A stretch of 64,000 nt of DNA. Origin: a bacterium. GTDB lineage: Bacteria > Sumerlaeota > Sumerlaeia > SLMS01 > JAHLLQ01. Both the position numbers and the translations under genes were made by a program. This document shows, one piece after another, positions 1-64,000 of this stretch. The stretch covers positions 1 to 64,000 of the forward strand of contig JAHLLQ010000004.1 of the NCBI GenBank assembly GCA_020444065.1, written 5' to 3'. The notes below the pieces were generated by a model. It was given only the letters and a program-made list of their open reading frames with translations, had not been told where the DNA came from and ran no database searches. Within the stretch, counting starts at the first letter, position 1. Each line of letters opens with the position of its first letter.

Positions 1-415
<415 letters not shown>

Positions 416-525
416 CTTGGTGGATTATTTTTCCGCCATCGCCGCAATTCTCTCAATACAATCCGTGCACTTCGATTGCTCGGTACACGCATCTTTTCTA
501 CGCACATGGAAATTGTCTCAAAACT

Positions 526-640
526 TTTGGCGACAATAGGGCGAGGGTCACACCCGTACCCATTCCGAACACGGCAGTTAAGCCTCGCTCCGCCGATGGT
601 ACTGCGCTCTCTGGGCGTGGGAGAGTAGGTAATCGCCAAA
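526..640 (+). rRNA. rrf: 5S ribosomal RNA
   Basis: About 115 nt closed by an 8-bp terminal helix (tttggcga at 526-533 with tcgccaaa at 633-640). It contains the conserved 5S core 'cccgtacccattccgaac' near 553-570 and 'gggagagtaggt' near 619-630. It sits downstream of the 23S 3' end and directly before a strong terminator. Ends are set from helix I. Confidence 0.95.
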
Positions 641-646
641 TCCTTC

Positions 647-696
647 GAAAATCGCCCCGCTGGGAACCCCTTCCCGCGGGGCGATTTTCTGTTTTT
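647..696 (+). terminator. rRNA operon intrinsic terminator
   Basis: A perfect 14-bp inverted repeat (647-660 with 676-689, core aatcgccccgc / gcggggcgatt) is followed by a T-rich tract at 690-696. It lies 6 nt after the 5S gene, as expected for the end of an rRNA operon. Confidence 0.92.
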
Positions 697-833
697 ACTT
701 CACGTACCGGCGGCACAGCACAGTGACCGCTGCGAGCTATTCGTCCCATCCCCCCGCCTTTCCGCTCTTGCGCCTGATCGACCCTCCGCGCAATCTCGCT
801 CCAGTGACCAACCAACACGGAGCGCGCTCACCC

Positions 834-1352
834 ATGGACATTGCCAGTAAACTTCGCACCATCCCCGATTTCCCCAAGCCAGGTATTCAATTCAAAGATA
901 TCACGCCCCTGCTGGGCGATCCCGCGGCATTCAACGCGGTCATTTTCGGAATCGCCGAACGCTATCACGCCGCGGGTCTCACGAAGATCGTTGGAATCGA
1001 ATCGCGTGGATTCATCTTTGGCGCGGCCCTCGCGCATGCGCTTGGACTTGGATTCGTCCCGGTCCGCAAAGCCGGCAAACTCCCCGCCGATGTTTTTACC
1101 GAGTCATACGCGCTCGAGTACGGCGAGGCGACCGTCGAACTGCACAAAGACGCGCTCTCCGCCGATGATCGTGTTCTGATCGTCGACGATCTGTTGGCAA
1201 CCGGCGGGACACTGGAAGCCGCGGCGAAACTTGTCCAGAAATCCGGCGCCCAGATCGCCGGGATGTGGCTTCTCATCGAGCTCGCGTTCCTGAAAGGCCG
1301 TGACCGCCTGAAGGACTTCGAAATCCACTGTGAAGTCGTGATCGATGATTAA
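834..1352 (+). CDS. apt: Adenine phosphoribosyltransferase
   Basis: Cytosolic purine-salvage enzyme converting adenine and PRPP to AMP. The 172-residue product has the usual family length. It shows the N-terminal 'IPDFPKPGIQFKDITPLL' signature (residues 10-27), 'GIESRGFIFG' (54-63) and the PRPP loop 'VLIVDDLLATGGT' (114-126). The frame is open upstream to 723, but homology begins at ATG 834, so the longer reading is not used. The stop overlaps the start of the next gene by 8 nt, suggesting translational coupling although the two products are functionally unrelated. Confidence 0.95.
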   Translation: MDIASKLRTIPDFPKPGIQFKDITPLLGDPAAFNAVIFGIAERYHAAGLTKIVGIESRGFIFGAALAHALGLGFVPVRKAGKLPADVFTESYALEYGEATVELHKDALSADDRVLIVDDLLATGGTLEAAAKLVQKSGAQIAGMWLLIELAFLKGRDRLKDFEIHCEVVIDD

Positions 1353-2271
1353 TCGATCTTCCAGAAAGTCCGCGCATTGGCTCGCGGTCATTCTTGTCTT
1401 GGCTGTCTGCACGGTCGCGACTCTGCGAGCAAACGGAGAAGGCGGGAAGCAAGCATCTCGCGCCGATACGTACCGTGTACTACTCGTCGGCGATAGTTGG
1501 GCCGAGCATCTCTGGAATGCAGAGTCCCTTCGGACAGTCTTCGCCGAAAACGGCTACACCGGAATTCTGGAGAAGGGCGATAAGACCGCGATCGGCGGAA
1601 CAACGGCTTCCGAATGGCAAACAGAGCCATTCCTTCTGATGATCGATGATGAACTGGACGAGAATCCATCGATCGATATCGTGCACATCAGTCTTGGCGG
1701 AAACGATCTTCTGGCCGGCCAGGCTGGGAACGGCTGGTCGGCGGATCTCAGCGATGAGGATGAGCAGGCGCTCTTCGATCGCATCGTGGGCGACATCGAT
1801 ACCGTGGTGGATCGGGCGCTCGACGCGCGGCCGGATGTCCAGGTTCTCCTGACGGCGTACGACTATCCGAACTTCGAGGACTCACTCGACGGCTCGGAGT
1901 ATTCCTGCTGGCTGATCTGGCTCAACGCCGGACATCCCACGACGCTCGAACTGAACAACGCGCTGATCGGTCTCGAGGCGGAAATCACCGCCTATGCAGC
2001 GACCAAGGATCGAGTGACGTTCGTCAGCACGCTCGGACTGATGCAGTACTGGTACGGTTATCCCTCCCAGAACATCGATCCGTTCACCATCACCCCGCCT
2101 GGCGACCCGTCGTTGCCGACTCCTCCCGAGGCCATGGACAGCGATGGCGACGACTGCATTCACATCAGCGATCAGGGCTATTACTACATGGCGCTGAATT
2201 GCTTCGACAAGTTCTACAAAGATGCTCTCGGTCCGAGGCCGGCAGCACCCGCGGGATTCCTGGTGTACTAG
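1345..2271 (+). CDS. Secreted SGNH/GDSL-family hydrolase
   Basis: 308 residues with an N-terminal hydrophobic signal (about 12-30). The SGNH blocks are visible: block I 'GDS' (nucleophile Ser51), block III 'GGND' (about 118-121) and block V 'DCIH' (Asp270-x-x-His273). The likely activity is an esterase or lipase on an extracytoplasmic ester, but the substrate cannot be read from sequence. Start ATG 1345 overlaps the apt stop. The chain ends in a Pro/Ala-rich stretch followed by GFLVY. A similar terminus recurs on three other exported proteins in the window (see findings). Confidence 0.85.
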   Translation: MINRSSRKSAHWLAVILVLAVCTVATLRANGEGGKQASRADTYRVLLVGDSWAEHLWNAESLRTVFAENGYTGILEKGDKTAIGGTTASEWQTEPFLLMIDDELDENPSIDIVHISLGGNDLLAGQAGNGWSADLSDEDEQALFDRIVGDIDTVVDRALDARPDVQVLLTAYDYPNFEDSLDGSEYSCWLIWLNAGHPTTLELNNALIGLEAEITAYAATKDRVTFVSTLGLMQYWYGYPSQNIDPFTITPPGDPSLPTPPEAMDSDGDDCIHISDQGYYYMALNCFDKFYKDALGPRPAAPAGFLVY

Positions 2272-2369
2272 CCGCACCCACTTGACCCGGCTCCACTTCG
2301 CCCTTGAGTCCTCGGGCTTTGCTTTCCTACTCTGGCGGGTCGCAGGCTCTGACCCACAGGAGATGGACC

Positions 2370-3866
2370 GTGAATTCGGAACAGATTCAATCGATCGTCG
2401 AAGAAGTCGTAGGACGGATGGTGAAGGGCGGCTCGTTGCCGCGCGCGAATGGATCCTCCGGCGGGGGAGCGGCCCCACGGCCGGCCTCGCCTCCATCGCC
2501 CATCTATCCGAAGTACAATCCGCCGACCGACAGTGGCCCGACGGGCGACTACGGCGTCTTTCCCGATATGGATGCCGCCATCGAGGCAGGCGAGCGCGCG
2601 TTCTATGCGCTGCGCGAGAAGTCCGTCGCCGATCGCGAAACGTACATCTCCGTGCTGCGCGAAGTGGGTCTGCGCGAAGCACGTCGCTGGGCCGAGATGA
2701 CCGTGGCCGAAACCGGCATGGGTCGTGTGCCGCACAAGATGATTAAGTTCGACGTGGTCTGCAAGAAGACGCCCGGCACCGAGGACCTGGCGCCGTGGGC
2801 GCGTACCGGCGACCGCGGCCTGGTGCTCGAAGAGCCCGCACCCTACGGGTTGATTGCCGCCGTCACGCCGAGCACACATCCCGTGCCGACATTGATTAAC
2901 AACGCGATCTCGATGATCGCGGGAGGTAACACGGCCGTCTTCAATCCGCATCCCGCCGGCAAGGCCGTTTTCGCCGATGCCGTGCGAACTCTGAATCGCG
3001 CGATGATGCAGGCTGGCGCTCCGCCGAACCTGATCGTCTGTATTGCCGAACCGACAATCGAATCCGCGGGCGTGATGTTTAACCATCCAAAGACTCGTAT
3101 CATCATGGTGACTGGCGGCCCCGGTGTCGTGAAAGCCGCTCTGGCCGTTCCCAAGAAATCGATCACCGCCGGACCGGGGAATCCCCCCGTCGTTGTGGAT
3201 GAAACGGCGGACATCGACAACGCCGCACATTGCATTACGGAGGGCGGCGGATTCGATAACAACGTCCTCTGCATTGGCGAGAAGGAAGTCTTCTGTGTCG
3301 AAAGCGTCTTTGAACAATTGCGCGAAGCGATGCGTCGCAAGGGCAACGTCGAACTGACGCGCCAGCAGATCGATCAGTTGGCGGAAAAGGCGTTCATTCG
3401 CAAAGGCGATTCGGTCATCACGAATCGCGATCTCGTCGGGAGAAACGCGCGTGTGCTTGCCGAAACGATCGGCATGACCGGCGTCGGCGACGATGTTCCG
3501 CTGCTCTTCGGCGAAGTCGAATTCGATCACCTTTGGGTGCAGGAAGAACAACTCATGCCCTTCATGCCACTCGTTCGTTGCAAGGACGTTTGGGAGGCCA
3601 TCGATATGGCCATCGAAGCCGAGCACGGCTATCGTCATACGGCATGCATGCACAGCCGGAACATCGAGAACATGTCGGTGATGGCGAAGCGATGCGATGC
3701 ATCGATCTTCGTCAAGAACGGTTCCAGCGCCCAGGGCCTGGCGGCCGGCGGCGAGGGCTACACCAGCTTCTCGATCGCCTCGCCGACGGGCGAGGGCCTG
3801 ACCAGCGCCCGCACCTTCACCCGCAAGCGCCGCTGTACCCTGGTGGACTCTTTCCGCATCGTGTAG
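2370..3866 (+). CDS. CoA-acylating aldehyde dehydrogenase, EutE/PduP type, with N-terminal encapsulation-like peptide
   Basis: 498 residues; oxidises an aldehyde to acyl-CoA with NAD+ in microcompartment pathways for ethanolamine, propanediol or fuco-/rhamnose. The start is GTG 2370, chosen because CAGGAG lies 7 nt upstream (2357-2362) and because residues 2-18 (NSEQIQSIVEEVVGRMV) form an amphipathic helix like known PduP/EutE encapsulation peptides. That helix is followed by a Gly/Ser/Pro linker (about 20-47). The catalytic Cys is Cys301 in 'NNVLCIGEKEV', an EutE-type context. The frame is open upstream to 2304. No shell-protein gene lies nearby, so the microcompartment role is inferred from the peptide. 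Confidence 0.88.
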   Translation: MNSEQIQSIVEEVVGRMVKGGSLPRANGSSGGGAAPRPASPPSPIYPKYNPPTDSGPTGDYGVFPDMDAAIEAGERAFYALREKSVADRETYISVLREVGLREARRWAEMTVAETGMGRVPHKMIKFDVVCKKTPGTEDLAPWARTGDRGLVLEEPAPYGLIAAVTPSTHPVPTLINNAISMIAGGNTAVFNPHPAGKAVFADAVRTLNRAMMQAGAPPNLIVCIAEPTIESAGVMFNHPKTRIIMVTGGPGVVKAALAVPKKSITAGPGNPPVVVDETADIDNAAHCITEGGGFDNNVLCIGEKEVFCVESVFEQLREAMRRKGNVELTRQQIDQLAEKAFIRKGDSVITNRDLVGRNARVLAETIGMTGVGDDVPLLFGEVEFDHLWVQEEQLMPFMPLVRCKDVWEAIDMAIEAEHGYRHTACMHSRNIENMSVMAKRCDASIFVKNGSSAQGLAAGGEGYTSFSIASPTGEGLTSARTFTRKRRCTLVDSFRIV

Positions 3867-3894
3867 CTGCTGACTCACAGATCCGTATTCCTTC

Positions 3895-3931
3895 AGGGGG
3901 CGAGCCAGACACTTGGTTTGCCCCCTTTTTC
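3895..3931 (+). terminator. Intrinsic terminator after aldehyde dehydrogenase gene
   Basis: Inverted repeat AGGGGGC (3895-3901) and GCCCCCT (3920-3926) followed by a T run (to 3930). It lies about 30 nt after the stop. Confidence 0.8.
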
Positions 3932-4046
3932 TATACACAACGCCAGTTTGTCCAGGTTTTGAATCGTCTAATTCGACAAAATCAGTCAAAGCGTTCATAT
4001 TTTCCTTGCCAAGCGGTCGGTCGCCATGCTCCACGTACGACCAGAC

Positions 4047-4068
4047 TTGATGGCGATAACGCCAAGAA
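4047..4068. promoter_or_regulatory. Inverted repeat, candidate operator of the CarH-like regulator operon
   Basis: A perfect TGGCG-ATAA-CGCCA inverted repeat (4051-4064) with partly symmetric TT-rich flanks lies 17 nt before the regulator's ATG. CarH/LitR-type repressors often bind operators at their own promoter, so this is a reasonable autoregulatory site. The assignment is by position and symmetry only. Confidence 0.35.
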
Positions 4069-4081
4069 AACTGGACATCAA

Positions 4082-5026
4082 ATGGTGCTGACCCCAGACA
4101 ACATGATCTCAAGGCCTCAAGAGACTGAGAAAGTCCTGACAACCAGAAAGCTGGCCGATGCCCTTGGCATCAGCGAATCCTCAATCAAACGATGGGCGGA
4201 TGGTGGGAAGATCCGCGCTATTCGGACGCCGGGTGGCCATCGCCGGATTCCACTTACGGAAGCCGTTCGTTTCACCCGTGAAACAGATCTGGAGTTCGTG
4301 AATCCCGAACTGATCGGCCTGGCTCCGCGCCTGTCTTCCCCCCAGCGGGCGGATGCAGAGGAACTCTTCTACGCCGCCCTGGTCGAAGGGGCAGAGCAGG
4401 ACGCGAATGCGCTCCTGATTTCGCTCTTCCTCGAAGGCCGCTCAGTGGCGGAGCTGATCGACGGACCGGTCTCGGGGACGCTCGCCCGGATCGGCGAACT
4501 CTGGAAGCACAAGGGCGAAGGCATCTACATCGAACACCGCGCCACCGAGATCCTGCTGCGTATTCTGCGACGGATCTACGATCTGCTGCCGGTGCCGGCG
4601 GCGGATGCTCCGAAGGCTTTCGGTTGTGCCCCGGCCGGCGACGTATACCAGGTTCCGACCTTTGCCGTGGCGATGGTCTTTCGCGAGATGCGCTGGCAGG
4701 ACACAAACTTCGGCCCGGACGTTCCGTGGAAAGTTCTCGCCCTGGCGGTCGAGCAATTCAAACCGGGCGCCGTCTGGCTGGCCATCAGCGGTCGCGCTGA
4801 AGAGAACCTCGAGCTCGGGGATCCCGTGCGCGAGATGACGGATCTGGCAGATCGACTTGCCGGCTGGAACGGTGCGCTCTACTGCGGTGGACGCGGTCTG
4901 CCGGCAGGCCTCGATTCGACTTCGCACTCAAACATCTACCGACTCCACTCCATGACCCGCCTCGCTCAAACGGCCGGCGATCAATTCAGCAAACTCACAA
5001 AGGGAGGTGCCGACGATGAAGCGTAG
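4082..5026 (+). CDS. MerR-type regulator with CarH/LitR-like B12-binding domain lacking the cobalamin-ligand His
   Basis: 314 residues. An N-terminal MerR/excisionase-type winged helix (about 19-56, 'LTTRKLADALGIS..SIKRWADGGKI') is followed by the helical cap domain of CarH/LitR photoreceptor repressors. The cap keeps the W-x9-EH signature (Trp141, Glu151, His152) that contacts adenosylcobalamin in CarH. A Rossmann-like domain starts near 180. At the position of the E/D-x-H-x-x-G motif, the sequence reads Asp187-Val-Tyr189-Gln-Val-Pro, so the axial histidine is replaced by tyrosine and the Gly by Pro. An alternative ATG is at 4103. The gene overlaps the desaturase start by 11 nt and probably controls the operon it leads. 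Confidence 0.82.
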   Translation: MVLTPDNMISRPQETEKVLTTRKLADALGISESSIKRWADGGKIRAIRTPGGHRRIPLTEAVRFTRETDLEFVNPELIGLAPRLSSPQRADAEELFYAALVEGAEQDANALLISLFLEGRSVAELIDGPVSGTLARIGELWKHKGEGIYIEHRATEILLRILRRIYDLLPVPAADAPKAFGCAPAGDVYQVPTFAVAMVFREMRWQDTNFGPDVPWKVLALAVEQFKPGAVWLAISGRAEENLELGDPVREMTDLADRLAGWNGALYCGGRGLPAGLDSTSHSNIYRLHSMTRLAQTAGDQFSKLTKGGADDEA

Positions 5027-5969
5027 TCTTCTCGGGTGGCTTGATAATTCCGCATACCAAGGCGCGGCCGAAAGCGATTCCAGCGACCGCGTCGATTGGA
5101 TTCGTACCGCCCCATTCTGGGCGATGCACATCGCGTGTCTCGCCGTTCTCTGGGTGGGCTGGAGCCCCGTTGCCGTGGGCGTGGCGATCGCTTTGTACTT
5201 CGTTCGCATGTTCGCGATCACGGGTTTCTACCACCGCTACTTCTCGCACCGCACATTCAAGACATCGCGCTGGTTTCAGTTTGTGATGGCGGTTTGGGGA
5301 AACACGTCGTGCCAACGCGGTCCCCTCTGGTGGGCGGCCCACCATCGGCATCACCACCGACACTCCGATCAAGAGGACGACGTTCACTCTCCGCATCAGC
5401 ATGGCCTGCTGTGGAGCCACATGCTCTGGATCACGACTCCGCGCAACTTCGCGACGGACATGAAGCAGGTCAAGGATCTGACGAAGTACCCCGAGTTGCT
5501 CTGGCTGGATCGTTACGATTGGGTCGTCCCTGTCGTGTTTGCAGGCGCAATGTTCGGACTGGGCGCCGGGCTCAATGCCCTTGCGCCCGGCCTTGGAACA
5601 AGTGGGCTGCAGATGCTCGTGTGGGGGTTCTTTGTCTCCACGGTCGTGCTGTTCCACGGAACGTGTCTGATCAATTCACTCGCTCACATGATCGGAAAGA
5701 AGCGATTCGACACAGACGATCACAGCCGCAACAGCCTGTTGCTCGCGTTCATTACGTTGGGCGAAGGCTGGCACAACAACCATCACCATTATCCGGCAGC
5801 AACGCGCCAGGGCTTCTACTGGTGGGAGTTCGATCCGACCTATTACACGCTGAAGCTGCTGAGCTTTGCTGGTCTGATCTCCGAGCTGAAGCCTGTTCCG
5901 GAACGCATTCTGGAGGAAGGTCTTTCCGCGCGGAGACGCGTCGCCGCCGGTAGCGAGGTGCTGCAATGA
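5016..5969 (+). CDS. Membrane fatty-acid desaturase (acyl-CoA/acyl-lipid delta-9 type)
   Basis: 317 residues; a di-iron membrane desaturase that would insert a cis double bond into an acyl chain, supplying the alkene for the methyltransferase encoded downstream. Three histidine boxes are present: HRYFSH (73-78), HRHHHRH (about 113-119) and HNNHHH (about 252-257). Four or more hydrophobic segments surround them. The start is ATG 5016 with GGGAGG at 5002-5007; an in-frame GTG at 5007 is less likely. Second gene of the lipid operon, 11-nt overlap with the regulator. Confidence 0.92.
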   Translation: MKRSLLGWLDNSAYQGAAESDSSDRVDWIRTAPFWAMHIACLAVLWVGWSPVAVGVAIALYFVRMFAITGFYHRYFSHRTFKTSRWFQFVMAVWGNTSCQRGPLWWAAHHRHHHRHSDQEDDVHSPHQHGLLWSHMLWITTPRNFATDMKQVKDLTKYPELLWLDRYDWVVPVVFAGAMFGLGAGLNALAPGLGTSGLQMLVWGFFVSTVVLFHGTCLINSLAHMIGKKRFDTDDHSRNSLLLAFITLGEGWHNNHHHYPAATRQGFYWWEFDPTYYTLKLLSFAGLISELKPVPERILEEGLSARRRVAAGSEVLQ

Positions 5970-6733
5970 GCAAGCGATACTTCATGGGACGACGCATCTG
6001 GATCACCGGTGCGTCTACCGGAATCGGTGCAGCCTGCGCAAAGGAGTTTGCTCGCCGCGGCGCATACGTTGCCCTCTCTGCACGCAGCGAAGAGAAACTC
6101 TCGAAACTTGCAAAAGCACTGGGGCCCAGGGCTTTTGCCGCACCGTGCGATGTGACGGACAAAGAATCGCTCAAGGAAGTGGTAGCCCGGATTACCAACA
6201 AGATGGGTGGCATCGATACGGCCTTCTTGAATGCGGGAACATGGCAGGACATGGATCTGGATCAGTTCGATTCCGCTCTCTTCGAGCACATCATGACCGT
6301 GAATTACCTTGGTCTCGTCCACGGAATCGAAGCCGTCCTGCCGGAACTGATGCGCAGCAAGAGTGGCCATCTTGTCGGAATGAGTAGCTCGGTGGCCTAT
6401 CGCGGCATGCCGCGCGCGGAAGCATACTGCGCATCGAAGTCTGCGGTGCGCGCGATGCTGCAGGGACTTCGGTGCCAACTGAAGCCGCACGACATCCCGA
6501 CGACCATTGTGATGCCGGGATTCGTCAAGTCGCCCCTCACCGACCGAAATGACTTCGCGATGCCCTTCCTGATGGAGACCAGCGATGCCGCTCGAATCAT
6601 TGCCGATGGCATCGCGAAGCGGCGCAGCGAAATCAAGTTTCCGTGGCAGTTTATCCTGATGATGAAGCTGATGGCGCACTTGCCGGATTCTACCTATACG
6701 GCGTTGATGACCAGAATGGCGGTAAGCAAATGA
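5966..6733 (+). CDS. Short-chain dehydrogenase/reductase
   Basis: 255 residues; classical SDR with NAD(P)-binding TGASTGIG (about 12-19), 'LNAG' around residue 90 and the catalytic Y-C-A-S-K pair. A hydrophobic C-terminal stretch (about 225-240) could associate with the membrane. The ATG overlaps the desaturase stop (ATGA). SDRs accompany the FAD oxidase/DUF1365/Cfa-like set in many proteobacteria. The likely substrate is a modified acyl chain, but this is inference. Confidence 0.88.
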   Translation: MSKRYFMGRRIWITGASTGIGAACAKEFARRGAYVALSARSEEKLSKLAKALGPRAFAAPCDVTDKESLKEVVARITNKMGGIDTAFLNAGTWQDMDLDQFDSALFEHIMTVNYLGLVHGIEAVLPELMRSKSGHLVGMSSSVAYRGMPRAEAYCASKSAVRAMLQGLRCQLKPHDIPTTIVMPGFVKSPLTDRNDFAMPFLMETSDAARIIADGIAKRRSEIKFPWQFILMMKLMAHLPDSTYTALMTRMAVSK

Positions 6734-7977
6734 GAATCGCAATCGTCGGATCAGGAATTTCCGGACTCGTCTGTGCGCATTTGCTGCATGGCGAACATGA
6801 CCTCACGATCTTCGAAGCGAACGGTTACATCGGTGGTCATACTAACACCGTAGATGTAGACGCCGAAGATGGGCAGCACGCTGTCGATACGGGCTTTATT
6901 GTCTTCAACGATTGGACCTACCCGAATTTCATCAAGCTGATCGATCAACTCGGCGTTGAGTCCCAGACAAGCGATATGAGCTTCAGCGTGCGCAACGAGA
7001 TGAACGGCCTGGAGTACAATGGAACCAATCTGAACGGCTTGTTCTCCCAGCGCATGAATGCCCTGCGTCCTTCTTTCCACCGGATGATCTTCGACATCCT
7101 CCGTTTCAACAAGGAGGCGACCAGGCTTGCCAGCAATGGCGTGGGTAAGGAGGCAATGACGCTTGGGGAATTCGTTGCGCATGAGAACTTCTCGCCCGAA
7201 TTCCTGGAGCACTATCTGATTCCGATTGGCTCATCGATCTGGTCTGCCAATCCGCAACACTTCGATCAGATGCCGGCGAAGTACCTTGCTGGATTCCTTC
7301 GAAACCACGGGATGCTCTCGGTCAACGATCGCCCGAAGTGGCGTGTTATCAAGGGCGGTTCCTCGCGCTACGTGGACAAAATCATTCGGCCTTTTGAGGA
7401 TCGAATTCGCCTGAAAACCCCCGTGCAGAAAATCCGACGCGCAGAGGATGGCGTCTGGATTTCGAGTGCAAGAGGTGAGGAGCGATTCGATCGAGTGATC
7501 ATTGCCGCCCACAGCGACCAGGCTCTTCGGATGCTCGAAGACCCCACCGATGCAGAGCGCGAAGTCCTTGGTGCAATCCCATACCAGCCGAATCGGACTG
7601 TGTTGCACACGGATGCGCGCATGATGCCGAAACTGCGGCGATCTTGGGCAGCCTGGAACTATCACGTAACTTCGCCGGAACGAAAGACGGCGGCGATTAC
7701 TTACAACATGAACATTCTCCAGAGTTTGCGCACAGAGCAGACGTACTGCGTGACACTGAACCGCGAAAACGAAATCGATCCAACTCGGAGGCTTCGAGCT
7801 TTCGACTACGATCACCCGATCTACACGCCCGCAGGCACTCGAGCGCAGCAGCGTTGGGAAGAAGTTAATGGCGTACGCGATACGTTCTTCTGCGGCGCTT
7901 ACTGGGGCTACGGATTCCACGAAGACGGGGTGAAGAGCGCTCTGCGCGTCTGTCACGCCTTCGGGAAGGAACTGTGA
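6730..7977 (+). CDS. FAD-dependent amine-oxidase-like oxidoreductase
   Basis: 415 residues starting at ATG 6730 (ATGA overlap with the SDR gene). The N-terminus 'IAIVGSGISGLVCAHLL' is an ADP-binding beta-alpha-beta with GxGxxG. The 'GGHTNTV' that follows is typical of the NAD/FAD-binding protein family found beside DUF1365 and cyclopropane synthase-like genes. The C-terminal 'FCGAYWGYGFHEDG' is the family's FAD/active-site end. In proteobacterial loci of this kind a homologue takes part in oxidising methylated fatty acids on the way to furan fatty acids. Extending that role here is inference. Confidence 0.9.
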   Translation: MRIAIVGSGISGLVCAHLLHGEHDLTIFEANGYIGGHTNTVDVDAEDGQHAVDTGFIVFNDWTYPNFIKLIDQLGVESQTSDMSFSVRNEMNGLEYNGTNLNGLFSQRMNALRPSFHRMIFDILRFNKEATRLASNGVGKEAMTLGEFVAHENFSPEFLEHYLIPIGSSIWSANPQHFDQMPAKYLAGFLRNHGMLSVNDRPKWRVIKGGSSRYVDKIIRPFEDRIRLKTPVQKIRRAEDGVWISSARGEERFDRVIIAAHSDQALRMLEDPTDAEREVLGAIPYQPNRTVLHTDARMMPKLRRSWAAWNYHVTSPERKTAAITYNMNILQSLRTEQTYCVTLNRENEIDPTRRLRAFDYDHPIYTPAGTRAQQRWEEVNGVRDTFFCGAYWGYGFHEDGVKSALRVCHAFGKEL

Positions 7978-8753
7978 TGCATAGCGCGATCTTCGAAGGC
8001 TGGGTGCGCCACCGACGGTTCGAACCTGTCGAGCACGCCTTCCGGTACAAGATGTTCATGATGTACCTGGATCTTGCAGAGCTCCCGCAGCTCTTCGACG
8101 GGATGCGGCTGTGGTCTGCCCGCAGGGCTGCCCTTGCGCGCTTTTCTCGCGCGGATCACGTCGGCGATCCAAACGAACCCCTGGATCAGACCATTCGTGA
8201 CCTTGTCGAGGAGAGTGGCGCGCCACGCCCTCGGGGTCCGATCCGTTTGCTGACGCATCTGCGATACTTCGGCTACATCTTCAATCCGGCTTCTTTCTAT
8301 TACTGTTTCGACGAGAGCGGTGAAAACGTCGACGCGATTGTCACCGAGATCACGAATACCCCATGGGGGGAGCGTCACTGTTACGTTCACCCCAGGGGCG
8401 ACAATGAGGGAACGGAGAAGCGCAAGGTCTTCCGTTTCGACAAGGACTTCCACGTCTCTCCCTTCATGGAGATGGAACACCGGTATGAATGGCGATTCAT
8501 GGATCCGGCGAAGAACATCCTGATTCACATGGAAAACCACAAGGGAGATCGAACGATCTTCGACGCCACAATGAACCTGGAGCGCCATGAAATTACGCCA
8601 GGCGCTCTGAACCTTCGACTGATCAAGTACCCCTTCATGACGATGCAGGTTATTGCAGGCATTTACTGGAATGCCCTGCGGCTGCGCATGAAGGGCGCCA
8701 CATTCCACACGCATCCCAAGAAAAGAACTCAACTTTCGGAGTCCAGATCATGA
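7974..8753 (+). CDS. DUF1365 family protein
   Basis: 259 residues with the DUF1365 hallmark beginning, a short basic segment 'VRHRRFEPVEHAFRYKMFM' (about 10-28), and internal 'YIFNPASFYYCFD'. The biochemical function of the family is not established. It is almost always next to the FAD oxidase and the Cfa-like methyltransferase, as here (ATGA overlaps on both sides), suggesting an auxiliary part in acyl-chain modification. Confidence 0.9.
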   Translation: MMHSAIFEGWVRHRRFEPVEHAFRYKMFMMYLDLAELPQLFDGMRLWSARRAALARFSRADHVGDPNEPLDQTIRDLVEESGAPRPRGPIRLLTHLRYFGYIFNPASFYYCFDESGENVDAIVTEITNTPWGERHCYVHPRGDNEGTEKRKVFRFDKDFHVSPFMEMEHRYEWRFMDPAKNILIHMENHKGDRTIFDATMNLERHEITPGALNLRLIKYPFMTMQVIAGIYWNALRLRMKGATFHTHPKKRTQLSESRS

Positions 8754-10021
8754 GTGAAAGCATTATCCCCAATCTTACCAAGACACGTTTGAGTGCGCGA
8801 CTTCCTTTCCTGCAGAAGATCGCTCGCCAGAAAATCCTCGCGACGCTTGCGAAGATCACCGAAGGGCAACTAACAGTCGAAGACGAATTCGGGACCGATA
8901 CATTTGGTCAGCCCGGAGGCTTGCAGGCCACCCTTCGCGTTCACGATACGCGATTCTATTCCATGTCCGCTTACGAGGGAAGTGTCGGCGCGGGTGAAGC
9001 CTACATGAGGCGCTACTGGTCGGCCGACGACTTGACGACTCTCGTGCGTCTGTTCGTTCGGAATCGCGAAGTCCTTGAATCGGTCGATGGCGGTGCATCG
9101 AGAATCGGGAAGTCGATCCTCGGTTTCTTCCACAAACTGCGCCAGAACTCGATCGAAGGAAGTCGCCGCAACATCGAGGCGCATTACGATCTTGGCAACG
9201 AGTTCTACGAACTCTTCCTCGACAAGACGATGACCTATTCGTCCGGCTTCTTCGAATCGGAAGAGGCGACGCTGGAAGAAGCCTCCATCGCGAAGATCGA
9301 TCGGCTATGCCAAAAGCTCGACCTGCAGCCGACCGATCACGTTCTCGAAATCGGAACCGGCTGGGGCAGCTTTGCAATCCACGCCGCGCGCGAATACGGA
9401 TGCCGGGTTACAACGACCACGATCTCGCAGGAGCAATTCAACTACGCCGTCAACGCAGTCCGCGAGGCAGGTCTGCAGGATCGGGTCGAGATTCTCTTCA
9501 AAGACTACCGTCGCCTCGAGGGGCAGTACGACAAGATCTGCTCCATCGAGATGATTGAAGCTGTCGGTTGGCAGTACTACGAGACCTTCATGGAACAATG
9601 CTGCAAGCTCCTGAAGCCCGATGGGCTTTGCGCCATGCAGGCAATCACGATTCGTGACGATGTGTATGAAAGTGCGCGTCGATCCGTGGACTTTATCCAG
9701 CGCTACGTCTTCCCTGGCAGTTGCATTCCGTCGACGACGGCCTTGCTGCAGGCGGCAACAAACGTCGGAGACATGAAGATGGTTCACTTCGAGGATTTCG
9801 CACCGCACTACGCGCGAACGTTGCGCATGTGGCGCGAGCGTTTCTTCCAGCGCCTCGGCGAGGTCCGCGGACTTGGCTTCAGCGAGGAGTTCATCCGCCT
9901 GTGGGACTACTACCTCTGCTACTGCGAAGGTGGTTTCCTGGAGCGCAACATCGCGGTGACCCAGATGACATTCGCCCGGCCGGCGAATCGTCGCGATCCA
10001 ATCCTGGCGGAGATCAGATGA
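8750..10021 (+). CDS. Cyclopropane-fatty-acyl-phospholipid synthase family methyltransferase
   Basis: 423 residues; SAM-dependent methylation of phospholipid double bonds. An N-terminal lipid-binding region (1-135) is followed by a Rossmann domain with motif I 'VLEIGTGWGSFA' (about 200-211), 'SIEMIEAVG' in place of the E. coli 'EHVG', and 'FPGSCIPS' with the conserved Cys. The EAVG form is common in Cfa paralogues grouped with FAD oxidase and DUF1365, some of which make methylated rather than cyclopropane products. The product is therefore uncertain. ATGA overlaps at both ends. Confidence 0.93.
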   Translation: MSESIIPNLTKTRLSARLPFLQKIARQKILATLAKITEGQLTVEDEFGTDTFGQPGGLQATLRVHDTRFYSMSAYEGSVGAGEAYMRRYWSADDLTTLVRLFVRNREVLESVDGGASRIGKSILGFFHKLRQNSIEGSRRNIEAHYDLGNEFYELFLDKTMTYSSGFFESEEATLEEASIAKIDRLCQKLDLQPTDHVLEIGTGWGSFAIHAAREYGCRVTTTTISQEQFNYAVNAVREAGLQDRVEILFKDYRRLEGQYDKICSIEMIEAVGWQYYETFMEQCCKLLKPDGLCAMQAITIRDDVYESARRSVDFIQRYVFPGSCIPSTTALLQAATNVGDMKMVHFEDFAPHYARTLRMWRERFFQRLGEVRGLGFSEEFIRLWDYYLCYCEGGFLERNIAVTQMTFARPANRRDPILAEIR

Positions 10022-10569
10022 AGAACGCACTGAACTTCCTGCTCTTTCAGGCGGCCTGGTGGCCGAGCGTTCTCGGGGCGGCGGCAGGGCATTATTGGAT
10101 TGGCCTGCCGCTCGTCCTTCTCTGTGCCGTCGTTCGTATTGCTCAGGCGAGCGACCCGCGAGGAGAGACGCGTCTGCTGCTGGCCATCACGGGGGGAGGG
10201 ATCATTTTGGATTCGGCACTGGCGCTTGCGGGTGTCTTCGAGCCGCGTGGTGCCCTCGGGCCGGCGTGGATCTGTCCGCCGTGGTTGGCAGGTTTGTGGT
10301 TGGCCTTCGCAACGACACTGCGCGGCTCACTCGGTTGGCTGAGAGGGCGCCCGATCCTGGCCGCTGTCCTTGGCGCTCCGGGCGGCGCGTTCTCCTACCT
10401 GGCGGGCGCCCGCCTCGGGGCCCTGGACTTCCCGGAGACCGTTTGGCCGTCACTCGCTGTTCTCTTCGTCGTTTGGGCGGTGGTCTTTCCGCTGACGATG
10501 ATGGTCAGCGAGCGCTGCGAGGCGTGCAATCGGGGCGAAGAATGCGAACTTCAGTCGCTCGAATCATGA
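10018..10569 (+). CDS. Polytopic membrane protein, DUF2878-like
   Basis: 183 residues, with about five hydrophobic segments and Gly/Trp-rich loops, resembling DUF2878 proteins that close the Cfa/DUF1365 operons. It starts at ATG 10018 inside the stop of the Cfa-like gene. The last ~20 residues hold three cysteines (ERCEACNRGEEC), an extension that could bind a metal and that I do not recall as typical of the family. Last gene of the operon before a terminator. Confidence 0.72.
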   Translation: MKNALNFLLFQAAWWPSVLGAAAGHYWIGLPLVLLCAVVRIAQASDPRGETRLLLAITGGGIILDSALALAGVFEPRGALGPAWICPPWLAGLWLAFATTLRGSLGWLRGRPILAAVLGAPGGAFSYLAGARLGALDFPETVWPSLAVLFVVWAVVFPLTMMVSERCEACNRGEECELQSLES

Positions 10570-10620
10570 ATCTGTCGCACTTCAATCTTGACGTTGTTCC
10601 GTGCGGGCCTTTTTGACTCG

Positions 10621-10650
10621 GGGAGCAAGCCCGCGTCGGCTCCTTTTTTT
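10621..10650 (+). terminator. Intrinsic terminator of lipid operon
   Basis: GGGAGC (10621-10626) and GGCTCC (10638-10643) form a short stem followed by seven T (10644-10650), about 50 nt after the DUF2878-like stop. Confidence 0.75.
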
Positions 10651-10705
10651 CCAACTCACGCTCCCGTTGGCCGACGCAAACTCCCGTTCTTGAGAGGTTT
10701 GTCCC

Positions 10706-11959
10706 ATGAGGCGCATGGATCCCCTGAAGCAAATTGCCATCGTTTTCGTCGTGTTCGTTGCGCTCGGCGCCGTCGTTGTCGTTTACGGCCTGAAGCGCGG
10801 CACGACGCCCGCCGAGCAGCGCCCCGGCGCAGATCAGCAGATGGCACTCGCACGGAAATTCCTGCAGCAGGATCAGCCGGACAAGGCACTGGCAGTGATC
10901 GATGAACTGCGAGGCGAAGACGGCACCGCCAAGCTGGGCCAGGATGCCCAGTTGGTGAACATCATGGCGCTGGCCGAAACGGGCCGCCAGGATGAGGTCG
11001 TCGTCGCTGCCGAGCAGTATCTGGACGAATTCCCTGATGCCCCCTCACGCACGACTGTCGAATTGCATCGCCTGTCTGCGGAGGTCGCCACGGCAGGGCT
11101 GTCGAAGCCGGGTCTGCTGAAGACCGTCGAAGACTTCATCGACGAGCACCCCGATCACCCCGGAACGGGACAACTCAAGCTTGCATTGGCCGAGCAGCAA
11201 CTTGCGCTCGGCGACAATGCCGCCGCGCGTCGCCGCCTGACGCGCCTCGTTTCCACCGATGGGCTTTCCCCGGATGTCGAGCGCCGCGTTCGCCAGCACC
11301 TGGGCGAGATGAATCTCAAGTCGCTGATGCGCGGCCAGAGCGGCACCGGCCAGGACGCCATTTACACCGTGGAGCGCGGCGACGCGATATACGACATCGC
11401 TCGCGCGCACGATCTGACGCCCGAATTGCTGATGGAAGCCAACAACATCGACGATCCCCGCAAGCTGCGCGTCGGCCAGACCCTGGTGATTCCGTCGGTT
11501 GACTTCTCCCTCGTCTGCGACATCGCAGAGAACGAGATGACCCTGTATAACCACGGCGAGTTCGTGAAGAGCTATCCCGTCCGCACCGGCCGCGTCGCCG
11601 GCACCACGCCGACCGGCGACTACAAGATTCTGAACAAGAAGGAAAACCCCGTCTGGCGGCCCGGCGACGGGCGCGTCTACACCGCCGGCGATCCGAACAA
11701 TGAACTTGGCACGCGCTGGATGGCCTTCGAGGGCGATATCCTCGGCATTCACGGCACGATTCATCCCGAAACCGTCGGCGAGTACGCCAGCAACGGCTGC
11801 ATCGGATTGGCAAAGGAAGATGTCGAGGAACTCTTCGACCTGCTGACGATTGGGACTCCGCTGCGCATCACCGGACAGCAGGATCTTACGCGCCACAAGG
11901 TCATTCAGGCGGGCGAGATTCCGCCGCCGCAGCAGGATCGCAAGATCGCGTCGCGCTGA
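10706..11959 (+). CDS. LysM and L,D-transpeptidase (YkuD) domain protein
   Basis: 417 residues: a hydrophobic N-terminal anchor (about 7-26), an alpha-helical TPR-like stretch (about 45-205), a LysM peptidoglycan-binding domain (about 222-268, 'YTVERGDAIYDIARAHDL') and a YkuD domain (about 272-393). YkuD enzymes form 3-3 cross-links or attach proteins to peptidoglycan in the periplasm. The catalytic motif has His in 'GIHGT' and Cys365 in 'SNGCIGL'. The arginine that normally follows (GC-V/I-R) is glycine here. Start ATG 10706 has GAGAGG at 10692-10697; an ATG at 10715 is also possible. Confidence 0.9.
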   Translation: MRRMDPLKQIAIVFVVFVALGAVVVVYGLKRGTTPAEQRPGADQQMALARKFLQQDQPDKALAVIDELRGEDGTAKLGQDAQLVNIMALAETGRQDEVVVAAEQYLDEFPDAPSRTTVELHRLSAEVATAGLSKPGLLKTVEDFIDEHPDHPGTGQLKLALAEQQLALGDNAAARRRLTRLVSTDGLSPDVERRVRQHLGEMNLKSLMRGQSGTGQDAIYTVERGDAIYDIARAHDLTPELLMEANNIDDPRKLRVGQTLVIPSVDFSLVCDIAENEMTLYNHGEFVKSYPVRTGRVAGTTPTGDYKILNKKENPVWRPGDGRVYTAGDPNNELGTRWMAFEGDILGIHGTIHPETVGEYASNGCIGLAKEDVEELFDLLTIGTPLRITGQQDLTRHKVIQAGEIPPPQQDRKIASR

Positions 11960-12781
11960 TCACAGCGCGCCAAAACACTGGCCGAATATCGGGGCCGGCA
12001 ATCGTTTCAGCCTTTCGGCAACGGTGCCGGCCCCTTTCAGTCCCAGGCAGAAGACCGGCTCGCTGGCGATCGTGACAAGGTTTGCGCCGGCCAGCGCCTT
12101 CGCCAGGATCTCCAACTCCGAACGGCCAAAGGCCGCACTCCATTCCTCTTCCGTCCACAGGCGAATCGCGTCGTCGTCCTCGCGCGCGGTCGCAAAATCC
12201 AGATCGAAGTCCACCCACAGGCTGCCCGTTCGCAGTGCGCGATCCAGGCGCGCCTGCAGGCGCCAGGCCTTTGCGCTATCGGCGTCGAGCCCCGCTTTCC
12301 ACTCGCTCAACGTAGAGTAGCTCCACATCTCGTGACGGCGATCACGGTGATCGGTGTAGGCGCCATCGTCGCCGGGAAAGCGATGGTAGTCGTGGACGAA
12401 GAACGTCGCGACATCCGCCGCCAGGCCGAACTGCAGCGCGCTGATCACCCAGCCGCCATCGTCGTGGCGCTGGTCGTTTGCGACTGCATGCACGGAATCC
12501 AGATCCGTCAGTTGCGCGGCTTCGTGAGCCCAAGGGCGGGGGCGCTCGCCGACGTCCGGGTGAGCATCGAACCGAAAGAGCAGCGGCGGTTCTTCACCGA
12601 ACAGGCCTTGCTGCTGCGCCGCCCACGCCGCCACCAGCACCGCGCGATGATCCTCCATCGCCATGGTGGGCGGCTCGTCGCAGACCCGGCGGAAGTTCAT
12701 GTACTGGCTCAGCCGCCCGAGCGGCGTCAGTCCCTCGGGGCGCCCTCCGAACATCGGCTTCGAATTGTCGTTCGCCATCAT
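11960..12781 (-). CDS. UPF0489 family protein (arginase-like fold, putative metal-dependent hydrolase)
   Basis: 273 residues with 'LLFRFDAHPDVG' (about 86-97) and 'LWVDFDLDFAT' (about 188-198). These match the DAH-x-D and D-x-D-L-D metal-site motifs of UPF0489, related to the arginase/deacetylase fold. Some UPF0489 members are peptide arginases converting arginine to ornithine in ribosomal peptides, but no precursor peptide or RiPP enzyme is visible here. It is divergent from the flippase gene (44 nt apart) and convergent with the L,D-transpeptidase gene, whose stop abuts its own. Confidence 0.7.
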   Translation of the reverse strand: MMANDNSKPMFGGRPEGLTPLGRLSQYMNFRRVCDEPPTMAMEDHRAVLVAAWAAQQQGLFGEEPPLLFRFDAHPDVGERPRPWAHEAAQLTDLDSVHAVANDQRHDDGGWVISALQFGLAADVATFFVHDYHRFPGDDGAYTDHRDRRHEMWSYSTLSEWKAGLDADSAKAWRLQARLDRALRTGSLWVDFDLDFATAREDDDAIRLWTEEEWSAAFGRSELEILAKALAGANLVTIASEPVFCLGLKGAGTVAERLKRLPAPIFGQCFGAL

Positions 12782-12825
12782 GGCAGTCCTTGACGTTGTT
12801 GGCCGTTCGCGGTGTCGATGGCCGC

Positions 12826-14286
12826 ATGATTTCTTCGGACGACAGCGCTCGCGGGCAAGACGCTGCAGGGCCGGCCACGGCCCTTCGCGCGAAAGCTGTG
12901 CGCGGACTCAAGTTCGCTTCTTTCGGGACCGTTGGCAAGACCGCCGTGGACATGGCGGCGCAATTGGTGCTCGTTCGCGTTCTGGCCGAGGAGCATTTCG
13001 GTGTTTTCGCCATCGCCCAGGCATTGACCGGGTTCATCAGTTGCTTCAGTGAAGTCTCCGGTCTCAAGTTTCTGATTCGCGACAAGGACGACGATCGCCG
13101 GGCGGTCTCTACGGTCTTCTGGTTCGAGCTGTCACTTGGTCTTCTCGTCGCGGGCGCGTGGGCGATCGCCTGTGCTCCGCTGCTTGAGTTCCTTGGCAAG
13201 CCCGAGCAGATTCCCTTCGCCCGGGCATTGGCAATCTGGATCGTCGCCGAGCGGTTGATGCTACCTCGGGCTGTGCTCGATCGGGCACTTCGATTTGGAC
13301 GAGTGAATCTCGCGCAATTCAGCGGCGTCGCCATCGGCAGCGGCGCCCTGGTTGTTTCTGCGCTCGCTGGGCTCGGAGCCTGGACATTCATCGTTGGCTT
13401 GATCGCCCGCACTGTTGCCACCGCCACATTCATGTGGATTGCGGCGGGATTCGTTCCACTTCTTGCTTTCGATCGGGAGACTCTCCGCAGGCTGTTCGTT
13501 TTTGGCGGGCCGCTGATGTTCACGACGGCGCTGACATTCGCCTACACGAACGTCGACTACCTGATTGTCGAACAAGCCGTTGGCTATACGATGGTCGGCT
13601 TGTACTATGCGGCGTATCGCTATCCCCACTATCTGAATCAGTTCAACGTGATCCTCACGGGCGTCGTGTTTCCCTCCTTCACGAAGACGCGGGACGATGC
13701 ACACCTTGCTCGCGGGCTCCGGCTTGTAACGCGATATGCGGCGGTGATTGCATTCCTTCCCGTCATCTTGATGTGGACGGAAGGCGATGCGCTAATCCGA
13801 TGGCTGATTGGCGAGAAGTGGATTCCTGCGCTCTTCCCATTCCAGTGTTTCACGACGCTTGCGGCCATGCGCCTGGCGTTCGTGCATTGGGGGCAGGTCT
13901 ATATTGCGCGCGGGCGGACAAAGGCATTGCTTGGGATCAGCATCGTGAATCTGCCGTTGATCGCGGGCAGCGCGTGGTTGGGCGTTCGACTCGCGGGTAT
14001 CGAAGGCGCCGCAATCGGCGTCACGGCAGCGTCATTGGCAACGTTGGCGTTCTGCTGCAATGTGCTGCTGAAGCGCCTTCTCAAATTCTCTTACGGCGAA
14101 GCGCTTTCGCCGGTCATCTACGCGACATTGGCTTCGCTGCTCGTATTGATCGCGGGGAGATACGTCACGCCCGCAACAGACATCGGCGCCGCCGTGCGTC
14201 TGATCGCCGGCGGCGCCGTGTATGGTCTTGTGATTTTGGGGCTGTGCGCTTCCGAAATTCGGCGCGTATTAGGCAAGGCAGCTTAG
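12826..14286 (+). CDS. Oligosaccharide flippase (MOP/Wzx-like)
   Basis: 486 residues with about 12-14 hydrophobic segments. The N-terminal helix 'FASFGTVGKTAVDMAAQLVL' starts near residue 30, after a polar leader. The pattern fits the polysaccharide-transporter branch of the MOP superfamily, which flips undecaprenyl-linked oligosaccharides across the inner membrane. Start ATG 12826 is the first plausible start after the divergent UPF0489 gene; the frame is open further upstream. No polymerase or glycosyltransferase adjoins it. Glycosyltransferases of unknown pathway lie 30-45 kb away. Confidence 0.85.
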   Translation: MISSDDSARGQDAAGPATALRAKAVRGLKFASFGTVGKTAVDMAAQLVLVRVLAEEHFGVFAIAQALTGFISCFSEVSGLKFLIRDKDDDRRAVSTVFWFELSLGLLVAGAWAIACAPLLEFLGKPEQIPFARALAIWIVAERLMLPRAVLDRALRFGRVNLAQFSGVAIGSGALVVSALAGLGAWTFIVGLIARTVATATFMWIAAGFVPLLAFDRETLRRLFVFGGPLMFTTALTFAYTNVDYLIVEQAVGYTMVGLYYAAYRYPHYLNQFNVILTGVVFPSFTKTRDDAHLARGLRLVTRYAAVIAFLPVILMWTEGDALIRWLIGEKWIPALFPFQCFTTLAAMRLAFVHWGQVYIARGRTKALLGISIVNLPLIAGSAWLGVRLAGIEGAAIGVTAASLATLAFCCNVLLKRLLKFSYGEALSPVIYATLASLLVLIAGRYVTPATDIGAAVRLIAGGAVYGLVILGLCASEIRRVLGKAA

Positions 14287-14295
14287 GCGTCCTTA

Positions 14296-15189
14296 CTACG
14301 ATCCAATCTCGACATCGCCCTGCGGCCAGTCTGGCCGTTCCTCCGCGTTCGCTGCGGTCTCGAAATCTGGAAACAAATGATTCAGGATCATCGCCAGGCG
14401 CAGACCGCCTTCGGCCAGTCGGCGCTCGGTCAGCGGCCACATCGCGTCCGCATAACGACCGCCAAGATCCACGCCATTCTCCGTCTGTTCTCCGTACTTC
14501 TGCATGCCGGCATATGCGAAGTCGCGGGCGTACTTGTGCGACTCGACCATCCAGTCATATGGTCTTCCGCGCTGCGTGCTGGCAATCCCACCCGGCGTGA
14601 TCTTCGACTCGATATCTTCGACGATTTCCTCCCGGGACAGGTTGCGGGAGTGCATGATGTTCCAATCCCACACCTTGTGCAGGTTCGTCTCTTCTCCGTT
14701 CCAGAGAACCTTAATCTTGTTGCCGCCGAGATCATCGCCAGTTCCGCAGTGCAACGGCTGATGAAGATCGCCGACAAGGTGTACGAGATATTTCAGTGCC
14801 TCCTCGCGTTCCTGCTTGGGAAGCTCCGCGTCTTGCACACGGCGCGTCATTTCCTCGACGGCCCAGGCGACGTTTCCACCTTCCTGTTCCATAATGTCGA
14901 AGTCAGGCTCATCCAACTCCAGCGCGTAATTGACGTAGTGCCACGGTGCAGTATCGCGACGTTCACGCCGAACCTGATCTGCCCACGTTGACACGTCGGC
15001 CAGCGAAACGCCGGGGCCGAGCAGTTCGGCCACGCCTGCCTTCGCCTCGGGCGTCAGGTGGTTCGTTGCCACATCCGCGACAACCCGATGTCCATCGCCG
15101 CTCCAGCCGAAGGCAGATCCAACTGCCAGCAGGATAGCCAAAGCCAGTGCGGGAAATACCTTCCTCGTCCCACGATTCTCGATTCTCAT
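14296..15189 (-). CDS. S1/P1-type zinc nuclease, secreted
   Basis: 297 residues with a signal peptide (1-28, ending 'GSAFG'). The predicted mature protein begins at Trp29 in 'WSGDGHRVV'; in S1/P1 nucleases the mature N-terminal Trp and following His are zinc ligands. Further Zn ligands appear in 'WHYVNY' and 'YLVHLVGDLHQPLHCG'. These enzymes cleave single-stranded RNA/DNA and 3'-nucleotides outside the cytoplasm, here perhaps for nucleotide or phosphate scavenging. It lies 11 nt after smc on the same strand, probably co-transcribed. Confidence 0.92.
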   Translation of the reverse strand: MRIENRGTRKVFPALALAILLAVGSAFGWSGDGHRVVADVATNHLTPEAKAGVAELLGPGVSLADVSTWADQVRRERRDTAPWHYVNYALELDEPDFDIMEQEGGNVAWAVEEMTRRVQDAELPKQEREEALKYLVHLVGDLHQPLHCGTGDDLGGNKIKVLWNGEETNLHKVWDWNIMHSRNLSREEIVEDIESKITPGGIASTQRGRPYDWMVESHKYARDFAYAGMQKYGEQTENGVDLGGRYADAMWPLTERRLAEGGLRLAMILNHLFPDFETAANAEERPDWPQGDVEIGS

Positions 15190-15200
15190 AACTGCTCCTC

Positions 15201-18200
15201 TCAGGCCGGTGAAGGTTGCTGCTCGTCCAGCAAGCCCTGCTCCTCGACTTCGTCAAACTTCACGCTGACGACCTTGGAGACGCCCGGCTCCTGCATGGTA
15301 ACACCGTAGATCGTATCGGCAAGAGACATTGTGATTTTGTTGTGGGAGATAATCAGGAACTGCGTTGTGCGCGCGTACTCTTTGACGACCTGACACATAC
15401 GCGAGACGTTCACATCGTCGAGCGGCGCGTCGATCTCGTCCAGAATACAGATGGGTGACGGGTGGAACTGGAAAAGCGAGAACATCAGCGCGATCGCGGT
15501 TAGCGCCTTCTCGCCGCCCGACATCAGGGTGATCGAACCGCCGATGTGCTTCCCTGGGGGCTGCGCGTAGATGTCGATGCCCGGCTCGGGATAACGCTCA
15601 TCTTCGACGAGAATCAGGTCCGCTTTGCCACCGTTGAACAGCTTCTGGAACATGTTCTGGAAGTTCGCACGAATCGCATCCAGCGCCGTCGTGAAGAGAT
15701 TGCTGGTCGTCTCGTCGATCTTCGCGATCGCTTCTTCCAACTGGCGCGTGGCCTCGACCAGATCGTCGCGCTGCGTCGTCAGGAAGCCGAGGCGCTCGCT
15801 CTGCGTCGAGTACTCTTCGATCGCGGCTTCGTTGACCGCGCCCATGCGCGACAGCTTACCGCGCAAATCGGTTACCAGGCGACGCAACTCCGCCGGATCA
15901 GTGATCTGGTCGTCCTCTTCCGTCGTTGCAGGGCCGAGTTCCTCGGTCTCTTGCTCATCTTCGGAATCGTCGTCCTCGTCTTCGTCCTCCGGCTTCGCCC
16001 AATCGGGCAACTCATCCTCTTCATCCTCGTCGGAATCTTCGCCGTCTTCACCGCTTTCCTCTGCGGCCTTCTTGGCGAGACGAGCCAGCCGGCGCTCTTC
16101 GCGCTTGCGAGCCTTCTCCTCTTCCTTGCGCTTTTCCTGCTCTTCTCGCAGCCGGCGGTCTTCCTCTTCAGCCTCGCGCAGTTCGACGATGATGTCTTCG
16201 ATCTTCTGGCCGAATTCGTCTTCCGCTTCGGCCTCGATGTACTCGATCTGTGCACGCAATTCGGCGCAGTGTAACTCCACCTCGCGGAAGGCATTGTCGC
16301 GTTCGTTGCGATCGCGAACGAGGCGCTGCACTTCGCTGACGTGCTGGCGCAGAGCTGCGCCGCGCGTTTCGCTTTCGCTCGTGCGATCGCCGACCTCGTT
16401 GTCGATGGCCTCGAACTCACGAGACAACTCGCCGATCAGATTCTCTGCTTCTTCGCGTTCGAGGATCGCATTCTGCCGATCAGACAGCAGCGTTTCGCGC
16501 TCGATGTTTCGCGCCTGCTGGTCCGACTTCGACTCCTCCAGGGAACTGCGCGTTTCTTCCAGGCGCTGTCGGAAACTGTCGACGCGCGCACTCATGCTGT
16601 TCGCGGCTTCGCGCGAAACCGCAACGTCTTCGCCCATCGTCTGCAGCTTCGCAAGCATCTCAGACGTGCGCTCTTCCCGTCCGCTTAGTGCTTCTTCGAG
16701 TTCCTTGACCTTGCCGGCCAGTTCGACCAGGCCCGTTTCGGCGTTCTCGATGATTTCGCCCTGGCGCACGCGATCGAGGCGCTGCTGCGTTGTACGCGCC
16801 TCCACGGAAGCCTGCTGGTTGCGCTTGTCGCGGCGCTCGCGTTCCACCTGCTGCAAGTCCTTTGCAACGCTTGCCTCTTCCATCTGCAGACGGTGGACTT
16901 CGGACTGAATCTCTGCCGCGCGTGCGTAGAATCCGCCGAGGCGGCTCTTCGTCGCTTCCATTTCGTCGTGCAGACGTTTCAGATCGCTTTCGAGCGTCTT
17001 GACCTTTTCCTGCAACTGGCGGATTTCTCGCTGACGCGTCAGCAGGCCGCGCGTCTGGTGGCTGCCGCCGGAAAGGACACCACGCGGATTCACCACGTCG
17101 CCCTGCAGCGACACGAAGCGATTCCGGATGCCATCGCGCTCGAGGTCGACGGCGATGTCGAGGTGCTCCACGATCACCGTGTTGCCGAAGAGATAGTGCA
17201 CTGCGCGCGAGATCTTGTCGTCATAGTTCACGAGGTCGCGGGCGAGCCCGAGCACACCATTGCGTCCCCAGATCTTCTGCAGGTGATTTGTCGGGAAATC
17301 GGCATGCAGGAAATCGAGCGGCAGGAACGTCGCGCGGCCGAGGTTCTTGCGCTTCAGGAACGCAATGGCCTGCTTCGCATCGTCCACTCGCTCCGTCACG
17401 ATGTCCTGAACGTCGGAACCGAGAGTCACTTCGATTGCGATTTCAAGATCCTTCGGCGCGCCAACAAGCGAAGAAACTACACCGACGATGCCCTGGATTT
17501 CCTTTCGCCCGGACGCCAGCATCACCTCGCGCACGCCGCGATAGTAGCCCTCGTAGCTGTCCTCAAGTTCGCGCAGTGCCTGCAGTCGCGACGTCGCCTG
17601 ATTCAATTCACGCGTCAGCGATTCCAGGCGGCGATTCAAATCGGCCTTGGTCGCATCGTCACGCCCGATTTGCTCCTGAATCTCACGGCCCTCCTTTTGA
17701 AGCTCCGCGAGTTTCAGTTTGAGTTCTTCGTCCTGCTTGCGATGCAACTCCAGTTGCTCGTCCAGCTTCTCGATCGCGTCGTTCAGTTCCTTCAGTTGGA
17801 ACTCGGTGGCGCCCAGCTCATCTTCCAGGCGAGCGATCAGCGTCTCGGCGACACGTTTGTCGTTGGCGAGTGTGTTCTCGCGAGCGCGCAAGTCAGACAG
17901 TTCGGCTCGCAGGCGATTTGTCTCGCGAACCGTCTCTTCGTTTTCCGCGCGCATGGCTTCCAGGCGCTGTACCTTCTCGCGCAGGTCCGCATCGCTGGCG
18001 GCCAGCTTCTTCTCTTCCGCTTCCAGGTCCGTTTGTAGCGCGTCGATCGTTCCGGAGAGAACCGTCGCGCGCGATTTGCGCGATTCCAGTTCCTTGTCGA
18101 TCGCCTCGATGCGCTCATCGATGGTCTTGATCTGCTGGCCGCACAATTCGGCGCGGTGACGTTGCTTGTCGAGTCGCGACCGGACATCGAATCGCTTCTG

Positions 18201-19061
18201 CTGCAGCGCCTGCAACTCGCGCTGGAAATTCTCAAGTTCCTGCTGCAGTTCGGTCGAACGCGCATCGCCCTTCGCAGCCTTGGCGGCCGCTTCTTCGAAC
18301 TCGGCGCGCGCCACTTCCAACTTCTTGTTCGATTCGCCCAGTTCTGCCGTCTGCTTGTTGTACCGCAGCACGAGCAGTCGCTGCTGCAGGCGATGGAGCC
18401 GGCGGCTCAGGCGACGGTGACGCTGTGCCTTGCGCGCCTGATAGCGCAGCGAATTGCACTGGCGCTCCACTTCGGACACGAGATCCTGGACGCGAACCAG
18501 GTCATCTTCTGTGCGCTTCAGCTTCCGTTGCGTCTCTGCGCGGCGCACCTTGTAACGTGAAATCCCCGCAGCCTCTTCGAAGATGTCGCGACGCTCGTCG
18601 GGCTTCGCCGCCACCATCTGGCCGATCTGGCCCTGCTCGATGATCGAATAGCCATCCGCGCCGAGTCCCGTATCGAGGAACAGTTCGTGGATGTCGCGCA
18701 TGCGGCAGGTGACTTTGTTGATCTGGTACTCGCTGTCCCCGTTCGAAAACAGCCGACGAGTCACTGCCACTTCCGACTGGTCGATCTTCAAATGGCCATC
18801 GGTGTTGTCCAGCGTCAGTGTCACCTGCGCCAGGCCCGCGCGCTTCACCGATTGGCTGCCGCGGAAGACGACGTCGCTCATCCGCCCGCCGCGGAGCGAC
18901 TTCGCCGACGTCTCGCCGAGCACCCACCGGATCGCATCGAGCACGTTCGATTTTCCGCAACCATTCGGACCCACGACGATCGTGAAGCCCTCCTGGAAGT
19001 CGATGGGTGTGCGGTGTGCAAAGCTCTTGAAGCCTTGGAGTTCAAGTTTCTTAAAGAACAT
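15201..19061 (-). CDS. smc: Chromosome partition ATPase SMC
   Basis: 1286 residues, longer than the usual ~1180. The N-terminal ATPase half has Walker A GPNGCGKS (31-38). A coiled coil runs from about 165 to 500, the hinge is about 505-675 ('GVVSSLV..', 'GGS' near 666), and the return coil is 675-1060. The ABC signature LMSGGEKAL (1179-1187) and Walker B 'CILDEIDAPLD' (1205-1215) follow. Extra length comes from a charged block (about 968-1055): a Lys/Arg/Glu-rich helix followed by a strongly Asp/Glu-rich low-complexity stretch inside the return coil close to the head. scpA/scpB are not in the window. Confidence 0.97.
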   Translation of the reverse strand: MFFKKLELQGFKSFAHRTPIDFQEGFTIVVGPNGCGKSNVLDAIRWVLGETSAKSLRGGRMSDVVFRGSQSVKRAGLAQVTLTLDNTDGHLKIDQSEVAVTRRLFSNGDSEYQINKVTCRMRDIHELFLDTGLGADGYSIIEQGQIGQMVAAKPDERRDIFEEAAGISRYKVRRAETQRKLKRTEDDLVRVQDLVSEVERQCNSLRYQARKAQRHRRLSRRLHRLQQRLLVLRYNKQTAELGESNKKLEVARAEFEEAAAKAAKGDARSTELQQELENFQRELQALQQKRFDVRSRLDKQRHRAELCGQQIKTIDERIEAIDKELESRKSRATVLSGTIDALQTDLEAEEKKLAASDADLREKVQRLEAMRAENEETVRETNRLRAELSDLRARENTLANDKRVAETLIARLEDELGATEFQLKELNDAIEKLDEQLELHRKQDEELKLKLAELQKEGREIQEQIGRDDATKADLNRRLESLTRELNQATSRLQALRELEDSYEGYYRGVREVMLASGRKEIQGIVGVVSSLVGAPKDLEIAIEVTLGSDVQDIVTERVDDAKQAIAFLKRKNLGRATFLPLDFLHADFPTNHLQKIWGRNGVLGLARDLVNYDDKISRAVHYLFGNTVIVEHLDIAVDLERDGIRNRFVSLQGDVVNPRGVLSGGSHQTRGLLTRQREIRQLQEKVKTLESDLKRLHDEMEATKSRLGGFYARAAEIQSEVHRLQMEEASVAKDLQQVERERRDKRNQQASVEARTTQQRLDRVRQGEIIENAETGLVELAGKVKELEEALSGREERTSEMLAKLQTMGEDVAVSREAANSMSARVDSFRQRLEETRSSLEESKSDQQARNIERETLLSDRQNAILEREEAENLIGELSREFEAIDNEVGDRTSESETRGAALRQHVSEVQRLVRDRNERDNAFREVELHCAELRAQIEYIEAEAEDEFGQKIEDIIVELREAEEEDRRLREEQEKRKEEEKARKREERRLARLAKKAAEESGEDGEDSDEDEEDELPDWAKPEDEDEDDDSEDEQETEELGPATTEEDDQITDPAELRRLVTDLRGKLSRMGAVNEAAIEEYSTQSERLGFLTTQRDDLVEATRQLEEAIAKIDETTSNLFTTALDAIRANFQNMFQKLFNGGKADLILVEDERYPEPGIDIYAQPPGKHIGGSITLMSGGEKALTAIALMFSLFQFHPSPICILDEIDAPLDDVNVSRMCQVVKEYARTTQFLIISHNKITMSLADTIYGVTMQEPGVSKVVSVKFDEVEEQGLLDEQQPSPA

Positions 19062-19242
19062 CCGTCTATCCTGGGCGGGGCAGTCTCACGGCACCGGTAG
19101 GCACCCCGGCGCGACTTCAGAGGAAACGATACCCCCGCCCCGAAAGCAAGGGCGTTGTGGACGCATGAGTTGAGCTTCCCGCCTCCAGACCGGGCAGGAC
19201 ATTTGCATCGCCCCTGGACAATGCGTGGAGGAACCTGCGCCC

Positions 19243-19878
19243 ATGAAGTCGAAACTCAAATTCCTGATCCCCATCGTCATTCTCGTACCCATCCTGATGC
19301 TCTGGATGGGGCGGCGAACCAACAACTGGCCGATCACCAATGATCCTCCCACGGGCGAGGCCATCATCGCTCTCGGGGACAGCCTGACGTCCGGCGTGGG
19401 GGCTTCTGAGGGAAATACCTACGTCGACGTCCTGTCGGATATGATCGGCCGGCCGATCCTGAACAGCGGCGTTCCGGGAGAAACCACTGGAGATGCCCTG
19501 AAGCGACTGGATCGGGATGTCCTGTCGGAAGATCCGCGCGTTGTGATCGTGCTGCTCGGCGGGAACGACATGCTGCGCCGCGTTTCGCAGGACGAGCAGT
19601 TCGCCAATCTTCGCGAGATTGTGGAGTCCATCCAGGCGGAGGGCGCGCTTGTTGTGCTGGTTGGCTTGAAGGAGATCGGCTTCTTCACGGAGGGCGGCTA
19701 CGATAGTCGTTACAAGGTACTGGCACGCGAGACGGGTTCGGTGCTCGTGCCGAACATCCTGGGCGGAATCATGTTCGATCGCGACTTGATGTCCGATCAG
19801 ATCCACCCGAACGATGCGGGTTATGCGAAGGTCGCCGAGAAGATCGACGACATCGCTGGAGAGTACCTGCGGCGTTAA
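19243..19878 (+). CDS. Membrane-anchored or secreted GDSL esterase (TesA-like)
   Basis: 211 residues. An N-terminal hydrophobic segment (about 5-22) is followed by SGNH motifs: 'ALGDSLTSGVG' (Ser nucleophile), Gly in 'NSGVPGETT', 'GGND', and the 'DQIHPNDAGY' Asp/His dyad. This is the TesA/lysophospholipase-arylesterase pattern. Start ATG 19243 has GGAGG at 19227-19231; an in-frame GTG at 19225 would overlap that site. Its substrate is unknown. It is convergent with the phosphoglycerate mutase gene. Confidence 0.9.
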   Translation: MKSKLKFLIPIVILVPILMLWMGRRTNNWPITNDPPTGEAIIALGDSLTSGVGASEGNTYVDVLSDMIGRPILNSGVPGETTGDALKRLDRDVLSEDPRVVIVLLGGNDMLRRVSQDEQFANLREIVESIQAEGALVVLVGLKEIGFFTEGGYDSRYKVLARETGSVLVPNILGGIMFDRDLMSDQIHPNDAGYAKVAEKIDDIAGEYLRR

Positions 19879-19884
19879 ATGAAG

Positions 19885-19916
19885 TCGGGCCAGCCCGATT
19901 TGCGCGGCTGGCCCGA
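19885..19916. terminator. Hairpin between convergent genes
   Basis: A perfect 11-bp inverted repeat TCGGGCCAGCC (19885-19895) / GGCTGGCCCGA (19906-19916) lies between the esterase stop (19878) and the phosphoglycerate mutase stop (19943). The T tract is weak on both strands, so its strength as a terminator is uncertain. Confidence 0.6.
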
Positions 19917-19942
19917 CGATCGATCATTCTATCTGGGTTCGA

Positions 19943-21178
19943 TCAGCTACCGAACTTCTGAAGCCGTCCCGAGTGAGCCAGCGCGACGTTCATGATCTCG
20001 TACGCCGGGAACACACCCATCGTGCCCTTATCGCATTCGCGCTCAGTCAGGCGAGTTGCGTCGTCGATATCGCACAGCTTGGACGTCACCAGGAACGGAA
20101 CCGGGTGGAAGCTGTGGCTCTTCATCGGCGGGGGAGTGCTGTGGTCGCCGGTCACGATCAGTGCATCTGGCTGCAGCTCGTCGAGAATGGCCAGCGCCTT
20201 GTCCGTCTCCTCGATGACCTTGATTTTCGCCTCGCGGTTGCCGTCTTCGCCGCTGGAGTCCGTCTTCTTCACGTGCAGGAAGAAGAAATCGTAGTCATTC
20301 CACACTTCCTTCAGCGTCTGGAACTCGTCGGCGACGGTCTGGCCCGTCTTCAACACATCCATGCCGCACAGACGCGCGACGCCGCGGTAGAGCGGATAGG
20401 TCGCGATCGCGGCGGCCTTCAGCCCGTACCGATGCTTGAAGGACTCGAGGCCCGGGTCCTTCGCGAAGCCGCGGAGCGAGAAGCCGTTAGCCTTGGGCTC
20501 GTCGGCTATTGCGGCGCGCATTTTCTTGATGGCTTCGGTCATCACGCGGACCGTCTTGGCGTTGTCGGCCGAATCGTTCGTCGCCGTCACGGGCAGGGGC
20601 TCCACGCCGACCTTCTGGGGGTCGGTGTCATGGATGTCCGAGCCAAGGCCTTCGCCATCGAGAACGATTGCAAAGCGATATTCCTTGACGGGCAGGACCT
20701 TGATCGTGACGCCGTCGATCGGCTCGGTCACGGCCTTCTGCATTTTCTCGAGAACCGGCGCGGCTTCCTCGCTGGAGATCCGGCCCGCACGGCGGTCGGT
20801 GATCTTGCCATCGGCGTCCAGCGTCGCGAAGTTGCCGCGGATCGCCACGTCGGTGGGCTTCAACGGGTAGTCGATACCGGCGGCTTCGAGCACACCGCGG
20901 CCGATTACGTGAGCAGGTTCGAGCGGATTGTATCCGAACAGCGACAGGTGCCCCGGTCCGGATCCGACGGCCAGGCCACGCGCGGCCGGGATTGTCCGTC
21001 CCAAGGAGCCGTTCTTGGCCCATTTGTCCAGGTTCGGCGTGTTGGCAGCCTCAAGCTCGGTGGTCGGGAAGTCGGCCGTCCGCATGCCGCCGACGCCGTC
21101 CATGACCAGCATCAGAATCTTGCTGCCATTGGGATTGAGTACACTCTTGATGACTTCCGAAAGGGCGATTTCAGCCAT
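19943..21178 (-). CDS. Cofactor-independent phosphoglycerate mutase, archaeal-type
   Basis: 411 residues of the alkaline-phosphatase superfamily, interconverting 3- and 2-phosphoglycerate in glycolysis. Metal-site 'LMLVMDGVGG' lies near the N-terminus. 'TELEAANTPNLDKWAKNG' and 'VGSGPGHLSLFGYNP' carry the phosphoacceptor Ser and metal His. 'IGRGVLEAAGI' and 'VTGDHSTPP' complete the core. The SGPGH version (not SDTAH) marks a distinct bacterial subfamily of ApgM-like enzymes. No 2,3-BPG-dependent enzyme is seen in the window. Confidence 0.9.
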   Translation of the reverse strand: MAEIALSEVIKSVLNPNGSKILMLVMDGVGGMRTADFPTTELEAANTPNLDKWAKNGSLGRTIPAARGLAVGSGPGHLSLFGYNPLEPAHVIGRGVLEAAGIDYPLKPTDVAIRGNFATLDADGKITDRRAGRISSEEAAPVLEKMQKAVTEPIDGVTIKVLPVKEYRFAIVLDGEGLGSDIHDTDPQKVGVEPLPVTATNDSADNAKTVRVMTEAIKKMRAAIADEPKANGFSLRGFAKDPGLESFKHRYGLKAAAIATYPLYRGVARLCGMDVLKTGQTVADEFQTLKEVWNDYDFFFLHVKKTDSSGEDGNREAKIKVIEETDKALAILDELQPDALIVTGDHSTPPPMKSHSFHPVPFLVTSKLCDIDDATRLTERECDKGTMGVFPAYEIMNVALAHSGRLQKFGS

Positions 21179-21590
21179 GAAGATTGCTCCGTAAGAGATT
21201 CCGCTCCCTCCCGGTCGCGGTTCGGCGCAGAGTCAACAGGCACGAGGGCCGACGCGTCAACGGAGAACCCCGCGCAGCGAGGGGCACAGAGCACTCAGGC
21301 GGGAGGACATGGCGAGGCCTGCTTTCTAACAACCCCTTTATTCCGCAAACGGTCGAACCGCTCCAGGTGGGGCTTGACCCATTGGGCCGCCATTCAGGAC
21401 AAAGGAATCCTGTTGCGGGACGGCAATGTCCGCGCACAGACCGTTGTCGACGGGAATCTTGGGGAGATCCCGTCCGGCCAGGCGCCGCCGGACTTGCAGG
21501 TCGCGCCACCCGCCGTTGAGCCAGGACGGCACGAAGGGGGACTCGGGGGTATCAATCCTCCCCCAGAATTCGCTGGCCCGGGGTGATGCT
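21179..21590. other. Intergenic region between divergent pgm and hprK genes
   Basis: 412 bases without a gene I can support. It must contain the divergent promoters. The plus frame ending at 21586 stays open and gives a protein-like stretch over the last ~80 codons, but it has no clear start or ribosome binding site and no recognisable family. I left it unannotated. Confidence 0.5.
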
Positions 21591-22535
21591 GTGAGCGTTT
21601 CACTCACCGTTTCTCGTCTCCTGCGCGATAAGGGCAGGCAGTTCGGCCTGCGCTCCGTCGCCGGGGAATCGGGTCTCGACGGCTCGATCCAGAGCGCCGA
21701 GCTCAACCGGCCTGGTTTGGCCTTTGCCGGATTCCTGGACGTCTACTCCCACGATCGCATTCAGATTCTCGGCAACACGGAGATCGCCTTCCTCCAGCGC
21801 ATGGGCGCAGACGAGCGCCGTGCGAATCTCGAGCGCGCGATGGCCTACGAAATCCCCTGCATTATTGTCACCACGGGGCTGACGCCGCCGGATGAGATGG
21901 TGGAACTGGCCGAGCAACGTGCGATTCCGCTGCTTTGCACGAATCACCCAACGTCCCGCTTCTGGGGCATGTTGTCATTCTACCTCGAACGTGAGTTCGC
22001 TCCCCAGACTACCGTGCATGGCGTGTTGGTGGACGTGTTCGGCATCGGTGTGCTGATCACCGGCTCGGCCGGCGTGGGAAAATCGGAGAGCGGCCTGGAA
22101 CTGATCGAGCGCGGCCATCGCCTGGTCGCCGATGATGTCGTTATCATCAAGCGCCTCGCGAAAAACCTCGTCGTCGGCAGCGCCGCCAGCAACGTGGCGC
22201 ACCACATGGAAGTCCGCGGGCTCGGTATCGTTGACGTCGAGCTGTTATTCGGCGCTGGATCGGTGCGCGAGGAAAAGCGAATCGCCCTCGTTGTGCGTCT
22301 TGAGCGCTGGACCGAAGAAACCATCCTGGACCGCCTCGGTATAGATGAGCACTATACGAACATCCTCGGCGTGGACATTCGCGAGTTCCGCATCCCCGTC
22401 GAGCCCGGCCGCAACATCTCGATTCTTGTCGAGGTCGCGGCTTTGCAGCACCGCATCCAGTCCCAGGGCCGCAACCCAGCCAAGGAATTGAACGATCGAC
22501 TGATCAAGCAGATGACCCGCTCGCGGCTCGTCTGA
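21591..22535 (+). CDS. hprK: HPr kinase/phosphorylase
   Basis: 314 residues. Phosphorylates and dephosphorylates Ser46 of HPr-type proteins in the cytosol. The N-terminal domain (1-130) is followed by the kinase core with 'HGVLVDVFGIGVLITGSAG' and the P-loop GSAGVGKS (158-165), 'LVADDVV', and the HprK signature 'MEVRGLGIVDV'. The start is GTG 21591, by analogy with the short N-terminus 'SVSLTVSRLL'; the frame is open further upstream. Outside Firmicutes HprK often regulates a simplified PTS. No PTS gene is in the window, and a GH57 glucan enzyme follows 32 nt later. Confidence 0.94.
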   Translation: MSVSLTVSRLLRDKGRQFGLRSVAGESGLDGSIQSAELNRPGLAFAGFLDVYSHDRIQILGNTEIAFLQRMGADERRANLERAMAYEIPCIIVTTGLTPPDEMVELAEQRAIPLLCTNHPTSRFWGMLSFYLEREFAPQTTVHGVLVDVFGIGVLITGSAGVGKSESGLELIERGHRLVADDVVIIKRLAKNLVVGSAASNVAHHMEVRGLGIVDVELLFGAGSVREEKRIALVVRLERWTEETILDRLGIDEHYTNILGVDIREFRIPVEPGRNISILVEVAALQHRIQSQGRNPAKELNDRLIKQMTRSRLV

Positions 22536-22567
22536 GGAATCCAAACCGAGAAGAAAAGCCCTCGCCC

Positions 22568-24709
22568 ATGAAACTGATTCAATTCGTCTTCGGACTGCAC
22601 AACCACCAACCGGTCGGCAACTTCGACACGGTGTTCGAGGACGCATTCAACACGGCGTACGATCCGTTCCTGGGTCTGCTGGAGAAGCACCCCGGGATTC
22701 GCGTGGCCCTGCACCACACCGGGCCTCTTCTGCAGTGGCTGGAGCAGCACCGCAGCGAATACCTCGACCGCCTGGGCATGCTGGTCGAGCGCGATCAGGT
22801 CGAACTTCTCGGTGGCGCATTCTACGAGCCTATCCTGCCGATCATTCCTGAGGACGACCGCATTGGTCAGATCGTGAAGATGTCCGATTGGCTGGAGGCG
22901 CGCTTCGGGCGTCGCCCGCGCGGCATGTGGCTGGCCGAGCGCGTTTGGGAGCCGACGCTGCCCCGTGCGATCAAGGCTGCAGGCATTGAATTCACGGTTC
23001 TGGATGATTCGCATTTCAAGTCCGTCGGCATTGGCGACGAGGGTACGACGGGGTACTACCTGACAGAAGACCAGGGCGATTCGATCGCGATCTTCCCAAT
23101 CAACGAGTCCCTTCGTTACTCGATTCCATTCCAGGAAATCGGCGAGACGCTCGAGTATCTTCGTGGGCTTGCCAGCGAGTACGCCGCGCCGACCGTTGTG
23201 ATGGCGGACGACGGCGAAAAGTTCGGCGTTTGGCCCAACACCTACAAACATTGCTACGAGGATGAATGGCTCGACAAGTTCTTCTGCAAGATCGAGGAGA
23301 ACTCCGACTGGATCAAGATGAAGACCTTCAGCGAGGTCCTCGATGAGACGGCACCGATCGGCCGCGTCTATCTGCCGACGGCGTCTTACATCGAGATGAT
23401 GGAGTGGGCCATGCCGGCCAGCGCCATCGTCGAGTATCGCGACCTCGTGCAGACCATGAAGATGCGCGGCGAGTACGAGAGCCGGAAAATCTTCATCCGC
23501 GGCGGGTTCTGGCGTTCGTTCTTCAGCAAGTACGACGAGTCGAACCACATTCACAAGAAGATGCTGCGGATCAGCAATAAACTGAACGCCGCGCCCGAAG
23601 AACTGTGGGACCACCCCGAATACGAACTCGCCCTCGATCATCTTTGGCAGGCCCAGTGCAATTGTGCGTACTGGCACGGTGTCTTCGGCGGTCTGTACCT
23701 GTCGAATATTCGCAATGCGCTGTACAAGCACCTGATTGAAGCGGAGAAGCGCATCGACGCGCTGACTCACGACGGCGACGCGTGGGTCGACTTCGTGGCG
23801 ACCGACTTCGACATCGATGGCAGCGTCGATCTCTTGGTCGAGACGCCCGCGCAGATGATGATGTTGAAGCCAGGCAGTGGCGGGATGATGGTCGAACACG
23901 ACCTGCGCCAGATCAGCTTCAATGCACTCGATACGCTGATGCGCCGGCCGGAGTATTACCACCAGCGCTTGTCTCAGATTTCCAATCCTGCCGGACCGAA
24001 CGCCGGAGACCAGGGACCGCTTCGCGTCAAGGAAAGCGGCCTCGAGCGCTTCCTCGTGTTCGACTGGTACCGCCGCGGTTCACTGATCGATCACTTCCTC
24101 GATCCGGACGCCACGCCGGAGAACTTCCGCACGGCGCACTATCCGGAAATCGGCGACTTCGTGAATAAGCCCTACGCCTGCGAGTGGAAGAAGGTTCGCG
24201 GCGGTGCGCGTGTTCGCATGGTCCGCGAGGCCAACGTCCAGCCCAGCGACACCGGCCAGCCCGTCGAGGTGGAGAAGATCGTCACCATGAAGGCCGGCGA
24301 GCCAACGGCCTCCATTGCTTATCGAGTGACGAATCTCTCCGACGAGGATCTGCTGACGCGCTTCGGAGTCGAGTTCAACGTCAACCTCCTAGCCGGCCAT
24401 GCGCATGATCGTTTGCACGAGATCGCCGGGTCGGACATTCCCGACACCGATCGCCGCATGGACAGCGTCGGCGCCGTGCAGCAGGTCAGCAAGTTCGCCG
24501 TCTGCGACGAATGGCTGGGCGTGCGGATCGGATGGAATGTCTCCAAACCGGCCTCTCACTGGCGCCTGCCGATCGAAACCGTTTCGAGTTCCGAAGCCGG
24601 TTTCGAACGCGTCTACCAAAGCACCGTCGTCATGCCGGTTTGGGACATCAACCTCGCGCCGAAGAAGACCTTCGAAGTCAAGATCGAGTACGGCGCGGAA
24701 TACCTGTAA
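22568..24709 (+). CDS. Glycoside hydrolase family 57, 4-alpha-glucanotransferase-like
   Basis: 713 residues, length and domain order as in Thermococcus-type 4-alpha-glucanotransferase: a catalytic (beta/alpha)7 barrel (1-~380), then DUF1925-like and DUF1926-like beta domains. Catalytic residues line up as nucleophile Glu124 in 'WLAERVWEP' and acid/base Asp214 in 'VMADDGEKFG'. 'HNHQPVG' (11-17) is GH57 motif 1. It transfers alpha-1,4-glucan segments in maltodextrin/glycogen metabolism. Lack of a signal peptide indicates the cytosol. It may share an operon with hprK (32-nt gap). Confidence 0.93.
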   Translation: MKLIQFVFGLHNHQPVGNFDTVFEDAFNTAYDPFLGLLEKHPGIRVALHHTGPLLQWLEQHRSEYLDRLGMLVERDQVELLGGAFYEPILPIIPEDDRIGQIVKMSDWLEARFGRRPRGMWLAERVWEPTLPRAIKAAGIEFTVLDDSHFKSVGIGDEGTTGYYLTEDQGDSIAIFPINESLRYSIPFQEIGETLEYLRGLASEYAAPTVVMADDGEKFGVWPNTYKHCYEDEWLDKFFCKIEENSDWIKMKTFSEVLDETAPIGRVYLPTASYIEMMEWAMPASAIVEYRDLVQTMKMRGEYESRKIFIRGGFWRSFFSKYDESNHIHKKMLRISNKLNAAPEELWDHPEYELALDHLWQAQCNCAYWHGVFGGLYLSNIRNALYKHLIEAEKRIDALTHDGDAWVDFVATDFDIDGSVDLLVETPAQMMMLKPGSGGMMVEHDLRQISFNALDTLMRRPEYYHQRLSQISNPAGPNAGDQGPLRVKESGLERFLVFDWYRRGSLIDHFLDPDATPENFRTAHYPEIGDFVNKPYACEWKKVRGGARVRMVREANVQPSDTGQPVEVEKIVTMKAGEPTASIAYRVTNLSDEDLLTRFGVEFNVNLLAGHAHDRLHEIAGSDIPDTDRRMDSVGAVQQVSKFAVCDEWLGVRIGWNVSKPASHWRLPIETVSSSEAGFERVYQSTVVMPVWDINLAPKKTFEVKIEYGAEYL

Positions 24710-24714
24710 CAAGC

Positions 24715-25440
24715 AACTCGTACCTTACACGTACTCGTACTCAGCGAAGCGGAACTCGTCGTACTCGGCTAGTCCTGTTCTCGAGCCTGCCAGGGCGTCG
24801 AGTACGCGTACGAGTATGAGAGCGAGTACGAAAATGGCAATGTAGCCCAGGTACGCTCACCGCACCTCGCCCTGACACCCACAGCTCTTCCCGTACACGT
24901 ACTCGTACTCAGCGGAGTGGCACTCGTACTCGTCTTTCCTCCTTCTCGAGTATTTCAAGACGTCGAGTCCGCGTACGAGTACGAGAGCGAGTACGAAAGT
25001 GGCGAGGTAGCCCAGGTACGCTCACCGCCCTTCGCCCTGACATCCACAGCACTTCGCGTACACGTACTCGTACTCAGCGAAGCGGAACTCGTACTCGGCT
25101 TGTCTTGTTCTCGAGCCTGCCAAGGCGTCGAGTACGGGTACGAGTATGAGAGCGAGTACGAAAATGGCAATGTAGCCCAGGTACGCTCACCGCCCTTCGC
25201 CCTGACACCCATAGCTTTTCCCGTACACGTACTCGTACTCAGCGCAGCGGCACTCGTACTCGGCTTGTCTTGTTCTCGAGCTTTCCAAGGCGTCGAGTAC
25301 GCGTACGAGTACGAGAGCGAGTACGAAAATGGCAATGTAGCCCAGGGATGCTCAGCGCACCTCGCCCTGACACCCACAGCTCTTCCCGTACACGTACTCG
25401 TACTCAGCGAAGCGGAACTCGCACTCGTCTTTCCTTCTTC
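24715..25440. repeat. Tandem array of about 4.5 copies of a 165-bp repeat
   Basis: The block 'acacgtactcgtactcagcg' starts at 24727, 24895, 25060, 25225 and 25390, giving periods of 168, 165, 165 and 165 bp. Each unit contains GTACTC hexamer tracts and, about 60-90 bp on, the complementary GAGTAC tracts, so each can fold into a hairpin. Copies differ by scattered substitutions, e.g. a TAG in the first unit where the third and fourth have TTG. Because the period is a multiple of three, long open frames appear on both strands. I regard these as by-products. Confidence 0.9.
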
Positions 25441-25458
25441 ATCGGATCCCGGACATAA

Positions 25459-25488
25459 GAATCCCGGCCTCTCGCGAGGCCGGGATTC
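25459..25488 (-). terminator. Terminator-like hairpin for lamin-tail gene
   Basis: A 12-bp perfect inverted repeat GAATCCCGGCCT (25459-25470) / AGGCCGGGATTC (25477-25488) lies about 40 nt beyond the stop of the minus-strand lamin-tail gene and separates it from the repeat array. Confidence 0.75.
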
Positions 25489-25526
25489 GTTTGGTCAGAC
25501 TTGTTCGAGCCGAAGCTCGGATTTGA

Positions 25527-27092
25527 TTAGTACAGCGTCCAATCCTTGACTGCGGTCGGGTCGTTGGACGTGCCGGGGGTCGGCGGGTTGGTGGCGCTGT
25601 CCCACGGGAACTCAACGAAGGAGTCCGCACGGGCGGTCGGAACGTCGTCCGTAGCACCGTCCATGTAGCGGCCAACCGAGCCACCATCGGAGGTCGCGGC
25701 AGTTTCCTGGATCGCGCCTTCGCCGGTCACGATGTAGGAAACGGAGTCGATGACCGAGACGCCGTCACTCAGAGCGATCGTCCCACCACTGTTGCCCAGG
25801 CTTGGGCCACCGGTGATGGCATTGATGCCAGGCAGATTCGGCGTACCGCCGCCGAAGATCACCAGGCGGCCACCTGCGTCGATCGAAACGCCGTCCGGAA
25901 TGATCATCGTGGAGCTCGCGCTCAGCGACCAGCCCTTCAGATTAATCGCCGCACCAGTTGTGTTGTAGAGTTCAACGAACTCATCCTGGATCGAGTCGCC
26001 GACGGTGTCGTTGTTGTAGTCCTGGATCGGGTTCGGCGTGCCCGGGTTCGGGTCGTAGCTGAACTCATTGATCAGGACGTCGCCAACGCTGGCAAGCTGG
26101 GCGATGGTCACGAAGTCGGCCGTGATGGGAACGGAGCCGCTGCCACCAGTCGCAGCATCGGTCACGTAGTCGACCGTGCCAGTGAAGTTCGCGTCGGCGT
26201 CGACCGCGTTCTCATACGCCACGACGAGCGTGACGCTCTCGCCGGCAGCGAGTGCCGCCGGGATGGCCGGAACGGGATTCGGAGAAGTCACCGTCGAAAC
26301 GCTGAAGGCGCTTCCAGAGGTGTTTGCCACGGTGAAGCTCGAAACGTTGAGCGTTCCACCACCGACGTTGGTGATTTCGATGGTCGATTCGACGGGGCTG
26401 CCGCTGTTCGTGGTGTTGAACGTGCCGAAGTCGATCTCTGTGCGGCTGACGTCGATGATCGGGTCAGTCGGGACGGAGTTTGCAGCGCCGGGTGTCGGGG
26501 CCGCCTGCTCGAAGCTGCCGGTGTTCAGCGCGCCACCACCACCATCCGGAATGCGCTGACTGGATTGATCGGCACTAGCACCATTGCTGGACTCGTCAAC
26601 CTGGGCCTGGCCGGGGGTCAATGCGTTAATGAGGTTCGTTGCATCGGCGTCACCGGTACCATAAACCACCGCATCAACAAGGGTCGCGGTTACATCGCCG
26701 ACCAGCGTGGTCGCAGGAATGGACGCAGCCGATGTTCCCGAGTACAGAGCGACCGCATCGGCGCCGTTCTGCAGGCCATTTGTGGTGAACTCCGTCATGT
26801 CGACATTTGCGACAGTCGAGCTTCCGATGACGAGGTAGTCGCTGGCTGCCAGAGAGCCTGTCAGATCGATAGAAGCATAGACCTCGTCGTTGCTGCCGTT
26901 GAAGAGGACAAGCACGTATCCACCGCCGGCGAGATCGACCGCACTTGCGCCGTCGTTGTAGAGTTCGACGAACTCAGCGGCATCCGTGCCGGGTGTGTCT
27001 GCATCGATTTCGTTGATCAGGACTGTTGCCTGGGCGGAACCAACGGACAGCGCCGTCGCCAGCCCGCATGCTACAAGAAAGCGTTTCTTCAT
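25527..27092 (-). CDS. Secreted protein with two lamin-tail domains and an ASH/choice-of-anchor-type domain
   Basis: 521 residues from ATG 27092 (signal peptide 'MKKRFLVACGLATALSVG..AQA', ~1-22); an upstream in-frame start at 27116 is less likely. A first lamin-tail-like domain covers about 22-150 ('VLINEIDADTPGTDAAEFVELYN'). An Ig-like domain of the choice-of-anchor D/ASH kind is at about 205-310 ('EIDFGTFNTT', 'IEITNVGGGTL'). A second lamin-tail domain is at about 330-450 ('VLINEFSYDP', 'DEFVELYNT'). A Pro/Thr-rich linker ends in KDWTLY. Extracellular or surface location is expected; the role is unknown. Confidence 0.85.
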   Translation of the reverse strand: MKKRFLVACGLATALSVGSAQATVLINEIDADTPGTDAAEFVELYNDGASAVDLAGGGYVLVLFNGSNDEVYASIDLTGSLAASDYLVIGSSTVANVDMTEFTTNGLQNGADAVALYSGTSAASIPATTLVGDVTATLVDAVVYGTGDADATNLINALTPGQAQVDESSNGASADQSSQRIPDGGGGALNTGSFEQAAPTPGAANSVPTDPIIDVSRTEIDFGTFNTTNSGSPVESTIEITNVGGGTLNVSSFTVANTSGSAFSVSTVTSPNPVPAIPAALAAGESVTLVVAYENAVDADANFTGTVDYVTDAATGGSGSVPITADFVTIAQLASVGDVLINEFSYDPNPGTPNPIQDYNNDTVGDSIQDEFVELYNTTGAAINLKGWSLSASSTMIIPDGVSIDAGGRLVIFGGGTPNLPGINAITGGPSLGNSGGTIALSDGVSVIDSVSYIVTGEGAIQETAATSDGGSVGRYMDGATDDVPTARADSFVEFPWDSATNPPTPGTSNDPTAVKDWTLY

Positions 27093-27304
27093 ATTGGATA
27101 CCTCTTTCGTTCCCAAGAGTTTTTGGCGTGCCCGAGACGCGTGCCCTCCTCGCCTCGAAACCCATCATGCTGCATAGCACTTCGGGTCGCGTAAAGGATT
27201 ATTGGCGCGATGGGCGTTTTTTCTTTGTGAAGCCCCCGTGGCTTTCTCGCTTGATCTGCACCCCAGTTATCACTCAACAATCCTCTCGCTCACGCCAGAT
27301 CAGT

Positions 27305-27381
27305 GGGCCCATGGCGCAATTGGTTAGCGCAGCCGGCTCATAACCGGTAGGTTCCAGGTTCGAGTCCTGGTGGGCCCACCA
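27305..27381 (+). tRNA. tRNA with CAU anticodon (tRNA-Ile2 or elongator tRNA-Met)
   Basis: 77 nt with a 7-bp acceptor stem GGGCCCA (27305-27311) / TGGGCCC, an encoded 3' ACCA, anticodon loop CTCATAA (anticodon CAT at 27339-27341) and T arm CCAGG-TTCGAGT-CCTGG. The first base pair is G-C, so it is not the initiator type. Whether it is read as Met or, after lysidine modification, as Ile cannot be decided by eye. Confidence 0.95.
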
Positions 27382-27651
27382 CAACAGCAGTGGCGAGTGA
27401 TTAGTGGCGAGTGGCTAGTTGAATCAGAGGCTGACAAGTGCACTTGCTTGGCTGCCGATCTTGCCCTCCATCCCAGTTCCCTTCCATTTCAATCAAGCGG
27501 TTCTGTTAGAACCTAGTTAATGCCTCAAAACCGGCTTGCGATCGGTGGGCTCGGGCTGCTGAGTGCAGAGTCGAAGCGTGCAGGGTCCGCATGGGGTGAT
27601 CCCCCAGGGCCGTCTGCAATCGACTCTGACGGGGGATGGCCACCGCAGCCC

Positions 27652-28350
27652 ATGAACAAATACTCGATTCTTGTCGTCGACGATGAAGCGGATATTCAGG
27701 AGTTGGTATCCTACAACCTCAGCAAGAACGGCATGCGCGCCGATGTCGTTGGGACCGGCGAAGATGCGCTCCGTCGCGTTCGGGTCAATGAGTACGACCT
27801 TGTGATTCTCGACCTCATGCTGCCCGGGCTGGATGGTTTGGAGGTCTGCAAGCGCCTCAAAGCGGACAAGAAGACGTCTGATATTCCTGTGGTTATGCTC
27901 ACCGCCCGGGGAGAGGAAGCGGACGTCGTCGTCGGGCTGGAACTCGGCGCCGACGACTACGTGACGAAGCCCTTCAGTCCGCGCGTTCTGATCGCCCGCG
28001 TCAAAGCCGTCTTGCGCCGCCGCGAGGCCGCCGCGGAACCTGTCGAGCAGCGCCTGATTACCCGCGGGCCGCTGACGATCGACATGGATCGGCATGAACT
28101 GGCCGTGGCCGGCGAGCGCGTCTCGCCCACGGCTCTCGAGATGCGGATCCTGGCAGCGTTGGCGAAGCATCCCGGCCGCGTGCTGACCCGTTACCAGATC
28201 GTCGAAGCCACCCAGGGCGTCGGCGTGGGCGTGACGGATCGCTCGGTCGACGTGCATATCGTTTCGCTGCGTAAGAAGCTGGGCGAACACGCCCACCTGA
28301 TCGAGACGGTTCGCGGGGTCGGCTATCGCTTCGCGGAGATCGACGATTGA
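27652..28350 (+). CDS. phoB: Phosphate regulon response regulator PhoB/PhoP-like
   Basis: 232 residues. Receiver domain 1-122 with phospho-acceptor Asp54 ('DLVILDLMLPG'), acidic pair 'DDE' (10-12), 'TAR' switch and 'TKPF' Lys. C-terminal OmpR-type winged helix, about 135-230 ('VDVHIVSLRKKLG', 'VRGVGYRF'). Start ATG 27652 is where receiver homology begins; the frame is open upstream to 27520. Its place before phoR and pstSCAB-phoU identifies the phosphate role. The stop overlaps the phoR start by 4 nt. Confidence 0.93.
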   Translation: MNKYSILVVDDEADIQELVSYNLSKNGMRADVVGTGEDALRRVRVNEYDLVILDLMLPGLDGLEVCKRLKADKKTSDIPVVMLTARGEEADVVVGLELGADDYVTKPFSPRVLIARVKAVLRRREAAAEPVEQRLITRGPLTIDMDRHELAVAGERVSPTALEMRILAALAKHPGRVLTRYQIVEATQGVGVGVTDRSVDVHIVSLRKKLGEHAHLIETVRGVGYRFAEIDD

Positions 28351-29708
28351 CGAAACGGCGGCTTCTCGGGAGCGTCTTCCGCTCCTACCTTCTGGCCATT
28401 CTGATCAGCATTGTTGCCGCAGAGATCTTTCTGCATGTCCTGCCAGGTGTGAGCGGGATGGCGGCGACGGTCGTGCTCGGCGTGGCGCTGGCCTACTTCA
28501 TGGCCTGGCGGTTCGTCCGTCTGCTGGAGGAGATTCGCCGCGGGGCGGAGCGCTTTGGCCGGGGCGACCTCTCGCGTCGCGTGCCCGACTCGCCGATCGA
28601 TGATCTCAGCGCGCTAGCCCAATCCCTGAATCACATGGCGTCGCAGTTGGACGAGCGAATCGCCGAGATCACACGCCAGCGCAACGAGCGCGAGGCGATC
28701 CTGGCCAGCATGGGCGAGGGCGTCCTGGCGATCGATCGTAACGAACGCGTTCTGAATCTGAACCGCGCCGCGGAAGAGATGTTGGGGCGGCCGGTCGAGG
28801 AGGCGCGCGGACGCCTCGTGCAGGAGGCTTTCCGAAACGTCGAGCTGCAGCGCTACATTGCGCGGGCCTTGCACGGCGAAAAGGTCACCGCGGACGAGAC
28901 GGCAATGCTGACTGGTGTGTCGGGCGTGCTGCTGCAGATTCACGCTGCGCCGCTGCTGGACAGCACCGGGCGCGAGGCGGGCCTCGTGCTGATCCTGGCG
29001 AATGTCACACGCCTGCATCGGCTGGAGAATCTCCGGAGAGAATTTGTGGCCAATGTCTCGCACGAGCTCCGCACGCCCGTCACTTCCATCAAGGGCTTCG
29101 CGGAAACGCTGCTGGACGGCGCGCTGGACGAGCCTGATGACGCACGCCGGTTCGTTGAAATCCTTGCGCGCCAGGCCCAACGATTGGACCACCTGATCGA
29201 AGACTTGCTGATGATCTCGCGCCTGGAGCGGCGAGAAGAAATCGAGATGGGCGCGTGCCGGTTGCGTTCGGTCCTGGAGTCGGCCATCGACGTGTGCGCT
29301 CCCCGCGCCGAGAGCCGCAAGACGGCCATCAACGTCGATTGCGCCGAGACGATCTCGATCACCTGCAACCGTCGCCTGCTGGAGCAAGCCGTGGTGAACC
29401 TGGTCGACAATGCGGTGGCGTACTCCGGTGAAGAGGCTTGCGTCGATGTGTCGGGCGAGTCGAACGGCGGAACGTTGACGATCCGTGTGGCGGATAACGG
29501 CCCGGGAATTCCTCCGGAGCATCACGAGCGTCTGTTCGAGCGCTTCTACCGCGTGGACAAAGCGCGCAGCCGGGACGCCGGTGGGACGGGCCTGGGGCTG
29601 TCGATCGTCAAGCACATCGCGCAACTGCACGGCGGAACCGTGTCGATCGAGAGCACGCTTGGGGAGGGAACGACGTTCACGATCCAACTGCCCGAATCGC
29701 CGAACTGA
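28347..29708 (+). CDS. phoR: Phosphate regulon sensor histidine kinase PhoR
   Basis: 453 residues starting with TTG 28347, inside the phoB stop (TTGA). Two adjacent hydrophobic segments (about 10-56) leave almost no periplasmic loop, as in PhoR kinases that sense through the Pst/PhoU complex. They are followed by HAMP (about 52-105), PAS (about 115-215, 'ILASMGEGVLAIDRNERVL'), HisKA with phospho-acceptor His239 ('FVANVSHELRTP') and HATPase ('NLVDNAVAYS', 'VADNGPGIP', 'GTGLGLSIVKHI'). Confidence 0.93.
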   Translation: MTKRRLLGSVFRSYLLAILISIVAAEIFLHVLPGVSGMAATVVLGVALAYFMAWRFVRLLEEIRRGAERFGRGDLSRRVPDSPIDDLSALAQSLNHMASQLDERIAEITRQRNEREAILASMGEGVLAIDRNERVLNLNRAAEEMLGRPVEEARGRLVQEAFRNVELQRYIARALHGEKVTADETAMLTGVSGVLLQIHAAPLLDSTGREAGLVLILANVTRLHRLENLRREFVANVSHELRTPVTSIKGFAETLLDGALDEPDDARRFVEILARQAQRLDHLIEDLLMISRLERREEIEMGACRLRSVLESAIDVCAPRAESRKTAINVDCAETISITCNRRLLEQAVVNLVDNAVAYSGEEACVDVSGESNGGTLTIRVADNGPGIPPEHHERLFERFYRVDKARSRDAGGTGLGLSIVKHIAQLHGGTVSIESTLGEGTTFTIQLPESPN

Positions 29709-29726
29709 CAGAATCCTAACAATTCA
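29705..29726 (+). promoter_or_regulatory. Candidate Pho-box-like direct repeats upstream of pstS
   Basis: CTGACA (29705-29710) and CTAACA (29716-29721) are spaced 11 nt, the helical-turn spacing of PhoB-binding direct repeats (E. coli consensus CTGTCAT). They overlap the phoR stop and lie about 100 nt before pstS. Only two half-sites match, so this is tentative. Confidence 0.35.
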
Positions 29727-29819
29727 TTTGTGAAGAGCTAGCAAAGCCTCGGTAACAATCCGCAGGAGAACTGCAACCAACAGGTAGGGCACTCTCAACA
29801 ATTCTGCATGGGGGACACT

Positions 29820-30704
29820 ATGCAACGATTGATTACCCGAATGGCAGCAATTCTGGCGGTGGCGTTGATGGCCGTGGCCTGCGGCGGCGCCGGCGAAGAC
29901 GGACAGGGGCAGGAAGAAGTTCAGAGCGTGATCATCAAGGGTTCCGATACGATCGTCAACCTTTCCAGCGCGTGGGCCGAGCAATTCATGAACACCCACC
30001 CGAATATCGATATCTCCGTGACCGGCGGGGGATCCGGGACCGGAATCGCTGCCTTGATCAACGGCACGACAGACATCTGCAACGCTTCGCGTGCGATGAA
30101 GCCGAAAGAGAAAGAACAGGCCGCCGCGCAGGGCGTTACGCCGGTCGAATGGATCGTCGCCATGGACGGCATCGCCGTCGTCGTGAACCCGGAGAATCCC
30201 GTGGGTGAGATGACGATGGACCAGATCGGCGCCATCTACACTGGCGAGATCAGCAACTGGAGCGCAGTCGGCGGCCCGGATCAAGAGATCGTGGTGCTAT
30301 CGCGCGAGAGTAACTCCGGCACGTACGTCTTCTTCCAGGAACACGTGATGGCGAAGAAGGACTATCGCAAGGACGCGCGCCTGATGACATCGAACGCGGC
30401 GATCACACAATCGGTTCAGAGCGACCAGTGGACGATCGGCTACGTCGGTGTGGCTTATGCCGAGCACGCGGAAGTCAAGATCGTCGCCGTGAAGAAGGAC
30501 GCGGATTCCGACGCGGTCATTCCGACGATTCCGACCGTGATGTCTGGAGAGTATCCCATCGCGCGGCCGCTGTATCTGTACACAAACGGTCAGCCGACCG
30601 GTGCGACGAAGCAGTTCATCGACTTCTGCCAGAGCACCGAGGGGCAGAAGATTGTGACGGAGATTGGCTACGTTCCGGTTCCGCCAGGTGGAATGCCTGA
30701 ATAA
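29820..30704 (+). CDS. pstS: Phosphate ABC transporter substrate-binding lipoprotein PstS
   Basis: 294 residues. The signal peptide ends in 'LMAVAC' with a plausible lipidation Cys near residue 21, so the protein is probably membrane-anchored on the periplasmic side. PBP-like fold with 'IKGSDTIVNLSSAWAEQF', 'GGGSGTGIAALI' (phosphate loop) and 'SRESNSGTYVFF'. Start ATG 29820 has GGGGGA at 29808-29813; an in-frame ATG at 29808 would put that site inside the gene. First gene of the pst set after phoR. Confidence 0.93.
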   Translation: MQRLITRMAAILAVALMAVACGGAGEDGQGQEEVQSVIIKGSDTIVNLSSAWAEQFMNTHPNIDISVTGGGSGTGIAALINGTTDICNASRAMKPKEKEQAAAQGVTPVEWIVAMDGIAVVVNPENPVGEMTMDQIGAIYTGEISNWSAVGGPDQEIVVLSRESNSGTYVFFQEHVMAKKDYRKDARLMTSNAAITQSVQSDQWTIGYVGVAYAEHAEVKIVAVKKDADSDAVIPTIPTVMSGEYPIARPLYLYTNGQPTGATKQFIDFCQSTEGQKIVTEIGYVPVPPGGMPE

Positions 30705-30747
30705 TCCGTCTTAGCTGAATCGACATCTTTCTGCCGCGAAGGACGTT

Positions 30748-31638
30748 ATGCCAAACCGTACGCCGAAGAAGTTCAGTGACAAGGCCGCCCGAGTGATCTT
30801 CACCGGGGCGGCCTCCACGTCGATTCTGATCGTCTTCCTGATCTTCCTTTTCATCGGCAAAGAAGCCCTTCCCTTCGCAAAGCATCCCGGCCTGGGCGAA
30901 CTGATCGGGACGAACTGGATCCCCGTTTCGTTCGAGAAGGAACAGTTCGGGATTCTCCCGCTCATCGCGGGGTCTTTGCTTGTGACAGTAATGGCGACAC
31001 TGATGGCGGTTCCATTCGGCGTCGTTGGCGCGATTTACCTGGCGGAAGTCGCCCGTCCGCTCGAGCGCGAGATCGTCAAGCCATTCATCGAACTGCTGGC
31101 CGGAATCCCTTCTGTTGTCCTTGGATTCTTCGGCCTGATTGTCGTCGCCCCGATCGTCAAGAACGTCTTCGGCCTCAGCAGTGGGCTCAACGCCTTCACC
31201 GGCGCCGCGCTACTGGCACTCATGGCGATCCCGACGATTCTGACAATATCCGAAGATGCGATTCGCAACGTTCCGCGCTCCTACAAGCAGGCCTCCGAGG
31301 CACTCGGGGCGACACGGTTGCAGACGATCTGGAAAGTGACCGTGCCCGCGGCGCTTTCCGGAATCATTGCCGCGACGATGCTTGGAATCGGCCGCGTGAT
31401 CGGCGAGACAATGACCGTGATGATGGTGACCGGAAACGCACCGATGATCACGGCAAACCCCTTCAGTTCAGTGCGCACCATGACGGCAACGATTGCAGCG
31501 GAAATGGGCGAAGTGCCCTTTGGCAGCGAGCACTACGCGGCGTTGTTCTGCGTCGGCATTGTGCTGCTGCTCTTCACGTTCGGCCTGAACGTGATCGCTC
31601 AGAAAGTCCTTAAGAAGTACGGGGTGGAGCGATCATGA
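30748..31638 (+). CDS. pstC: Phosphate ABC transporter permease PstC
   Basis: 296 residues with six hydrophobic segments. The inner-membrane permease coupling motif is 'SEALGATRLQTIWKVTVPAAL' read as EAL-GATRxxT...P. 'GIPSVVLGFFGL' is typical of PstC/PstA. It begins 43 nt after pstS, and its stop overlaps the pstA ATG by 4 nt. Partner of PstA in the phosphate uptake channel. Confidence 0.95.
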   Translation: MPNRTPKKFSDKAARVIFTGAASTSILIVFLIFLFIGKEALPFAKHPGLGELIGTNWIPVSFEKEQFGILPLIAGSLLVTVMATLMAVPFGVVGAIYLAEVARPLEREIVKPFIELLAGIPSVVLGFFGLIVVAPIVKNVFGLSSGLNAFTGAALLALMAIPTILTISEDAIRNVPRSYKQASEALGATRLQTIWKVTVPAALSGIIAATMLGIGRVIGETMTVMMVTGNAPMITANPFSSVRTMTATIAAEMGEVPFGSEHYAALFCVGIVLLLFTFGLNVIAQKVLKKYGVERS

Positions 31639-32486
31639 GCAGACGCGCGAAAGAAGCGATTATTTACGCGATGATGCGAGGCGCGACTTACTTGATTATC
31701 CTCGTCGTCGGCTACATCGTTTTCGACATCGTTTGGAATGGTCTGCCGGTGATCGATTGGAAGTTCCTTTCCACGCGTCCGACAAGCGGCGGTGCAAAGG
31801 GCGGTATCTTTCCGGCCATTGTTGGTACGTTCTGGCTCGTTGCCGGAGCGATCGCCGTGGCGTTGCCATTCGGCATGGCTTGCGCGGTCTACCTGACCGA
31901 GTACGCGAAGCCGGGGCGCTTTCTGAATTTCGTCCGTCTGGCAATCACGACTCTGGCCGGTGTGCCATCGATCGTGTTTGGCTTGTTTGGCCTGGGCTTG
32001 TTTGTGCTCTTCTTCGGCTTCGGCCAGTCGATTCTCGCCGGCAGTCTCACGCTCGCATGCCTGATACTGCCAACAATCATTGTCGCCAGCGAAGAATCTC
32101 TTCGCGCGGTGCCGAACTCCTTCCGTGCGGCCAGCATGGCGCTCGGCGCAACGAAGTGGTACACGATCCGAACAAACGTTCTGCCGTACGCGATGCCGGG
32201 CATGATGACCGGTTCGATTCTCGGACTCGGTCGTGCTGCCGGCGAGACGGCTCCGATTCTGTTTACGGTCGCGGCGTTCTTCCTGCCGCGCTTGCCAAAG
32301 TCGGCCCTCGACCAGGTGATGGCCTTGCCGTATCACCTTTACGTCACGGCCACGCAGTTGCCCAATCCCGCGGAAGCACGCCACATGCAATACGGAACTG
32401 CGATGGTGCTACTGGCATTGGTTTTGGGGATGAACCTGATCGCGATTCTTCTGCGATCCTATTTCTCTCGTAAGTATCGTTGGTAA
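31635..32486 (+). CDS. pstA: Phosphate ABC transporter permease PstA
   Basis: 283 residues, six hydrophobic segments, '[14 protein letters not shown]' and the permease loop '[21 protein letters not shown]'. An ATGA overlap with pstC and only 7 nt to pstB indicate one transcript. Forms the membrane channel with PstC. Confidence 0.95.
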
Positions 32487-32493
32487 GGACAAG

Positions 32494-33264
32494 ATGACGA
32501 AGGCCAAACGCGAAACCAAGATCCTCGCCGAAAACGTCGACTTCTATTACGGCGACAAGCAGGCGCTGTTTTCCATCTCGATGGACATTCCAGCCCGCGA
32601 AGTCACTGCGCTGATTGGCCCATCGGGTTGCGGCAAATCCACATTCCTGCGCAGCATCAACCGAATGAACGATCTGATCGACGACACGAAGCTGAGCGGC
32701 AGCATCGCAATCGATGGGCGAGACATTTACTCCTCCGGCATCGACGTTGTGGAGCTGCGCAAGCGCGTCGGCATGGTCTTCCAAAAGTCCAACCCCTTTC
32801 CAAAATCGATCTTCGATAACGTGGCTTACGGCCCGCGCGTTCACGGGATTCGGTCGCGCGAGAAGTTGGAGGAAATCGTCGAGCGCAGCCTTGAACGCTC
32901 CGCCCTGTGGGACGAAGTGAAAGACCGCCTGAACGACAACGCCCTCGGCCTTTCCGGTGGCCAGCAGCAGCGCCTCTGTATCGCGCGCGCCCTCGCCGTC
33001 GATCCGGAGATTCTCCTGATGGACGAGCCGGCCTCGGCGTTGGATCCGCGTTCGACTGCTAAGATCGAGGACCTGATCGCGGAATTGCGTGGCCAGTACA
33101 CGATCGTCATTGTGACGCACAATATGCAGCAAGCCGCTCGTGTCAGCGACACAACGGCTTTTTTCTACGAAGGGAATCTGATTGAATTCGACGAGACGGA
33201 GAAAATCTTCACCAAGCCCTCGAACAAGCAGACCGAGGACTACATCACGGGTCGCTTCGGATAA
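32494..33264 (+). CDS. pstB: Phosphate ABC transporter ATPase PstB
   Basis: 256 residues, standard PstB length. Walker A GPSGCGKS (about 43-50), PstB-specific '[10 protein letters not shown]', Q-loop 'FQKSNPFP', signature '[16 protein letters not shown]', Walker B '[12 protein letters not shown]' and H-loop '[13 protein letters not shown]'. Hydrolyses ATP on the cytosolic face of PstCA. Confidence 0.97.
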
Positions 33265-33395
33265 TCGATCCAGAGCATTCTGAATTGCTTGAACCGAAAC
33301 GGCCTTGCGTGCGATAGAACTCCGTTTGGCCGGGAAGCGAGCATCTGATGAATGCGGTCGAGCCCCCAGAACCAATCACCAGCGAGAAACGGATT

Positions 33396-34082
33396 ATGTC
33401 AATTCACTTGCAGCGGGAAATGGATGAACTGCGCAAGCGCCTACTTGGCGAAGGTGCCTTGGTGGAGGATGCCATTCGGAAGGCGATTCGCGCCCTTGAA
33501 ACACGAGATCGCGAACTGGCGGCGGAAGTCATTGAAGGCGACAAGGAAATCGATCGCGAGGAGATCGAGGTCGAAGAGGAGTGCATGAAGATCCTTGCGC
33601 TTCACCAGCCCGTCGCCGTCGATCTGCGCTTCATTGTCGCTGCCTTGAAAATGAATAACGACCTCGAGCGCATGGGCGATATCGCCGTGAGTCTGGCACG
33701 ACGTGCCGACTATCGTGCTCGGCGCGGTCCGGATATTCTGTTTCCTGCAAAGATCGACGACATGGTTGCAGCCGTTCAGAAGATGATCAAGGGCGCCCTC
33801 GATGCCCTGGTCAACTCGGACGAGAAACTCGCCAAGAGTGTGTGCGAAGCCGACGATGAAGTCGATCGGATGAAGCGCGCGATTATCAAAGCCATCCGAG
33901 CGCGCATGGGCGAAGAACCCGAAAACCTGCGCGTTCTGTTGAAAATGATGGATGTCCCGCGTCACCTCGAGCGTCTGGCCGACTTGGCCACAAACATCGC
34001 TGAAGACGTTATCTACCTGGTCCGCGGCGAGATTATCCGCCACCATTACCTGGAGCAAGACGGCGAGCAGGACGACGACTAG
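33396..34082 (+). CDS. phoU: Phosphate-specific transport accessory protein PhoU
   Basis: 228 residues in two PhoU repeats, each with the E/D-x3-D metal-binding pattern ('EGDKEIDREEIEVEEECMKIL', read in short parts; 'CEADDEVDRMKRAI'). ATG 33396 is preferred because PhoU proteins usually begin with a short 'M-x-x-H-(F/L)-x-x-E(L/M)-x-x-L' helix; an upstream in-frame ATG at 33348 would add 16 atypical residues. Links Pst occupancy to PhoR silencing. Last gene of the Pho operon. Confidence 0.93.
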   Translation: MSIHLQREMDELRKRLLGEGALVEDAIRKAIRALETRDRELAAEVIEGDKEIDREEIEVEEECMKILALHQPVAVDLRFIVAALKMNNDLERMGDIAVSLARRADYRARRGPDILFPAKIDDMVAAVQKMIKGALDALVNSDEKLAKSVCEADDEVDRMKRAIIKAIRARMGEEPENLRVLLKMMDVPRHLERLADLATNIAEDVIYLVRGEIIRHHYLEQDGEQDDD

Positions 34083-34090
34083 GAATTCAA

Positions 34091-34125
34091 TCGGCCTGCA
34101 TGCGTTGTCTTCGCATGCAGGCCGA
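34091..34125. terminator. Bidirectional terminator between phoU and the convergent secreted nuclease-like gene
   Basis: A perfect 14-bp inverted repeat TCGGCCTGCATGCG (34091-34104) / CGCATGCAGGCCGA (34112-34125) with a 7-nt loop lies in the 53 nt between the two convergent stop codons. T tracts are short. Confidence 0.75.
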
Positions 34126-34135
34126 CCATTCTCTC

Positions 34136-36244
34136 TCAGTACATGACAAAGCCAGTCTCAGAACTCGGCGTTGGCGTAGGTGTTGGAGTGGGAGTTGGCG
34201 CTGCCGCGTCGTAGTAGAGTTCCACGTACGCTTCGAGATAACCGTCCGCCGGATCGGCGAACTCCGTGATAACGACACCGATGCCATGCGGGGCTGCGCC
34301 GTAAGGGCCATCGCCCGGCGTTGCGGCCGTATCCGTTGTCGCGACCCACGAGTTGCCATTCGTAGCTTCGCGATACGTCGATGCATTCTTCGCGTTCACG
34401 CCGCTGGTATCCGTCGGGCCATCGATCAACGTGTTTGAGCTGTCCCGCAGTTCGAAGATCTCGCCGCCGTTGATCACCATTCCGTTCGAGCCGGTCGAAA
34501 TCGGACCACCATTTACGAAGGTCACTCCTGCGGGCAGCGCGCCCCAGGTGGATTCAAATGAGGTCTGATCCGCATCGCGCGTCATCACCAAATAACCGCC
34601 GGCCTGAATCTTCGTGCCGGACGGGAACGTTGCAGTAATCCCCGCATCTGTCTCCGTCAGAGTCCAACCGCTGATGTCGATTTCCTGCGGCTGCTCGGCG
34701 ATTGTGACGGAGTATTCGCCGGTGTTCGGATTGCGAGCCGTGCGTCCTTCCACATCTTCCGCCTCGACGTGGTAGCTCAATACCTCGCCGACGGCCAGGC
34801 CACTGATCGGCACGGTCGAACGCCACGTGCCATTCGTCGTTGTGCCGGTGACCAATGTCATCTCCAGCGTTCCCGATTGTCCGCCAGTAGCGGAGTACGG
34901 CGCTTTAACCGTCGTACTGTCGATACCGGCATCGGCCGTGATCTGGGCGGTCACGCGAATGTCCTGTCCCACGACGGGAGCGGCAGGATCCAGCCCCGCA
35001 GAAATCACGGGAGCGGACGGCTCGAAGCTGATATAGTAGTCGGCGCCGCTGTCGGGCTCACGACTCATCGTACCGTCGGTGTTTGCTGCTTCGGCATAGT
35101 ACTCGACGCGCGTGCCAGAGGGCTGCGCGGGAATTGAACTGGCCGTGCGCCACGACCCGCTGTTGGCTGTGCCCGACTCGAGTTGAAGAGCAACTTCCGT
35201 GAAATCGCCCGTCGTGCCGATGCGCCAGTAGGCTTTCGCAGTCGCTGCATCGACGCCGATCGTCGAATTGATGTTGGCGACGATATCCGTCGGCATGTCG
35301 AATCGTGGCGTGACCGGATCCGTGCTCAGCGTCAATGATGGCGACGGCGGACCGGCCGGGACCAGGAAATCCTTCACGACGGCCATGTGCTGCATGTTCG
35401 TGGCGCCACTGTCGCCATAGAGGACAGGCGAGACTTCAGACAGCGGTGTGTAAACGCGGCTGTCGAATACGAGACCATTGGTGTAGGTGCTCGACCCGAT
35501 GGTCAGCGGCGTCTTGTAGGCATTCAAGTCCGAGTCGACAAGCACCCAATCGTAGGGCTTCGACCGGGACGCGTTCGTATCGTCATTGCCATTCTGGTCA
35601 GCGGGATGGGGCGTGCCTGTATAGACGACAGAGGAGAGCGTGGAGATACAGGATTCCGAGCGCGAGTCCGTATTGAAGTCGCCGGCGATCACAAGAAAGT
35701 CGCCCGCGGGGACGTTTGCCTGGATATAGTTGCGCAGTGCGATCGCTTCGGAGTTACGAACCCCCGATCCGGACGTCAGCAAGTGAACGCTGATCGCCCA
35801 CAGGTCCGTATCGCCCGGGATGTCGATCTTTGCCCAGGCAAAGTCGCGATTGGAAACCTCTGAGTCGTTCCATTCACCGGATGAAATCATCGGCCAGCGG
35901 CTGATCACGCCGTTCGGGATTTGCTCGTTACCGCCCTCGCGATAGTAGGTGTATTCCGCGCCGAACGTCGATTCCACCCAACCCTGTATCGTCGTGGATG
36001 AATTGTCTCCATAGTTGAATTCCTGGATCATCACAATGTCCGGCTTCAGACCCTTGAAGATGCGAGTTCCCTCGCCGGGATCGTAGCTCTGAAGATTGCC
36101 GCTCGTGATGTTAGCCGCCATCAAGCGGATCCGTTCCTCTGTCGCGCGCTGCTGGGCGAACGAAACACTCGCAACCAGGAGCAGCAGACATGGCAGAATC
36201 ATCCGCCGAACGAAGTTACCAGAAAAACCATTCTCGTGTTTCAT
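34136..36244 (-). CDS. Secreted endonuclease/exonuclease/phosphatase-family protein with Ig-like and lamin-tail domains
   Basis: 702 residues. Start ATG 36244 has AAGGA upstream; a longer in-frame start at 36295 is less likely. Signal peptide ~1-31 ('LLLVASVSFA'). EEP domain ~36-300: metal Glu in 'VMIQEFNYGD', 'AGDFNTDSRS', 'DWVLVDSDL' and final His in 'MQHMAVVKDF'. Two Ig-like regions (~310-500, each with 'V.YYAEA' or 'SYHVEAED'), a lamin-tail domain (~520-640, 'ISGWTLTETDAG', 'EIFELRD'), then a (PT)n linker and terminal GFVMY. It could release phosphate or nucleotides from extracellular DNA or phosphoesters, which fits its position after the Pho operon. Confidence 0.85.
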   Translation of the reverse strand: MKHENGFSGNFVRRMILPCLLLLVASVSFAQQRATEERIRLMAANITSGNLQSYDPGEGTRIFKGLKPDIVMIQEFNYGDNSSTTIQGWVESTFGAEYTYYREGGNEQIPNGVISRWPMISSGEWNDSEVSNRDFAWAKIDIPGDTDLWAISVHLLTSGSGVRNSEAIALRNYIQANVPAGDFLVIAGDFNTDSRSESCISTLSSVVYTGTPHPADQNGNDDTNASRSKPYDWVLVDSDLNAYKTPLTIGSSTYTNGLVFDSRVYTPLSEVSPVLYGDSGATNMQHMAVVKDFLVPAGPPSPSLTLSTDPVTPRFDMPTDIVANINSTIGVDAATAKAYWRIGTTGDFTEVALQLESGTANSGSWRTASSIPAQPSGTRVEYYAEAANTDGTMSREPDSGADYYISFEPSAPVISAGLDPAAPVVGQDIRVTAQITADAGIDSTTVKAPYSATGGQSGTLEMTLVTGTTTNGTWRSTVPISGLAVGEVLSYHVEAEDVEGRTARNPNTGEYSVTIAEQPQEIDISGWTLTETDAGITATFPSGTKIQAGGYLVMTRDADQTSFESTWGALPAGVTFVNGGPISTGSNGMVINGGEIFELRDSSNTLIDGPTDTSGVNAKNASTYREATNGNSWVATTDTAATPGDGPYGAAPHGIGVVITEFADPADGYLEAYVELYYDAAAPTPTPTPTPTPSSETGFVMY

Positions 36245-36358
36245 GAAGACATCCTTGGTGATTGTAAAGAGGGCGCGGAGATTCACCCCACCCAAGCAAA
36301 CCGCACACTGTGCTCAAACGCTGAGTGGCTGTAAAGGAAAGAACGTGCAAAAATCCGG

Positions 36359-37633
36359 TCAGGAATCCTCGGTCCCATCCGAGTCCCATTGGCCCGGCGC
36401 CCGCACGAGGGCGCCGATTTCGGAGGTCCGTTCGCCGCGGATCTGGATCGAGTAACCCCGGATGTGGGCGTCCAGATAATCGAAGTTCTGGTTTGGGGGT
36501 GTGAAACCGACGGACATGCTGTATCGACCCGGCAGAATCGGGAAGTTCTCCATCTCGGCGGTGGCCTCGTACTTCCCAGGCTCCAGGTTGCGCAGATCGA
36601 GGCCCTGGAGGTCGGAGCGCTGGTAGGCGACGCGTTGGCCGCCCGTCCCGCCGTACCCGATATGGATGTTCATGTCCTCCAGCGGCTCCATCACCGTGAA
36701 GTGAAACCGCATCAGGACTTTCTCGCCGGGTGAAAAAGCACGGCGGGGTTCGCCGGATTCGTCGAGGATTTCAAACTTGTCGATCCGAGCCTTCCGAGGT
36801 GTGACGCGCATGGTGTTCAGTGCCGTCGACAGCCGGATAGAGCGTTGAATATCCTGCTCTTCCACCTCCTTGGGGTCCTGGTGGACCTGACCTTGGAAGC
36901 GCTCGATGTACTTCTCCAGGACATCTTCGGCTGGGCCCCAGGCCACCGTGTCTCCCTGGTCTAGCCAGAGGATTCGTTCGGCGATCAGCTCGACGTGTTC
37001 GATCACATGGCTGACGAAGAGGATCGTCTTTCCATGCCGGCGGAGTTGGGCGATCTTCTGCAGGCATTTTTCCTGAAACGCCACGTCGCCGACGGCCAGG
37101 ACTTCGTCGATCAGCAGGATGTCCGCGTCCGAGAAGACGGCCAGTGCAAACCCAAGCCTGACGACCATGCCGCTGGAGTAGCGCTTCATGGGCGTGTGGA
37201 TGAACGGGCCAAGTTCGCAAAATTCAAGGATCTGTGGCAGGCGCTCCATCACGCGCTCGCGCGGCATGCCGAGAATGCCGCCCTGAAGGAAGATGTTCTC
37301 CATGCCGGTCAACTCGGGCTGAAAGCCGGCGCCGAGCTCCAGCAGGGCCGCGACGCGGCCATTCAGCTCAATCTCGCCGCCCGTCGGCTCCGAAATGCCC
37401 GAGATCAGCTTCAGCAGCGTGGACTTCCCCGAGCCGTTGCCGCCGATGATCGCCACGGATTCGCCGCGGCCGACTTCGAAGGACACATCGCGTAATGCCA
37501 CGTGCTCGACCTTCTCGTCCGTAGCGAACAGTCCCTTCAGAACCATCTCCTTCAGCGTGGTTGCCTGGGAAGCATAGACTTCAAACGTCTTGTTGACGTT
37601 GGCGACGCGCAGCATCGGGGCGGATTCGGTCAT
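36359..37633 (-). CDS. Wzt-like polysaccharide ABC transporter ATPase with C-terminal carbohydrate-binding domain
   Basis: 424 residues from ATG 37633 (start of homology; the frame is open upstream across rsmA). ABC domain ~1-250: Walker A 'GGNGSGKST', signature 'YSSGMVVRLGFALA', Walker B 'ILLIDEVLAVGD', H-loop 'VSHVIEH'. The C-terminal ~150 residues match the Wzt-C/TagH sandwich that recognises a terminal cap on O-antigen ('FEILDESGEPRRAFSPGEKV'). Such ATPases work with a Wzm permease, none of which is encoded in the window. Overlaps the end of rsmA by 4 nt on the same strand. Confidence 0.9.
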   Translation of the reverse strand: MTESAPMLRVANVNKTFEVYASQATTLKEMVLKGLFATDEKVEHVALRDVSFEVGRGESVAIIGGNGSGKSTLLKLISGISEPTGGEIELNGRVAALLELGAGFQPELTGMENIFLQGGILGMPRERVMERLPQILEFCELGPFIHTPMKRYSSGMVVRLGFALAVFSDADILLIDEVLAVGDVAFQEKCLQKIAQLRRHGKTILFVSHVIEHVELIAERILWLDQGDTVAWGPAEDVLEKYIERFQGQVHQDPKEVEEQDIQRSIRLSTALNTMRVTPRKARIDKFEILDESGEPRRAFSPGEKVLMRFHFTVMEPLEDMNIHIGYGGTGGQRVAYQRSDLQGLDLRNLEPGKYEATAEMENFPILPGRYSMSVGFTPPNQNFDYLDAHIRGYSIQIRGERTSEIGALVRAPGQWDSDGTEDS

Positions 37634-38496
37634 GGGCGGAGCGCCTCCTCGAGGCGGAGGAAGTCCTCCAGCGACAGATGCTCGGGGCGGCGTTTCGGGT
37701 CGATGCCCGCGGCTGTCAATGCGGCCTCTGCGGCAGGGCGATCCGGGGCCATGCCGCTCATCGCCAGGCAATTCGCCATCGTCTTGCGCCGGTGTCGGAA
37801 TGACGCGGTCACGACATCGAACACGCGGTCCCGATGCGCCAGATCGGTCAGCAACTTCTCCTTCCGAGGGGTCAGGACCACCACGGCGGAATGAACCTTC
37901 GGTGGCGGGAAGAAATCCTCGGGCGGCAGGCGAAGAACGATCTCCGCATCATACAGGTAGGCCACCTTGTAGGTCAGCGCGCTGGCCTCGCGGGTGCCGG
38001 CGCCGGCGACGAGGCGCTCGGCGACTTCACGCTGGATCATGATGACGATCCGCTCCCACTCGATCGAGCTCTCAACCAGCCGGAACAGGATCGGTGCTGT
38101 GATCTGGTAGGGCAGATTGCCGACCGCGACACGTCGCGTCTGCGGATAGCGCGCTGTCAAATCGTTCATATCGACCTTTAGAAAGTCCCCATGGACGAAA
38201 TCCAGATTTGGGAAATAGTGCGTCAAGGAATTATGCCAGACGGTGAATGCAGGATCGATCTCCACGGAGGTGACCTGGCCGGCGCGCCGGGCCAATTCCA
38301 CCGTGAGGTTCCCCAATCCCGCGCCGATTTCGAGAGCCAGATGCTCGTCCGTCAAGTCGCACGCCATGGCAATGGCCTCGCACCGCTCCGGCCTGACCAG
38401 AAAGTGCTGGCTTTTTCCCTTGGTCAGCCAGATGCCGAGGTCCTTCAGCAGCGGGCGAATGGGTGGGAAGACGAAGTCGGGGGGACCCTCAGGCAT
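37630..38496 (-). CDS. rsmA: 16S rRNA dimethyladenosine transferase
   Basis: 288 residues; SAM-dependent dimethylation of the two adenosines in the 16S 3' hairpin (KsgA). Motif I 'LEIGAGLGNLT' (~55-65), 'VEIDPAF', motif IV 'VGNLPYQITAPIL' (NLPY) and the C-terminal helical domain 'PPPKVHSAVV'. ATG 38496 overlaps the pdxA stop by 8 nt. Its own stop overlaps the wzt-like start. Confidence 0.95.
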   Translation of the reverse strand: MPEGPPDFVFPPIRPLLKDLGIWLTKGKSQHFLVRPERCEAIAMACDLTDEHLALEIGAGLGNLTVELARRAGQVTSVEIDPAFTVWHNSLTHYFPNLDFVHGDFLKVDMNDLTARYPQTRRVAVGNLPYQITAPILFRLVESSIEWERIVIMIQREVAERLVAGAGTREASALTYKVAYLYDAEIVLRLPPEDFFPPPKVHSAVVVLTPRKEKLLTDLAHRDRVFDVVTASFRHRRKTMANCLAMSGMAPDRPAAEAALTAAGIDPKRRPEHLSLEDFLRLEEALRP

Positions 38497-39496
38497 TCTT
38501 CCTCCTCGCGACAGCCAACTCGACAGCCATTTCGATGGCTGATGTCACGCTATCGTGCTTGGCAACGCCCTCGCCTGCGATGTTGAAGGCGGTCCCATGA
38601 TCCGGAGAGGTGCGGACCATTGGTAAACCAGCGGTTATGTTGACCCCTGAATCGAAGGCGAGTGTTTTGACTGCGACCAGGCCCTGGTCGTGATACATCG
38701 CCAAGACGCCATCATACTGCCCGGATAGCGCCTGGTGGAAGATTGTGTCTGCCGGGAATGGGCCGTCTAGTTTAAAACCATGACGCTCTGCTTCCTTTAT
38801 CCCCGGCAGGATCGCATCTTCCTCATCCGTTCCAAACATCCCACCCTCGCCGGCGTGCGGATTCAAGCCGCAGACCGCGATTCTCGGCTCGCGATCCAGC
38901 AGAAGCTTTAGGAATTCGGCAAAGATTCGCCCTCGCTGCGCAACCAGCTCAGGGGTGACAAGCTCAGGAACGCGACGCAGGGGCACGTGAATCGTCACCA
39001 GGCCGACACGCAGGCCGCCTCCGGCCAGTACCATCACCACTTCGTCGGTGCCCGTCAGCTCGCGGAGCATCTCTGTGTGGCCGGGGAATGGGGAGTGGTT
39101 GGCCTTCAGACCTTCTTTAGAAATTGGGGCCGTGACAATGCCGTCAAGGCTTCCAGCAAGACAGAGCTCGACGCCTCGGCGGATCGCCCCTTCGGCTACG
39201 GCGCCATGCCGGGCGTTTGTGCGCCCGATCTGCAGTGCGTCCGATTGCCCGGGGTCCAAGGTGCGGAAGTAGCAGGCCCTCTCCATGGCGGTCCGGATCG
39301 ACTGGCCCAACTCCGGGTCGATGGATCCCAGCAGGCCGGCGTGGTATCCCCACAGCTCGCGTGGCCCGATGAGCGAGAATTCCACGCCTGGGCGATTCCA
39401 GTGGGCGAGCGCCTTGAGCGCAACCTCGGGGCCGATACCGCCGGGATCGCCGATTGTCAGCCCGATTTGAACAGGATTGCTTGCATCCGGACTCAT
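38489..39496 (-). CDS. pdxA: 4-hydroxythreonine-4-phosphate dehydrogenase
   Basis: 335 residues; vitamin B6 synthesis (DXP-dependent route). 'GLTIGDPGGIGPEV' at the N-terminus, 'TAPISKEGLK', metal His in 'FPGHTEM', 'GLNPHAGEGG' and 'MYHDQGL' are the family's substrate and metal motifs. It sits 20 nt after hslU and overlaps rsmA; the pdxA-rsmA order is also common in enterobacteria. Confidence 0.96.
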   Translation of the reverse strand: MSPDASNPVQIGLTIGDPGGIGPEVALKALAHWNRPGVEFSLIGPRELWGYHAGLLGSIDPELGQSIRTAMERACYFRTLDPGQSDALQIGRTNARHGAVAEGAIRRGVELCLAGSLDGIVTAPISKEGLKANHSPFPGHTEMLRELTGTDEVVMVLAGGGLRVGLVTIHVPLRRVPELVTPELVAQRGRIFAEFLKLLLDREPRIAVCGLNPHAGEGGMFGTDEEDAILPGIKEAERHGFKLDGPFPADTIFHQALSGQYDGVLAMYHDQGLVAVKTLAFDSGVNITAGLPMVRTSPDHGTAFNIAGEGVAKHDSVTSAIEMAVELAVARRKNA

Positions 39497-39516
39497 GTCC
39501 GTCGTCTCGGTCGATT

Positions 39517-40953
39517 CTACAGGATGTAGCGGCTCAAGTCTTCGTTCTTCAGCACTTCATCGAGAGACTGCTGGACAAAGCCGCGGTTGATGACGATTCG
39601 CCCCTGGCCCATATCCGGCGCCTCGAAGCTCACGTCTTCCAGAATCTTCTCCAGAATCGTGTGGAGGCGTCGAGCGCCAATGTTCTCCGTGGACGAATTG
39701 ACGTGTGCCGCGATGCGGGCGATCTCGTCGATCCCGTCGTCTTCCCAGACCAACTCGACCCCCTCGGTCTGCAGCAGTTCCGTGTACTGCAGGGTCAGGG
39801 CGTTCTCCGGCTCTGTCAGAATCCTGCGGAAATCCGACTGCGTCAAGGGGATGAGCTCGACGCGCAGCGGGAAGCGGCCCTGCAACTCGGGGATCAGGTC
39901 GCTCGGCTTGGCCACGTGGAACGCGCCGGCGGCGATGAAGAGGATATGTTCGGTCGTGACCATGCCATGCTTGGTCATGATCGTGGAGCCTTCGACGATT
40001 GGCAGGATGTCGCGCTGCACGCCTTCGCGGGAAACGTCCGGCCCGCGGCCTTCGATGCTACGGCCCGCCACCTTGTCGAACTCGTCGATGAAGATGATGC
40101 CCTCCTGCTGGGCGCGTTCGAGGGCCTCGAGCTTGATCTTCTCCATGTCCAGCAGCGAGTCGATCTCCTCCTCCATCAGAACCTTGCGAGCCTCGGCGAT
40201 GCGCAGCTTGGCCTGCTTGCTCTTCTTCGGGACGAACTTGTCCATCAGGCCCTGCAACTGCTCCATGCCCATCATGTCCATGCCGCCGCCCCCCGGACCG
40301 CCCATCATGCCGAAGGGCATTTGCCCCCTCTCCGTCACAGTCACTTCGACTTCGCGATCGTCGAGAACGCCCTGGATCAACTGGCCCATCAACTTCTCGC
40401 GCCGCCGCCACCAGACGTAGGACGCGTGGCTCTCCTCCGACTCTTCGCCTTTCAGCTTGGGCAGGACATACTCCACCTTTGGACGACCGTCCTTGCGTGT
40501 CACTTCCTTGCGCACATCGCTGGGCACCGGCATCAGCAGATCCATCAGCCGGTTGTTCACGACGTGCTCCAGGCAGACGCGCATGTCCTCGACCTTCTCG
40601 TCGCGAACCATCTTGATGGCGTTCTCGACCAGGTCGCGGACCATGGACTCGACGTCCCGGCCGACATAGCCGACCTCGGTGTACTTGGTGGCCTCGACCT
40701 TGACGAACGGCGCCCGCGCCAGGCGCGCCAATCGCCGGGCGATCTCGGTCTTGCCGATGCCCGTCGGTCCCATCATCAGGATATTCTTTGGGGAGACTTC
40801 GTCGCGCAGGGAATCCGGCAACTGGCGCCGCCGGGCGCGATTTCGCAGTGCGATCGCCACCACGCGCTTCGCCCGTTCCTGGCTGATGATGTACTTGTCC
40901 AGTTCCGCAACAATCTGGCGTGGAGTGAGTTCGCTATCGAGGAATCGTGACAC
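39517..40953 (-). CDS. hslU: HslU ATPase of the HslUV protease
   Basis: 478 residues from GTG 40953, chosen because GGGAGG lies 8 nt upstream and homology begins at 'ELTPRQIVAELDKYIISQ'; an upstream in-frame ATG (41046) would add 31 unrelated residues. AAA+ domain with Walker A 'GPTGIGKTE', 'GYVGRDVESMVRDL', an intermediate I-domain (~115-240, Gly/Met-rich 'MGGPGGGGMD'), Walker B 'IIFIDEFDKVA' and the C-terminal 'LSRYIL' that docks into HslV. hslV, usually directly upstream, is absent here. Confidence 0.95.
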   Translation of the reverse strand: MSRFLDSELTPRQIVAELDKYIISQERAKRVVAIALRNRARRRQLPDSLRDEVSPKNILMMGPTGIGKTEIARRLARLARAPFVKVEATKYTEVGYVGRDVESMVRDLVENAIKMVRDEKVEDMRVCLEHVVNNRLMDLLMPVPSDVRKEVTRKDGRPKVEYVLPKLKGEESEESHASYVWWRRREKLMGQLIQGVLDDREVEVTVTERGQMPFGMMGGPGGGGMDMMGMEQLQGLMDKFVPKKSKQAKLRIAEARKVLMEEEIDSLLDMEKIKLEALERAQQEGIIFIDEFDKVAGRSIEGRGPDVSREGVQRDILPIVEGSTIMTKHGMVTTEHILFIAAGAFHVAKPSDLIPELQGRFPLRVELIPLTQSDFRRILTEPENALTLQYTELLQTEGVELVWEDDGIDEIARIAAHVNSSTENIGARRLHTILEKILEDVSFEAPDMGQGRIVINRGFVQQSLDEVLKNEDLSRYIL

Positions 40954-41098
40954 AGTTGGAGCCTCCCGGTTCGCATTGGTCCCAAATGTAGCGCCCGGAG
41001 TGCCAACGCGGCCCCAAAAAGCCGTGGAATTCGCAACACGGATCAAGCATTCTCCCCCGTTGTGTGCCAGTCTCCCGTCACTACTCAGGGAGTGAGCC

Positions 41099-41980
41099 GT
41101 GAGAACAACGACATGGCAGGACTATCAGGATCGGATTCTCGCCGTCCTCAATCACATCCAGCAAAACCTGGATGAGGATCTGGGGTGGCGGGATCTCGCC
41201 CGGATCGCCCACTTCTCGCCCCACCACTTCCACCGGATCTTCAGTGGGATGGTGGGGGAGAGCATCGGCGAGCACATCCGGCGAATCCGCCTGGAGCGCG
41301 CCGCGTATCGCCTTCTGTCGACGCACCAGTCGGTCACCGTGATTGCCTTCGATGCCGGATTCGAAACGCACGAGTCCTTCACGAGGGCATTCCGCGACTG
41401 GTTCGGGATGGCGCCGAGCAGCTACCGCCGCACCCCGTCGCCGCCCCAGCCGAGACAGGTCCCGACCATCATCCACTACCAGCCCGCCGGCGTTCTCCAC
41501 GGATTCACTCCGATCATCTCGGGAGGAACGAAAATGGAAGTCTCAATCGTCGAAATCCCGCGCATGCGCGTTGCCTGCATGCGCCACACCGGCCCCGGGC
41601 CCGATTGCGGTCCCGTCGTCGACAGCCTGGACAAGTGGGCCCGCCGCCGCGGACTCGTGAACAACAAGACCGTCTTCGTCGGCGTTTCCTATGGGCCGAT
41701 CAACTACGACGCATGTGTGACTGTGGATGAGAAGTTTGAGCCGAGCGCAGACGACGAAGGCGTTGAGATTCAGGAGATCGGCGGGGGCGAGTACGCCCGC
41801 GTCCTCCACGAGGGGCCGCTTGAGCGCCTCGGCGAGACCTACGCGTACATCATCGGCCAGTGGGCGCCTCACAGCGGGCGAGAGCTGGCCCACCGGCCAT
41901 GCCTCGAATTTCCGAAGAACGACCCGAGCAGCACGCCCCCGGAGGACATTCGGATGGAGATCTGCGTGGCGCTGGAATGA
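41099..41980 (+). CDS. AraC-family regulator with GyrI-like effector domain
   Basis: 293 residues from GTG 41099 (GGGAGTG just upstream). The N-terminal AraC double helix-turn-helix covers ~8-105 ('LARIAHFSPHHFHRIFSGMVGES', 'FDAGFETHESFTRAFRDWFGMAPS', read in parts). The C-terminal GyrI/SOUL-like small-molecule-binding domain covers ~140-293 ('VEIPRMRVACMRHTGP', 'YARVLHEGPLERL'). Rob/SAV2555-type layout, usually sensing hydrophobic cations or drugs. No obvious target gene adjoins it. Confidence 0.9.
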   Translation: MRTTTWQDYQDRILAVLNHIQQNLDEDLGWRDLARIAHFSPHHFHRIFSGMVGESIGEHIRRIRLERAAYRLLSTHQSVTVIAFDAGFETHESFTRAFRDWFGMAPSSYRRTPSPPQPRQVPTIIHYQPAGVLHGFTPIISGGTKMEVSIVEIPRMRVACMRHTGPGPDCGPVVDSLDKWARRRGLVNNKTVFVGVSYGPINYDACVTVDEKFEPSADDEGVEIQEIGGGEYARVLHEGPLERLGETYAYIIGQWAPHSGRELAHRPCLEFPKNDPSSTPPEDIRMEICVALE

Positions 41981-41986
41981 GGGGGA

Positions 41987-42535
41987 TCAGGCGTGTTCGA
42001 AGACGATAGACTGCGCCAGTTGATCGGCCGTCTGCCGATCGACCAGGCGTGCGACCAGCGCCAGCCCGAAGTCCACGGCGGTTCCGACGCCGCGGCTCGT
42101 GATGAAATTGCCATCCTCGACAACCGGCTCTCGCACGACCGTGGCGCCGGCCATGGCGCCTTCACACTTCGGAAAGCACGTCGCCCGTCGGTCTTCGAGC
42201 AATCCCGCCGCGGCAAGCACTGTTGGCGCGGCACAGATCGCCGCGACCACGCGGCTGGCCGCCGCCTGTCGCCGAAGCAAGTCATGCAACCCCGGGACAT
42301 CGTTCAGTTTGGCTGCGCCCGGACCGCCGGGAAGAACCACGGCGTCGAACTCGCCCTCCTGAACATCCGCAAAGATGGCGTCCGTTTGAACCTGGATGTC
42401 GTGGGAACCCGTGGCGGTCTGCTTTCCGATGCCCGCCGTGGTCACGTCGATCCCGCCACGGCGCATCAGATCGATCGCAGCGATCGCTTCCACTTCCTCA
42501 AAGCCATCGATCAGTGGAACCAGGGCGGTGGGCAT
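41987..42535 (-). CDS. DJ-1/PfpI family protein
   Basis: 182 residues, the size of DJ-1/YajL. Acidic 'DGFEEVEAIA' (conserved Glu), oxidation-prone nucleophile Cys in 'VAAICAAPTVLA' (about residue 101) and 'VTSRG'-like 'ITSRGVGTAVDF'. Members act as redox-sensitive chaperones or glyoxalase/deglycase enzymes; which applies here is open. Convergent with the AraC/GyrI gene (6-nt gap). Confidence 0.9.
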   Translation of the reverse strand: MPTALVPLIDGFEEVEAIAAIDLMRRGGIDVTTAGIGKQTATGSHDIQVQTDAIFADVQEGEFDAVVLPGGPGAAKLNDVPGLHDLLRRQAAASRVVAAICAAPTVLAAAGLLEDRRATCFPKCEGAMAGATVVREPVVEDGNFITSRGVGTAVDFGLALVARLVDRQTADQLAQSIVFEHA

Positions 42536-42559
42536 GGCGATCTCCTGCGAAATTGGAAC

Positions 42560-42787
42560 TCAGTAAATCGGGTAGGTGACGTCGGCAGGTGGAACGTAGC
42601 GCTCCGGCGCGGCTGGCTTCTTCTCGACGCGGGCCCTGCGGCCGTCGCCGGGCAGACCCTCGTAGGCGTAGACGTAAGCTCGCATGCTGCCCTGCACGAC
42701 GAAGGAGAACAGGACAAGGCCGAGAATCAGATAGACGATGGCTCGCCCGGGCGGACCGGTCAGGTTGCGCTTCATCTTGTTCGTCAC
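42560..42787 (-). CDS. Small single-pass membrane protein of unknown function
   Basis: 75 residues from GTG 42787, supported by AAGGAG 6 nt upstream; a Met lies at codon 5. A basic N-terminus is followed by one hydrophobic helix (~16-35, 'AIVYLILGLVLFSFVVQ'), then a Pro/Arg-rich tail expected outside the cytoplasm and ending in TYPIY. No family recognised. It lies 24 nt upstream of the DJ-1 gene on the same strand. Its last four residues fit the aromatic-x-aliphatic-Tyr ending seen on three secreted proteins. Confidence 0.65.
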   Translation of the reverse strand: MTNKMKRNLTGPPGRAIVYLILGLVLFSFVVQGSMRAYVYAYEGLPGDGRRARVEKKPAAPERYVPPADVTYPIY

Positions 42788-42918
42788 GGCGGGCTCCTTC
42801 GGCAGGGTCCGCTGATTGTGCGAATCCGCGCGGGCAAGGGCAAGGGCGGAGTGGGGCGGGGCGCCGCGCCAGATTCTCTTTGCGCCCGGCGGGCCTCGCG
42901 GCGTTGCGTGTGGGGGCT

Positions 42919-43830
42919 ATGGGCAAGGGATCATCCATCACCTTCTCGATCGTCATTGTTTCGCTGAACGGGCGCCAGCGGCTGGCTTTGCCGTTGGAGG
43001 CGCTGCGGCGCTGCGACCCGGTCCCGTTCGAGACGATCGTTGTGGATAATGGCTCGACCGACGGCACCAGCGAGTTCGTCGCCGCCGAGTGTCCGGAGGC
43101 GATTCTTGTTCGCTCGCCGCACAACCTGGGGTTCGCCGGCGGGAATAACCTCGGCGTCCTGAACGCCCGGGGCGACGTGGTGATCCTGCTCAATGACGAC
43201 ACGGAGCCCGATCCGGACTGGCTGGCGCCGCTGGCGGAGGCCTTCGCCGCGGACCCGAAGCTTGGGATCGCCGGCTGTCGGTTGCTTTATCCGGGGCGTG
43301 AGACGATCCAGCACCTCGGCGGCGTCATCCACCCGAACGGGCTGACGAATCACATCGATTACGGCGTGCCGGTGGCCGAGCAGACGATCCACGAACCGAC
43401 CGATATGAACTATGTCACCGGAGCGGCGATGGCGATTCGCCGCCGCGCAATCGGACGGATTGGGTTGCTCGACGAGGGATTCTGGCCGATCTATTTCGAG
43501 GAGATCGATTACTGCACGCGCGCCTGGCGGGCGGGCTGGAAGGTCCGCGTTTTTCCGACGTCGACAGTGATCCATCACGAATCCCAGACGACCGAGCGGC
43601 TGAGTCGCCGTTTCCTGACCATGTACAATCGCAATCGCTGGCGTTACTTGTTGAAGAACCGGCGTGGTCTGGACCTGCTGCGGGCGATCCGCGCGGAAGG
43701 TCGCTGGATAGCGCAGAATGCTCCGTGGGATAATCTGTGGTCGTGCGCGCGAGCGTACGCCTGGGCGGCGATCCAGTGGCGCGAGATTCAGGCCGCCGTG
43801 CGCCGCGAAGGGAAGCGTTCTCATGGCTGA
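42919..43830 (+). CDS. Glycosyltransferase family 2 (rhamnosyltransferase-like)
   Basis: 303 residues. GT-A fold: 'FSIVIVSLNGR' strand, 'VVDNGSTDGT' nucleotide loop, 'NLGFAGGNNLG', DXD-like 'LLNDDTEPDPDW', and 'FFEEIDYCTRAWRAGW' with the catalytic-base region. This is the WcaE/RfbF-like GT2 branch adding sugars to surface polysaccharides on the cytosolic face. Start ATG 42919 precedes the GT2 homology directly. The stop overlaps the next glycosyltransferase by 8 nt. Confidence 0.9.
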   Translation: MGKGSSITFSIVIVSLNGRQRLALPLEALRRCDPVPFETIVVDNGSTDGTSEFVAAECPEAILVRSPHNLGFAGGNNLGVLNARGDVVILLNDDTEPDPDWLAPLAEAFAADPKLGIAGCRLLYPGRETIQHLGGVIHPNGLTNHIDYGVPVAEQTIHEPTDMNYVTGAAMAIRRRAIGRIGLLDEGFWPIYFEEIDYCTRAWRAGWKVRVFPTSTVIHHESQTTERLSRRFLTMYNRNRWRYLLKNRRGLDLLRAIRAEGRWIAQNAPWDNLWSCARAYAWAAIQWREIQAAVRREGKRSHG

Positions 43831-45277
43831 GATTCTAGTCGTTGCGGCCGGGCCGTTGCTCGAAGAGGCCGGCACGACGCAGATCAGCGGACAGTGCATG
43901 CGCACGTCGCATTTCATCGAGCCGATGAAAGCCGCCGGCCACCAGGTTCGGCTGCTGACGGTTCCGATTCCCGGCGCCAGCGATCCGGACGACCGCTGCT
44001 CGGTGGAGAAGCGCCGCTACAAGGATCTGCTTTACTACAAGGCATTCACAAGCCACGACGAAGCGTACATCATCAACGCGTTGCGCAGCGTGCTGCACAA
44101 ATCGAATTTCGACGCCGTCGTCGGCATCAACGCGTATCCGGCATACCTCGTCGCGCAGGCCGCGCCTGAACTGCCTTTCTGGGCAGACCTGTATGGTTGG
44201 ACGATGGCGGAGGGACAGACGCGCGCCGCTCTCGTGAACAGCGACCGGTACTACGATCACTTCTGGCGTCTGGAGGTCGCGGCGCTTCTGGCGGCGGATC
44301 GCTTCTCGACGGCAAGCGCACGCCAGGGCAATGCGCTGTACGGCGAGTTGGCAATGGTGGGGCGGCTGAATCGCCACACGTTCGATTGGCCGTTTGCGAC
44401 GACGATCCCGACGGCGACTTCGCCGATCTACGATCAACTGCAACGCACGCGCAAGACGCCGCCGGCCCTGGCAGATAAGGTGCCCGACGACGCGCACATG
44501 ATACTGTGGAGCGGCGGCTTCAATACTTGGACCGACGTGGACTTGCTGGCGGAATCTTTCCGGAGCGCCATGGAGGCCAATCCCAACATCCACCTGGTCG
44601 CGACCGGTGGCGCGGTGGTTGGGCACGACGACAAGTCTTACGTGCGCTTTCAGAAGTTGGCGGCGGAGCAGTTGCCTGCCGATCGAGTTCATTTGCTGGG
44701 CTGGGTGGAAACCGAACTGGTCGTCGCGTTGCATGCCCGCGCGGACGTTGGGATCAACGTGGATTGCCGCAACACGGAAACCCACTTCGGCGCGCGCACG
44801 CGACTGACGCACATGATGGGCGCGGGCCTTCCGGTCCTGACAACTCGCGGCACCGAGATCGCCGAGTGGATCGAGGAGAATCGCGCCGGCGAAGTCGTGG
44901 CCAGCGGCGACGTGGCGGCATTCGCCGATGCGTTGATCGACAGCGCTGCCGATCCGAATCGGTGGCAGCGCCGCGCCCAGCGCGCCCGCAAACGCGTCCG
45001 CGAGGCCTTCGACCCGCAGCAGACGCTGGCGGATTTCCTGGAGTGGTGCGGAGAGCCGAAATGGGCTCCTGACCGGGACCCCCGGTTGACCCGGCGCCGT
45101 GGGGCGCGCAAGGCTGGTCCCGATCTGGCGGAAGACGTCGAGGCGCTGCTGTGGGCGCGCCTGAAGGTCGAAGGCCAGGTTGGGCCGCTGCTGACAGACC
45201 GTGAATCTCTGCGCCGGCTGCGCGCGAAGTGGCCCTTGCGCCTGTGGCGCTCGATCAAGTCTCGCCTGAAAGGCTGA
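43823..45277 (+). CDS. Putative GT-B glycosyltransferase (uncommon family, paralogue of 54862-56157)
   Basis: 484 residues with a GT-B-like layout. N-terminal 'EILVVAAGPLLEEAG' Rossmann, middle 'FWADLYGWTMAE' and 'DRFSTASARQGNALYGELAMVGR'. The C-terminal half has 'MILWSGGFNTWTDVDLL', 'HLLGWVETE' and 'GINVDCRNTETHFGARTRLTHMM', resembling the donor-binding part of GT4. Shared motifs with the protein at 54.9 kb (W-x-D-L-x-G...A-E; D-x-F-S...Q...G-x-L...G-R) show they are related. Donor and acceptor unknown. Part of the GT2-GT-PpiC cluster. Confidence 0.78.
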   Translation: MAEILVVAAGPLLEEAGTTQISGQCMRTSHFIEPMKAAGHQVRLLTVPIPGASDPDDRCSVEKRRYKDLLYYKAFTSHDEAYIINALRSVLHKSNFDAVVGINAYPAYLVAQAAPELPFWADLYGWTMAEGQTRAALVNSDRYYDHFWRLEVAALLAADRFSTASARQGNALYGELAMVGRLNRHTFDWPFATTIPTATSPIYDQLQRTRKTPPALADKVPDDAHMILWSGGFNTWTDVDLLAESFRSAMEANPNIHLVATGGAVVGHDDKSYVRFQKLAAEQLPADRVHLLGWVETELVVALHARADVGINVDCRNTETHFGARTRLTHMMGAGLPVLTTRGTEIAEWIEENRAGEVVASGDVAAFADALIDSAADPNRWQRRAQRARKRVREAFDPQQTLADFLEWCGEPKWAPDRDPRLTRRRGARKAGPDLAEDVEALLWARLKVEGQVGPLLTDRESLRRLRAKWPLRLWRSIKSRLKG

Positions 45278-45283
45278 CGAACG

Positions 45284-47113
45284 ATGAAGAAGTTCCCGAC
45301 ACTGCGAACAATCTGGCCGCTGATGGCCGCGATCATTTTGCTGGTTTCGACGGCGCCTGCCGCGGATTCGGACCTGGCATTCTTGAGGGACACGTGGCGT
45401 CCGGATCCGGATGCGGTGATTGCCGTGGCCAGCGATCGGGCGATCAGCGAACTCGACGTCTACTTGTGGCAGCTCATCGTCTCCGCCGATCCGTTGATCG
45501 TGAAGGACTGGCAGGAAGCCATCACCGCCGGCCGCACGAATCAGTTGCGAGACATTGAGAGAGCCGTTCGTCAAATCATCGAGTACCGCGCGCTGGCGCA
45601 ACTGCCCGAAGGGCGTAAGGCTCTCAGTGCGGATACACTCGCAAAGGGCACGCGCATCTATGCCGCGCCGGGCGCGAAGTATGTGCTGACCGATGAACTG
45701 ATCATGTTGTCGCTAGAGATCTCACCGATCGATATCGCGCACTACTACCGCACACACGAATCGGAATTCCTTCGCCCCGCTGAAGTCGATGTGCGTCGCC
45801 TTCGCATTCCATTTCCGGAGAACATGACTGAAACCGCGCGGCAGGAGATCTTCCGCACCGCTCAATCATTGCGTCAGCGTGCGGTCAGCCAGGGCGGATT
45901 GCTTCCTCTGCTGAGAGAGTATCCCGAGTATCAGCTCGATCGTCCCGTCGATGGGTTGAAGACGGTGACGGCGACCGGCAGCGAAGTGGACCCGCGTGTT
46001 CGCGAACGCATCTTCGAATTGGCAACTGCAGAGATCAGCACCCCGATCCAAACGCCGAACGGTTTGCTGTTGGTGGAAATCGTAGAACGTCGCGCAGGAA
46101 AAGCCCAGCCGATCACCGACGTGCAGGATCAGATTCGCGAGAAACTGCGCGCGCAGTTCCTGCCACAGCAGTATCAGTATCAACTGGCCGAAGCGAGCGC
46201 GAAGGCTCACCCGATCAATCGTGCCGCGCGTTTTCCCTACATGGACGACGAAGCGGAAATCCTGCGCGTGCGGCAGTTCTTCCTGAACAAGGGCGAGTAC
46301 GCTGACCTTTTCCCCGAACGCGTTCTAGCGGAAGGCCGTGTGCCCGGCGCGCTGTTCCCTCACGTGCAGGAAATTGTCACGGGCGAAGTGATCACGCAGC
46401 GGCTCGAGGAGATGGTACTCGAACGTGAAGAGGCATATCGCATCGCGAAGGAAATGGGCAGGGACCTGACGCTGGCCGCACAAGCACTTCGTGTTCGTCG
46501 CGCGTTGGTGCAACCCACGGACGAACAGATCACCAAGTACCTGATGGCACACCGTTCCGAGCTGTTGCCGGAGCCGCAAGTGACCCTGTGGCGCATCGAT
46601 GTCGCGCCGCGCAACGAGGACTCGATCCGCGCTTCCGCGCTTCGCAATCTCACACCGCAGATGATGAGCTACCTGCGCGAGCAGTTGACTGTCGCGGAGC
46701 AGCAACTAAGCGAGCGTGCCGCGATCACCGGCGACTCGATCTACGCCACGCCCAGTGTCGTTCTGCGTCGCGTGCCCCAGCCGGAAGATTCGCGTCTGCG
46801 CTTGCGCTACAACAAGCTCGAAGCGATGGAGGGGTCGGCCGTGAAGCGGGACTTCGGATTGGATCCGCAGTCATTGCGCGCCGGCGTTTTCACCGATCCG
46901 CGTGCCCAGGCGGACGGCACCGTCAGCGCCTTCTACATCGAGCGCATCGACATGCCGCCATCGCTCGACAACGACCAACTTCGTGCACGCGCAAGCCTCG
47001 ACTTCATCCTCGAAACCGCGCGCGAACCAGGCGTCGCCGCCGTTCGTCAGATGGATCAAAGCGGTGCCTTGAAATGGAACATCCCCGTCGAGGGTGTGTA
47101 CAATACGCCCTGA
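45284..47113 (+). CDS. PpiC/SurA-type peptidyl-prolyl isomerase, exported
   Basis: 609 residues with a signal peptide (~1-27, 'ILLVSTAPAAD'). A SurA-like N-terminal helical region is followed by a parvulin domain around 155-290 ('DIAHYYRTHESEFLRPAEVDVRRLRI' in parts; 'IFELATAEISTPIQTPNGLLLVEIVER'). A second half carries a weaker repeat of the same plan ('ITKYLMAHRSELLPEPQVTLWRIDV'). Expected to help fold outer-membrane or surface proteins in the periplasm. It starts 6 nt after the glycosyltransferase stop. The duplication within the chain is my reading of the similar 'I-x-x-Y...F/L-L-P-E/R-x-x-V' segments. Confidence 0.75.
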   Translation: MKKFPTLRTIWPLMAAIILLVSTAPAADSDLAFLRDTWRPDPDAVIAVASDRAISELDVYLWQLIVSADPLIVKDWQEAITAGRTNQLRDIERAVRQIIEYRALAQLPEGRKALSADTLAKGTRIYAAPGAKYVLTDELIMLSLEISPIDIAHYYRTHESEFLRPAEVDVRRLRIPFPENMTETARQEIFRTAQSLRQRAVSQGGLLPLLREYPEYQLDRPVDGLKTVTATGSEVDPRVRERIFELATAEISTPIQTPNGLLLVEIVERRAGKAQPITDVQDQIREKLRAQFLPQQYQYQLAEASAKAHPINRAARFPYMDDEAEILRVRQFFLNKGEYADLFPERVLAEGRVPGALFPHVQEIVTGEVITQRLEEMVLEREEAYRIAKEMGRDLTLAAQALRVRRALVQPTDEQITKYLMAHRSELLPEPQVTLWRIDVAPRNEDSIRASALRNLTPQMMSYLREQLTVAEQQLSERAAITGDSIYATPSVVLRRVPQPEDSRLRLRYNKLEAMEGSAVKRDFGLDPQSLRAGVFTDPRAQADGTVSAFYIERIDMPPSLDNDQLRARASLDFILETAREPGVAAVRQMDQSGALKWNIPVEGVYNTP

Positions 47114-47181
47114 TCTCACCGCTCTTGCGTAAGACTGTTTTGAGAACCATCCCCGCTTGACGCTTCGACCTGCGTTGACGA

Positions 47182-47619
47182 ATGTCAACCATGGCACGAG
47201 ATTTCGCGAATCGCCGAGTGAAGCTGCTGGCCCTGGCGGGGCTGGCGGTTGTTGTGCTCGCCGCCGGGCTCGCAACGTGGCGATACATCGCGTATAACCT
47301 GTGGGCGGAACGCGATGCGGCGAGCCTGACGCCCTACTCGATCGTTCTCGTCGGGGAGGGCGCGGCGCCTTCGTCCGAGACGGCGGCGCTCGATGAGGAA
47401 GTCATTCGCTACAACTCGCGCGGCCGGCTCGTTGCGCACTTGTCGCGCAGCGAATATCGCCGTTCACTCACTGGCAAACAGGTCTGGGTGAAGATCTATC
47501 TGGAGACGCAGTTGCCGAAAGACCCGACTGTCGTCGAGCCCATCAAGTTGATGAACACGCTCGAACGCCGCAAAGGCGAATGGCATGTTACGCACACCAC
47601 GGTTCTAACGATCCCGTAG
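47182..47619 (+). CDS. Hypothetical membrane-anchored protein
   Basis: 145 residues: one N-terminal transmembrane helix (~14-33) and an extracytoplasmic domain with alternating beta-like segments ('YSIVLVGEG', 'QVWVKIYLET', 'WHVTHTTVLTI'). No family recognised. Start ATG 47182, alternative ATG 47191. It follows the PpiC-like gene by 68 nt and ends 15 nt before the convergent dnaX stop. Confidence 0.6.
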   Translation: MSTMARDFANRRVKLLALAGLAVVVLAAGLATWRYIAYNLWAERDAASLTPYSIVLVGEGAAPSSETAALDEEVIRYNSRGRLVAHLSRSEYRRSLTGKQVWVKIYLETQLPKDPTVVEPIKLMNTLERRKGEWHVTHTTVLTIP

Positions 47620-47634
47620 ACATTTTGAAAGAGA

Positions 47635-49524
47635 CTACGCCTCGGCGACTTTTTCGCCGTTGAAGTGCGTGGGCTGCACGTTGAAGTGGCGCTCGACCAG
47701 TTCGCATGCTTCGCGGAACTCGGGGAACTTCTCGCGCGCTTCGTCGAGCGTCATCGGCTTCGACAGCGCCGGCGCCGCAACGGGCTCCGGCGGAGCATTG
47801 AGCGTCGTCTGCATCGCAAGATCGACCGGCTCTTCTTCGTACTCTTCGTAGTAATCCTCTTCGATCGGCGGGGGAGCGTCGGGCTCCATCACGGAAACCG
47901 GCGTGGGTGCGGGGGCGACTTCTTCCACGCTGATATGCGGCACAAGCCCGCGGCGCCAGATTGCGCGCGCGGCTTCGCGAACTCCGCCAAAGATCTCCGG
48001 CCGTTCCATCTGCTGGCGCATGGCGCGATCGCCGGCGCTCAGTTCGATGAAGAGCTTGCTCTCGGTGACTTCGACTAGGCGCGCGTTGCGAATCACCCCC
48101 TGGATTGTCGGCGCGACTTTCCCGAGCCGCTCCACCAGCGCCGTCCAGCGATCGCCGTCGGTCGTCGGAATGGCTTCCGGTTCCGGATACTCGGGTTCGA
48201 GCTCCGGCGCGGCTTCGCGCATCAGCGCCGCGGCGGGCTGGGAGCTGCGCTGCGCGCGGGGTTGCTGCGGAGATGTCGACTTGCCGGGCGCCGTCGAGCC
48301 CGGCCGGCTCGGAGCAGCCGTGCCGCGTCGGGCAGACGCGCCGCCTCCACCGCCACTGCCATCGGGACCGTCCGGGTCGCCGCCTAGCCGCGCGTCGATC
48401 ACCAGCCGAGGATCGATCGCCGTCAGCTTGATCAGCACAAACTCCAACAGGAATCGCGGCGGCGCCGCGCCACGCATCCGTTCTTCCAGGTCGAGGAACT
48501 GCTGGATGCAATTCAGCAGGTACTGCAGGCTCGCTTTCTCCAGCAGCTTCTTCAATTCTTCCGATTGCGCATCCGCCACGCGCACCAGTTCGCCGGTGCC
48601 GCCGACTTTCATCAGCATCGCATCGCGCAGGAAACTCAGGAACATCTTCACGAACCGGCTCAGATCGCGGCCGCGATCCACCAGGTCGCCGACGATCTCC
48701 AGGCACGCCTTTGTGTCGCGTTCGATCAGCGCCGTGATCAGTCGCGTGAACAGATCGCTCTCGACCACGCCCAGCAGCGACCGCACGTCCTCCAGTGTCA
48801 CTTCCTCCGGCGACAGCGAGATCAACTGGTCCAGCAACACCTGCGCGTCGCGCAGACCGCCCTCGCACGCCAGCGCGATCGCCGTCAGCACCTGCACGCG
48901 CTCGTCCTCGCGCACCGTCACCTTCTCGCGATCGAGAATCTCACCCAGGTTTGCCACGATGTCCGGCACGCTGATGCGCTCGAAGTTGCAGCGCCGACAG
49001 CGCGAAATCACCGTATCCGGCAACTTCTCCGGGTTGGTCGTGGCCAGAATGAAGACGACATGCGGCGGCGGCTCCTCCAGGCTCTTCAGCAGCGCGTTGA
49101 AGGAGTGGTTCGACAGCATGTGGACTTCGTCGATGATGTAGACCTTGTAGCGCGCGCTGAAGGGCGCACGGCGCAGGCCTTCGAGCAACTCGCGCGTCTG
49201 TTCGACCTTCGTGTAGGTGGCGGCGTCGACCTCGATCACATCCAGCGCGGTGCCTTCGGCGATTTCCAGGCAATGATGGCACTTGCCGCAAGGCGCCGTC
49301 GTTGGGCCGTGCTCGCAATTCAGCGCCTTCGCGAAGATGCGCGCCATGGACGTCTTGCCCGTCCCGCGCGGCCCGCAGAAGAGGTACCCGTGCCCGATGC
49401 GGCCATCCTCGATTTCGTTGTGCAGCACCTGCACAACGGCGCGCTGGCCCACCACGTCCTTGAAGACCTGGGGCCGATACCGGCGTGCGATGACGACATA
49501 ATCCGAACGAGAACCATCAGCCAT
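47635..49524 (-). CDS. dnaX: DNA polymerase III subunit gamma/tau
   Basis: 629 residues. Clamp-loader AAA+ ATPase: 'ARRYRPQVFKDVVGQ', Walker A 'GPRGTGKTS', zinc module with 'CEHGP..CGKCHHC', Walker B 'YIIDEVHML', sensor 1 'ATTNPEKLP' and SRC motif 'ISRCRR'. The C-terminal third is a Pro/Gly/Ala-rich linker (~370-450), then a tau-like domain ('WTALVERLGKVAP'), an acidic EDYYEEYEEE segment and a short closing domain. Recombination-mediator recR is not next to it. Confidence 0.95.
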   Translation of the reverse strand: MADGSRSDYVVIARRYRPQVFKDVVGQRAVVQVLHNEIEDGRIGHGYLFCGPRGTGKTSMARIFAKALNCEHGPTTAPCGKCHHCLEIAEGTALDVIEVDAATYTKVEQTRELLEGLRRAPFSARYKVYIIDEVHMLSNHSFNALLKSLEEPPPHVVFILATTNPEKLPDTVISRCRRCNFERISVPDIVANLGEILDREKVTVREDERVQVLTAIALACEGGLRDAQVLLDQLISLSPEEVTLEDVRSLLGVVESDLFTRLITALIERDTKACLEIVGDLVDRGRDLSRFVKMFLSFLRDAMLMKVGGTGELVRVADAQSEELKKLLEKASLQYLLNCIQQFLDLEERMRGAAPPRFLLEFVLIKLTAIDPRLVIDARLGGDPDGPDGSGGGGGASARRGTAAPSRPGSTAPGKSTSPQQPRAQRSSQPAAALMREAAPELEPEYPEPEAIPTTDGDRWTALVERLGKVAPTIQGVIRNARLVEVTESKLFIELSAGDRAMRQQMERPEIFGGVREAARAIWRRGLVPHISVEEVAPAPTPVSVMEPDAPPPIEEDYYEEYEEEPVDLAMQTTLNAPPEPVAAPALSKPMTLDEAREKFPEFREACELVERHFNVQPTHFNGEKVAEA

Positions 49525-49595
49525 GAGAAGGGGACTCCCGGGAACGAGCTAACGGCCAGTGTGCGCAGCGGGCCCGGGATGGTCAACGGCATTGT

Positions 49596-50450
49596 TTATG
49601 TTTTTTCTTCGCCCTTTTCGGGATCGTCGAGATCGTGGACTGATCTCTCAATCGGGACGCCGAAGGTAAGAAGGAGCCTCTCCCTGTCCAAGAGTGGAGA
49701 CAGGAGTACAGTTCGAATTCCTTCGTCTAATGGTATTGTTCTGGAGTCTCTCCTTCGGTACGTGTACGCGCCTATGTGAATGCTTTGCTTGTCAGGCGAC
49801 TTGGGTTTTTCAGAGAGAGATACCCACTTTGCTCCAGAGTGAATCCCGATTCGTAAGACAGTCTGCAGGACTCGGACATTTGTGTTCTCAGAAAACGAGA
49901 TCACGAACTCCTGAGGCCTGCCGCCGTAAGTTGATGTCGAACCAAACGAACTGGCAACTGATAAGCCTGTGTCCAACAGCATTTGCCGAATTTGATCATG
50001 CGATTCAAGAAGATCATTTACGTGGATTCCTATTTCCTGCTTCGCCACAGTTAGTAGGGATTCTGGCAGCCTTGTGATCTCATCTCGAGGTGACATGGAT
50101 GACTTGATTGAACGGGTGGTGCCTTCTGCAGTAGCTAATTGAGGGGCCCCTCGTATGTCTCCTGTGACTTCCTCTACTCTGTTTTCGTAAGTGTTGAAGT
50201 GCTCATCCGTTGAAAACTGACCTCGAAACCGAACCAAGGCCACGATAGTGCCGATAGGGTCCAAAATCGCGATGCCCACCGATGCCCAAACCAGAATATT
50301 CGACAAGGATGGCGATCGTATCTGGCATGCAGTGATGAGAAACGCAACTACGCTGATCACGCTGAATATCTGCACGGCAGCAAGTAATTGCAGCGGTTTT
50401 TCAACAGTGCCTGCATCCAAGTTCAGTGAACGAGATAGTCTCTCAAACAC
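49596..50450 (-). CDS. Orphan membrane protein of unknown function in a low-GC patch
   Basis: 284 residues from GTG 50450 (AGGAGA upstream). Two hydrophobic helices near the N-terminus (~22-45 and ~52-72) are followed by a long soluble region (~75-284) containing 'LPESLLTVAKQEIGIHVNDLL' (in parts) and 'FVISFSENTNV'. I recognise no domain. Base composition is clearly more AT-rich and codon choice less GC-biased than dnaX or the genes beyond, suggesting horizontal acquisition. It lies upstream of dnaX on the same strand with a 71-nt gap. Confidence 0.65.
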   Translation of the reverse strand: MFERLSRSLNLDAGTVEKPLQLLAAVQIFSVISVVAFLITACQIRSPSLSNILVWASVGIAILDPIGTIVALVRFRGQFSTDEHFNTYENRVEEVTGDIRGAPQLATAEGTTRSIKSSMSPRDEITRLPESLLTVAKQEIGIHVNDLLESHDQIRQMLLDTGLSVASSFGSTSTYGGRPQEFVISFSENTNVRVLQTVLRIGIHSGAKWVSLSEKPKSPDKQSIHIGAYTYRRRDSRTIPLDEGIRTVLLSPLLDRERLLLTFGVPIERSVHDLDDPEKGEEKT

Positions 50451-50771
50451 GGGATCGTCTTCTCTCCTTTGTCTGGCAGTTCCTCTGGAGTGAAGATCGT
50501 GTCAGTTTGCAGGAGGTGCAATCGGATTCAACAATCATCCATCCGGGGTGGGATATGTCTGAGGAAGTAGAGAGTCTTCTTTCCGGCACTCGATTCCCCC
50601 ATCCCCTTGTGGAAATACTGCCATAAACGCCCATCTCTGCTAGACATGGTCCAAATCGAGTGGCAGACTACTTGGTAAAGATACAGAAGATCTTTACGCG
50701 TGCTTGGTCCGAGTTTTTTCTAGCCGGAGGAGGAGGTCCACAAACCAGGATATCTGCTCGGAGGGAGCAAT
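50451..50771. other. Intergenic low-GC region with a small hairpin
   Basis: 321 bases between the divergent orphan and RibD-like genes. No gene is supported. Contains a perfect 8-bp inverted repeat GTAAAGAT (50675-50682) / ATCTTTAC (50690-50697) with a 7-nt loop. A GGAGG near 50728 is too far from the next start to be its ribosome binding site; GGAGGGAGC lies at about 50760-50768. Confidence 0.5.
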
Positions 50772-51587
50772 ATGGAAAGACCGCGCGTAATCGTGCATAC
50801 CGTGGCGTCTGTGGATGGCCGGGTGCCGCCCGAAACGGGTCGGCCCGGGTCGGGAGAACCGGACGATCCGAAATGGACGCGCATCTGGCACCCCAATGGG
50901 AGCCGCGAGGAGTGCATGGCCCGTCTGGTGGCCAAGTTCCAACCTCAGGTTCTGCTGGAGTGCTGCAGCCTGTTTGTCGACGAGGAGCGTCCGCCACGGC
51001 CGCTGAAGCCGTCGACGTCCAAACTCACCGATCTCTATCGCGATTTCCTGCCCGAAGAGGTGATGAACGCCCCCGATCACAAGGGGTGGTTCGCCGCCGT
51101 CGACAGTGGCGGGCGTCTGCGGGATGGGATGAAGGAACCCCCCGGCTGGCCGGGCTGGCGCGCTATTCATATCGTCAGCCACAGCGTTCAGGCGGAGTAC
51201 CTGGAGTTCCTGCACCACGAACGCATCCCGTACCTGATGGCGGGCGAGCGTCACGTGCACTTGGGCCGCGCACTGAAGAAGCTGCGCAGTAAGTTGGGCG
51301 CAGAATGCGTCGTGTGCGCCACGTGCACGAAACTGCCCGGGCACTTGCTGCACTCGGGACTCGTCGACGAGATCAGCATCGTGGTGTTGCCGACGATTCT
51401 CGGCGGTCCGGAAACACCGACGGTGGTGCGGGCAGAGGATCTCCAGGAAGACGAGCGTCCGTTCATGCTGCGTCTGATCGGGGCAGATCCCGAGGATGGC
51501 GGCCGCGTGCGGCTGCGCTACGAAGTTCTCGGCGTCCAGCACCCGGAGATCGCGGAAGAAGCACTGGCCGCGGCCGGCGCGAAGTAA
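50772..51587 (+). CDS. RibD C-terminal/dihydrofolate-reductase-like protein
   Basis: 271 residues starting ATG 50772 with GGAGGGAGC just upstream. Reductase fold as in RibD C-terminal domains: 'VIVHTVASVDGRV' at the N-terminus (substrate strand), 'RAIHIVSHS', 'LGRALKKLRSKLGAECVVCATC' in parts, 'GLVDEISIVVLPTILGG' (characteristic RibD_C segment) and a closing 'RLRYEV' strand. No deaminase domain is attached and no riboflavin gene adjoins, so the substrate is uncertain. Confidence 0.82.
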   Translation: MERPRVIVHTVASVDGRVPPETGRPGSGEPDDPKWTRIWHPNGSREECMARLVAKFQPQVLLECCSLFVDEERPPRPLKPSTSKLTDLYRDFLPEEVMNAPDHKGWFAAVDSGGRLRDGMKEPPGWPGWRAIHIVSHSVQAEYLEFLHHERIPYLMAGERHVHLGRALKKLRSKLGAECVVCATCTKLPGHLLHSGLVDEISIVVLPTILGGPETPTVVRAEDLQEDERPFMLRLIGADPEDGGRVRLRYEVLGVQHPEIAEEALAAAGAK

Positions 51588-51724
51588 CACCGCCCGCAAG
51601 TCGGGTGAGCACAAGAAACTCGGTGGACCCTGTGGACCGAGGGTGATGGGGCAGTCTGCCCCCGTTGCTCGAGGCTGCCACAGGGTTCGCTTTTTCTGGG
51701 GGCGAAGGACAAGGGCGGAGGTTG

Positions 51725-51798
51725 GCAGGACTGCTCTTGGACAAGGATGTCCAAGTCACCTCGAGTGGGCGAGGATCGAGGACGATTACGAGCACGAG
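51725..51798 (+). repeat. 75-bp dispersed palindromic repeat, copy 1
   Basis: Begins 'gcaggactgctcttggaca' and contains the inverted repeat CTTGGACA-AGGA-TGTCCAAG, then 'tcacctcgagt' and a tail with 'acgagcacgag'. It is nearly identical to the stretch at 52186-52260. The two copies bracket the small gene at 51846-52181 in direct orientation. Confidence 0.88.
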
Positions 51799-51845
51799 AG
51801 GCGGCAGGGGCCGCTTTGAGGCCCGCATCATGCAATACCTTCGGC

Positions 51846-52181
51846 ATGATTCGCTTCTCTCGAACATTCTGGGTGCTGATACTACTGATATTCGTGACGC
51901 CGGGAATCTGGTTCACCGTTCAGACCGCAGAATCACAGAAGTCGAGGCGTGAATCGGCGATTCAACGCCGCGTTCGTAACGATTTCTTCGATACCGTCAG
52001 GGAGCGCTGCAATTCCCCGACGCCTGAGTGTCTGCAAAGTGTGTATGATTCGGACCCACGTTTTCAGGAGCGTCTCGAATTCATATTCTGCGACGATCGC
52101 ATCATTCTGGCGCAGAAGGGCGGGGGCGTGATATCCGAGATCGCCTGGCTTGATGGCGATGAGTGGCGGCACGAATACTAG
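51846..52181 (+). CDS. Small membrane-anchored protein between direct repeats
   Basis: 111 residues from ATG 51846. One N-terminal hydrophobic helix (~5-24, 'TFWVLILLIFVTPGIWFTV') is followed by a charged extracytoplasmic domain with three cysteines ('RERCNSPTPEC', 'FIFCDDR') and the end 'DEWRHEY'. No family recognised. The frame is open upstream to 51747 but that part overlaps repeat copy 1. Gene and flanking repeats together look like a cassette: copy 1 ends 47 nt before the start, copy 2 begins 4 nt after the stop. Confidence 0.6.
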   Translation: MIRFSRTFWVLILLIFVTPGIWFTVQTAESQKSRRESAIQRRVRNDFFDTVRERCNSPTPECLQSVYDSDPRFQERLEFIFCDDRIILAQKGGGVISEIAWLDGDEWRHEY

Positions 52182-52185
52182 GCGA

Positions 52186-52260
52186 GCAGGACTGCTCTTG
52201 GACAAGGATGTCCAAGTCACCTCGAGTTGGCGAGGATCGCGGGGCGATAACGAGCACGAG
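52186..52260 (+). repeat. 75-bp dispersed palindromic repeat, copy 2
   Basis: Same sequence as 51725-51798 apart from a few substitutions (e.g. gagtt for gagtg) and a longer ACGAGC tract at the end. Keeps the perfect CTTGGACA/TGTCCAAG stem. Confidence 0.88.
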
Positions 52261-52376
52261 CACGAACGGGCGGCGGAGTCTTCCCCCCGTTGCGCTTCTC
52301 CCTTGCAATCCGCAGGCGGAGGGGCAAGGCTCTGCGGCTGTGGTGACTTGTCATAAATATACGGAAAGGCTGACAT

Positions 52377-53519
52377 ATGCTTGGAACTATCGACCCGCGG
52401 GATCGTGAGCTGGCTCACCTGCTGATCAATCACTCGGTGAAGGCCGGTAAGGGAGAACTCGTTTTCATTCATTGCATTGGCGGAGACACGCTGCGCCTGG
52501 GCGCGGCGCTGGTCGAAGAGACGATCGCAGCCGGCGCGGCGCCGGCGCTGCATTACCAGGACGACGAAATCCAGCGCGAGTTCCTCATGAGGGCCGATGA
52601 AGGCGTGCTGAAGCGTCTGGCCCAGTACGAAACGGCCCAGATGAAGGACGCCGATTGCTACATCGGCATTCGCGGCTCGGGGAATATCTTCGAGACGTCG
52701 GATGTGCCCATCGAGCAGGTCGACCTGTTCCAGCGCATCGTCTATAAGCCCGTTCACCTGGACATTCGCGTGAACGAGACGCGCTGGTGCGTGTTGCGCT
52801 ACCCGAACCAGGCCATGGCACAGTTGGCAAAGACGTCGCGCTCGGCGTTTGCGGACTTCTACTACAAGGTTTGTTGCGTCGATTACGCTAAGATGGCGGA
52901 GGCGGTGAAGCCGTTGCGTGCGCTGATGGAGAAGACCGACAAGGTGCGCATCAAGGGCCCGGGCGAGACGGATTTCTCGCTCTCGATTAAGGACATCCCC
53001 GTCGTCGATTGCTGCGGAAGCCACAACATCCCGGACGGCGAGTGCTTCACGGCGCCCGTCCGCGACAGTATCAACGGCGTCGTGCAGTTCAACACGCCGA
53101 CAGTCAAGAACGGCATCCCGATGGATAACATCCGGCTTCGTTTCGAGAACGGCAAGGCGGTCGAGGCGAGCGGCATGGATGCGGCGCAGACGAAGAAGCT
53201 GAACGACGTTCTGGACCAGGATCCGGGCGCGCGCTACGTGGGCGAGTTCGCCATCGGTTTCAACCCCGGCGTGCGCGAGCCCATGCGCGACATTCTATTC
53301 GACGAGAAGATTGGCGGCAGCTTCCACATGGCTCTTGGCCAGTGCTACGACGACGCTCCGAACGGCAACGATTCGATGATCCACTGGGATCTCGTCTGTA
53401 TCCAGCGGCCGGAATACGGCGGCGGCGAGATTTACTTCGATGACGTGCTGATCCGCAAGGATGGCGTGTTTGTGGTCGATGAACTGAAGGGCTTGAACCC
53501 GGACGCATTCGGGTTGTAA
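52377..53519 (+). CDS. M29-family metalloaminopeptidase (AmpS/leucyl aminopeptidase T-like)
   Basis: 380 residues, typical of thermophilic aminopeptidases with two metal ions. N-terminal domain with 'LAHLLINHSVKAGKGELVFI' in parts and 'AQYETAQMKDADCYIGIRG'. C-terminal catalytic domain with 'NIPDGECFTAPVRDSINGVV' (in parts; metal Glu in PDGE), 'GEFAIGFNPG' and 'HMALGQCY' (metal His), followed by 'IHWDLV'. Start ATG 52377 with GGAAAGG upstream. Cytosolic peptide turnover. Confidence 0.92.
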   Translation: MLGTIDPRDRELAHLLINHSVKAGKGELVFIHCIGGDTLRLGAALVEETIAAGAAPALHYQDDEIQREFLMRADEGVLKRLAQYETAQMKDADCYIGIRGSGNIFETSDVPIEQVDLFQRIVYKPVHLDIRVNETRWCVLRYPNQAMAQLAKTSRSAFADFYYKVCCVDYAKMAEAVKPLRALMEKTDKVRIKGPGETDFSLSIKDIPVVDCCGSHNIPDGECFTAPVRDSINGVVQFNTPTVKNGIPMDNIRLRFENGKAVEASGMDAAQTKKLNDVLDQDPGARYVGEFAIGFNPGVREPMRDILFDEKIGGSFHMALGQCYDDAPNGNDSMIHWDLVCIQRPEYGGGEIYFDDVLIRKDGVFVVDELKGLNPDAFGL

Positions 53520-53544
53520 GACTGCACGCGACACCAGAAAAAAG

Positions 53545-53583
53545 AGGGACGGAGCAGTTGGTCTGCTCCGTCCCTTGTTTTTT
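53545..53583. terminator. Strong terminator between convergent genes
   Basis: A 13-bp perfect stem AGGGACGGAGCAG (53545-53557) / CTGCTCCGTCCCT (53563-53575) is followed by a T-rich run on the plus strand and preceded by an A-rich run, so it can work in both directions between the aminopeptidase and nrnA. Confidence 0.9.
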
Positions 53584-53601
53584 GCCTGTCTGTGTGGGTG
53601 A

Positions 53602-54627
53602 TCAGCTCTTCCCGTCGAAGACTCGCTCGATCTCGGCGATGGAAGCCTTGATGATGTCGGCCTTGGCCTTCTCGAAGTCGACGCCGTCCATGAAGCAACC
53701 GGCCGCGTTGAAATGCCCGCCGCCGCCGAACTGCTGAGCGATTGCTGCGCAATCGACGTCGCCCTTGCCGCGGAATCCCGCGCGCAGGCCGCCGTTTTCC
53801 AGTTCGTGGAAGAGCACGGAAACTTCAACGCCGTTGATTGCGCGGATTTCGCTGACGAGGCCTTCGGGCTCGAAGTCGTCACCACCGACTTCCGCGTAAT
53901 CGGCCCACATGAGTTGGCTCCAGATCAGGCGCCCTTCGGTTTCGTAGTTCAACCGATTCAGCACCTTCGCGGTCAGGACGATTTCCTCGCGCGGACGCGT
54001 TTCGTATAGGTTGCGGCAAACGAAAGACGGATTCACGCCGGCATTGGCCAACTCCGCTGCGACTTCAAATGTGCGCTGGTTTGTGTTTGGATACTTGAAG
54101 CTGCCCGTGTCGGCGACGATCGATGTGTAGATCGAGGTCGCGATCTCGGGAGTCATCTCCGCGCCGAGTTCTTGCACGATGTAGTAGATCTGCTCGCCGA
54201 CGGCCGTGGCCTTGATGTCGATGTAGTTCAGATCGGCAAAGACTTCGTTTGTCGCGTGGTGGTCGATGTTGATACAGGACTTGCCGAGGGGCTTGAAGTC
54301 CGGGGTCACGCGGCCCGGTCCGCCGCAATCGACGAACACCGTGAGCTCGACTTCCCAGTCCGGCAGTTGCTGCCGCACGCTCTCGATGGAGGGCAGGAAC
54401 ATCAGACGCTCGGGCGTCGGCGAGGGGTTGTAGCTGATGACGCGCTTGCCGAGTTGCTCTAACGCCATCGACAGCGCCGTGGCGGAGCCAAGGCAGTCGC
54501 CGTCGGGCCGAACATGGCTGACGATCAGAATGTTGTCGCTGTTCCTAAGGACTTCGGCCACATCGGCGGCCGAGCCCATTCGTTTTTCCGGGGCTTCGAT
54601 CGGGTCGAAGCTCGAATTTGCACTCAC
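53602..54627 (-). CDS. nrnA: DHH/DHHA1 phosphoesterase, NrnA-like
   Basis: 341 residues from GTG 54627, chosen because AGAGGA lies 7 nt upstream; an in-frame Met follows at codon 17. DHH motifs: 'VSHVRPDGDCLGSA' (motif I), 'VFVDCGG', 'NIDHHATNEVFAD' (the DHH motif) and 'IVADTGSF'. The DHHA1 end has 'GGGGHFNAAG'. NrnA degrades nano-RNA/pAp in the cytosol; relatives hydrolyse c-di-AMP, so the exact substrate is uncertain. Confidence 0.9.
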   Translation of the reverse strand: MSANSSFDPIEAPEKRMGSAADVAEVLRNSDNILIVSHVRPDGDCLGSATALSMALEQLGKRVISYNPSPTPERLMFLPSIESVRQQLPDWEVELTVFVDCGGPGRVTPDFKPLGKSCINIDHHATNEVFADLNYIDIKATAVGEQIYYIVQELGAEMTPEIATSIYTSIVADTGSFKYPNTNQRTFEVAAELANAGVNPSFVCRNLYETRPREEIVLTAKVLNRLNYETEGRLIWSQLMWADYAEVGGDDFEPEGLVSEIRAINGVEVSVLFHELENGGLRAGFRGKGDVDCAAIAQQFGGGGHFNAAGCFMDGVDFEKAKADIIKASIAEIERVFDGKS

Positions 54628-54861
54628 GATGGCTCCTCTAGGTACTTCCAATTGTCGCCAGCGGGGGCGCGAGGCGGAGTCCTCTCGCCGCGGCTGAAAC
54701 CTCCCATTAGGGATGCGGCGGGGGCGGACGTCAAGCGTGAAACTCTCCTGAATTTGGGCCGAACCGATTTTCCGTGGCGGGCTCTGGAGTCAGATTCGGG
54801 GTTGGCTTGCAAAGCCCTCCGTGCTACGCCCTTGCACATTCTTGGAAAGGCCCTGGGAGCA

Positions 54862-56157
54862 ATGACCCGGCTGCTGGTTCTCGGAATCGGACCTCACCCC
54901 TTGGAAGCCAACGCGGCCATCAGTGGCCCGACCATTCGGCTGCGCCAGTTCATCGAGCCTCTGGTCGAGGATGGACACGAGGTACACGCGGCGCTCCTGG
55001 AGCCTGCCGCACGGCGGAGTGTCAATCTGCCGGACGTGGCACGAGCGGCGGCCTTTACCCCAGATCAGCTCTGCGATCCGGTCGAAGTCCTCAGGGGTCT
55101 CGGCGACGCGAAGTACGACGCCGTTCTGGGCGTGGGGTCGATCATGCCCGTGGCCGCTGGAACCCGCGTGGCGCGCAAGGTTGGCTGCCCGTCTTGGGTG
55201 GACCTGTTCGGCGATCCGCTGGCGGAGTGGCACGGCGATGTCTGTCGTCCCGGCGAACCCAACTACATTGCCCGCGATCAGATCTGGAAGTTCCTGCGCG
55301 AGTCGCTGATGGCCGGCGACGCGTTCTCGGCCGTGTCCGACCACCAGCGCGACGCCATCCTGGGCCAACTCACACTCCTGGGTCGGATTTCCGCACCCGG
55401 TCCGCTTCACCATCGGATCGAGACCATCCCCGTTGGCGTGCCGCGCGAATGGTCCTTCGGGTACGCGGTGCAGCCCTTCCCGAAGGCGCTGCGGGATCGC
55501 GGCATCGTTTCCGGTACGCCGTACGTCTTCCTCGGTGGCAGTTGGACGCCCTGGATGAAGGAGGGCGCGATGGGGCGAGCGTTGCGGCGACTGCTCGAGG
55601 TCAACGACCGCGTCCGCATCGTGATCCGCGGCGGCGTGGAGGATGGCTCGAGCAAAGCCGTCGCCGACCGCTTTTTCGAGCAACTCGGTGACGTTCCGCC
55701 CAAGCGCGTCGTGCGCCTGGAGCCCGGCGAGGGCAGCGAGGCGGCGATCCTGGCCCACGCCGGCACGGCACTGCTCCTCGATCGGGATATCCCGGAATCC
55801 TACCTGGGGTCGCGCAATCGATTGCTGTCCTGGATTCGATGGGGAATTCGCCCGATCGTCTCGCCGCGCAGTATGCTGGCACAGGAACTTGTCACCGAGG
55901 GTCTGGCCGGTGGCGTCGACCCGGACAATGTGGAGGAGATCGTCGCGGAGATGCGGCATTCGCTGCGGGCGACGGCGCTGGATCGCAACCGCCTGGCGCG
56001 CCAGGGCTGTGCGTGGCTCGGCGGATGCACGTTCCACGAAACACTGCGGCCGGTTTTGGATTGGGTGGAGAATCCGCAGCATTTCCCCGCGGACAAGGGC
56101 GACGGGCTGCTGCCCCGCTGGGCAAACCTGCCGGCGGAGCCCGAGCGGCTGTTCTAG
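54862..56157 (+). CDS. Putative GT-B glycosyltransferase, paralogue of the 43823-45277 gene
   Basis: 431 residues from ATG 54862. N-terminal 'RLLVLGIGPHPLEANAAISG', 'TIRLRQFIEPLVEDGHEVHA' in parts, then 'SWVDLFGDPLAEWHG', 'GDAFSAVSDHQRDAILGQL' and 'YVFLGGSWTPWMKEGAMGRAL' in parts. The segments W-x-D-L-x-G, D-x-F-S-x-x-S/D-x-Q and G-x-L-x-L-x-G-R align with the 43.8-kb protein. The C-terminal half carries 'RNRLLSWIRWGIRPIV' where GT4 enzymes bind the donor. Stop is 1 nt from the convergent neighbour's stop. Confidence 0.75.
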   Translation: MTRLLVLGIGPHPLEANAAISGPTIRLRQFIEPLVEDGHEVHAALLEPAARRSVNLPDVARAAAFTPDQLCDPVEVLRGLGDAKYDAVLGVGSIMPVAAGTRVARKVGCPSWVDLFGDPLAEWHGDVCRPGEPNYIARDQIWKFLRESLMAGDAFSAVSDHQRDAILGQLTLLGRISAPGPLHHRIETIPVGVPREWSFGYAVQPFPKALRDRGIVSGTPYVFLGGSWTPWMKEGAMGRALRRLLEVNDRVRIVIRGGVEDGSSKAVADRFFEQLGDVPPKRVVRLEPGEGSEAAILAHAGTALLLDRDIPESYLGSRNRLLSWIRWGIRPIVSPRSMLAQELVTEGLAGGVDPDNVEEIVAEMRHSLRATALDRNRLARQGCAWLGGCTFHETLRPVLDWVENPQHFPADKGDGLLPRWANLPAEPERLF

Positions 56158-56158
56158 G

Positions 56159-56761
56159 CTACTTCTCGCCGTCCTTCAACAACCACAGAACCATCGGATG
56201 GAATGGCAGGCCGAGGACGACTCGGCTGAACTCGAATTGCGCCAGTTCGTCGACCCAGGGGCTGGGCGCCGAGCCGATCTTCTCGGCGATGACCTGGAAG
56301 AGCTCCCGAGACAGCGCCATCGGCGCCAGGTCGTCGGCCTTCAGCGGCAGATTCAGCCCCCCATCGACCGCAATCCGGGCCTGTTCCTGCAGGATGCGTT
56401 CGACGATCACGACAACCGGCAGATCGCTTTCTTCCTGGGCATCGAGGAGAACCTCGGTACGGGACGCATCGCCGCGGTGGCGCACGACGCCCCAGCCGAA
56501 TCCGGTCAGGATCCGGCGCAGGCGCGCCCATTCTTCGGACGCATCCCACCAGACTTCCCACTCGCGGGGGGTCTTCAGGGCGCGGCTGGGCTTGATGCGG
56601 CCGTAGCGGATCAGCGTGCGAACGCGCTCCTCCGCGCGCAGCGAGGCTTCCGCAGAGGAGCCGATCTCCTCCTGCAGCGACTTGGGCTGGCGGCGGAACC
56701 ACCGGACAGCCAGTTGGGGAAACGTGTCGAACCAAATTTCGCGAGAGCCGATGGGTGCCAT
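56159..56761 (-). CDS. Conserved-looking hypothetical protein, soluble
   Basis: 200 residues from ATG 56761 ('MAPIGSREIWFDTFPQLAV'). The frame is open further upstream over the DoxX gene, which I do not use. Rich in Trp/Arg/Glu with predicted helices ('LRAEERVRTLIRYGRIKP', 'EEWARLRRILTGFGWGVV') and a central beta segment 'DLPVVVIVERI'. No signal peptide or membrane helix, no family recognised. It starts 10 nt after the DoxX-like stop and is probably in that operon. Confidence 0.6.
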   Translation of the reverse strand: MAPIGSREIWFDTFPQLAVRWFRRQPKSLQEEIGSSAEASLRAEERVRTLIRYGRIKPSRALKTPREWEVWWDASEEWARLRRILTGFGWGVVRHRGDASRTEVLLDAQEESDLPVVVIVERILQEQARIAVDGGLNLPLKADDLAPMALSRELFQVIAEKIGSAPSPWVDELAQFEFSRVVLGLPFHPMVLWLLKDGEK

Positions 56762-56771
56762 AGTGAGACGA

Positions 56772-57320
56772 TTACTCCGCGGAAGGCGCCGGGTGGGCAA
56801 GCGTTCCGTGCTCGTCTTCGTCAACCTTTTCGGGCTCCGCCGATCGCGTCGATTCCAGCACGGCATCCAGGGAAGCCGGACCTCCGCCGCCCAAGGCAAC
56901 GACCAGCGAGGCGGCGATGAAGACGGAATTTCGAAGCAGCGAATACACGTTGATGACGCCGCCGCCGAAGGAATCGCCAAAGCATCCGCAGGACGCATCC
57001 AGCCCGCGAATCATCGCCGACGCCAGCACCGCAGTGAAACCTGCATAGACGATCGTTGCCAGCCAGCCGGCAGATCGCGACCAGATTCCGTACAGCAGAC
57101 AGATGCCGATCACGATCTCGGTCCATGGGACCAGGAAGGCGAAGATTGGCACGGTGGCTTCCGGAACGAGGCCCAGCGCGTTGATATCGAGCGCGAACTT
57201 CTGCGGGCCGGCCAACTTCTGAAATGCGGCAAACAGGAATGCACCCCCCGCCACAAAGCGACAGGTAAATGCAATGAACGCCCAGCGGCGAATCTTGTAA
57301 GAATCAGCGGCAGCCATCAC
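56772..57320 (-). CDS. DoxX/MauE-like membrane protein
   Basis: 182 residues with four hydrophobic segments (~14-35, ~60-80, ~86-104, ~125-143). 'GAFLFAAFQKLAGPQKFALDI' in parts and the loop 'LDASCGCFGD', a Cys pair typical of MauE/DoxX-like proteins linked to thiol redox chemistry. Overlaps the rhodanese gene by 4 nt, so the two may work together on sulfur or disulfide metabolism in the envelope. The charged C-terminal tail (~150-182) looks flexible. Confidence 0.85.
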   Translation of the reverse strand: MMAAADSYKIRRWAFIAFTCRFVAGGAFLFAAFQKLAGPQKFALDINALGLVPEATVPIFAFLVPWTEIVIGICLLYGIWSRSAGWLATIVYAGFTAVLASAMIRGLDASCGCFGDSFGGGVINVYSLLRNSVFIAASLVVALGGGGPASLDAVLESTRSAEPEKVDEDEHGTLAHPAPSAE

Positions 57321-57856
57321 AGGTACGGCTCTCCTTCTTCCACCTCGAATCCCGCATCCACCCAGGCCGGATAGCCGCGCTCGAACACGGCAACGCTCTC
57401 AAAGCCATATTGCTTCAACATCGATGCGACCATGTGCGAGGAGTGGCAGTCGCCGCCTTCGCAATAGACAACGTAGGTCTGCATCGGATCCAGAATGTTC
57501 ACGATTTCCGGCGTACTGCCGCCGGAGAAGGCCTGGTAGGGGATGCTGTACGCGCCGGGCAGGTGCCCCTCGGTGTAAAGTTCCACGGGGCGCGCATCGA
57601 TCACGATGACGTCGCCGGCTTGCATGGCGTCGCGCAACTGGACCGACGTCATTCCCATCCCGTCGTCCGGGTCTTCGTTGGTCGCGGGAGTTGAGGGCGT
57701 TGCCTCATTGGGTGTCGCGCGCGGCCGTGTTGGTGGCAGCGTGTTCGACGTCGTCGCCATATCGTCCATCGAGAAACCGCGCATCATCCCATCGGCCGAA
57801 GCGACGGCCGCGGCAATTACCACCAGGATGACCATGCGAATCACTGTCTGTTTCAT
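57317..57856 (-). CDS. Exported rhodanese-domain protein
   Basis: 179 residues from ATG 57856; an upstream in-frame start at 57904 is less likely. N-terminal hydrophobic export signal (~5-21), a Pro/Thr-rich linker (~35-65) and a rhodanese domain (~70-170). The catalytic Cys is in 'VVYCEGGDCHSSHM', with 'IVIDARPVELYTEGHLPGA' (in parts) at the start. Likely a periplasmic sulfurtransferase or Cys-based carrier. Paired with the overlapping DoxX/MauE-like gene. Confidence 0.87.
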   Translation of the reverse strand: MKQTVIRMVILVVIAAAVASADGMMRGFSMDDMATTSNTLPPTRPRATPNEATPSTPATNEDPDDGMGMTSVQLRDAMQAGDVIVIDARPVELYTEGHLPGAYSIPYQAFSGGSTPEIVNILDPMQTYVVYCEGGDCHSSHMVASMLKQYGFESVAVFERGYPAWVDAGFEVEEGEPYL

Positions 57857-57956
57857 AGAAGACCGCCTCGAAAGCGTTGCACCGCACCGGCATGCAAGGC
57901 GCACGCCACAGTGCCCGCACAGCCCGGCGCTCGGCTACCAAAATCGACGGGGGTGC

Positions 57957-58934
57957 CTACAGGCGGCTCTCGACGGCGCCGCGGACGACTTTTGCCGTTT
58001 GGCGCAAACGATCCGTGGCTCGGCGATGCCGAAGGCCAAATGGCCACAGCGACTTGCGCAATTCCGCCACTTCTGGGCGCTTTCCGAAGCGCTCCAGGAA
58101 CGCATCCCATTCCGCGGCGGCGGCGCTCCGATTGCCCTGTCGCATCAGCCCTCGGACGACCCCCAGCGTGTGGTAGATACGCATCCCGTCCAGGTTTTCT
58201 CGGCCGATGCGATCGATGATCTTCGGGCGACTCAGAAGATTGGCCTCCAGACACGCCAGCTTGCCGCGCGGCATGCGAACCTCGCTGGCGCTCAGCCCTG
58301 TGCCGTGCTTGCGATAAACTGCCAGCGGCTGGTCGACGTGGGCGAACTTGGCGCCTGCCAACGTAAAGCGCAGCCAATAGTCGTGGTCTTCCACAACGCC
58401 ATCGTAAGCGCGAAACGGCCCAATGCGTCGCGTCCAATCCGTCCTGATCATCGTCACCGACGTAATCACCCAGTTCGCCGCAAAGAGGGTCATGATCGGA
58501 TCGTCGTCGCGCACCAGTTGGTGGCGCAGCATCGGCTTGCGGGTTGCCTGATCGTCGTCGGTTTCCGACCACGCGTCGCCATGCAGCAGCGCCGCGTCCG
58601 GGTGTTCGTCCAGCAGGGCCAATTGCAATTCCAGCTTCTCTGGCACCCAAAGATCATCCGAATCTAGAAAGGCGATCCACTCGCCGGCAGCATTCTCGCA
58701 TCCCGTCGTGCGAGCGGCTGCGACGCCGCGGTTCAACTCATGCTGGATCGGCCGGACCAGGGAAGACTCTTCGGCCAGGCGTTGCAGGATGTCCCAAGTG
58801 GCGTCTTTGCTGCCGTCGTCGATGCAGAGGATTTCCGTCGGAGCGACGGTTTGTTCGAGGGCGCTCCGAATCGTCCGTTCCAGGTGGCTCGCTGCATTGT
58901 AGCAGGGGATGACGACGGAAACGGTGGGGGGCAA
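57957..58934 (-). CDS. Glycosyltransferase family 2
   Basis: 325 residues. 'VSVVIPCYNAASHLERTIRSA', 'CIDDGSKDATWDIL', 'NRGVAAARTTG', DXD 'AFLDSDDLWVPEKL' and the acceptor-side 'VEDHDYWLRF' are a textbook GT2 GT-A series. Cytosolic, transferring a sugar from a nucleotide donor; the acceptor is unknown. Starts 1 nt after the stop of the small membrane protein upstream, so the two are probably co-translated. Confidence 0.93.
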   Translation of the reverse strand: MPPTVSVVIPCYNAASHLERTIRSALEQTVAPTEILCIDDGSKDATWDILQRLAEESSLVRPIQHELNRGVAAARTTGCENAAGEWIAFLDSDDLWVPEKLELQLALLDEHPDAALLHGDAWSETDDDQATRKPMLRHQLVRDDDPIMTLFAANWVITSVTMIRTDWTRRIGPFRAYDGVVEDHDYWLRFTLAGAKFAHVDQPLAVYRKHGTGLSASEVRMPRGKLACLEANLLSRPKIIDRIGRENLDGMRIYHTLGVVRGLMRQGNRSAAAAEWDAFLERFGKRPEVAELRKSLWPFGLRHRRATDRLRQTAKVVRGAVESRL

Positions 58935-58935
58935 G

Positions 58936-59241
58936 TTACTCCTCCCGCGGCGGGGCGGCTTCTCCCTTGATCCAGCCGCCGAGGCCGATACCGAGTGCTC
59001 CGCACAGGACGAAGAAGATCATCGCCGTCCAGATCGAATCGGCGCCGAAAGTCGCAACGAGGCCGGTGTACACGCCGTAGAGAACAAGGACGATTGGTCC
59101 GGCGGTGCCAATCGCGATGGTCAGGCGCCGCTGCAGCGCCGGGCGCGTCTTCCACGCCACGAGGGCGCCGATCGGCAGGAGCACGGCCAATGCGATCAGA
59201 CCGGCCAGAATGATTGTCGGATTCAGAATCAAGTCGAGCAT
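58936..59241 (-). CDS. Small membrane protein of unknown function
   Basis: 101 residues with three hydrophobic segments (~8-29, ~40-65, ~70-90; 'IILAGLIALAVLLPIGALVAW' in parts, 'GPIVLVLYGVYTGLVATFG' in parts) and a short acidic tail. No family recognised. Stop lies 1 nt before the GT2 start on the same strand, which suggests a shared transcript. Confidence 0.65.
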   Translation of the reverse strand: MLDLILNPTIILAGLIALAVLLPIGALVAWKTRPALQRRLTIAIGTAGPIVLVLYGVYTGLVATFGADSIWTAMIFFVLCGALGIGLGGWIKGEAAPPREE

Positions 59242-59353
59242 CGTGGCGCCCCGGTGGCTGGCCGGCTCTTGTGGCCGGCATCAAGGCTGCATCCAACCCG
59301 CACCCGAGGACGCGTGCAACCCCGAGTTTGACCTGCGTGGCGATTTCGCTGCG

Positions 59354-60535
59354 TCAGGCCTTCGCTGCTTCTGCGGTGTGCGTGCTCTTCGTCAACTCCT
59401 CGGCGCGCTCCAGGAACTTCTCGCGACTTCCCAGAAGGTGGATTCCCCACTTCACGCCGTTGGCGGCATGGCGCGCTTCGTCGCCCAGCACGTAATCGAA
59501 GACTTGAAGGAGTTTCTCCTCGTTGCAGTGCTTCCGGCACAGGCGCGCGCGCTCTTCGCCCTGGCGGTTCAGCAGGATCAGTCGCCCCGGCAAGTCCTTC
59601 GCGTAGATCTCCGGGAAGGACTGCAGCGACACCGGACAGTCACCCCACGCGGCGTCCGATTCCTTCAAGATCGCTTCCATCACCTGCGCGTGGCGAATCT
59701 CGTCCCAGGTTTCGCGTGCCATGTTTTCATGAAATTCCCAGGGCAATGTCGGGTTCTCGTGCGAATCGAGCGCAGAGAACTCCGCGGCCGAGATCTCCGC
59801 ATCCATCAATGCGTGCAGGTACCGGATGCGCTCTTCATCGTTCTTTGGTGGGTGAATGGGACTCTCTTCGTTGGAGATTCTGATAAAGCTGTCGCGCGCA
59901 GGAAGTTTCAGCCGCGGCATTGGCTTGAGTTCGCGTGTGGCGCCGGACTTCAGAGGCCGCGCAAACGGCTCCGTCCCCAGTTTCGACCACAACTCTTCCG
60001 TGCGGCGAATCGCGGGACTGAGTCGCTCATGAAATTCCTCTTCGTGGAAAATGCTCTCCACCAAGGCAACGCCGCCGTTAATGTGCTTCGCCGTGATGTG
60101 CAAAAAGCGAGAAAGCACCCGGATTGTGGGTTCGTCGAGAATCGGATCCGTCTCTACACAGTGCGTCTCCCACGCATCGATCAGGCGCGGCTTCACGACG
60201 CTGTACACGCAGCCGATATATTCCTGCCAGGTCTCGAGCCCGGCAAGGTGATCAAGGATCGCCGTGAACTCCTCGCCCGGCGCGGCGGGGTAGTCCTTCG
60301 ACGAGCGCAATACGAACAAGCGACGGTTGATCTCCGACACAAACACCGCATCCTCGTGAACATGGATGCCGAGAAGGCATTTCACATCCACCGGCCCCAC
60401 GCGCGGCAACCATCCGTTGTGCAGATGGACCAACTCGCGCAGGACATGGTAGTAGTTGCTGAACCGCGTCGCGTTCTCGTCGACGCTATAGCCGGGCTTG
60501 AATTGCCGGTGATCGCGAATGCGTTCGTACCTCAT
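59354..60535 (-). CDS. DUF455 ferritin-like protein
   Basis: 393 residues from ATG 60535 ('MRYERIRDHRQFKPGYS'); a longer in-frame start at 60571 is less likely. The C-terminal half (~220-365) has DUF455-type di-iron helices: 'ALMDAEISAAEFSALDSHEN' (in parts; first Glu), 'ARETWDEIRHAQVM' (E-x-x-H), 'EERARLCRKHCNEEKL' and 'LGDEARHAANG' (E-x-x-H). The family is a ferritin-like diiron scaffold of unknown reaction. The N-terminal ~200 residues are a separate His-rich helical region. It lies downstream of recX on the same strand. Confidence 0.85.
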   Translation of the reverse strand: MRYERIRDHRQFKPGYSVDENATRFSNYYHVLRELVHLHNGWLPRVGPVDVKCLLGIHVHEDAVFVSEINRRLFVLRSSKDYPAAPGEEFTAILDHLAGLETWQEYIGCVYSVVKPRLIDAWETHCVETDPILDEPTIRVLSRFLHITAKHINGGVALVESIFHEEEFHERLSPAIRRTEELWSKLGTEPFARPLKSGATRELKPMPRLKLPARDSFIRISNEESPIHPPKNDEERIRYLHALMDAEISAAEFSALDSHENPTLPWEFHENMARETWDEIRHAQVMEAILKESDAAWGDCPVSLQSFPEIYAKDLPGRLILLNRQGEERARLCRKHCNEEKLLQVFDYVLGDEARHAANGVKWGIHLLGSREKFLERAEELTKSTHTAEAAKA

Positions 60536-60631
60536 ATGGCAATCCTTTCGAGAAAAGGCTGCGTGTTGCATTTCGCTGTGTCATAGGAAACGCGGGCCGA
60601 TCCGTCAACGACCATTCCGAGGCGATCAGTT

Positions 60632-61273
60632 CTACTCGTCGAGCCCGGTGATGATCTCGCGAACCAGTTCCCAGACGATGTCGCTGTCGAAACCTCTCCG
60701 CATCAGGTAGGCCGCGGCCGCCTGGCGCCGTTTCCTGGGATCTTCTGGCTTCGAACGCCGGTTCCATTTCAGGAGCAGCGCCCGGGCTTTCGCCTCCTGC
60801 GTTTCGGATTGGCCGAGGTTCACGATGCCCTTCTCGGCGATCTCCGGCGCGACGCCGCGCGCGGCGAGTTCTTGTCGGACCAGGCGCGGTCCGCTCTGTC
60901 CGCGGGCATCCCGTTGCTCCACAAAGACGCGCGCGAACGCAGCGTCGTCGAGAAATCCCTTCTCCGCCAGATCGGCGATGACTTCGTTCACGATGTCCGC
61001 GGGGAACTTCCGCTGGAACAGCGCCGTGCGCATTTCCTTGCGGCTGCGCATCCGGCGATCGAGCAATCCCCACGCTTTTTGTTTGCAGCGGAATCGCAGA
61101 TCGTCTCGGAGCAACTTCGCCAGTTGCTCCTCATTGACCCCGTCGCCCTTGGCCATTCGCGAAAGGGCAAAAACCTCGCCGGCGACTTCCAGCGGCTCGC
61201 GCTCATCATCGAAACTGAGCAACAAGCGGCTCGTGCGTTTGGACTTCACTTTCACCGAGACGATTACCGGCAT
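60632..61273 (-). CDS. recX: Regulatory protein RecX
   Basis: 213 residues; three-helix repeats of RecX with 'LLDRRMRSRKEMRTALFQRKFP' (in parts), 'EVIADLAEKGFLDDAAFARVFVEQR' (in parts) and 'VRQELAARGVAPEIAEKGI' (in parts). RecX binds RecA filaments and limits their extension. recA is not adjacent. It is translationally close to the preceding membrane protein gene (stop at 61276, 2 nt away). Confidence 0.93.
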   Translation of the reverse strand: MPVIVSVKVKSKRTSRLLLSFDDEREPLEVAGEVFALSRMAKGDGVNEEQLAKLLRDDLRFRCKQKAWGLLDRRMRSRKEMRTALFQRKFPADIVNEVIADLAEKGFLDDAAFARVFVEQRDARGQSGPRLVRQELAARGVAPEIAEKGIVNLGQSETQEAKARALLLKWNRRSKPEDPRKRRQAAAAYLMRRGFDSDIVWELVREIITGLDE

Positions 61274-61275
61274 GA

Positions 61276-62556
61276 CTAGTCTCCGGCCTCGGCTTGTTTG
61301 ACGAGTTCAATCTTCACAGCGCGAAGGCCGCCGCTTGTTTCTTCCGCGTCGGACTGAATCTGTTCAACCTGGAATCCTGGCGGAACAGTCAGCGTCAGAA
61401 TCGTTGTTGTTCCAAGGTCCACTTGGGAAACGACAAGATCCTGCGTCGGCGGCTTCTGCGCAAACATCGGCAACTCGCTAACGTTCTTTGTGCGCTCTGT
61501 TCTTGGCCCGGCTTTGCGCTTTCCGTATTCGGCGGATTGCGTCAGGAGTGTCGGAATCGTCAACAGCAGCAGTGCGAGCCCGAACGCCTTGAATGCCGAT
61601 TCCTCGTAAGCGGGGAACAGATGCGCCAGCCGTTTGGCGCCAAGGATTCCGAGCGGAACGGCAAGCACCAGAAGCGTTACGACGCTTTGCCGATGATCGC
61701 CGAAGATCGCCGACAGGATCGTCACTGATGCGAAGCACGCCACCCAGGCAGCGAAGACGAGACTGCCCGCCGCCGCACGTCGCGCACGGACTTCGACCAG
61801 TAGGGCAAGCGCTCCGCCGAAGAGCGCGAGAATTCCCATCGCTGCTTGCAAACCAGTGAAGTGACTTGCGCTGGCGACCAGTGTCTGGCCGCCCCGTTCG
61901 ATCGAATCCCAGAAGCCCAGTGGCGTCGGCGTGAGCACGCCAAAGCTGACGCGGCATGTGCCGGACAGCAACTTCATCGATGCCAACCAGAAGACAAAGG
62001 GCACGAGGCTGATCAGCACCTTCCACGCGGGCAGCGATGGCGTTTGATCGCGACGGAACAGGAGCACAATGAACACGGCCACCGTGATCGCGGCTCCCTC
62101 GGGGCGAGTCAGCGCCGCCGCGGCCAGCAGAAGCAGCCCGAGCCACTGGCCGACCGGCCATTCCTCCTGCAGCCATGCGGCCAGGCCCAGCAGCCCTCCG
62201 ATCGCCAGTGCCAGAAAGAGTCCCGTTTGCATGCCGGCAAGGTACTTGAAGACGATGTGTCCATTCGCCAGCAGCAGCCCGGCAGCGAGCGCTCCGCCCA
62301 GGCAATCGGTCAGCCGCGCTGTCAGTTGGTAAACCCAGATCGCCGTCAGCGCCAGCAGCGCTGCACCGATCGAGAACGGTACCAGCGGGTTTCGCACAAA
62401 CGCGTTCTGGCAACGCAGGCGATCGATCGGCATGGCGAAATGCCCATCGCCCTGGAACCACGATGAAGCAAAGAAGATCGCCGCCTCGACAAGCGCGATG
62501 ACGATCAGTGCAAGAAACCACGGGCGGTCTTCTCGGTTTGACTGGAACGGGAACAT
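61276..62556 (-). CDS. Polytopic membrane protein, glycosyltransferase-39/ArnT-like
   Basis: 426 residues from ATG 62556 (homology start 'MFPFQSNREDRPW'); an in-frame start at 62610 would add 18 residues. About nine to ten transmembrane helices follow a short cytosolic lead, with a soluble C-terminal domain (~360-426). The polar first loop 'SWFQGDGHFAMPIDRLRC' with its Asp/His resembles the D-containing first periplasmic loop of GT-C enzymes, and 'PLVPFSIGAALL' follows. A dolichol/undecaprenyl-phosphate sugar transferase is plausible but not proved. Confidence 0.68.
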   Translation of the reverse strand: MFPFQSNREDRPWFLALIVIALVEAAIFFASSWFQGDGHFAMPIDRLRCQNAFVRNPLVPFSIGAALLALTAIWVYQLTARLTDCLGGALAAGLLLANGHIVFKYLAGMQTGLFLALAIGGLLGLAAWLQEEWPVGQWLGLLLLAAAALTRPEGAAITVAVFIVLLFRRDQTPSLPAWKVLISLVPFVFWLASMKLLSGTCRVSFGVLTPTPLGFWDSIERGGQTLVASASHFTGLQAAMGILALFGGALALLVEVRARRAAAGSLVFAAWVACFASVTILSAIFGDHRQSVVTLLVLAVPLGILGAKRLAHLFPAYEESAFKAFGLALLLLTIPTLLTQSAEYGKRKAGPRTERTKNVSELPMFAQKPPTQDLVVSQVDLGTTTILTLTVPPGFQVEQIQSDAEETSGGLRAVKIELVKQAEAGD

Positions 62557-62678
62557 CGGCGGCTCATCAACTGGACTCGTCCGTACACGGACCCGCCGCC
62601 AGTAGGACAACCCGCCTGCACGAGTTCAACCGGGAAAAGCGATGTCCGAGCTGTATTCTGAAATGGGAATTGGACGGC

Positions 62679-63752
62679 TCAGACATACCACTGCGTGTCG
62701 ATGTCGAGCCATGCCCCGCAGTCCGCGAGAAATCGAATCGTCTCAGTTTCAAAGCTGGGCGCGGGCAGGCGAGACTCATGGTGGATATTAATGCAAATCT
62801 GCAGGCCGACGGTTGCACCAAGCCGATCCGCGAGGGAGCGAATTGCCTGTGCATCGACCGAGATTCGTCTACGCAAATCCTCGATTACCTCTTCGACGTA
62901 GTAAGTTCGAATGTACCGAGTCTCCAGACACCAGGATACTCCGTCCAGGTCCTTCGGTAGGCGGCTGTCAGGTCTGGGGCGCCAGACATTCGTTGGTTCA
63001 ATGCCAAGGTCCCGTGTGATCTCATCGGGGTTGAGGTTGCGCTCGTGGAACGAGAGTCCAGCCTTGATTTCCGGGAGCAGAGATTCAGGTGCCTCAATTC
63101 CTGCATCCTCGTAGAAGTACTTGTGTCTCGCTTCCTTCAATGACAACTCATTCGCTCTGTTGCGCAACATCGGGTCTTTGCGTTGTTCTGGATCATCTTT
63201 CCACCCGCATTCCGAACAGATCTCACCGCCATCGCCTGGTGGCGAAATGGTCAAGCTCTCGCAACAAGGACAGCGCACTTTCTCCTTCATGAGTGGAATC
63301 GCACCCGCTGGGAGCAGAAATTCAACATCGGGTTTGCAACTCGCCAGCCAACTCCTGCGACGCGCAGTGAAGGAGCTCTCGATATTCATCAGCAACGCCT
63401 TGAAGTTGGCGGCATCATAGACTCGAGAATCGCCGATCTCGACAAGTTCAACGAGGACTCCTGGAGAATCGAGCATCGCGCGAACCAGATCAACCAATGC
63501 TCCGAGCCCCGAGGGGCCTTGGATCAGTGCCGTCCGCGCGAGCAGCGCACTCCGGTCCCCTCTCTCCTCCGAGAGTTCCGAGACTTCAAGCAATGCCCCT
63601 GATAGGTGTTTCAGGATTCCTGTCCCAGGGACTTCTCCATTTGTCCGATCGCTGACATTGCGAAGAGTGTCCGACAGCCTCCATTCAGGGAGCACCGAAG
63701 CTGAGAGATTGGAAGGGAAGGACACCTGCACTTCGTATTCATGCTGACCCAT
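62679..63752 (-). CDS. Three-part protein with CPCC zinc-ribbon-like and DUF4279-like domains
   Basis: 357 residues. An unfamiliar N-terminal region (~1-155) with 'EVQVSFPSNLSASVLPEWRL' is followed by a Cys-rich CPCC module (~160-215: 'VRCPCCESLTISPPGDGG', 'CSECGWKDDPEQ', 'LSLKEARHKYF'). The DUF4279-like end (~220-355: 'FHERNLNPDEITRDLGIEPT', 'WCLETRYI', 'LADCGAWLDIDTQWYV') completes it. CPCC and DUF4279 domains are frequent in polymorphic-toxin immunity and toxin-linked genes, but no toxin is visible. The local sequence is AT-richer than the genes to the left. Start ATG 63752. Confidence 0.8.
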   Translation of the reverse strand: MGQHEYEVQVSFPSNLSASVLPEWRLSDTLRNVSDRTNGEVPGTGILKHLSGALLEVSELSEERGDRSALLARTALIQGPSGLGALVDLVRAMLDSPGVLVELVEIGDSRVYDAANFKALLMNIESSFTARRRSWLASCKPDVEFLLPAGAIPLMKEKVRCPCCESLTISPPGDGGEICSECGWKDDPEQRKDPMLRNRANELSLKEARHKYFYEDAGIEAPESLLPEIKAGLSFHERNLNPDEITRDLGIEPTNVWRPRPDSRLPKDLDGVSWCLETRYIRTYYVEEVIEDLRRRISVDAQAIRSLADRLGATVGLQICINIHHESRLPAPSFETETIRFLADCGAWLDIDTQWYV

Positions 63753-63778
63753 GGTAGTTCTTCTCTTGTTATGGATTC

Positions 63779-64000
63779 CTAGCGGAACAACTCAAACCAA
63801 TCCCGCGTTGCCCGTTCCCCGTTCATCCACGCGTGCTCTCGCAGGTCGAGATTCTCTGACTCTGTTGAGATGGAGCGCAAAGAAATCAGCCCATCGAGCA
63901 ACCCTCGCGAATCGCAAAGTGCGATTTCGGAGATCGGGCCAGCATTGCTCAACGCTCTCTGGATCAGGTCGTAGATGGATTTGCCCGCTTCAATCAGATC
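63779..64000 (-). CDS. Partial gene at right edge, unknown function
   Basis: The last 73 codons of a minus-strand gene whose start lies beyond 64000. In frame from 64000 it reads 'DLIEAGKSIYDLIQRAL' and ends 'WMNGERATRDWFELFR' with stop TAG (reverse complement at 63779-63781). No stop interrupts. It lies 26 nt upstream of the CPCC/DUF4279 gene on the same strand, so the two may be an operon pair. No family recognised from this fragment. Confidence 0.6.
   Translation of the reverse strand, partial: DLIEAGKSIYDLIQRALSNAGPISEIALCDSRGLLDGLISLRSISTESENLDLREHAWMNGERATRDWFELFR

Follow-up and report, generated by a model that had tools for sequence, protein, structure and literature searches.

Bacterial furan-fatty-acid formation is known from the Ufa pathway of R. 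sphaeroides (Cereibacter) and R. palustris. In R. palustris, the monomethyl furan acid requires UfaD, UfaO and UfaM, which together also suffice for it, with DUF1365 being contained in the UfaO protein (PMC7380195); the UniProt accessions of UfaM, UfaD and UfaO are Q3J4I7, Q3IYV7 and Q3IYV8, respectively (PMC10940516), and a UfaM-type enzyme of Halomonas yielded a methylated alkene when present in E. coli (PMC12089945). In the published operon of Stenotrophomonas, a desaturase, an FAD oxidase and a Cfa protein are encoded under the control of sigma-Ec/ChrR (PMC11832516). Concerning regulation, CarH (class I LitR) proteins possess the adenosyl-cap motif Wx9EH (PMC8156234), and light-responsive cobalamin domains have the signature GxxW, EH, GxxH and GxxxP (PMC11796333), while the class II LitR proteins of Pseudomonas (PplR/PmlR) govern light-inducible genes, including ufaM (PMC9758184).

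The locus discussed here occupies positions 4082–10569 on the forward strand of a 64,000-nucleotide stretch of DNA (the window) from a bacterium of the class Sumerlaeia, and comprises seven open frames, none of which has an internal stop. As the earlier note had proposed, these frames constitute a same-strand operon in which every junction overlaps, by 11, 4, 4, 4, 4 and 4 nt in gene order. The ATGA overlaps that it had listed are present at 5966, 6730, 8750 and 10018; the junction at 7974, by contrast, reads GTGATG (i.e., GTGA instead of ATGA), giving a 4-nt overlap if GTG is the start codon and a 1-nt overlap if translation starts at ATG 7977. The Pfam scores of all seven proteins exceed the curated cut-offs, the set consisting of HTH_17 plus B12-binding_2, FA_desaturase, adh_short, Amino_oxidase, DUF1365, CMAS, and DUF2878. 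Gene content and coupling, as well as the order conservation and active-site patterns described below, are thus established directly.

The first gene (4082–5026) encodes a regulator with an HTH_17 domain and a CarH-like cobalamin-type fold. It is followed by a membrane fatty acid desaturase (5016–5969; PF00487, E 4e-19), in which all three His boxes required for this enzyme type are present (HRYFSH, HHRHHH, and HNNHHH), and by a short-chain dehydrogenase/reductase (SDR; 5966–6733; PF00106) with TGASTGIG and YCASK motifs. The next three frames specify a UfaD-type FAD protein resembling amine oxidases and phytoene desaturases (6730–7977; PF01593, GSGISG motif), a DUF1365 protein of the UfaO family (7974 or 7977–8753; PF07103, E 5e-84), and a UfaM-like, SAM-dependent methyltransferase of the CMAS family (8750–10021; PF02353, E 8e-85) containing EAVG and Gln296. 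A DUF2878 membrane protein (10018–10569; PF11086, E 8e-42) completes the operon.

A search for this gene order in other genomes, which the earlier note had suggested, recovered all seven genes in identical order at locus L107 of G002, a genome from a different genus within the same family. Because seven curated families are present and their full order is kept in G002, the operon lies far beyond chance. In L107, 4-nt overlaps occur at four of the six junctions; the regulator and desaturase genes are separated by 9 nt and the desaturase and SDR genes by about 100 nt, so that, among the first three genes, coupling has not been conserved. The accessory genes recur more widely. An SDR gene lies directly 5′ of UfaD also in G002, G005, G006, Gilvimarinus, Microbulbifer, Aestuariicella, Aliikangiella, Psychrosphaera, and Photobacterium, and a DUF2878 gene is found immediately 3′ of UfaM in many other clusters; since the neighbour label “lipocalin” denotes a mixed cluster that takes in DUF2878 proteins, the latter were taken from locus-by-locus gene content.

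Upstream, the operon is isolated from an aldehyde dehydrogenase gene by the terminator hairpin that ends this gene (3895–3926, forward strand; 14-pair stem with 8 G-C pairs, loop of 4, T-run). In the scanned region, five further terminator-like sites of 5–7 pairs each were found, all within genes, and the total of 6 is no more than chance would give (6.2 expected). A sigma-70-like promoter candidate at 3973–4001 was rejected, as such sites are not above chance (1 found versus 1.9 expected). The element CTTGCCAAG is located upstream of the regulator gene in the window and in G002; since it is absent from every other relative checked, we do not regard it as an operator of the whole family. The genes next to the operon include none for light or oxidant responses, and the photolyase gene of the host is on a different contig, both of which were counted against the furan reading given below.

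In family and in gene order alike, the FAD protein, the DUF1365 protein and the Cfa-like protein agree with UfaD, UfaO and UfaM and are putatively assigned as such; that this assignment stands on family and synteny was likewise counted against the furan reading. All three furan-pathway families are adjacent in the order FAD–DUF1365–Cfa, and the trio is a stable unit that is contiguous in 76 of 80 loci, with photolyase, LitR/MerR, sigma-E/ChrR and FufM-like genes as neighbours across phyla. This match of family and order lends support to the earlier interpretation of a lipid-modification operon of the light- or singlet-oxygen-responsive type, with a furan as a credible product. We consider it probable that the operon is a self-contained furan-fatty-acid unit with its own desaturase, making a monomethyl furan lipid.

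Based on the named homologues, from which we infer its three reactions as well as its protective function, the pathway would proceed as follows. The CarH-fold regulator would let the promoter fire, giving one transcript, and the desaturase would place a cis double bond in the acyl chain, at which the UfaM-type methyltransferase would add a SAM-derived methyl group. The UfaD-type flavoprotein would then oxidise the methylated product to a methylated diene, and the UfaO-type DUF1365 protein would close the furan ring with O2; in the membrane, the resulting phospholipid with its monomethyl furan would act as a scavenger of singlet oxygen, with the SDR and the DUF2878 protein being presumably accessory. 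Because a FufM gene for a second methylation is missing from the operon, a dimethyl product is not expected, and the FufM profile is matched by neither of the two weakly CMAS-like sites in the rest of the host genome. The likeliest predicted product is a monomethyl furan fatty acid.

The alkene supply deserves separate consideration. The earlier note had singled out the built-in desaturase as a distinguishing feature, which does not hold, given that such a gene lies just 5′ of UfaD in 26 of 76 UfaD–UfaO–UfaM clusters from many phyla, occurs in the Stenotrophomonas operon and, in the class of the window, is found beside DUF1365 or Cfa in nine of the 11 genomes with DUF1365. The window enzyme is 53–71% identical to the same-place desaturases of most other clusters having one. 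Since FabA is not detectable in the host, this desaturase would be a natural alkene source. Two observations on the substrate were counted against the furan reading, namely, that a second desaturase, unrelated to that of the operon, is encoded in the host genome, and that UfaM acts on cis-vaccenate, from which the double-bond position introduced by the operon desaturase may differ.

The methyltransferase bears most directly on alternative products. In E. coli Cfa, bicarbonate is bound by Glu239, His266 and Tyr317 (PMC11387697). When the window enzyme was read against this protein and 94 other cluster proteins, Glu and Tyr were found to be kept, while His266 is replaced by Gln (Gln296), so that the classical ligand set is missed, and the position of Cys139 is taken by Ser. 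The motif EAVG, in which the earlier note had seen a sign of an unusual product, loses this meaning because its Ala is invariant in all 95 cluster proteins; it marks the UfaM-like clade. The five bicarbonate-site residues (Ser, Glu, Gln, Ile, and Tyr) are those of cotton GhCPS1, and, since plant cyclopropane synthases also carry Gln, the replacement is compatible with cyclopropane synthase function. That this set is shared with a cyclopropane synthase was counted against the furan reading. GhCPS1, which has an N-terminal FAD-oxidase domain, makes cyclopropane (PMC3132707), and the window enzyme might accordingly be a plant-type cyclopropane synthase, with the FAD and DUF1365 proteins modifying the ring or assisting the synthase. 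We regard this as improbable, however, as the DUF1365 (UfaO) gene consistently sits between the FAD and Cfa genes, the UfaM/UfaD/UfaO trio suffices for furan formation in two Alphaproteobacteria (PMC7380195), and no cyclopropane was formed in yeast by the Agrobacterium counterparts of the plant pair. Less probable still is a pathway that ends before the furan, yielding a methyl-branched mono- or diene or, with involvement of the SDR, a reduced methyl-branched acid. It would account for the SDR, which is not part of the minimal furan pathway but shares the transcript here, as it does in several other clusters; against it, DUF1365/UfaO is present and intact, and a reductase of the 10-methyl-acid type was not recognised.

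The less ordinary part of the operon is the regulator rather than the enzyme set. Its designation in the earlier note as an HTH–B12-type protein is correct for the fold but not for the cobalt-binding His, which is Tyr189. The AlphaFold model (pLDDT 84) finds its best PDB matches in TtCarH (5c8d; E 1.4e-13) and C. thermophilum MerR (8jbs) and retains the Rossmann B12 fold, although Pfam detects only the B12-binding_2 cap in the B12 part. The adenosyl-cap motif Wx9EH is kept (W141, E151, H152), and three of the four elements of the light-sensor signature are present (GELW, EH, GPDVP), with GDVY in place of GxxH. The E/DxHx2G B12 motif is lost, the corresponding residues being DVYQVP (within GDVYQVP), with Tyr189 for His and Pro for Gly. 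Tyr is invariant at this position in a seven-sequence alignment, and the swap is common to 58 relatives, mostly from Planctomycetota; 24 of the resulting 59 proteins also have Arg at the cap His.

Two readings of this protein were weighed. It might represent an undescribed CarH-fold family, widespread in Planctomycetota and occurring in the class of the window, in which His is replaced by Tyr and most of the cap signature is kept, and which may control furan-lipid and photolyase genes via new light, singlet-oxygen or redox sensing, be it with AdoB12 lacking the His ligand or having a Tyr ligand, with another tetrapyrrole (e.g., heme), or without a cofactor. Among the Tyr-type relatives outside those used to build the search, about half (27 of 52) adjoin furan-lipid clusters or photolyases, i.e., photo-oxidative-stress genes. 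The other reading, which we deem unlikely, is that of an ordinary AdoB12 light sensor whose cap motif and fold hold AdoB12 despite the Tyr. The CarH-like fold, the unbroken GxxW, EH and GxxxP elements, and an HTH like that of C. thermophilum MerR, for which AdoB12-based light sensing has been confirmed by experiment, speak for it; yet the cobalt-ligating His and the following Gly position are altered, Tyr is found in all 59 proteins, of which many have also exchanged the cap His, and class II LitR proteins work without B12 (PMC9758184).

Taken as an enzyme set, operons with a built-in desaturase are widespread, and a known membrane-protection pathway is now extended to a little-studied lineage. 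Being compact, clonable and equipped with its own desaturase, the operon offers a handy test of whether four genes suffice for furan lipids in an aerobic host. Wider value lies in the regulator, with 59 proteins having a common exchange at the position by which characterised CarH proteins bind cobalt; these Tyr-type regulators pose a clear and cheap biochemical question on the rewiring of B12-type light sensors.

Compared with known systems, the regulator shares with T. thermophilus CarH and C. thermophilum MerR the combination of HTH, four-helix cap and Rossmann B12 fold, as well as GxxW, EH (Wx9EH) and GxxxP, but has GxxY where these have GxxH and, thus, lacks the cobalt-ligating His (PMC8156234, PMC11796333). 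With class II LitR it has in common that Pfam detects just the B12-binding_2 cap; there, however, the HTH is of the MerR type and the C-terminus is 19% similar to a B12 domain, whereas the window protein has HTH_17 and a clear B12 fold (PMC9758184). The plant enzymes GhCPS and AtUFAMD1/AtUFAO1 resemble the operon in the FAD-oxidase/CMAS pair, the DUF1365 partner and, for GhCPS1, the bicarbonate-site residues, but their FAD and CMAS parts are fused, and GhCPS1 and 2 produce cyclopropane (PMC3132707, PMC10940516). The S. maltophilia genes smlt2375–smlt2367, likened here by gene content and order, comprise co-regulated, consecutive genes for a desaturase, an FAD oxidoreductase, a hypothetical protein at the DUF1365 position and Cfa, and then for two hypothetical inner-membrane proteins; they differ in a second Cfa-type gene, a lipocalin, the lack of an SDR, and sigma/anti-sigma control (PMC11832516). 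The Ufa pathway of R. sphaeroides and R. palustris shares the CMAS, FAD and DUF1365 proteins and, in R. palustris, the order FAD–DUF1365–Cfa; there, in contrast, the alkene is cis-vaccenate of general metabolism, FufM is also present in R. palustris, and ufaM of R. sphaeroides is sited elsewhere, while the window couples desaturase, SDR, regulator and DUF2878 genes in one operon (PMC7380195).

The seven genes on the + strand at 4082-10569 (regulator, desaturase, SDR, FAD protein, DUF1365, Cfa-like methyltransferase and DUF2878) form a coupled operon, as the earlier note had proposed. Their frames contain no internal stops, and all six junctions overlap, the regulator/desaturase junction by 11 nt and each of the following five by 4 nt; a small slip concerns only the ATGA placed at 7974, since the FAD/DUF1365 junction there reads GTGATG. 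Each gene could be assigned to a curated Pfam family above cut-off. A 14-pair terminator (3895-3926) separates the operon from the upstream aldehyde dehydrogenase gene (2367-3866; family assigned by Pfam), whose N-terminal residues, by eye only, resemble a microcompartment-targeting helix. The proposed search for this gene order elsewhere recovered all seven genes, identically ordered, in the closest genome sharing the operon (G002; same family, other genus), with 4-nt overlaps at four of six junctions. In two related genomes (G005, L135 and L112; G006, L136 and L120), the cluster is divided over two contigs, one carrying SDR-FAD-Cfa, the other desaturase-DUF1365-DUF2878.

The best reading of the locus, and probably the correct one, is that of a furan-fatty-acid operon. 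In Rhodobacter sphaeroides, the SAM methyltransferase UfaM, the FAD-type desaturase UfaD (RSP1091) and the DUF1365 protein UfaO (RSP1090) convert phospholipid cis-vaccenate first to a methylated alkene, then to a methylated diene and finally, using O2, to a monomethyl furan fatty acid; a second methylation depends on FufM (PMC7380195). In R. palustris, the ufaM-, ufaD- and ufaO-type genes are consecutive (PMC7380195), and the window's counterparts are identical in family and gene order. Among 80 loci gathered by similarity to the window's methyltransferase, 76 carry UfaD, UfaO and UfaM on a single strand; frequent neighbours of these clusters are photolyase, LitR/MerR regulators, sigma-E/ChrR, a FufM-like methyltransferase and, as named from representative sequences, DUF1295 and SnoaL-like proteins. 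Since the window's operon holds no FufM gene, a monomethyl product is predicted. One furan-type cluster among the loci gathered (L037: UfaD, two DUF1365, UfaM, FufM-like, DUF1295) is filed under the anaerobic anammox organism Candidatus Kuenenia stuttgartiensis although UfaO requires O2, possibly through contig misbinning.

The EAVG motif of the Cfa-like enzyme, previously proposed as a hint of an unusual product, does not decide the product. Bicarbonate in Escherichia coli Cfa is held by Glu239, His266 and Tyr317 (PMC11387697); the window protein has Glu, Gln and Tyr there, the Glu being followed by Ala. In every one of the 95 cluster methyltransferases examined, positions E239, H240, H266, I268 and Y317 are occupied by Glu, Ala, Gln, Ile and Tyr, whereas FufM-like enzymes retain His at 240 and 266, so that EAVG marks the entire UfaM-like clade. 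Moreover, cotton GhCPS1, which makes cyclopropane, shares all five bicarbonate-site residues (Ser, Glu, Gln, Ile, Tyr) with the window protein (PMC3132707); it is thus the presence of UfaD and UfaO alongside, and not the active-site residues, that supports the furan reading. The built-in desaturase, with all three His boxes intact, is likewise no novelty. Of the 76 loci, 26 have a desaturase no more than 1.5 kb upstream of UfaD (about 160 nt or closer in 22), under record titles that include Gammaproteobacteria, Nitrospinaceae, Planctomycetota, Acidobacteriales, Spartobacteria and Rubritalea. In the window's class, DUF1365 occurs in 11 of 39 genomes, and a desaturase adjoins DUF1365 or the Cfa gene in nine of these. 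The layout has already been published for Stenotrophomonas maltophilia smlt2375-2367 (acyl-CoA desaturase, FAD oxidoreductase, hypothetical protein and Cfa-type synthase in a row), which is strongly up in a chrR mutant, sigma-Ec-dependent, and contributes by this up-regulation to menadione tolerance (PMC11832516). As the double-bond source, the desaturase is plausible but not the only candidate, given a second, unrelated host desaturase (26% identity over 87 residues) and no FabA detectable in the host genome.

With desaturase and EAVG ordinary for such clusters, the less expected feature of the locus is a family of regulators of the CarH fold in which a Tyr stands where CarH has its cobalt-binding His (window 4082-5026; L107, L132, L160-L165, L203-L261). 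In the window's regulator (4082-5026, +), an HTH_17 domain is combined with a B12 module; the best-matching structures for its AlphaFold model (mean pLDDT 84, pTM 0.83) are Thermus CarH and the B12 domain of the light-sensing MerR from C. thermophilum. The HTH-B12 assignment thus stands as to fold, not as to the ligand: of the CarH definition Wx9EH plus E/DxHx2G (PMC8156234) and the wider light-sensor signature GxxW, EH, GxxH, GxxxP (PMC11796333), everything is present except the His, GDVYQVP placing Tyr189 where His177 coordinates cobalt in TtCarH (PMC10442372).

A profile built from seven Tyr-type regulators, six of them found through adjacency to furan-lipid clusters, matches the window's class and, above all, Planctomycetota. 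Outside the seeds, 63 strong relatives carry Tyr (52), His (3) or another residue (8), counts that are not independent events, as the genomes are often related. UfaD/UfaM cluster genes occur within the fetched stretch for 19 of the 52, and a photolyase within 0.7 kb for eight. With seeds included (59 Tyr-type sequences), the cap Glu, GxxxP and GG are invariant and the Trp is kept in 56; the cap His occurs in only 34, with Arg there in 24. At furan clusters elsewhere, LitR proteins of the MerR type frequently still have the His, so the swap belongs to this regulator lineage and not to furan clusters generally. No description of the family was found in the searchable part of the literature. One member (L132; G004:C106, 427-1308), from a genome of the window's family, has no adjoining lipid cluster; DUF1365 was not detected in this 80%-complete genome. 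The host's only photolyase-family gene found (G000:C1:80011-81423; L264 6011-7423) lies on another contig than the operon, with no Tyr-type regulator beside it.

In the likeliest mode of operation, to judge by the genes found beside its relatives, the regulator would respond to a light- or oxidant-linked signal. The coupled transcript would then supply desaturase, methyltransferase, flavoprotein and DUF1365 protein, and acyl chains would, by analogy with R. sphaeroides, become monomethyl furan chains quenching singlet oxygen. In that organism, the remaining three operon genes are dispensable (PMC7380195) and the furan pathway requires no SDR, whereas the window's operon includes one; its occurrence at the same position in several Gammaproteobacteria clusters suggests a real accessory role.
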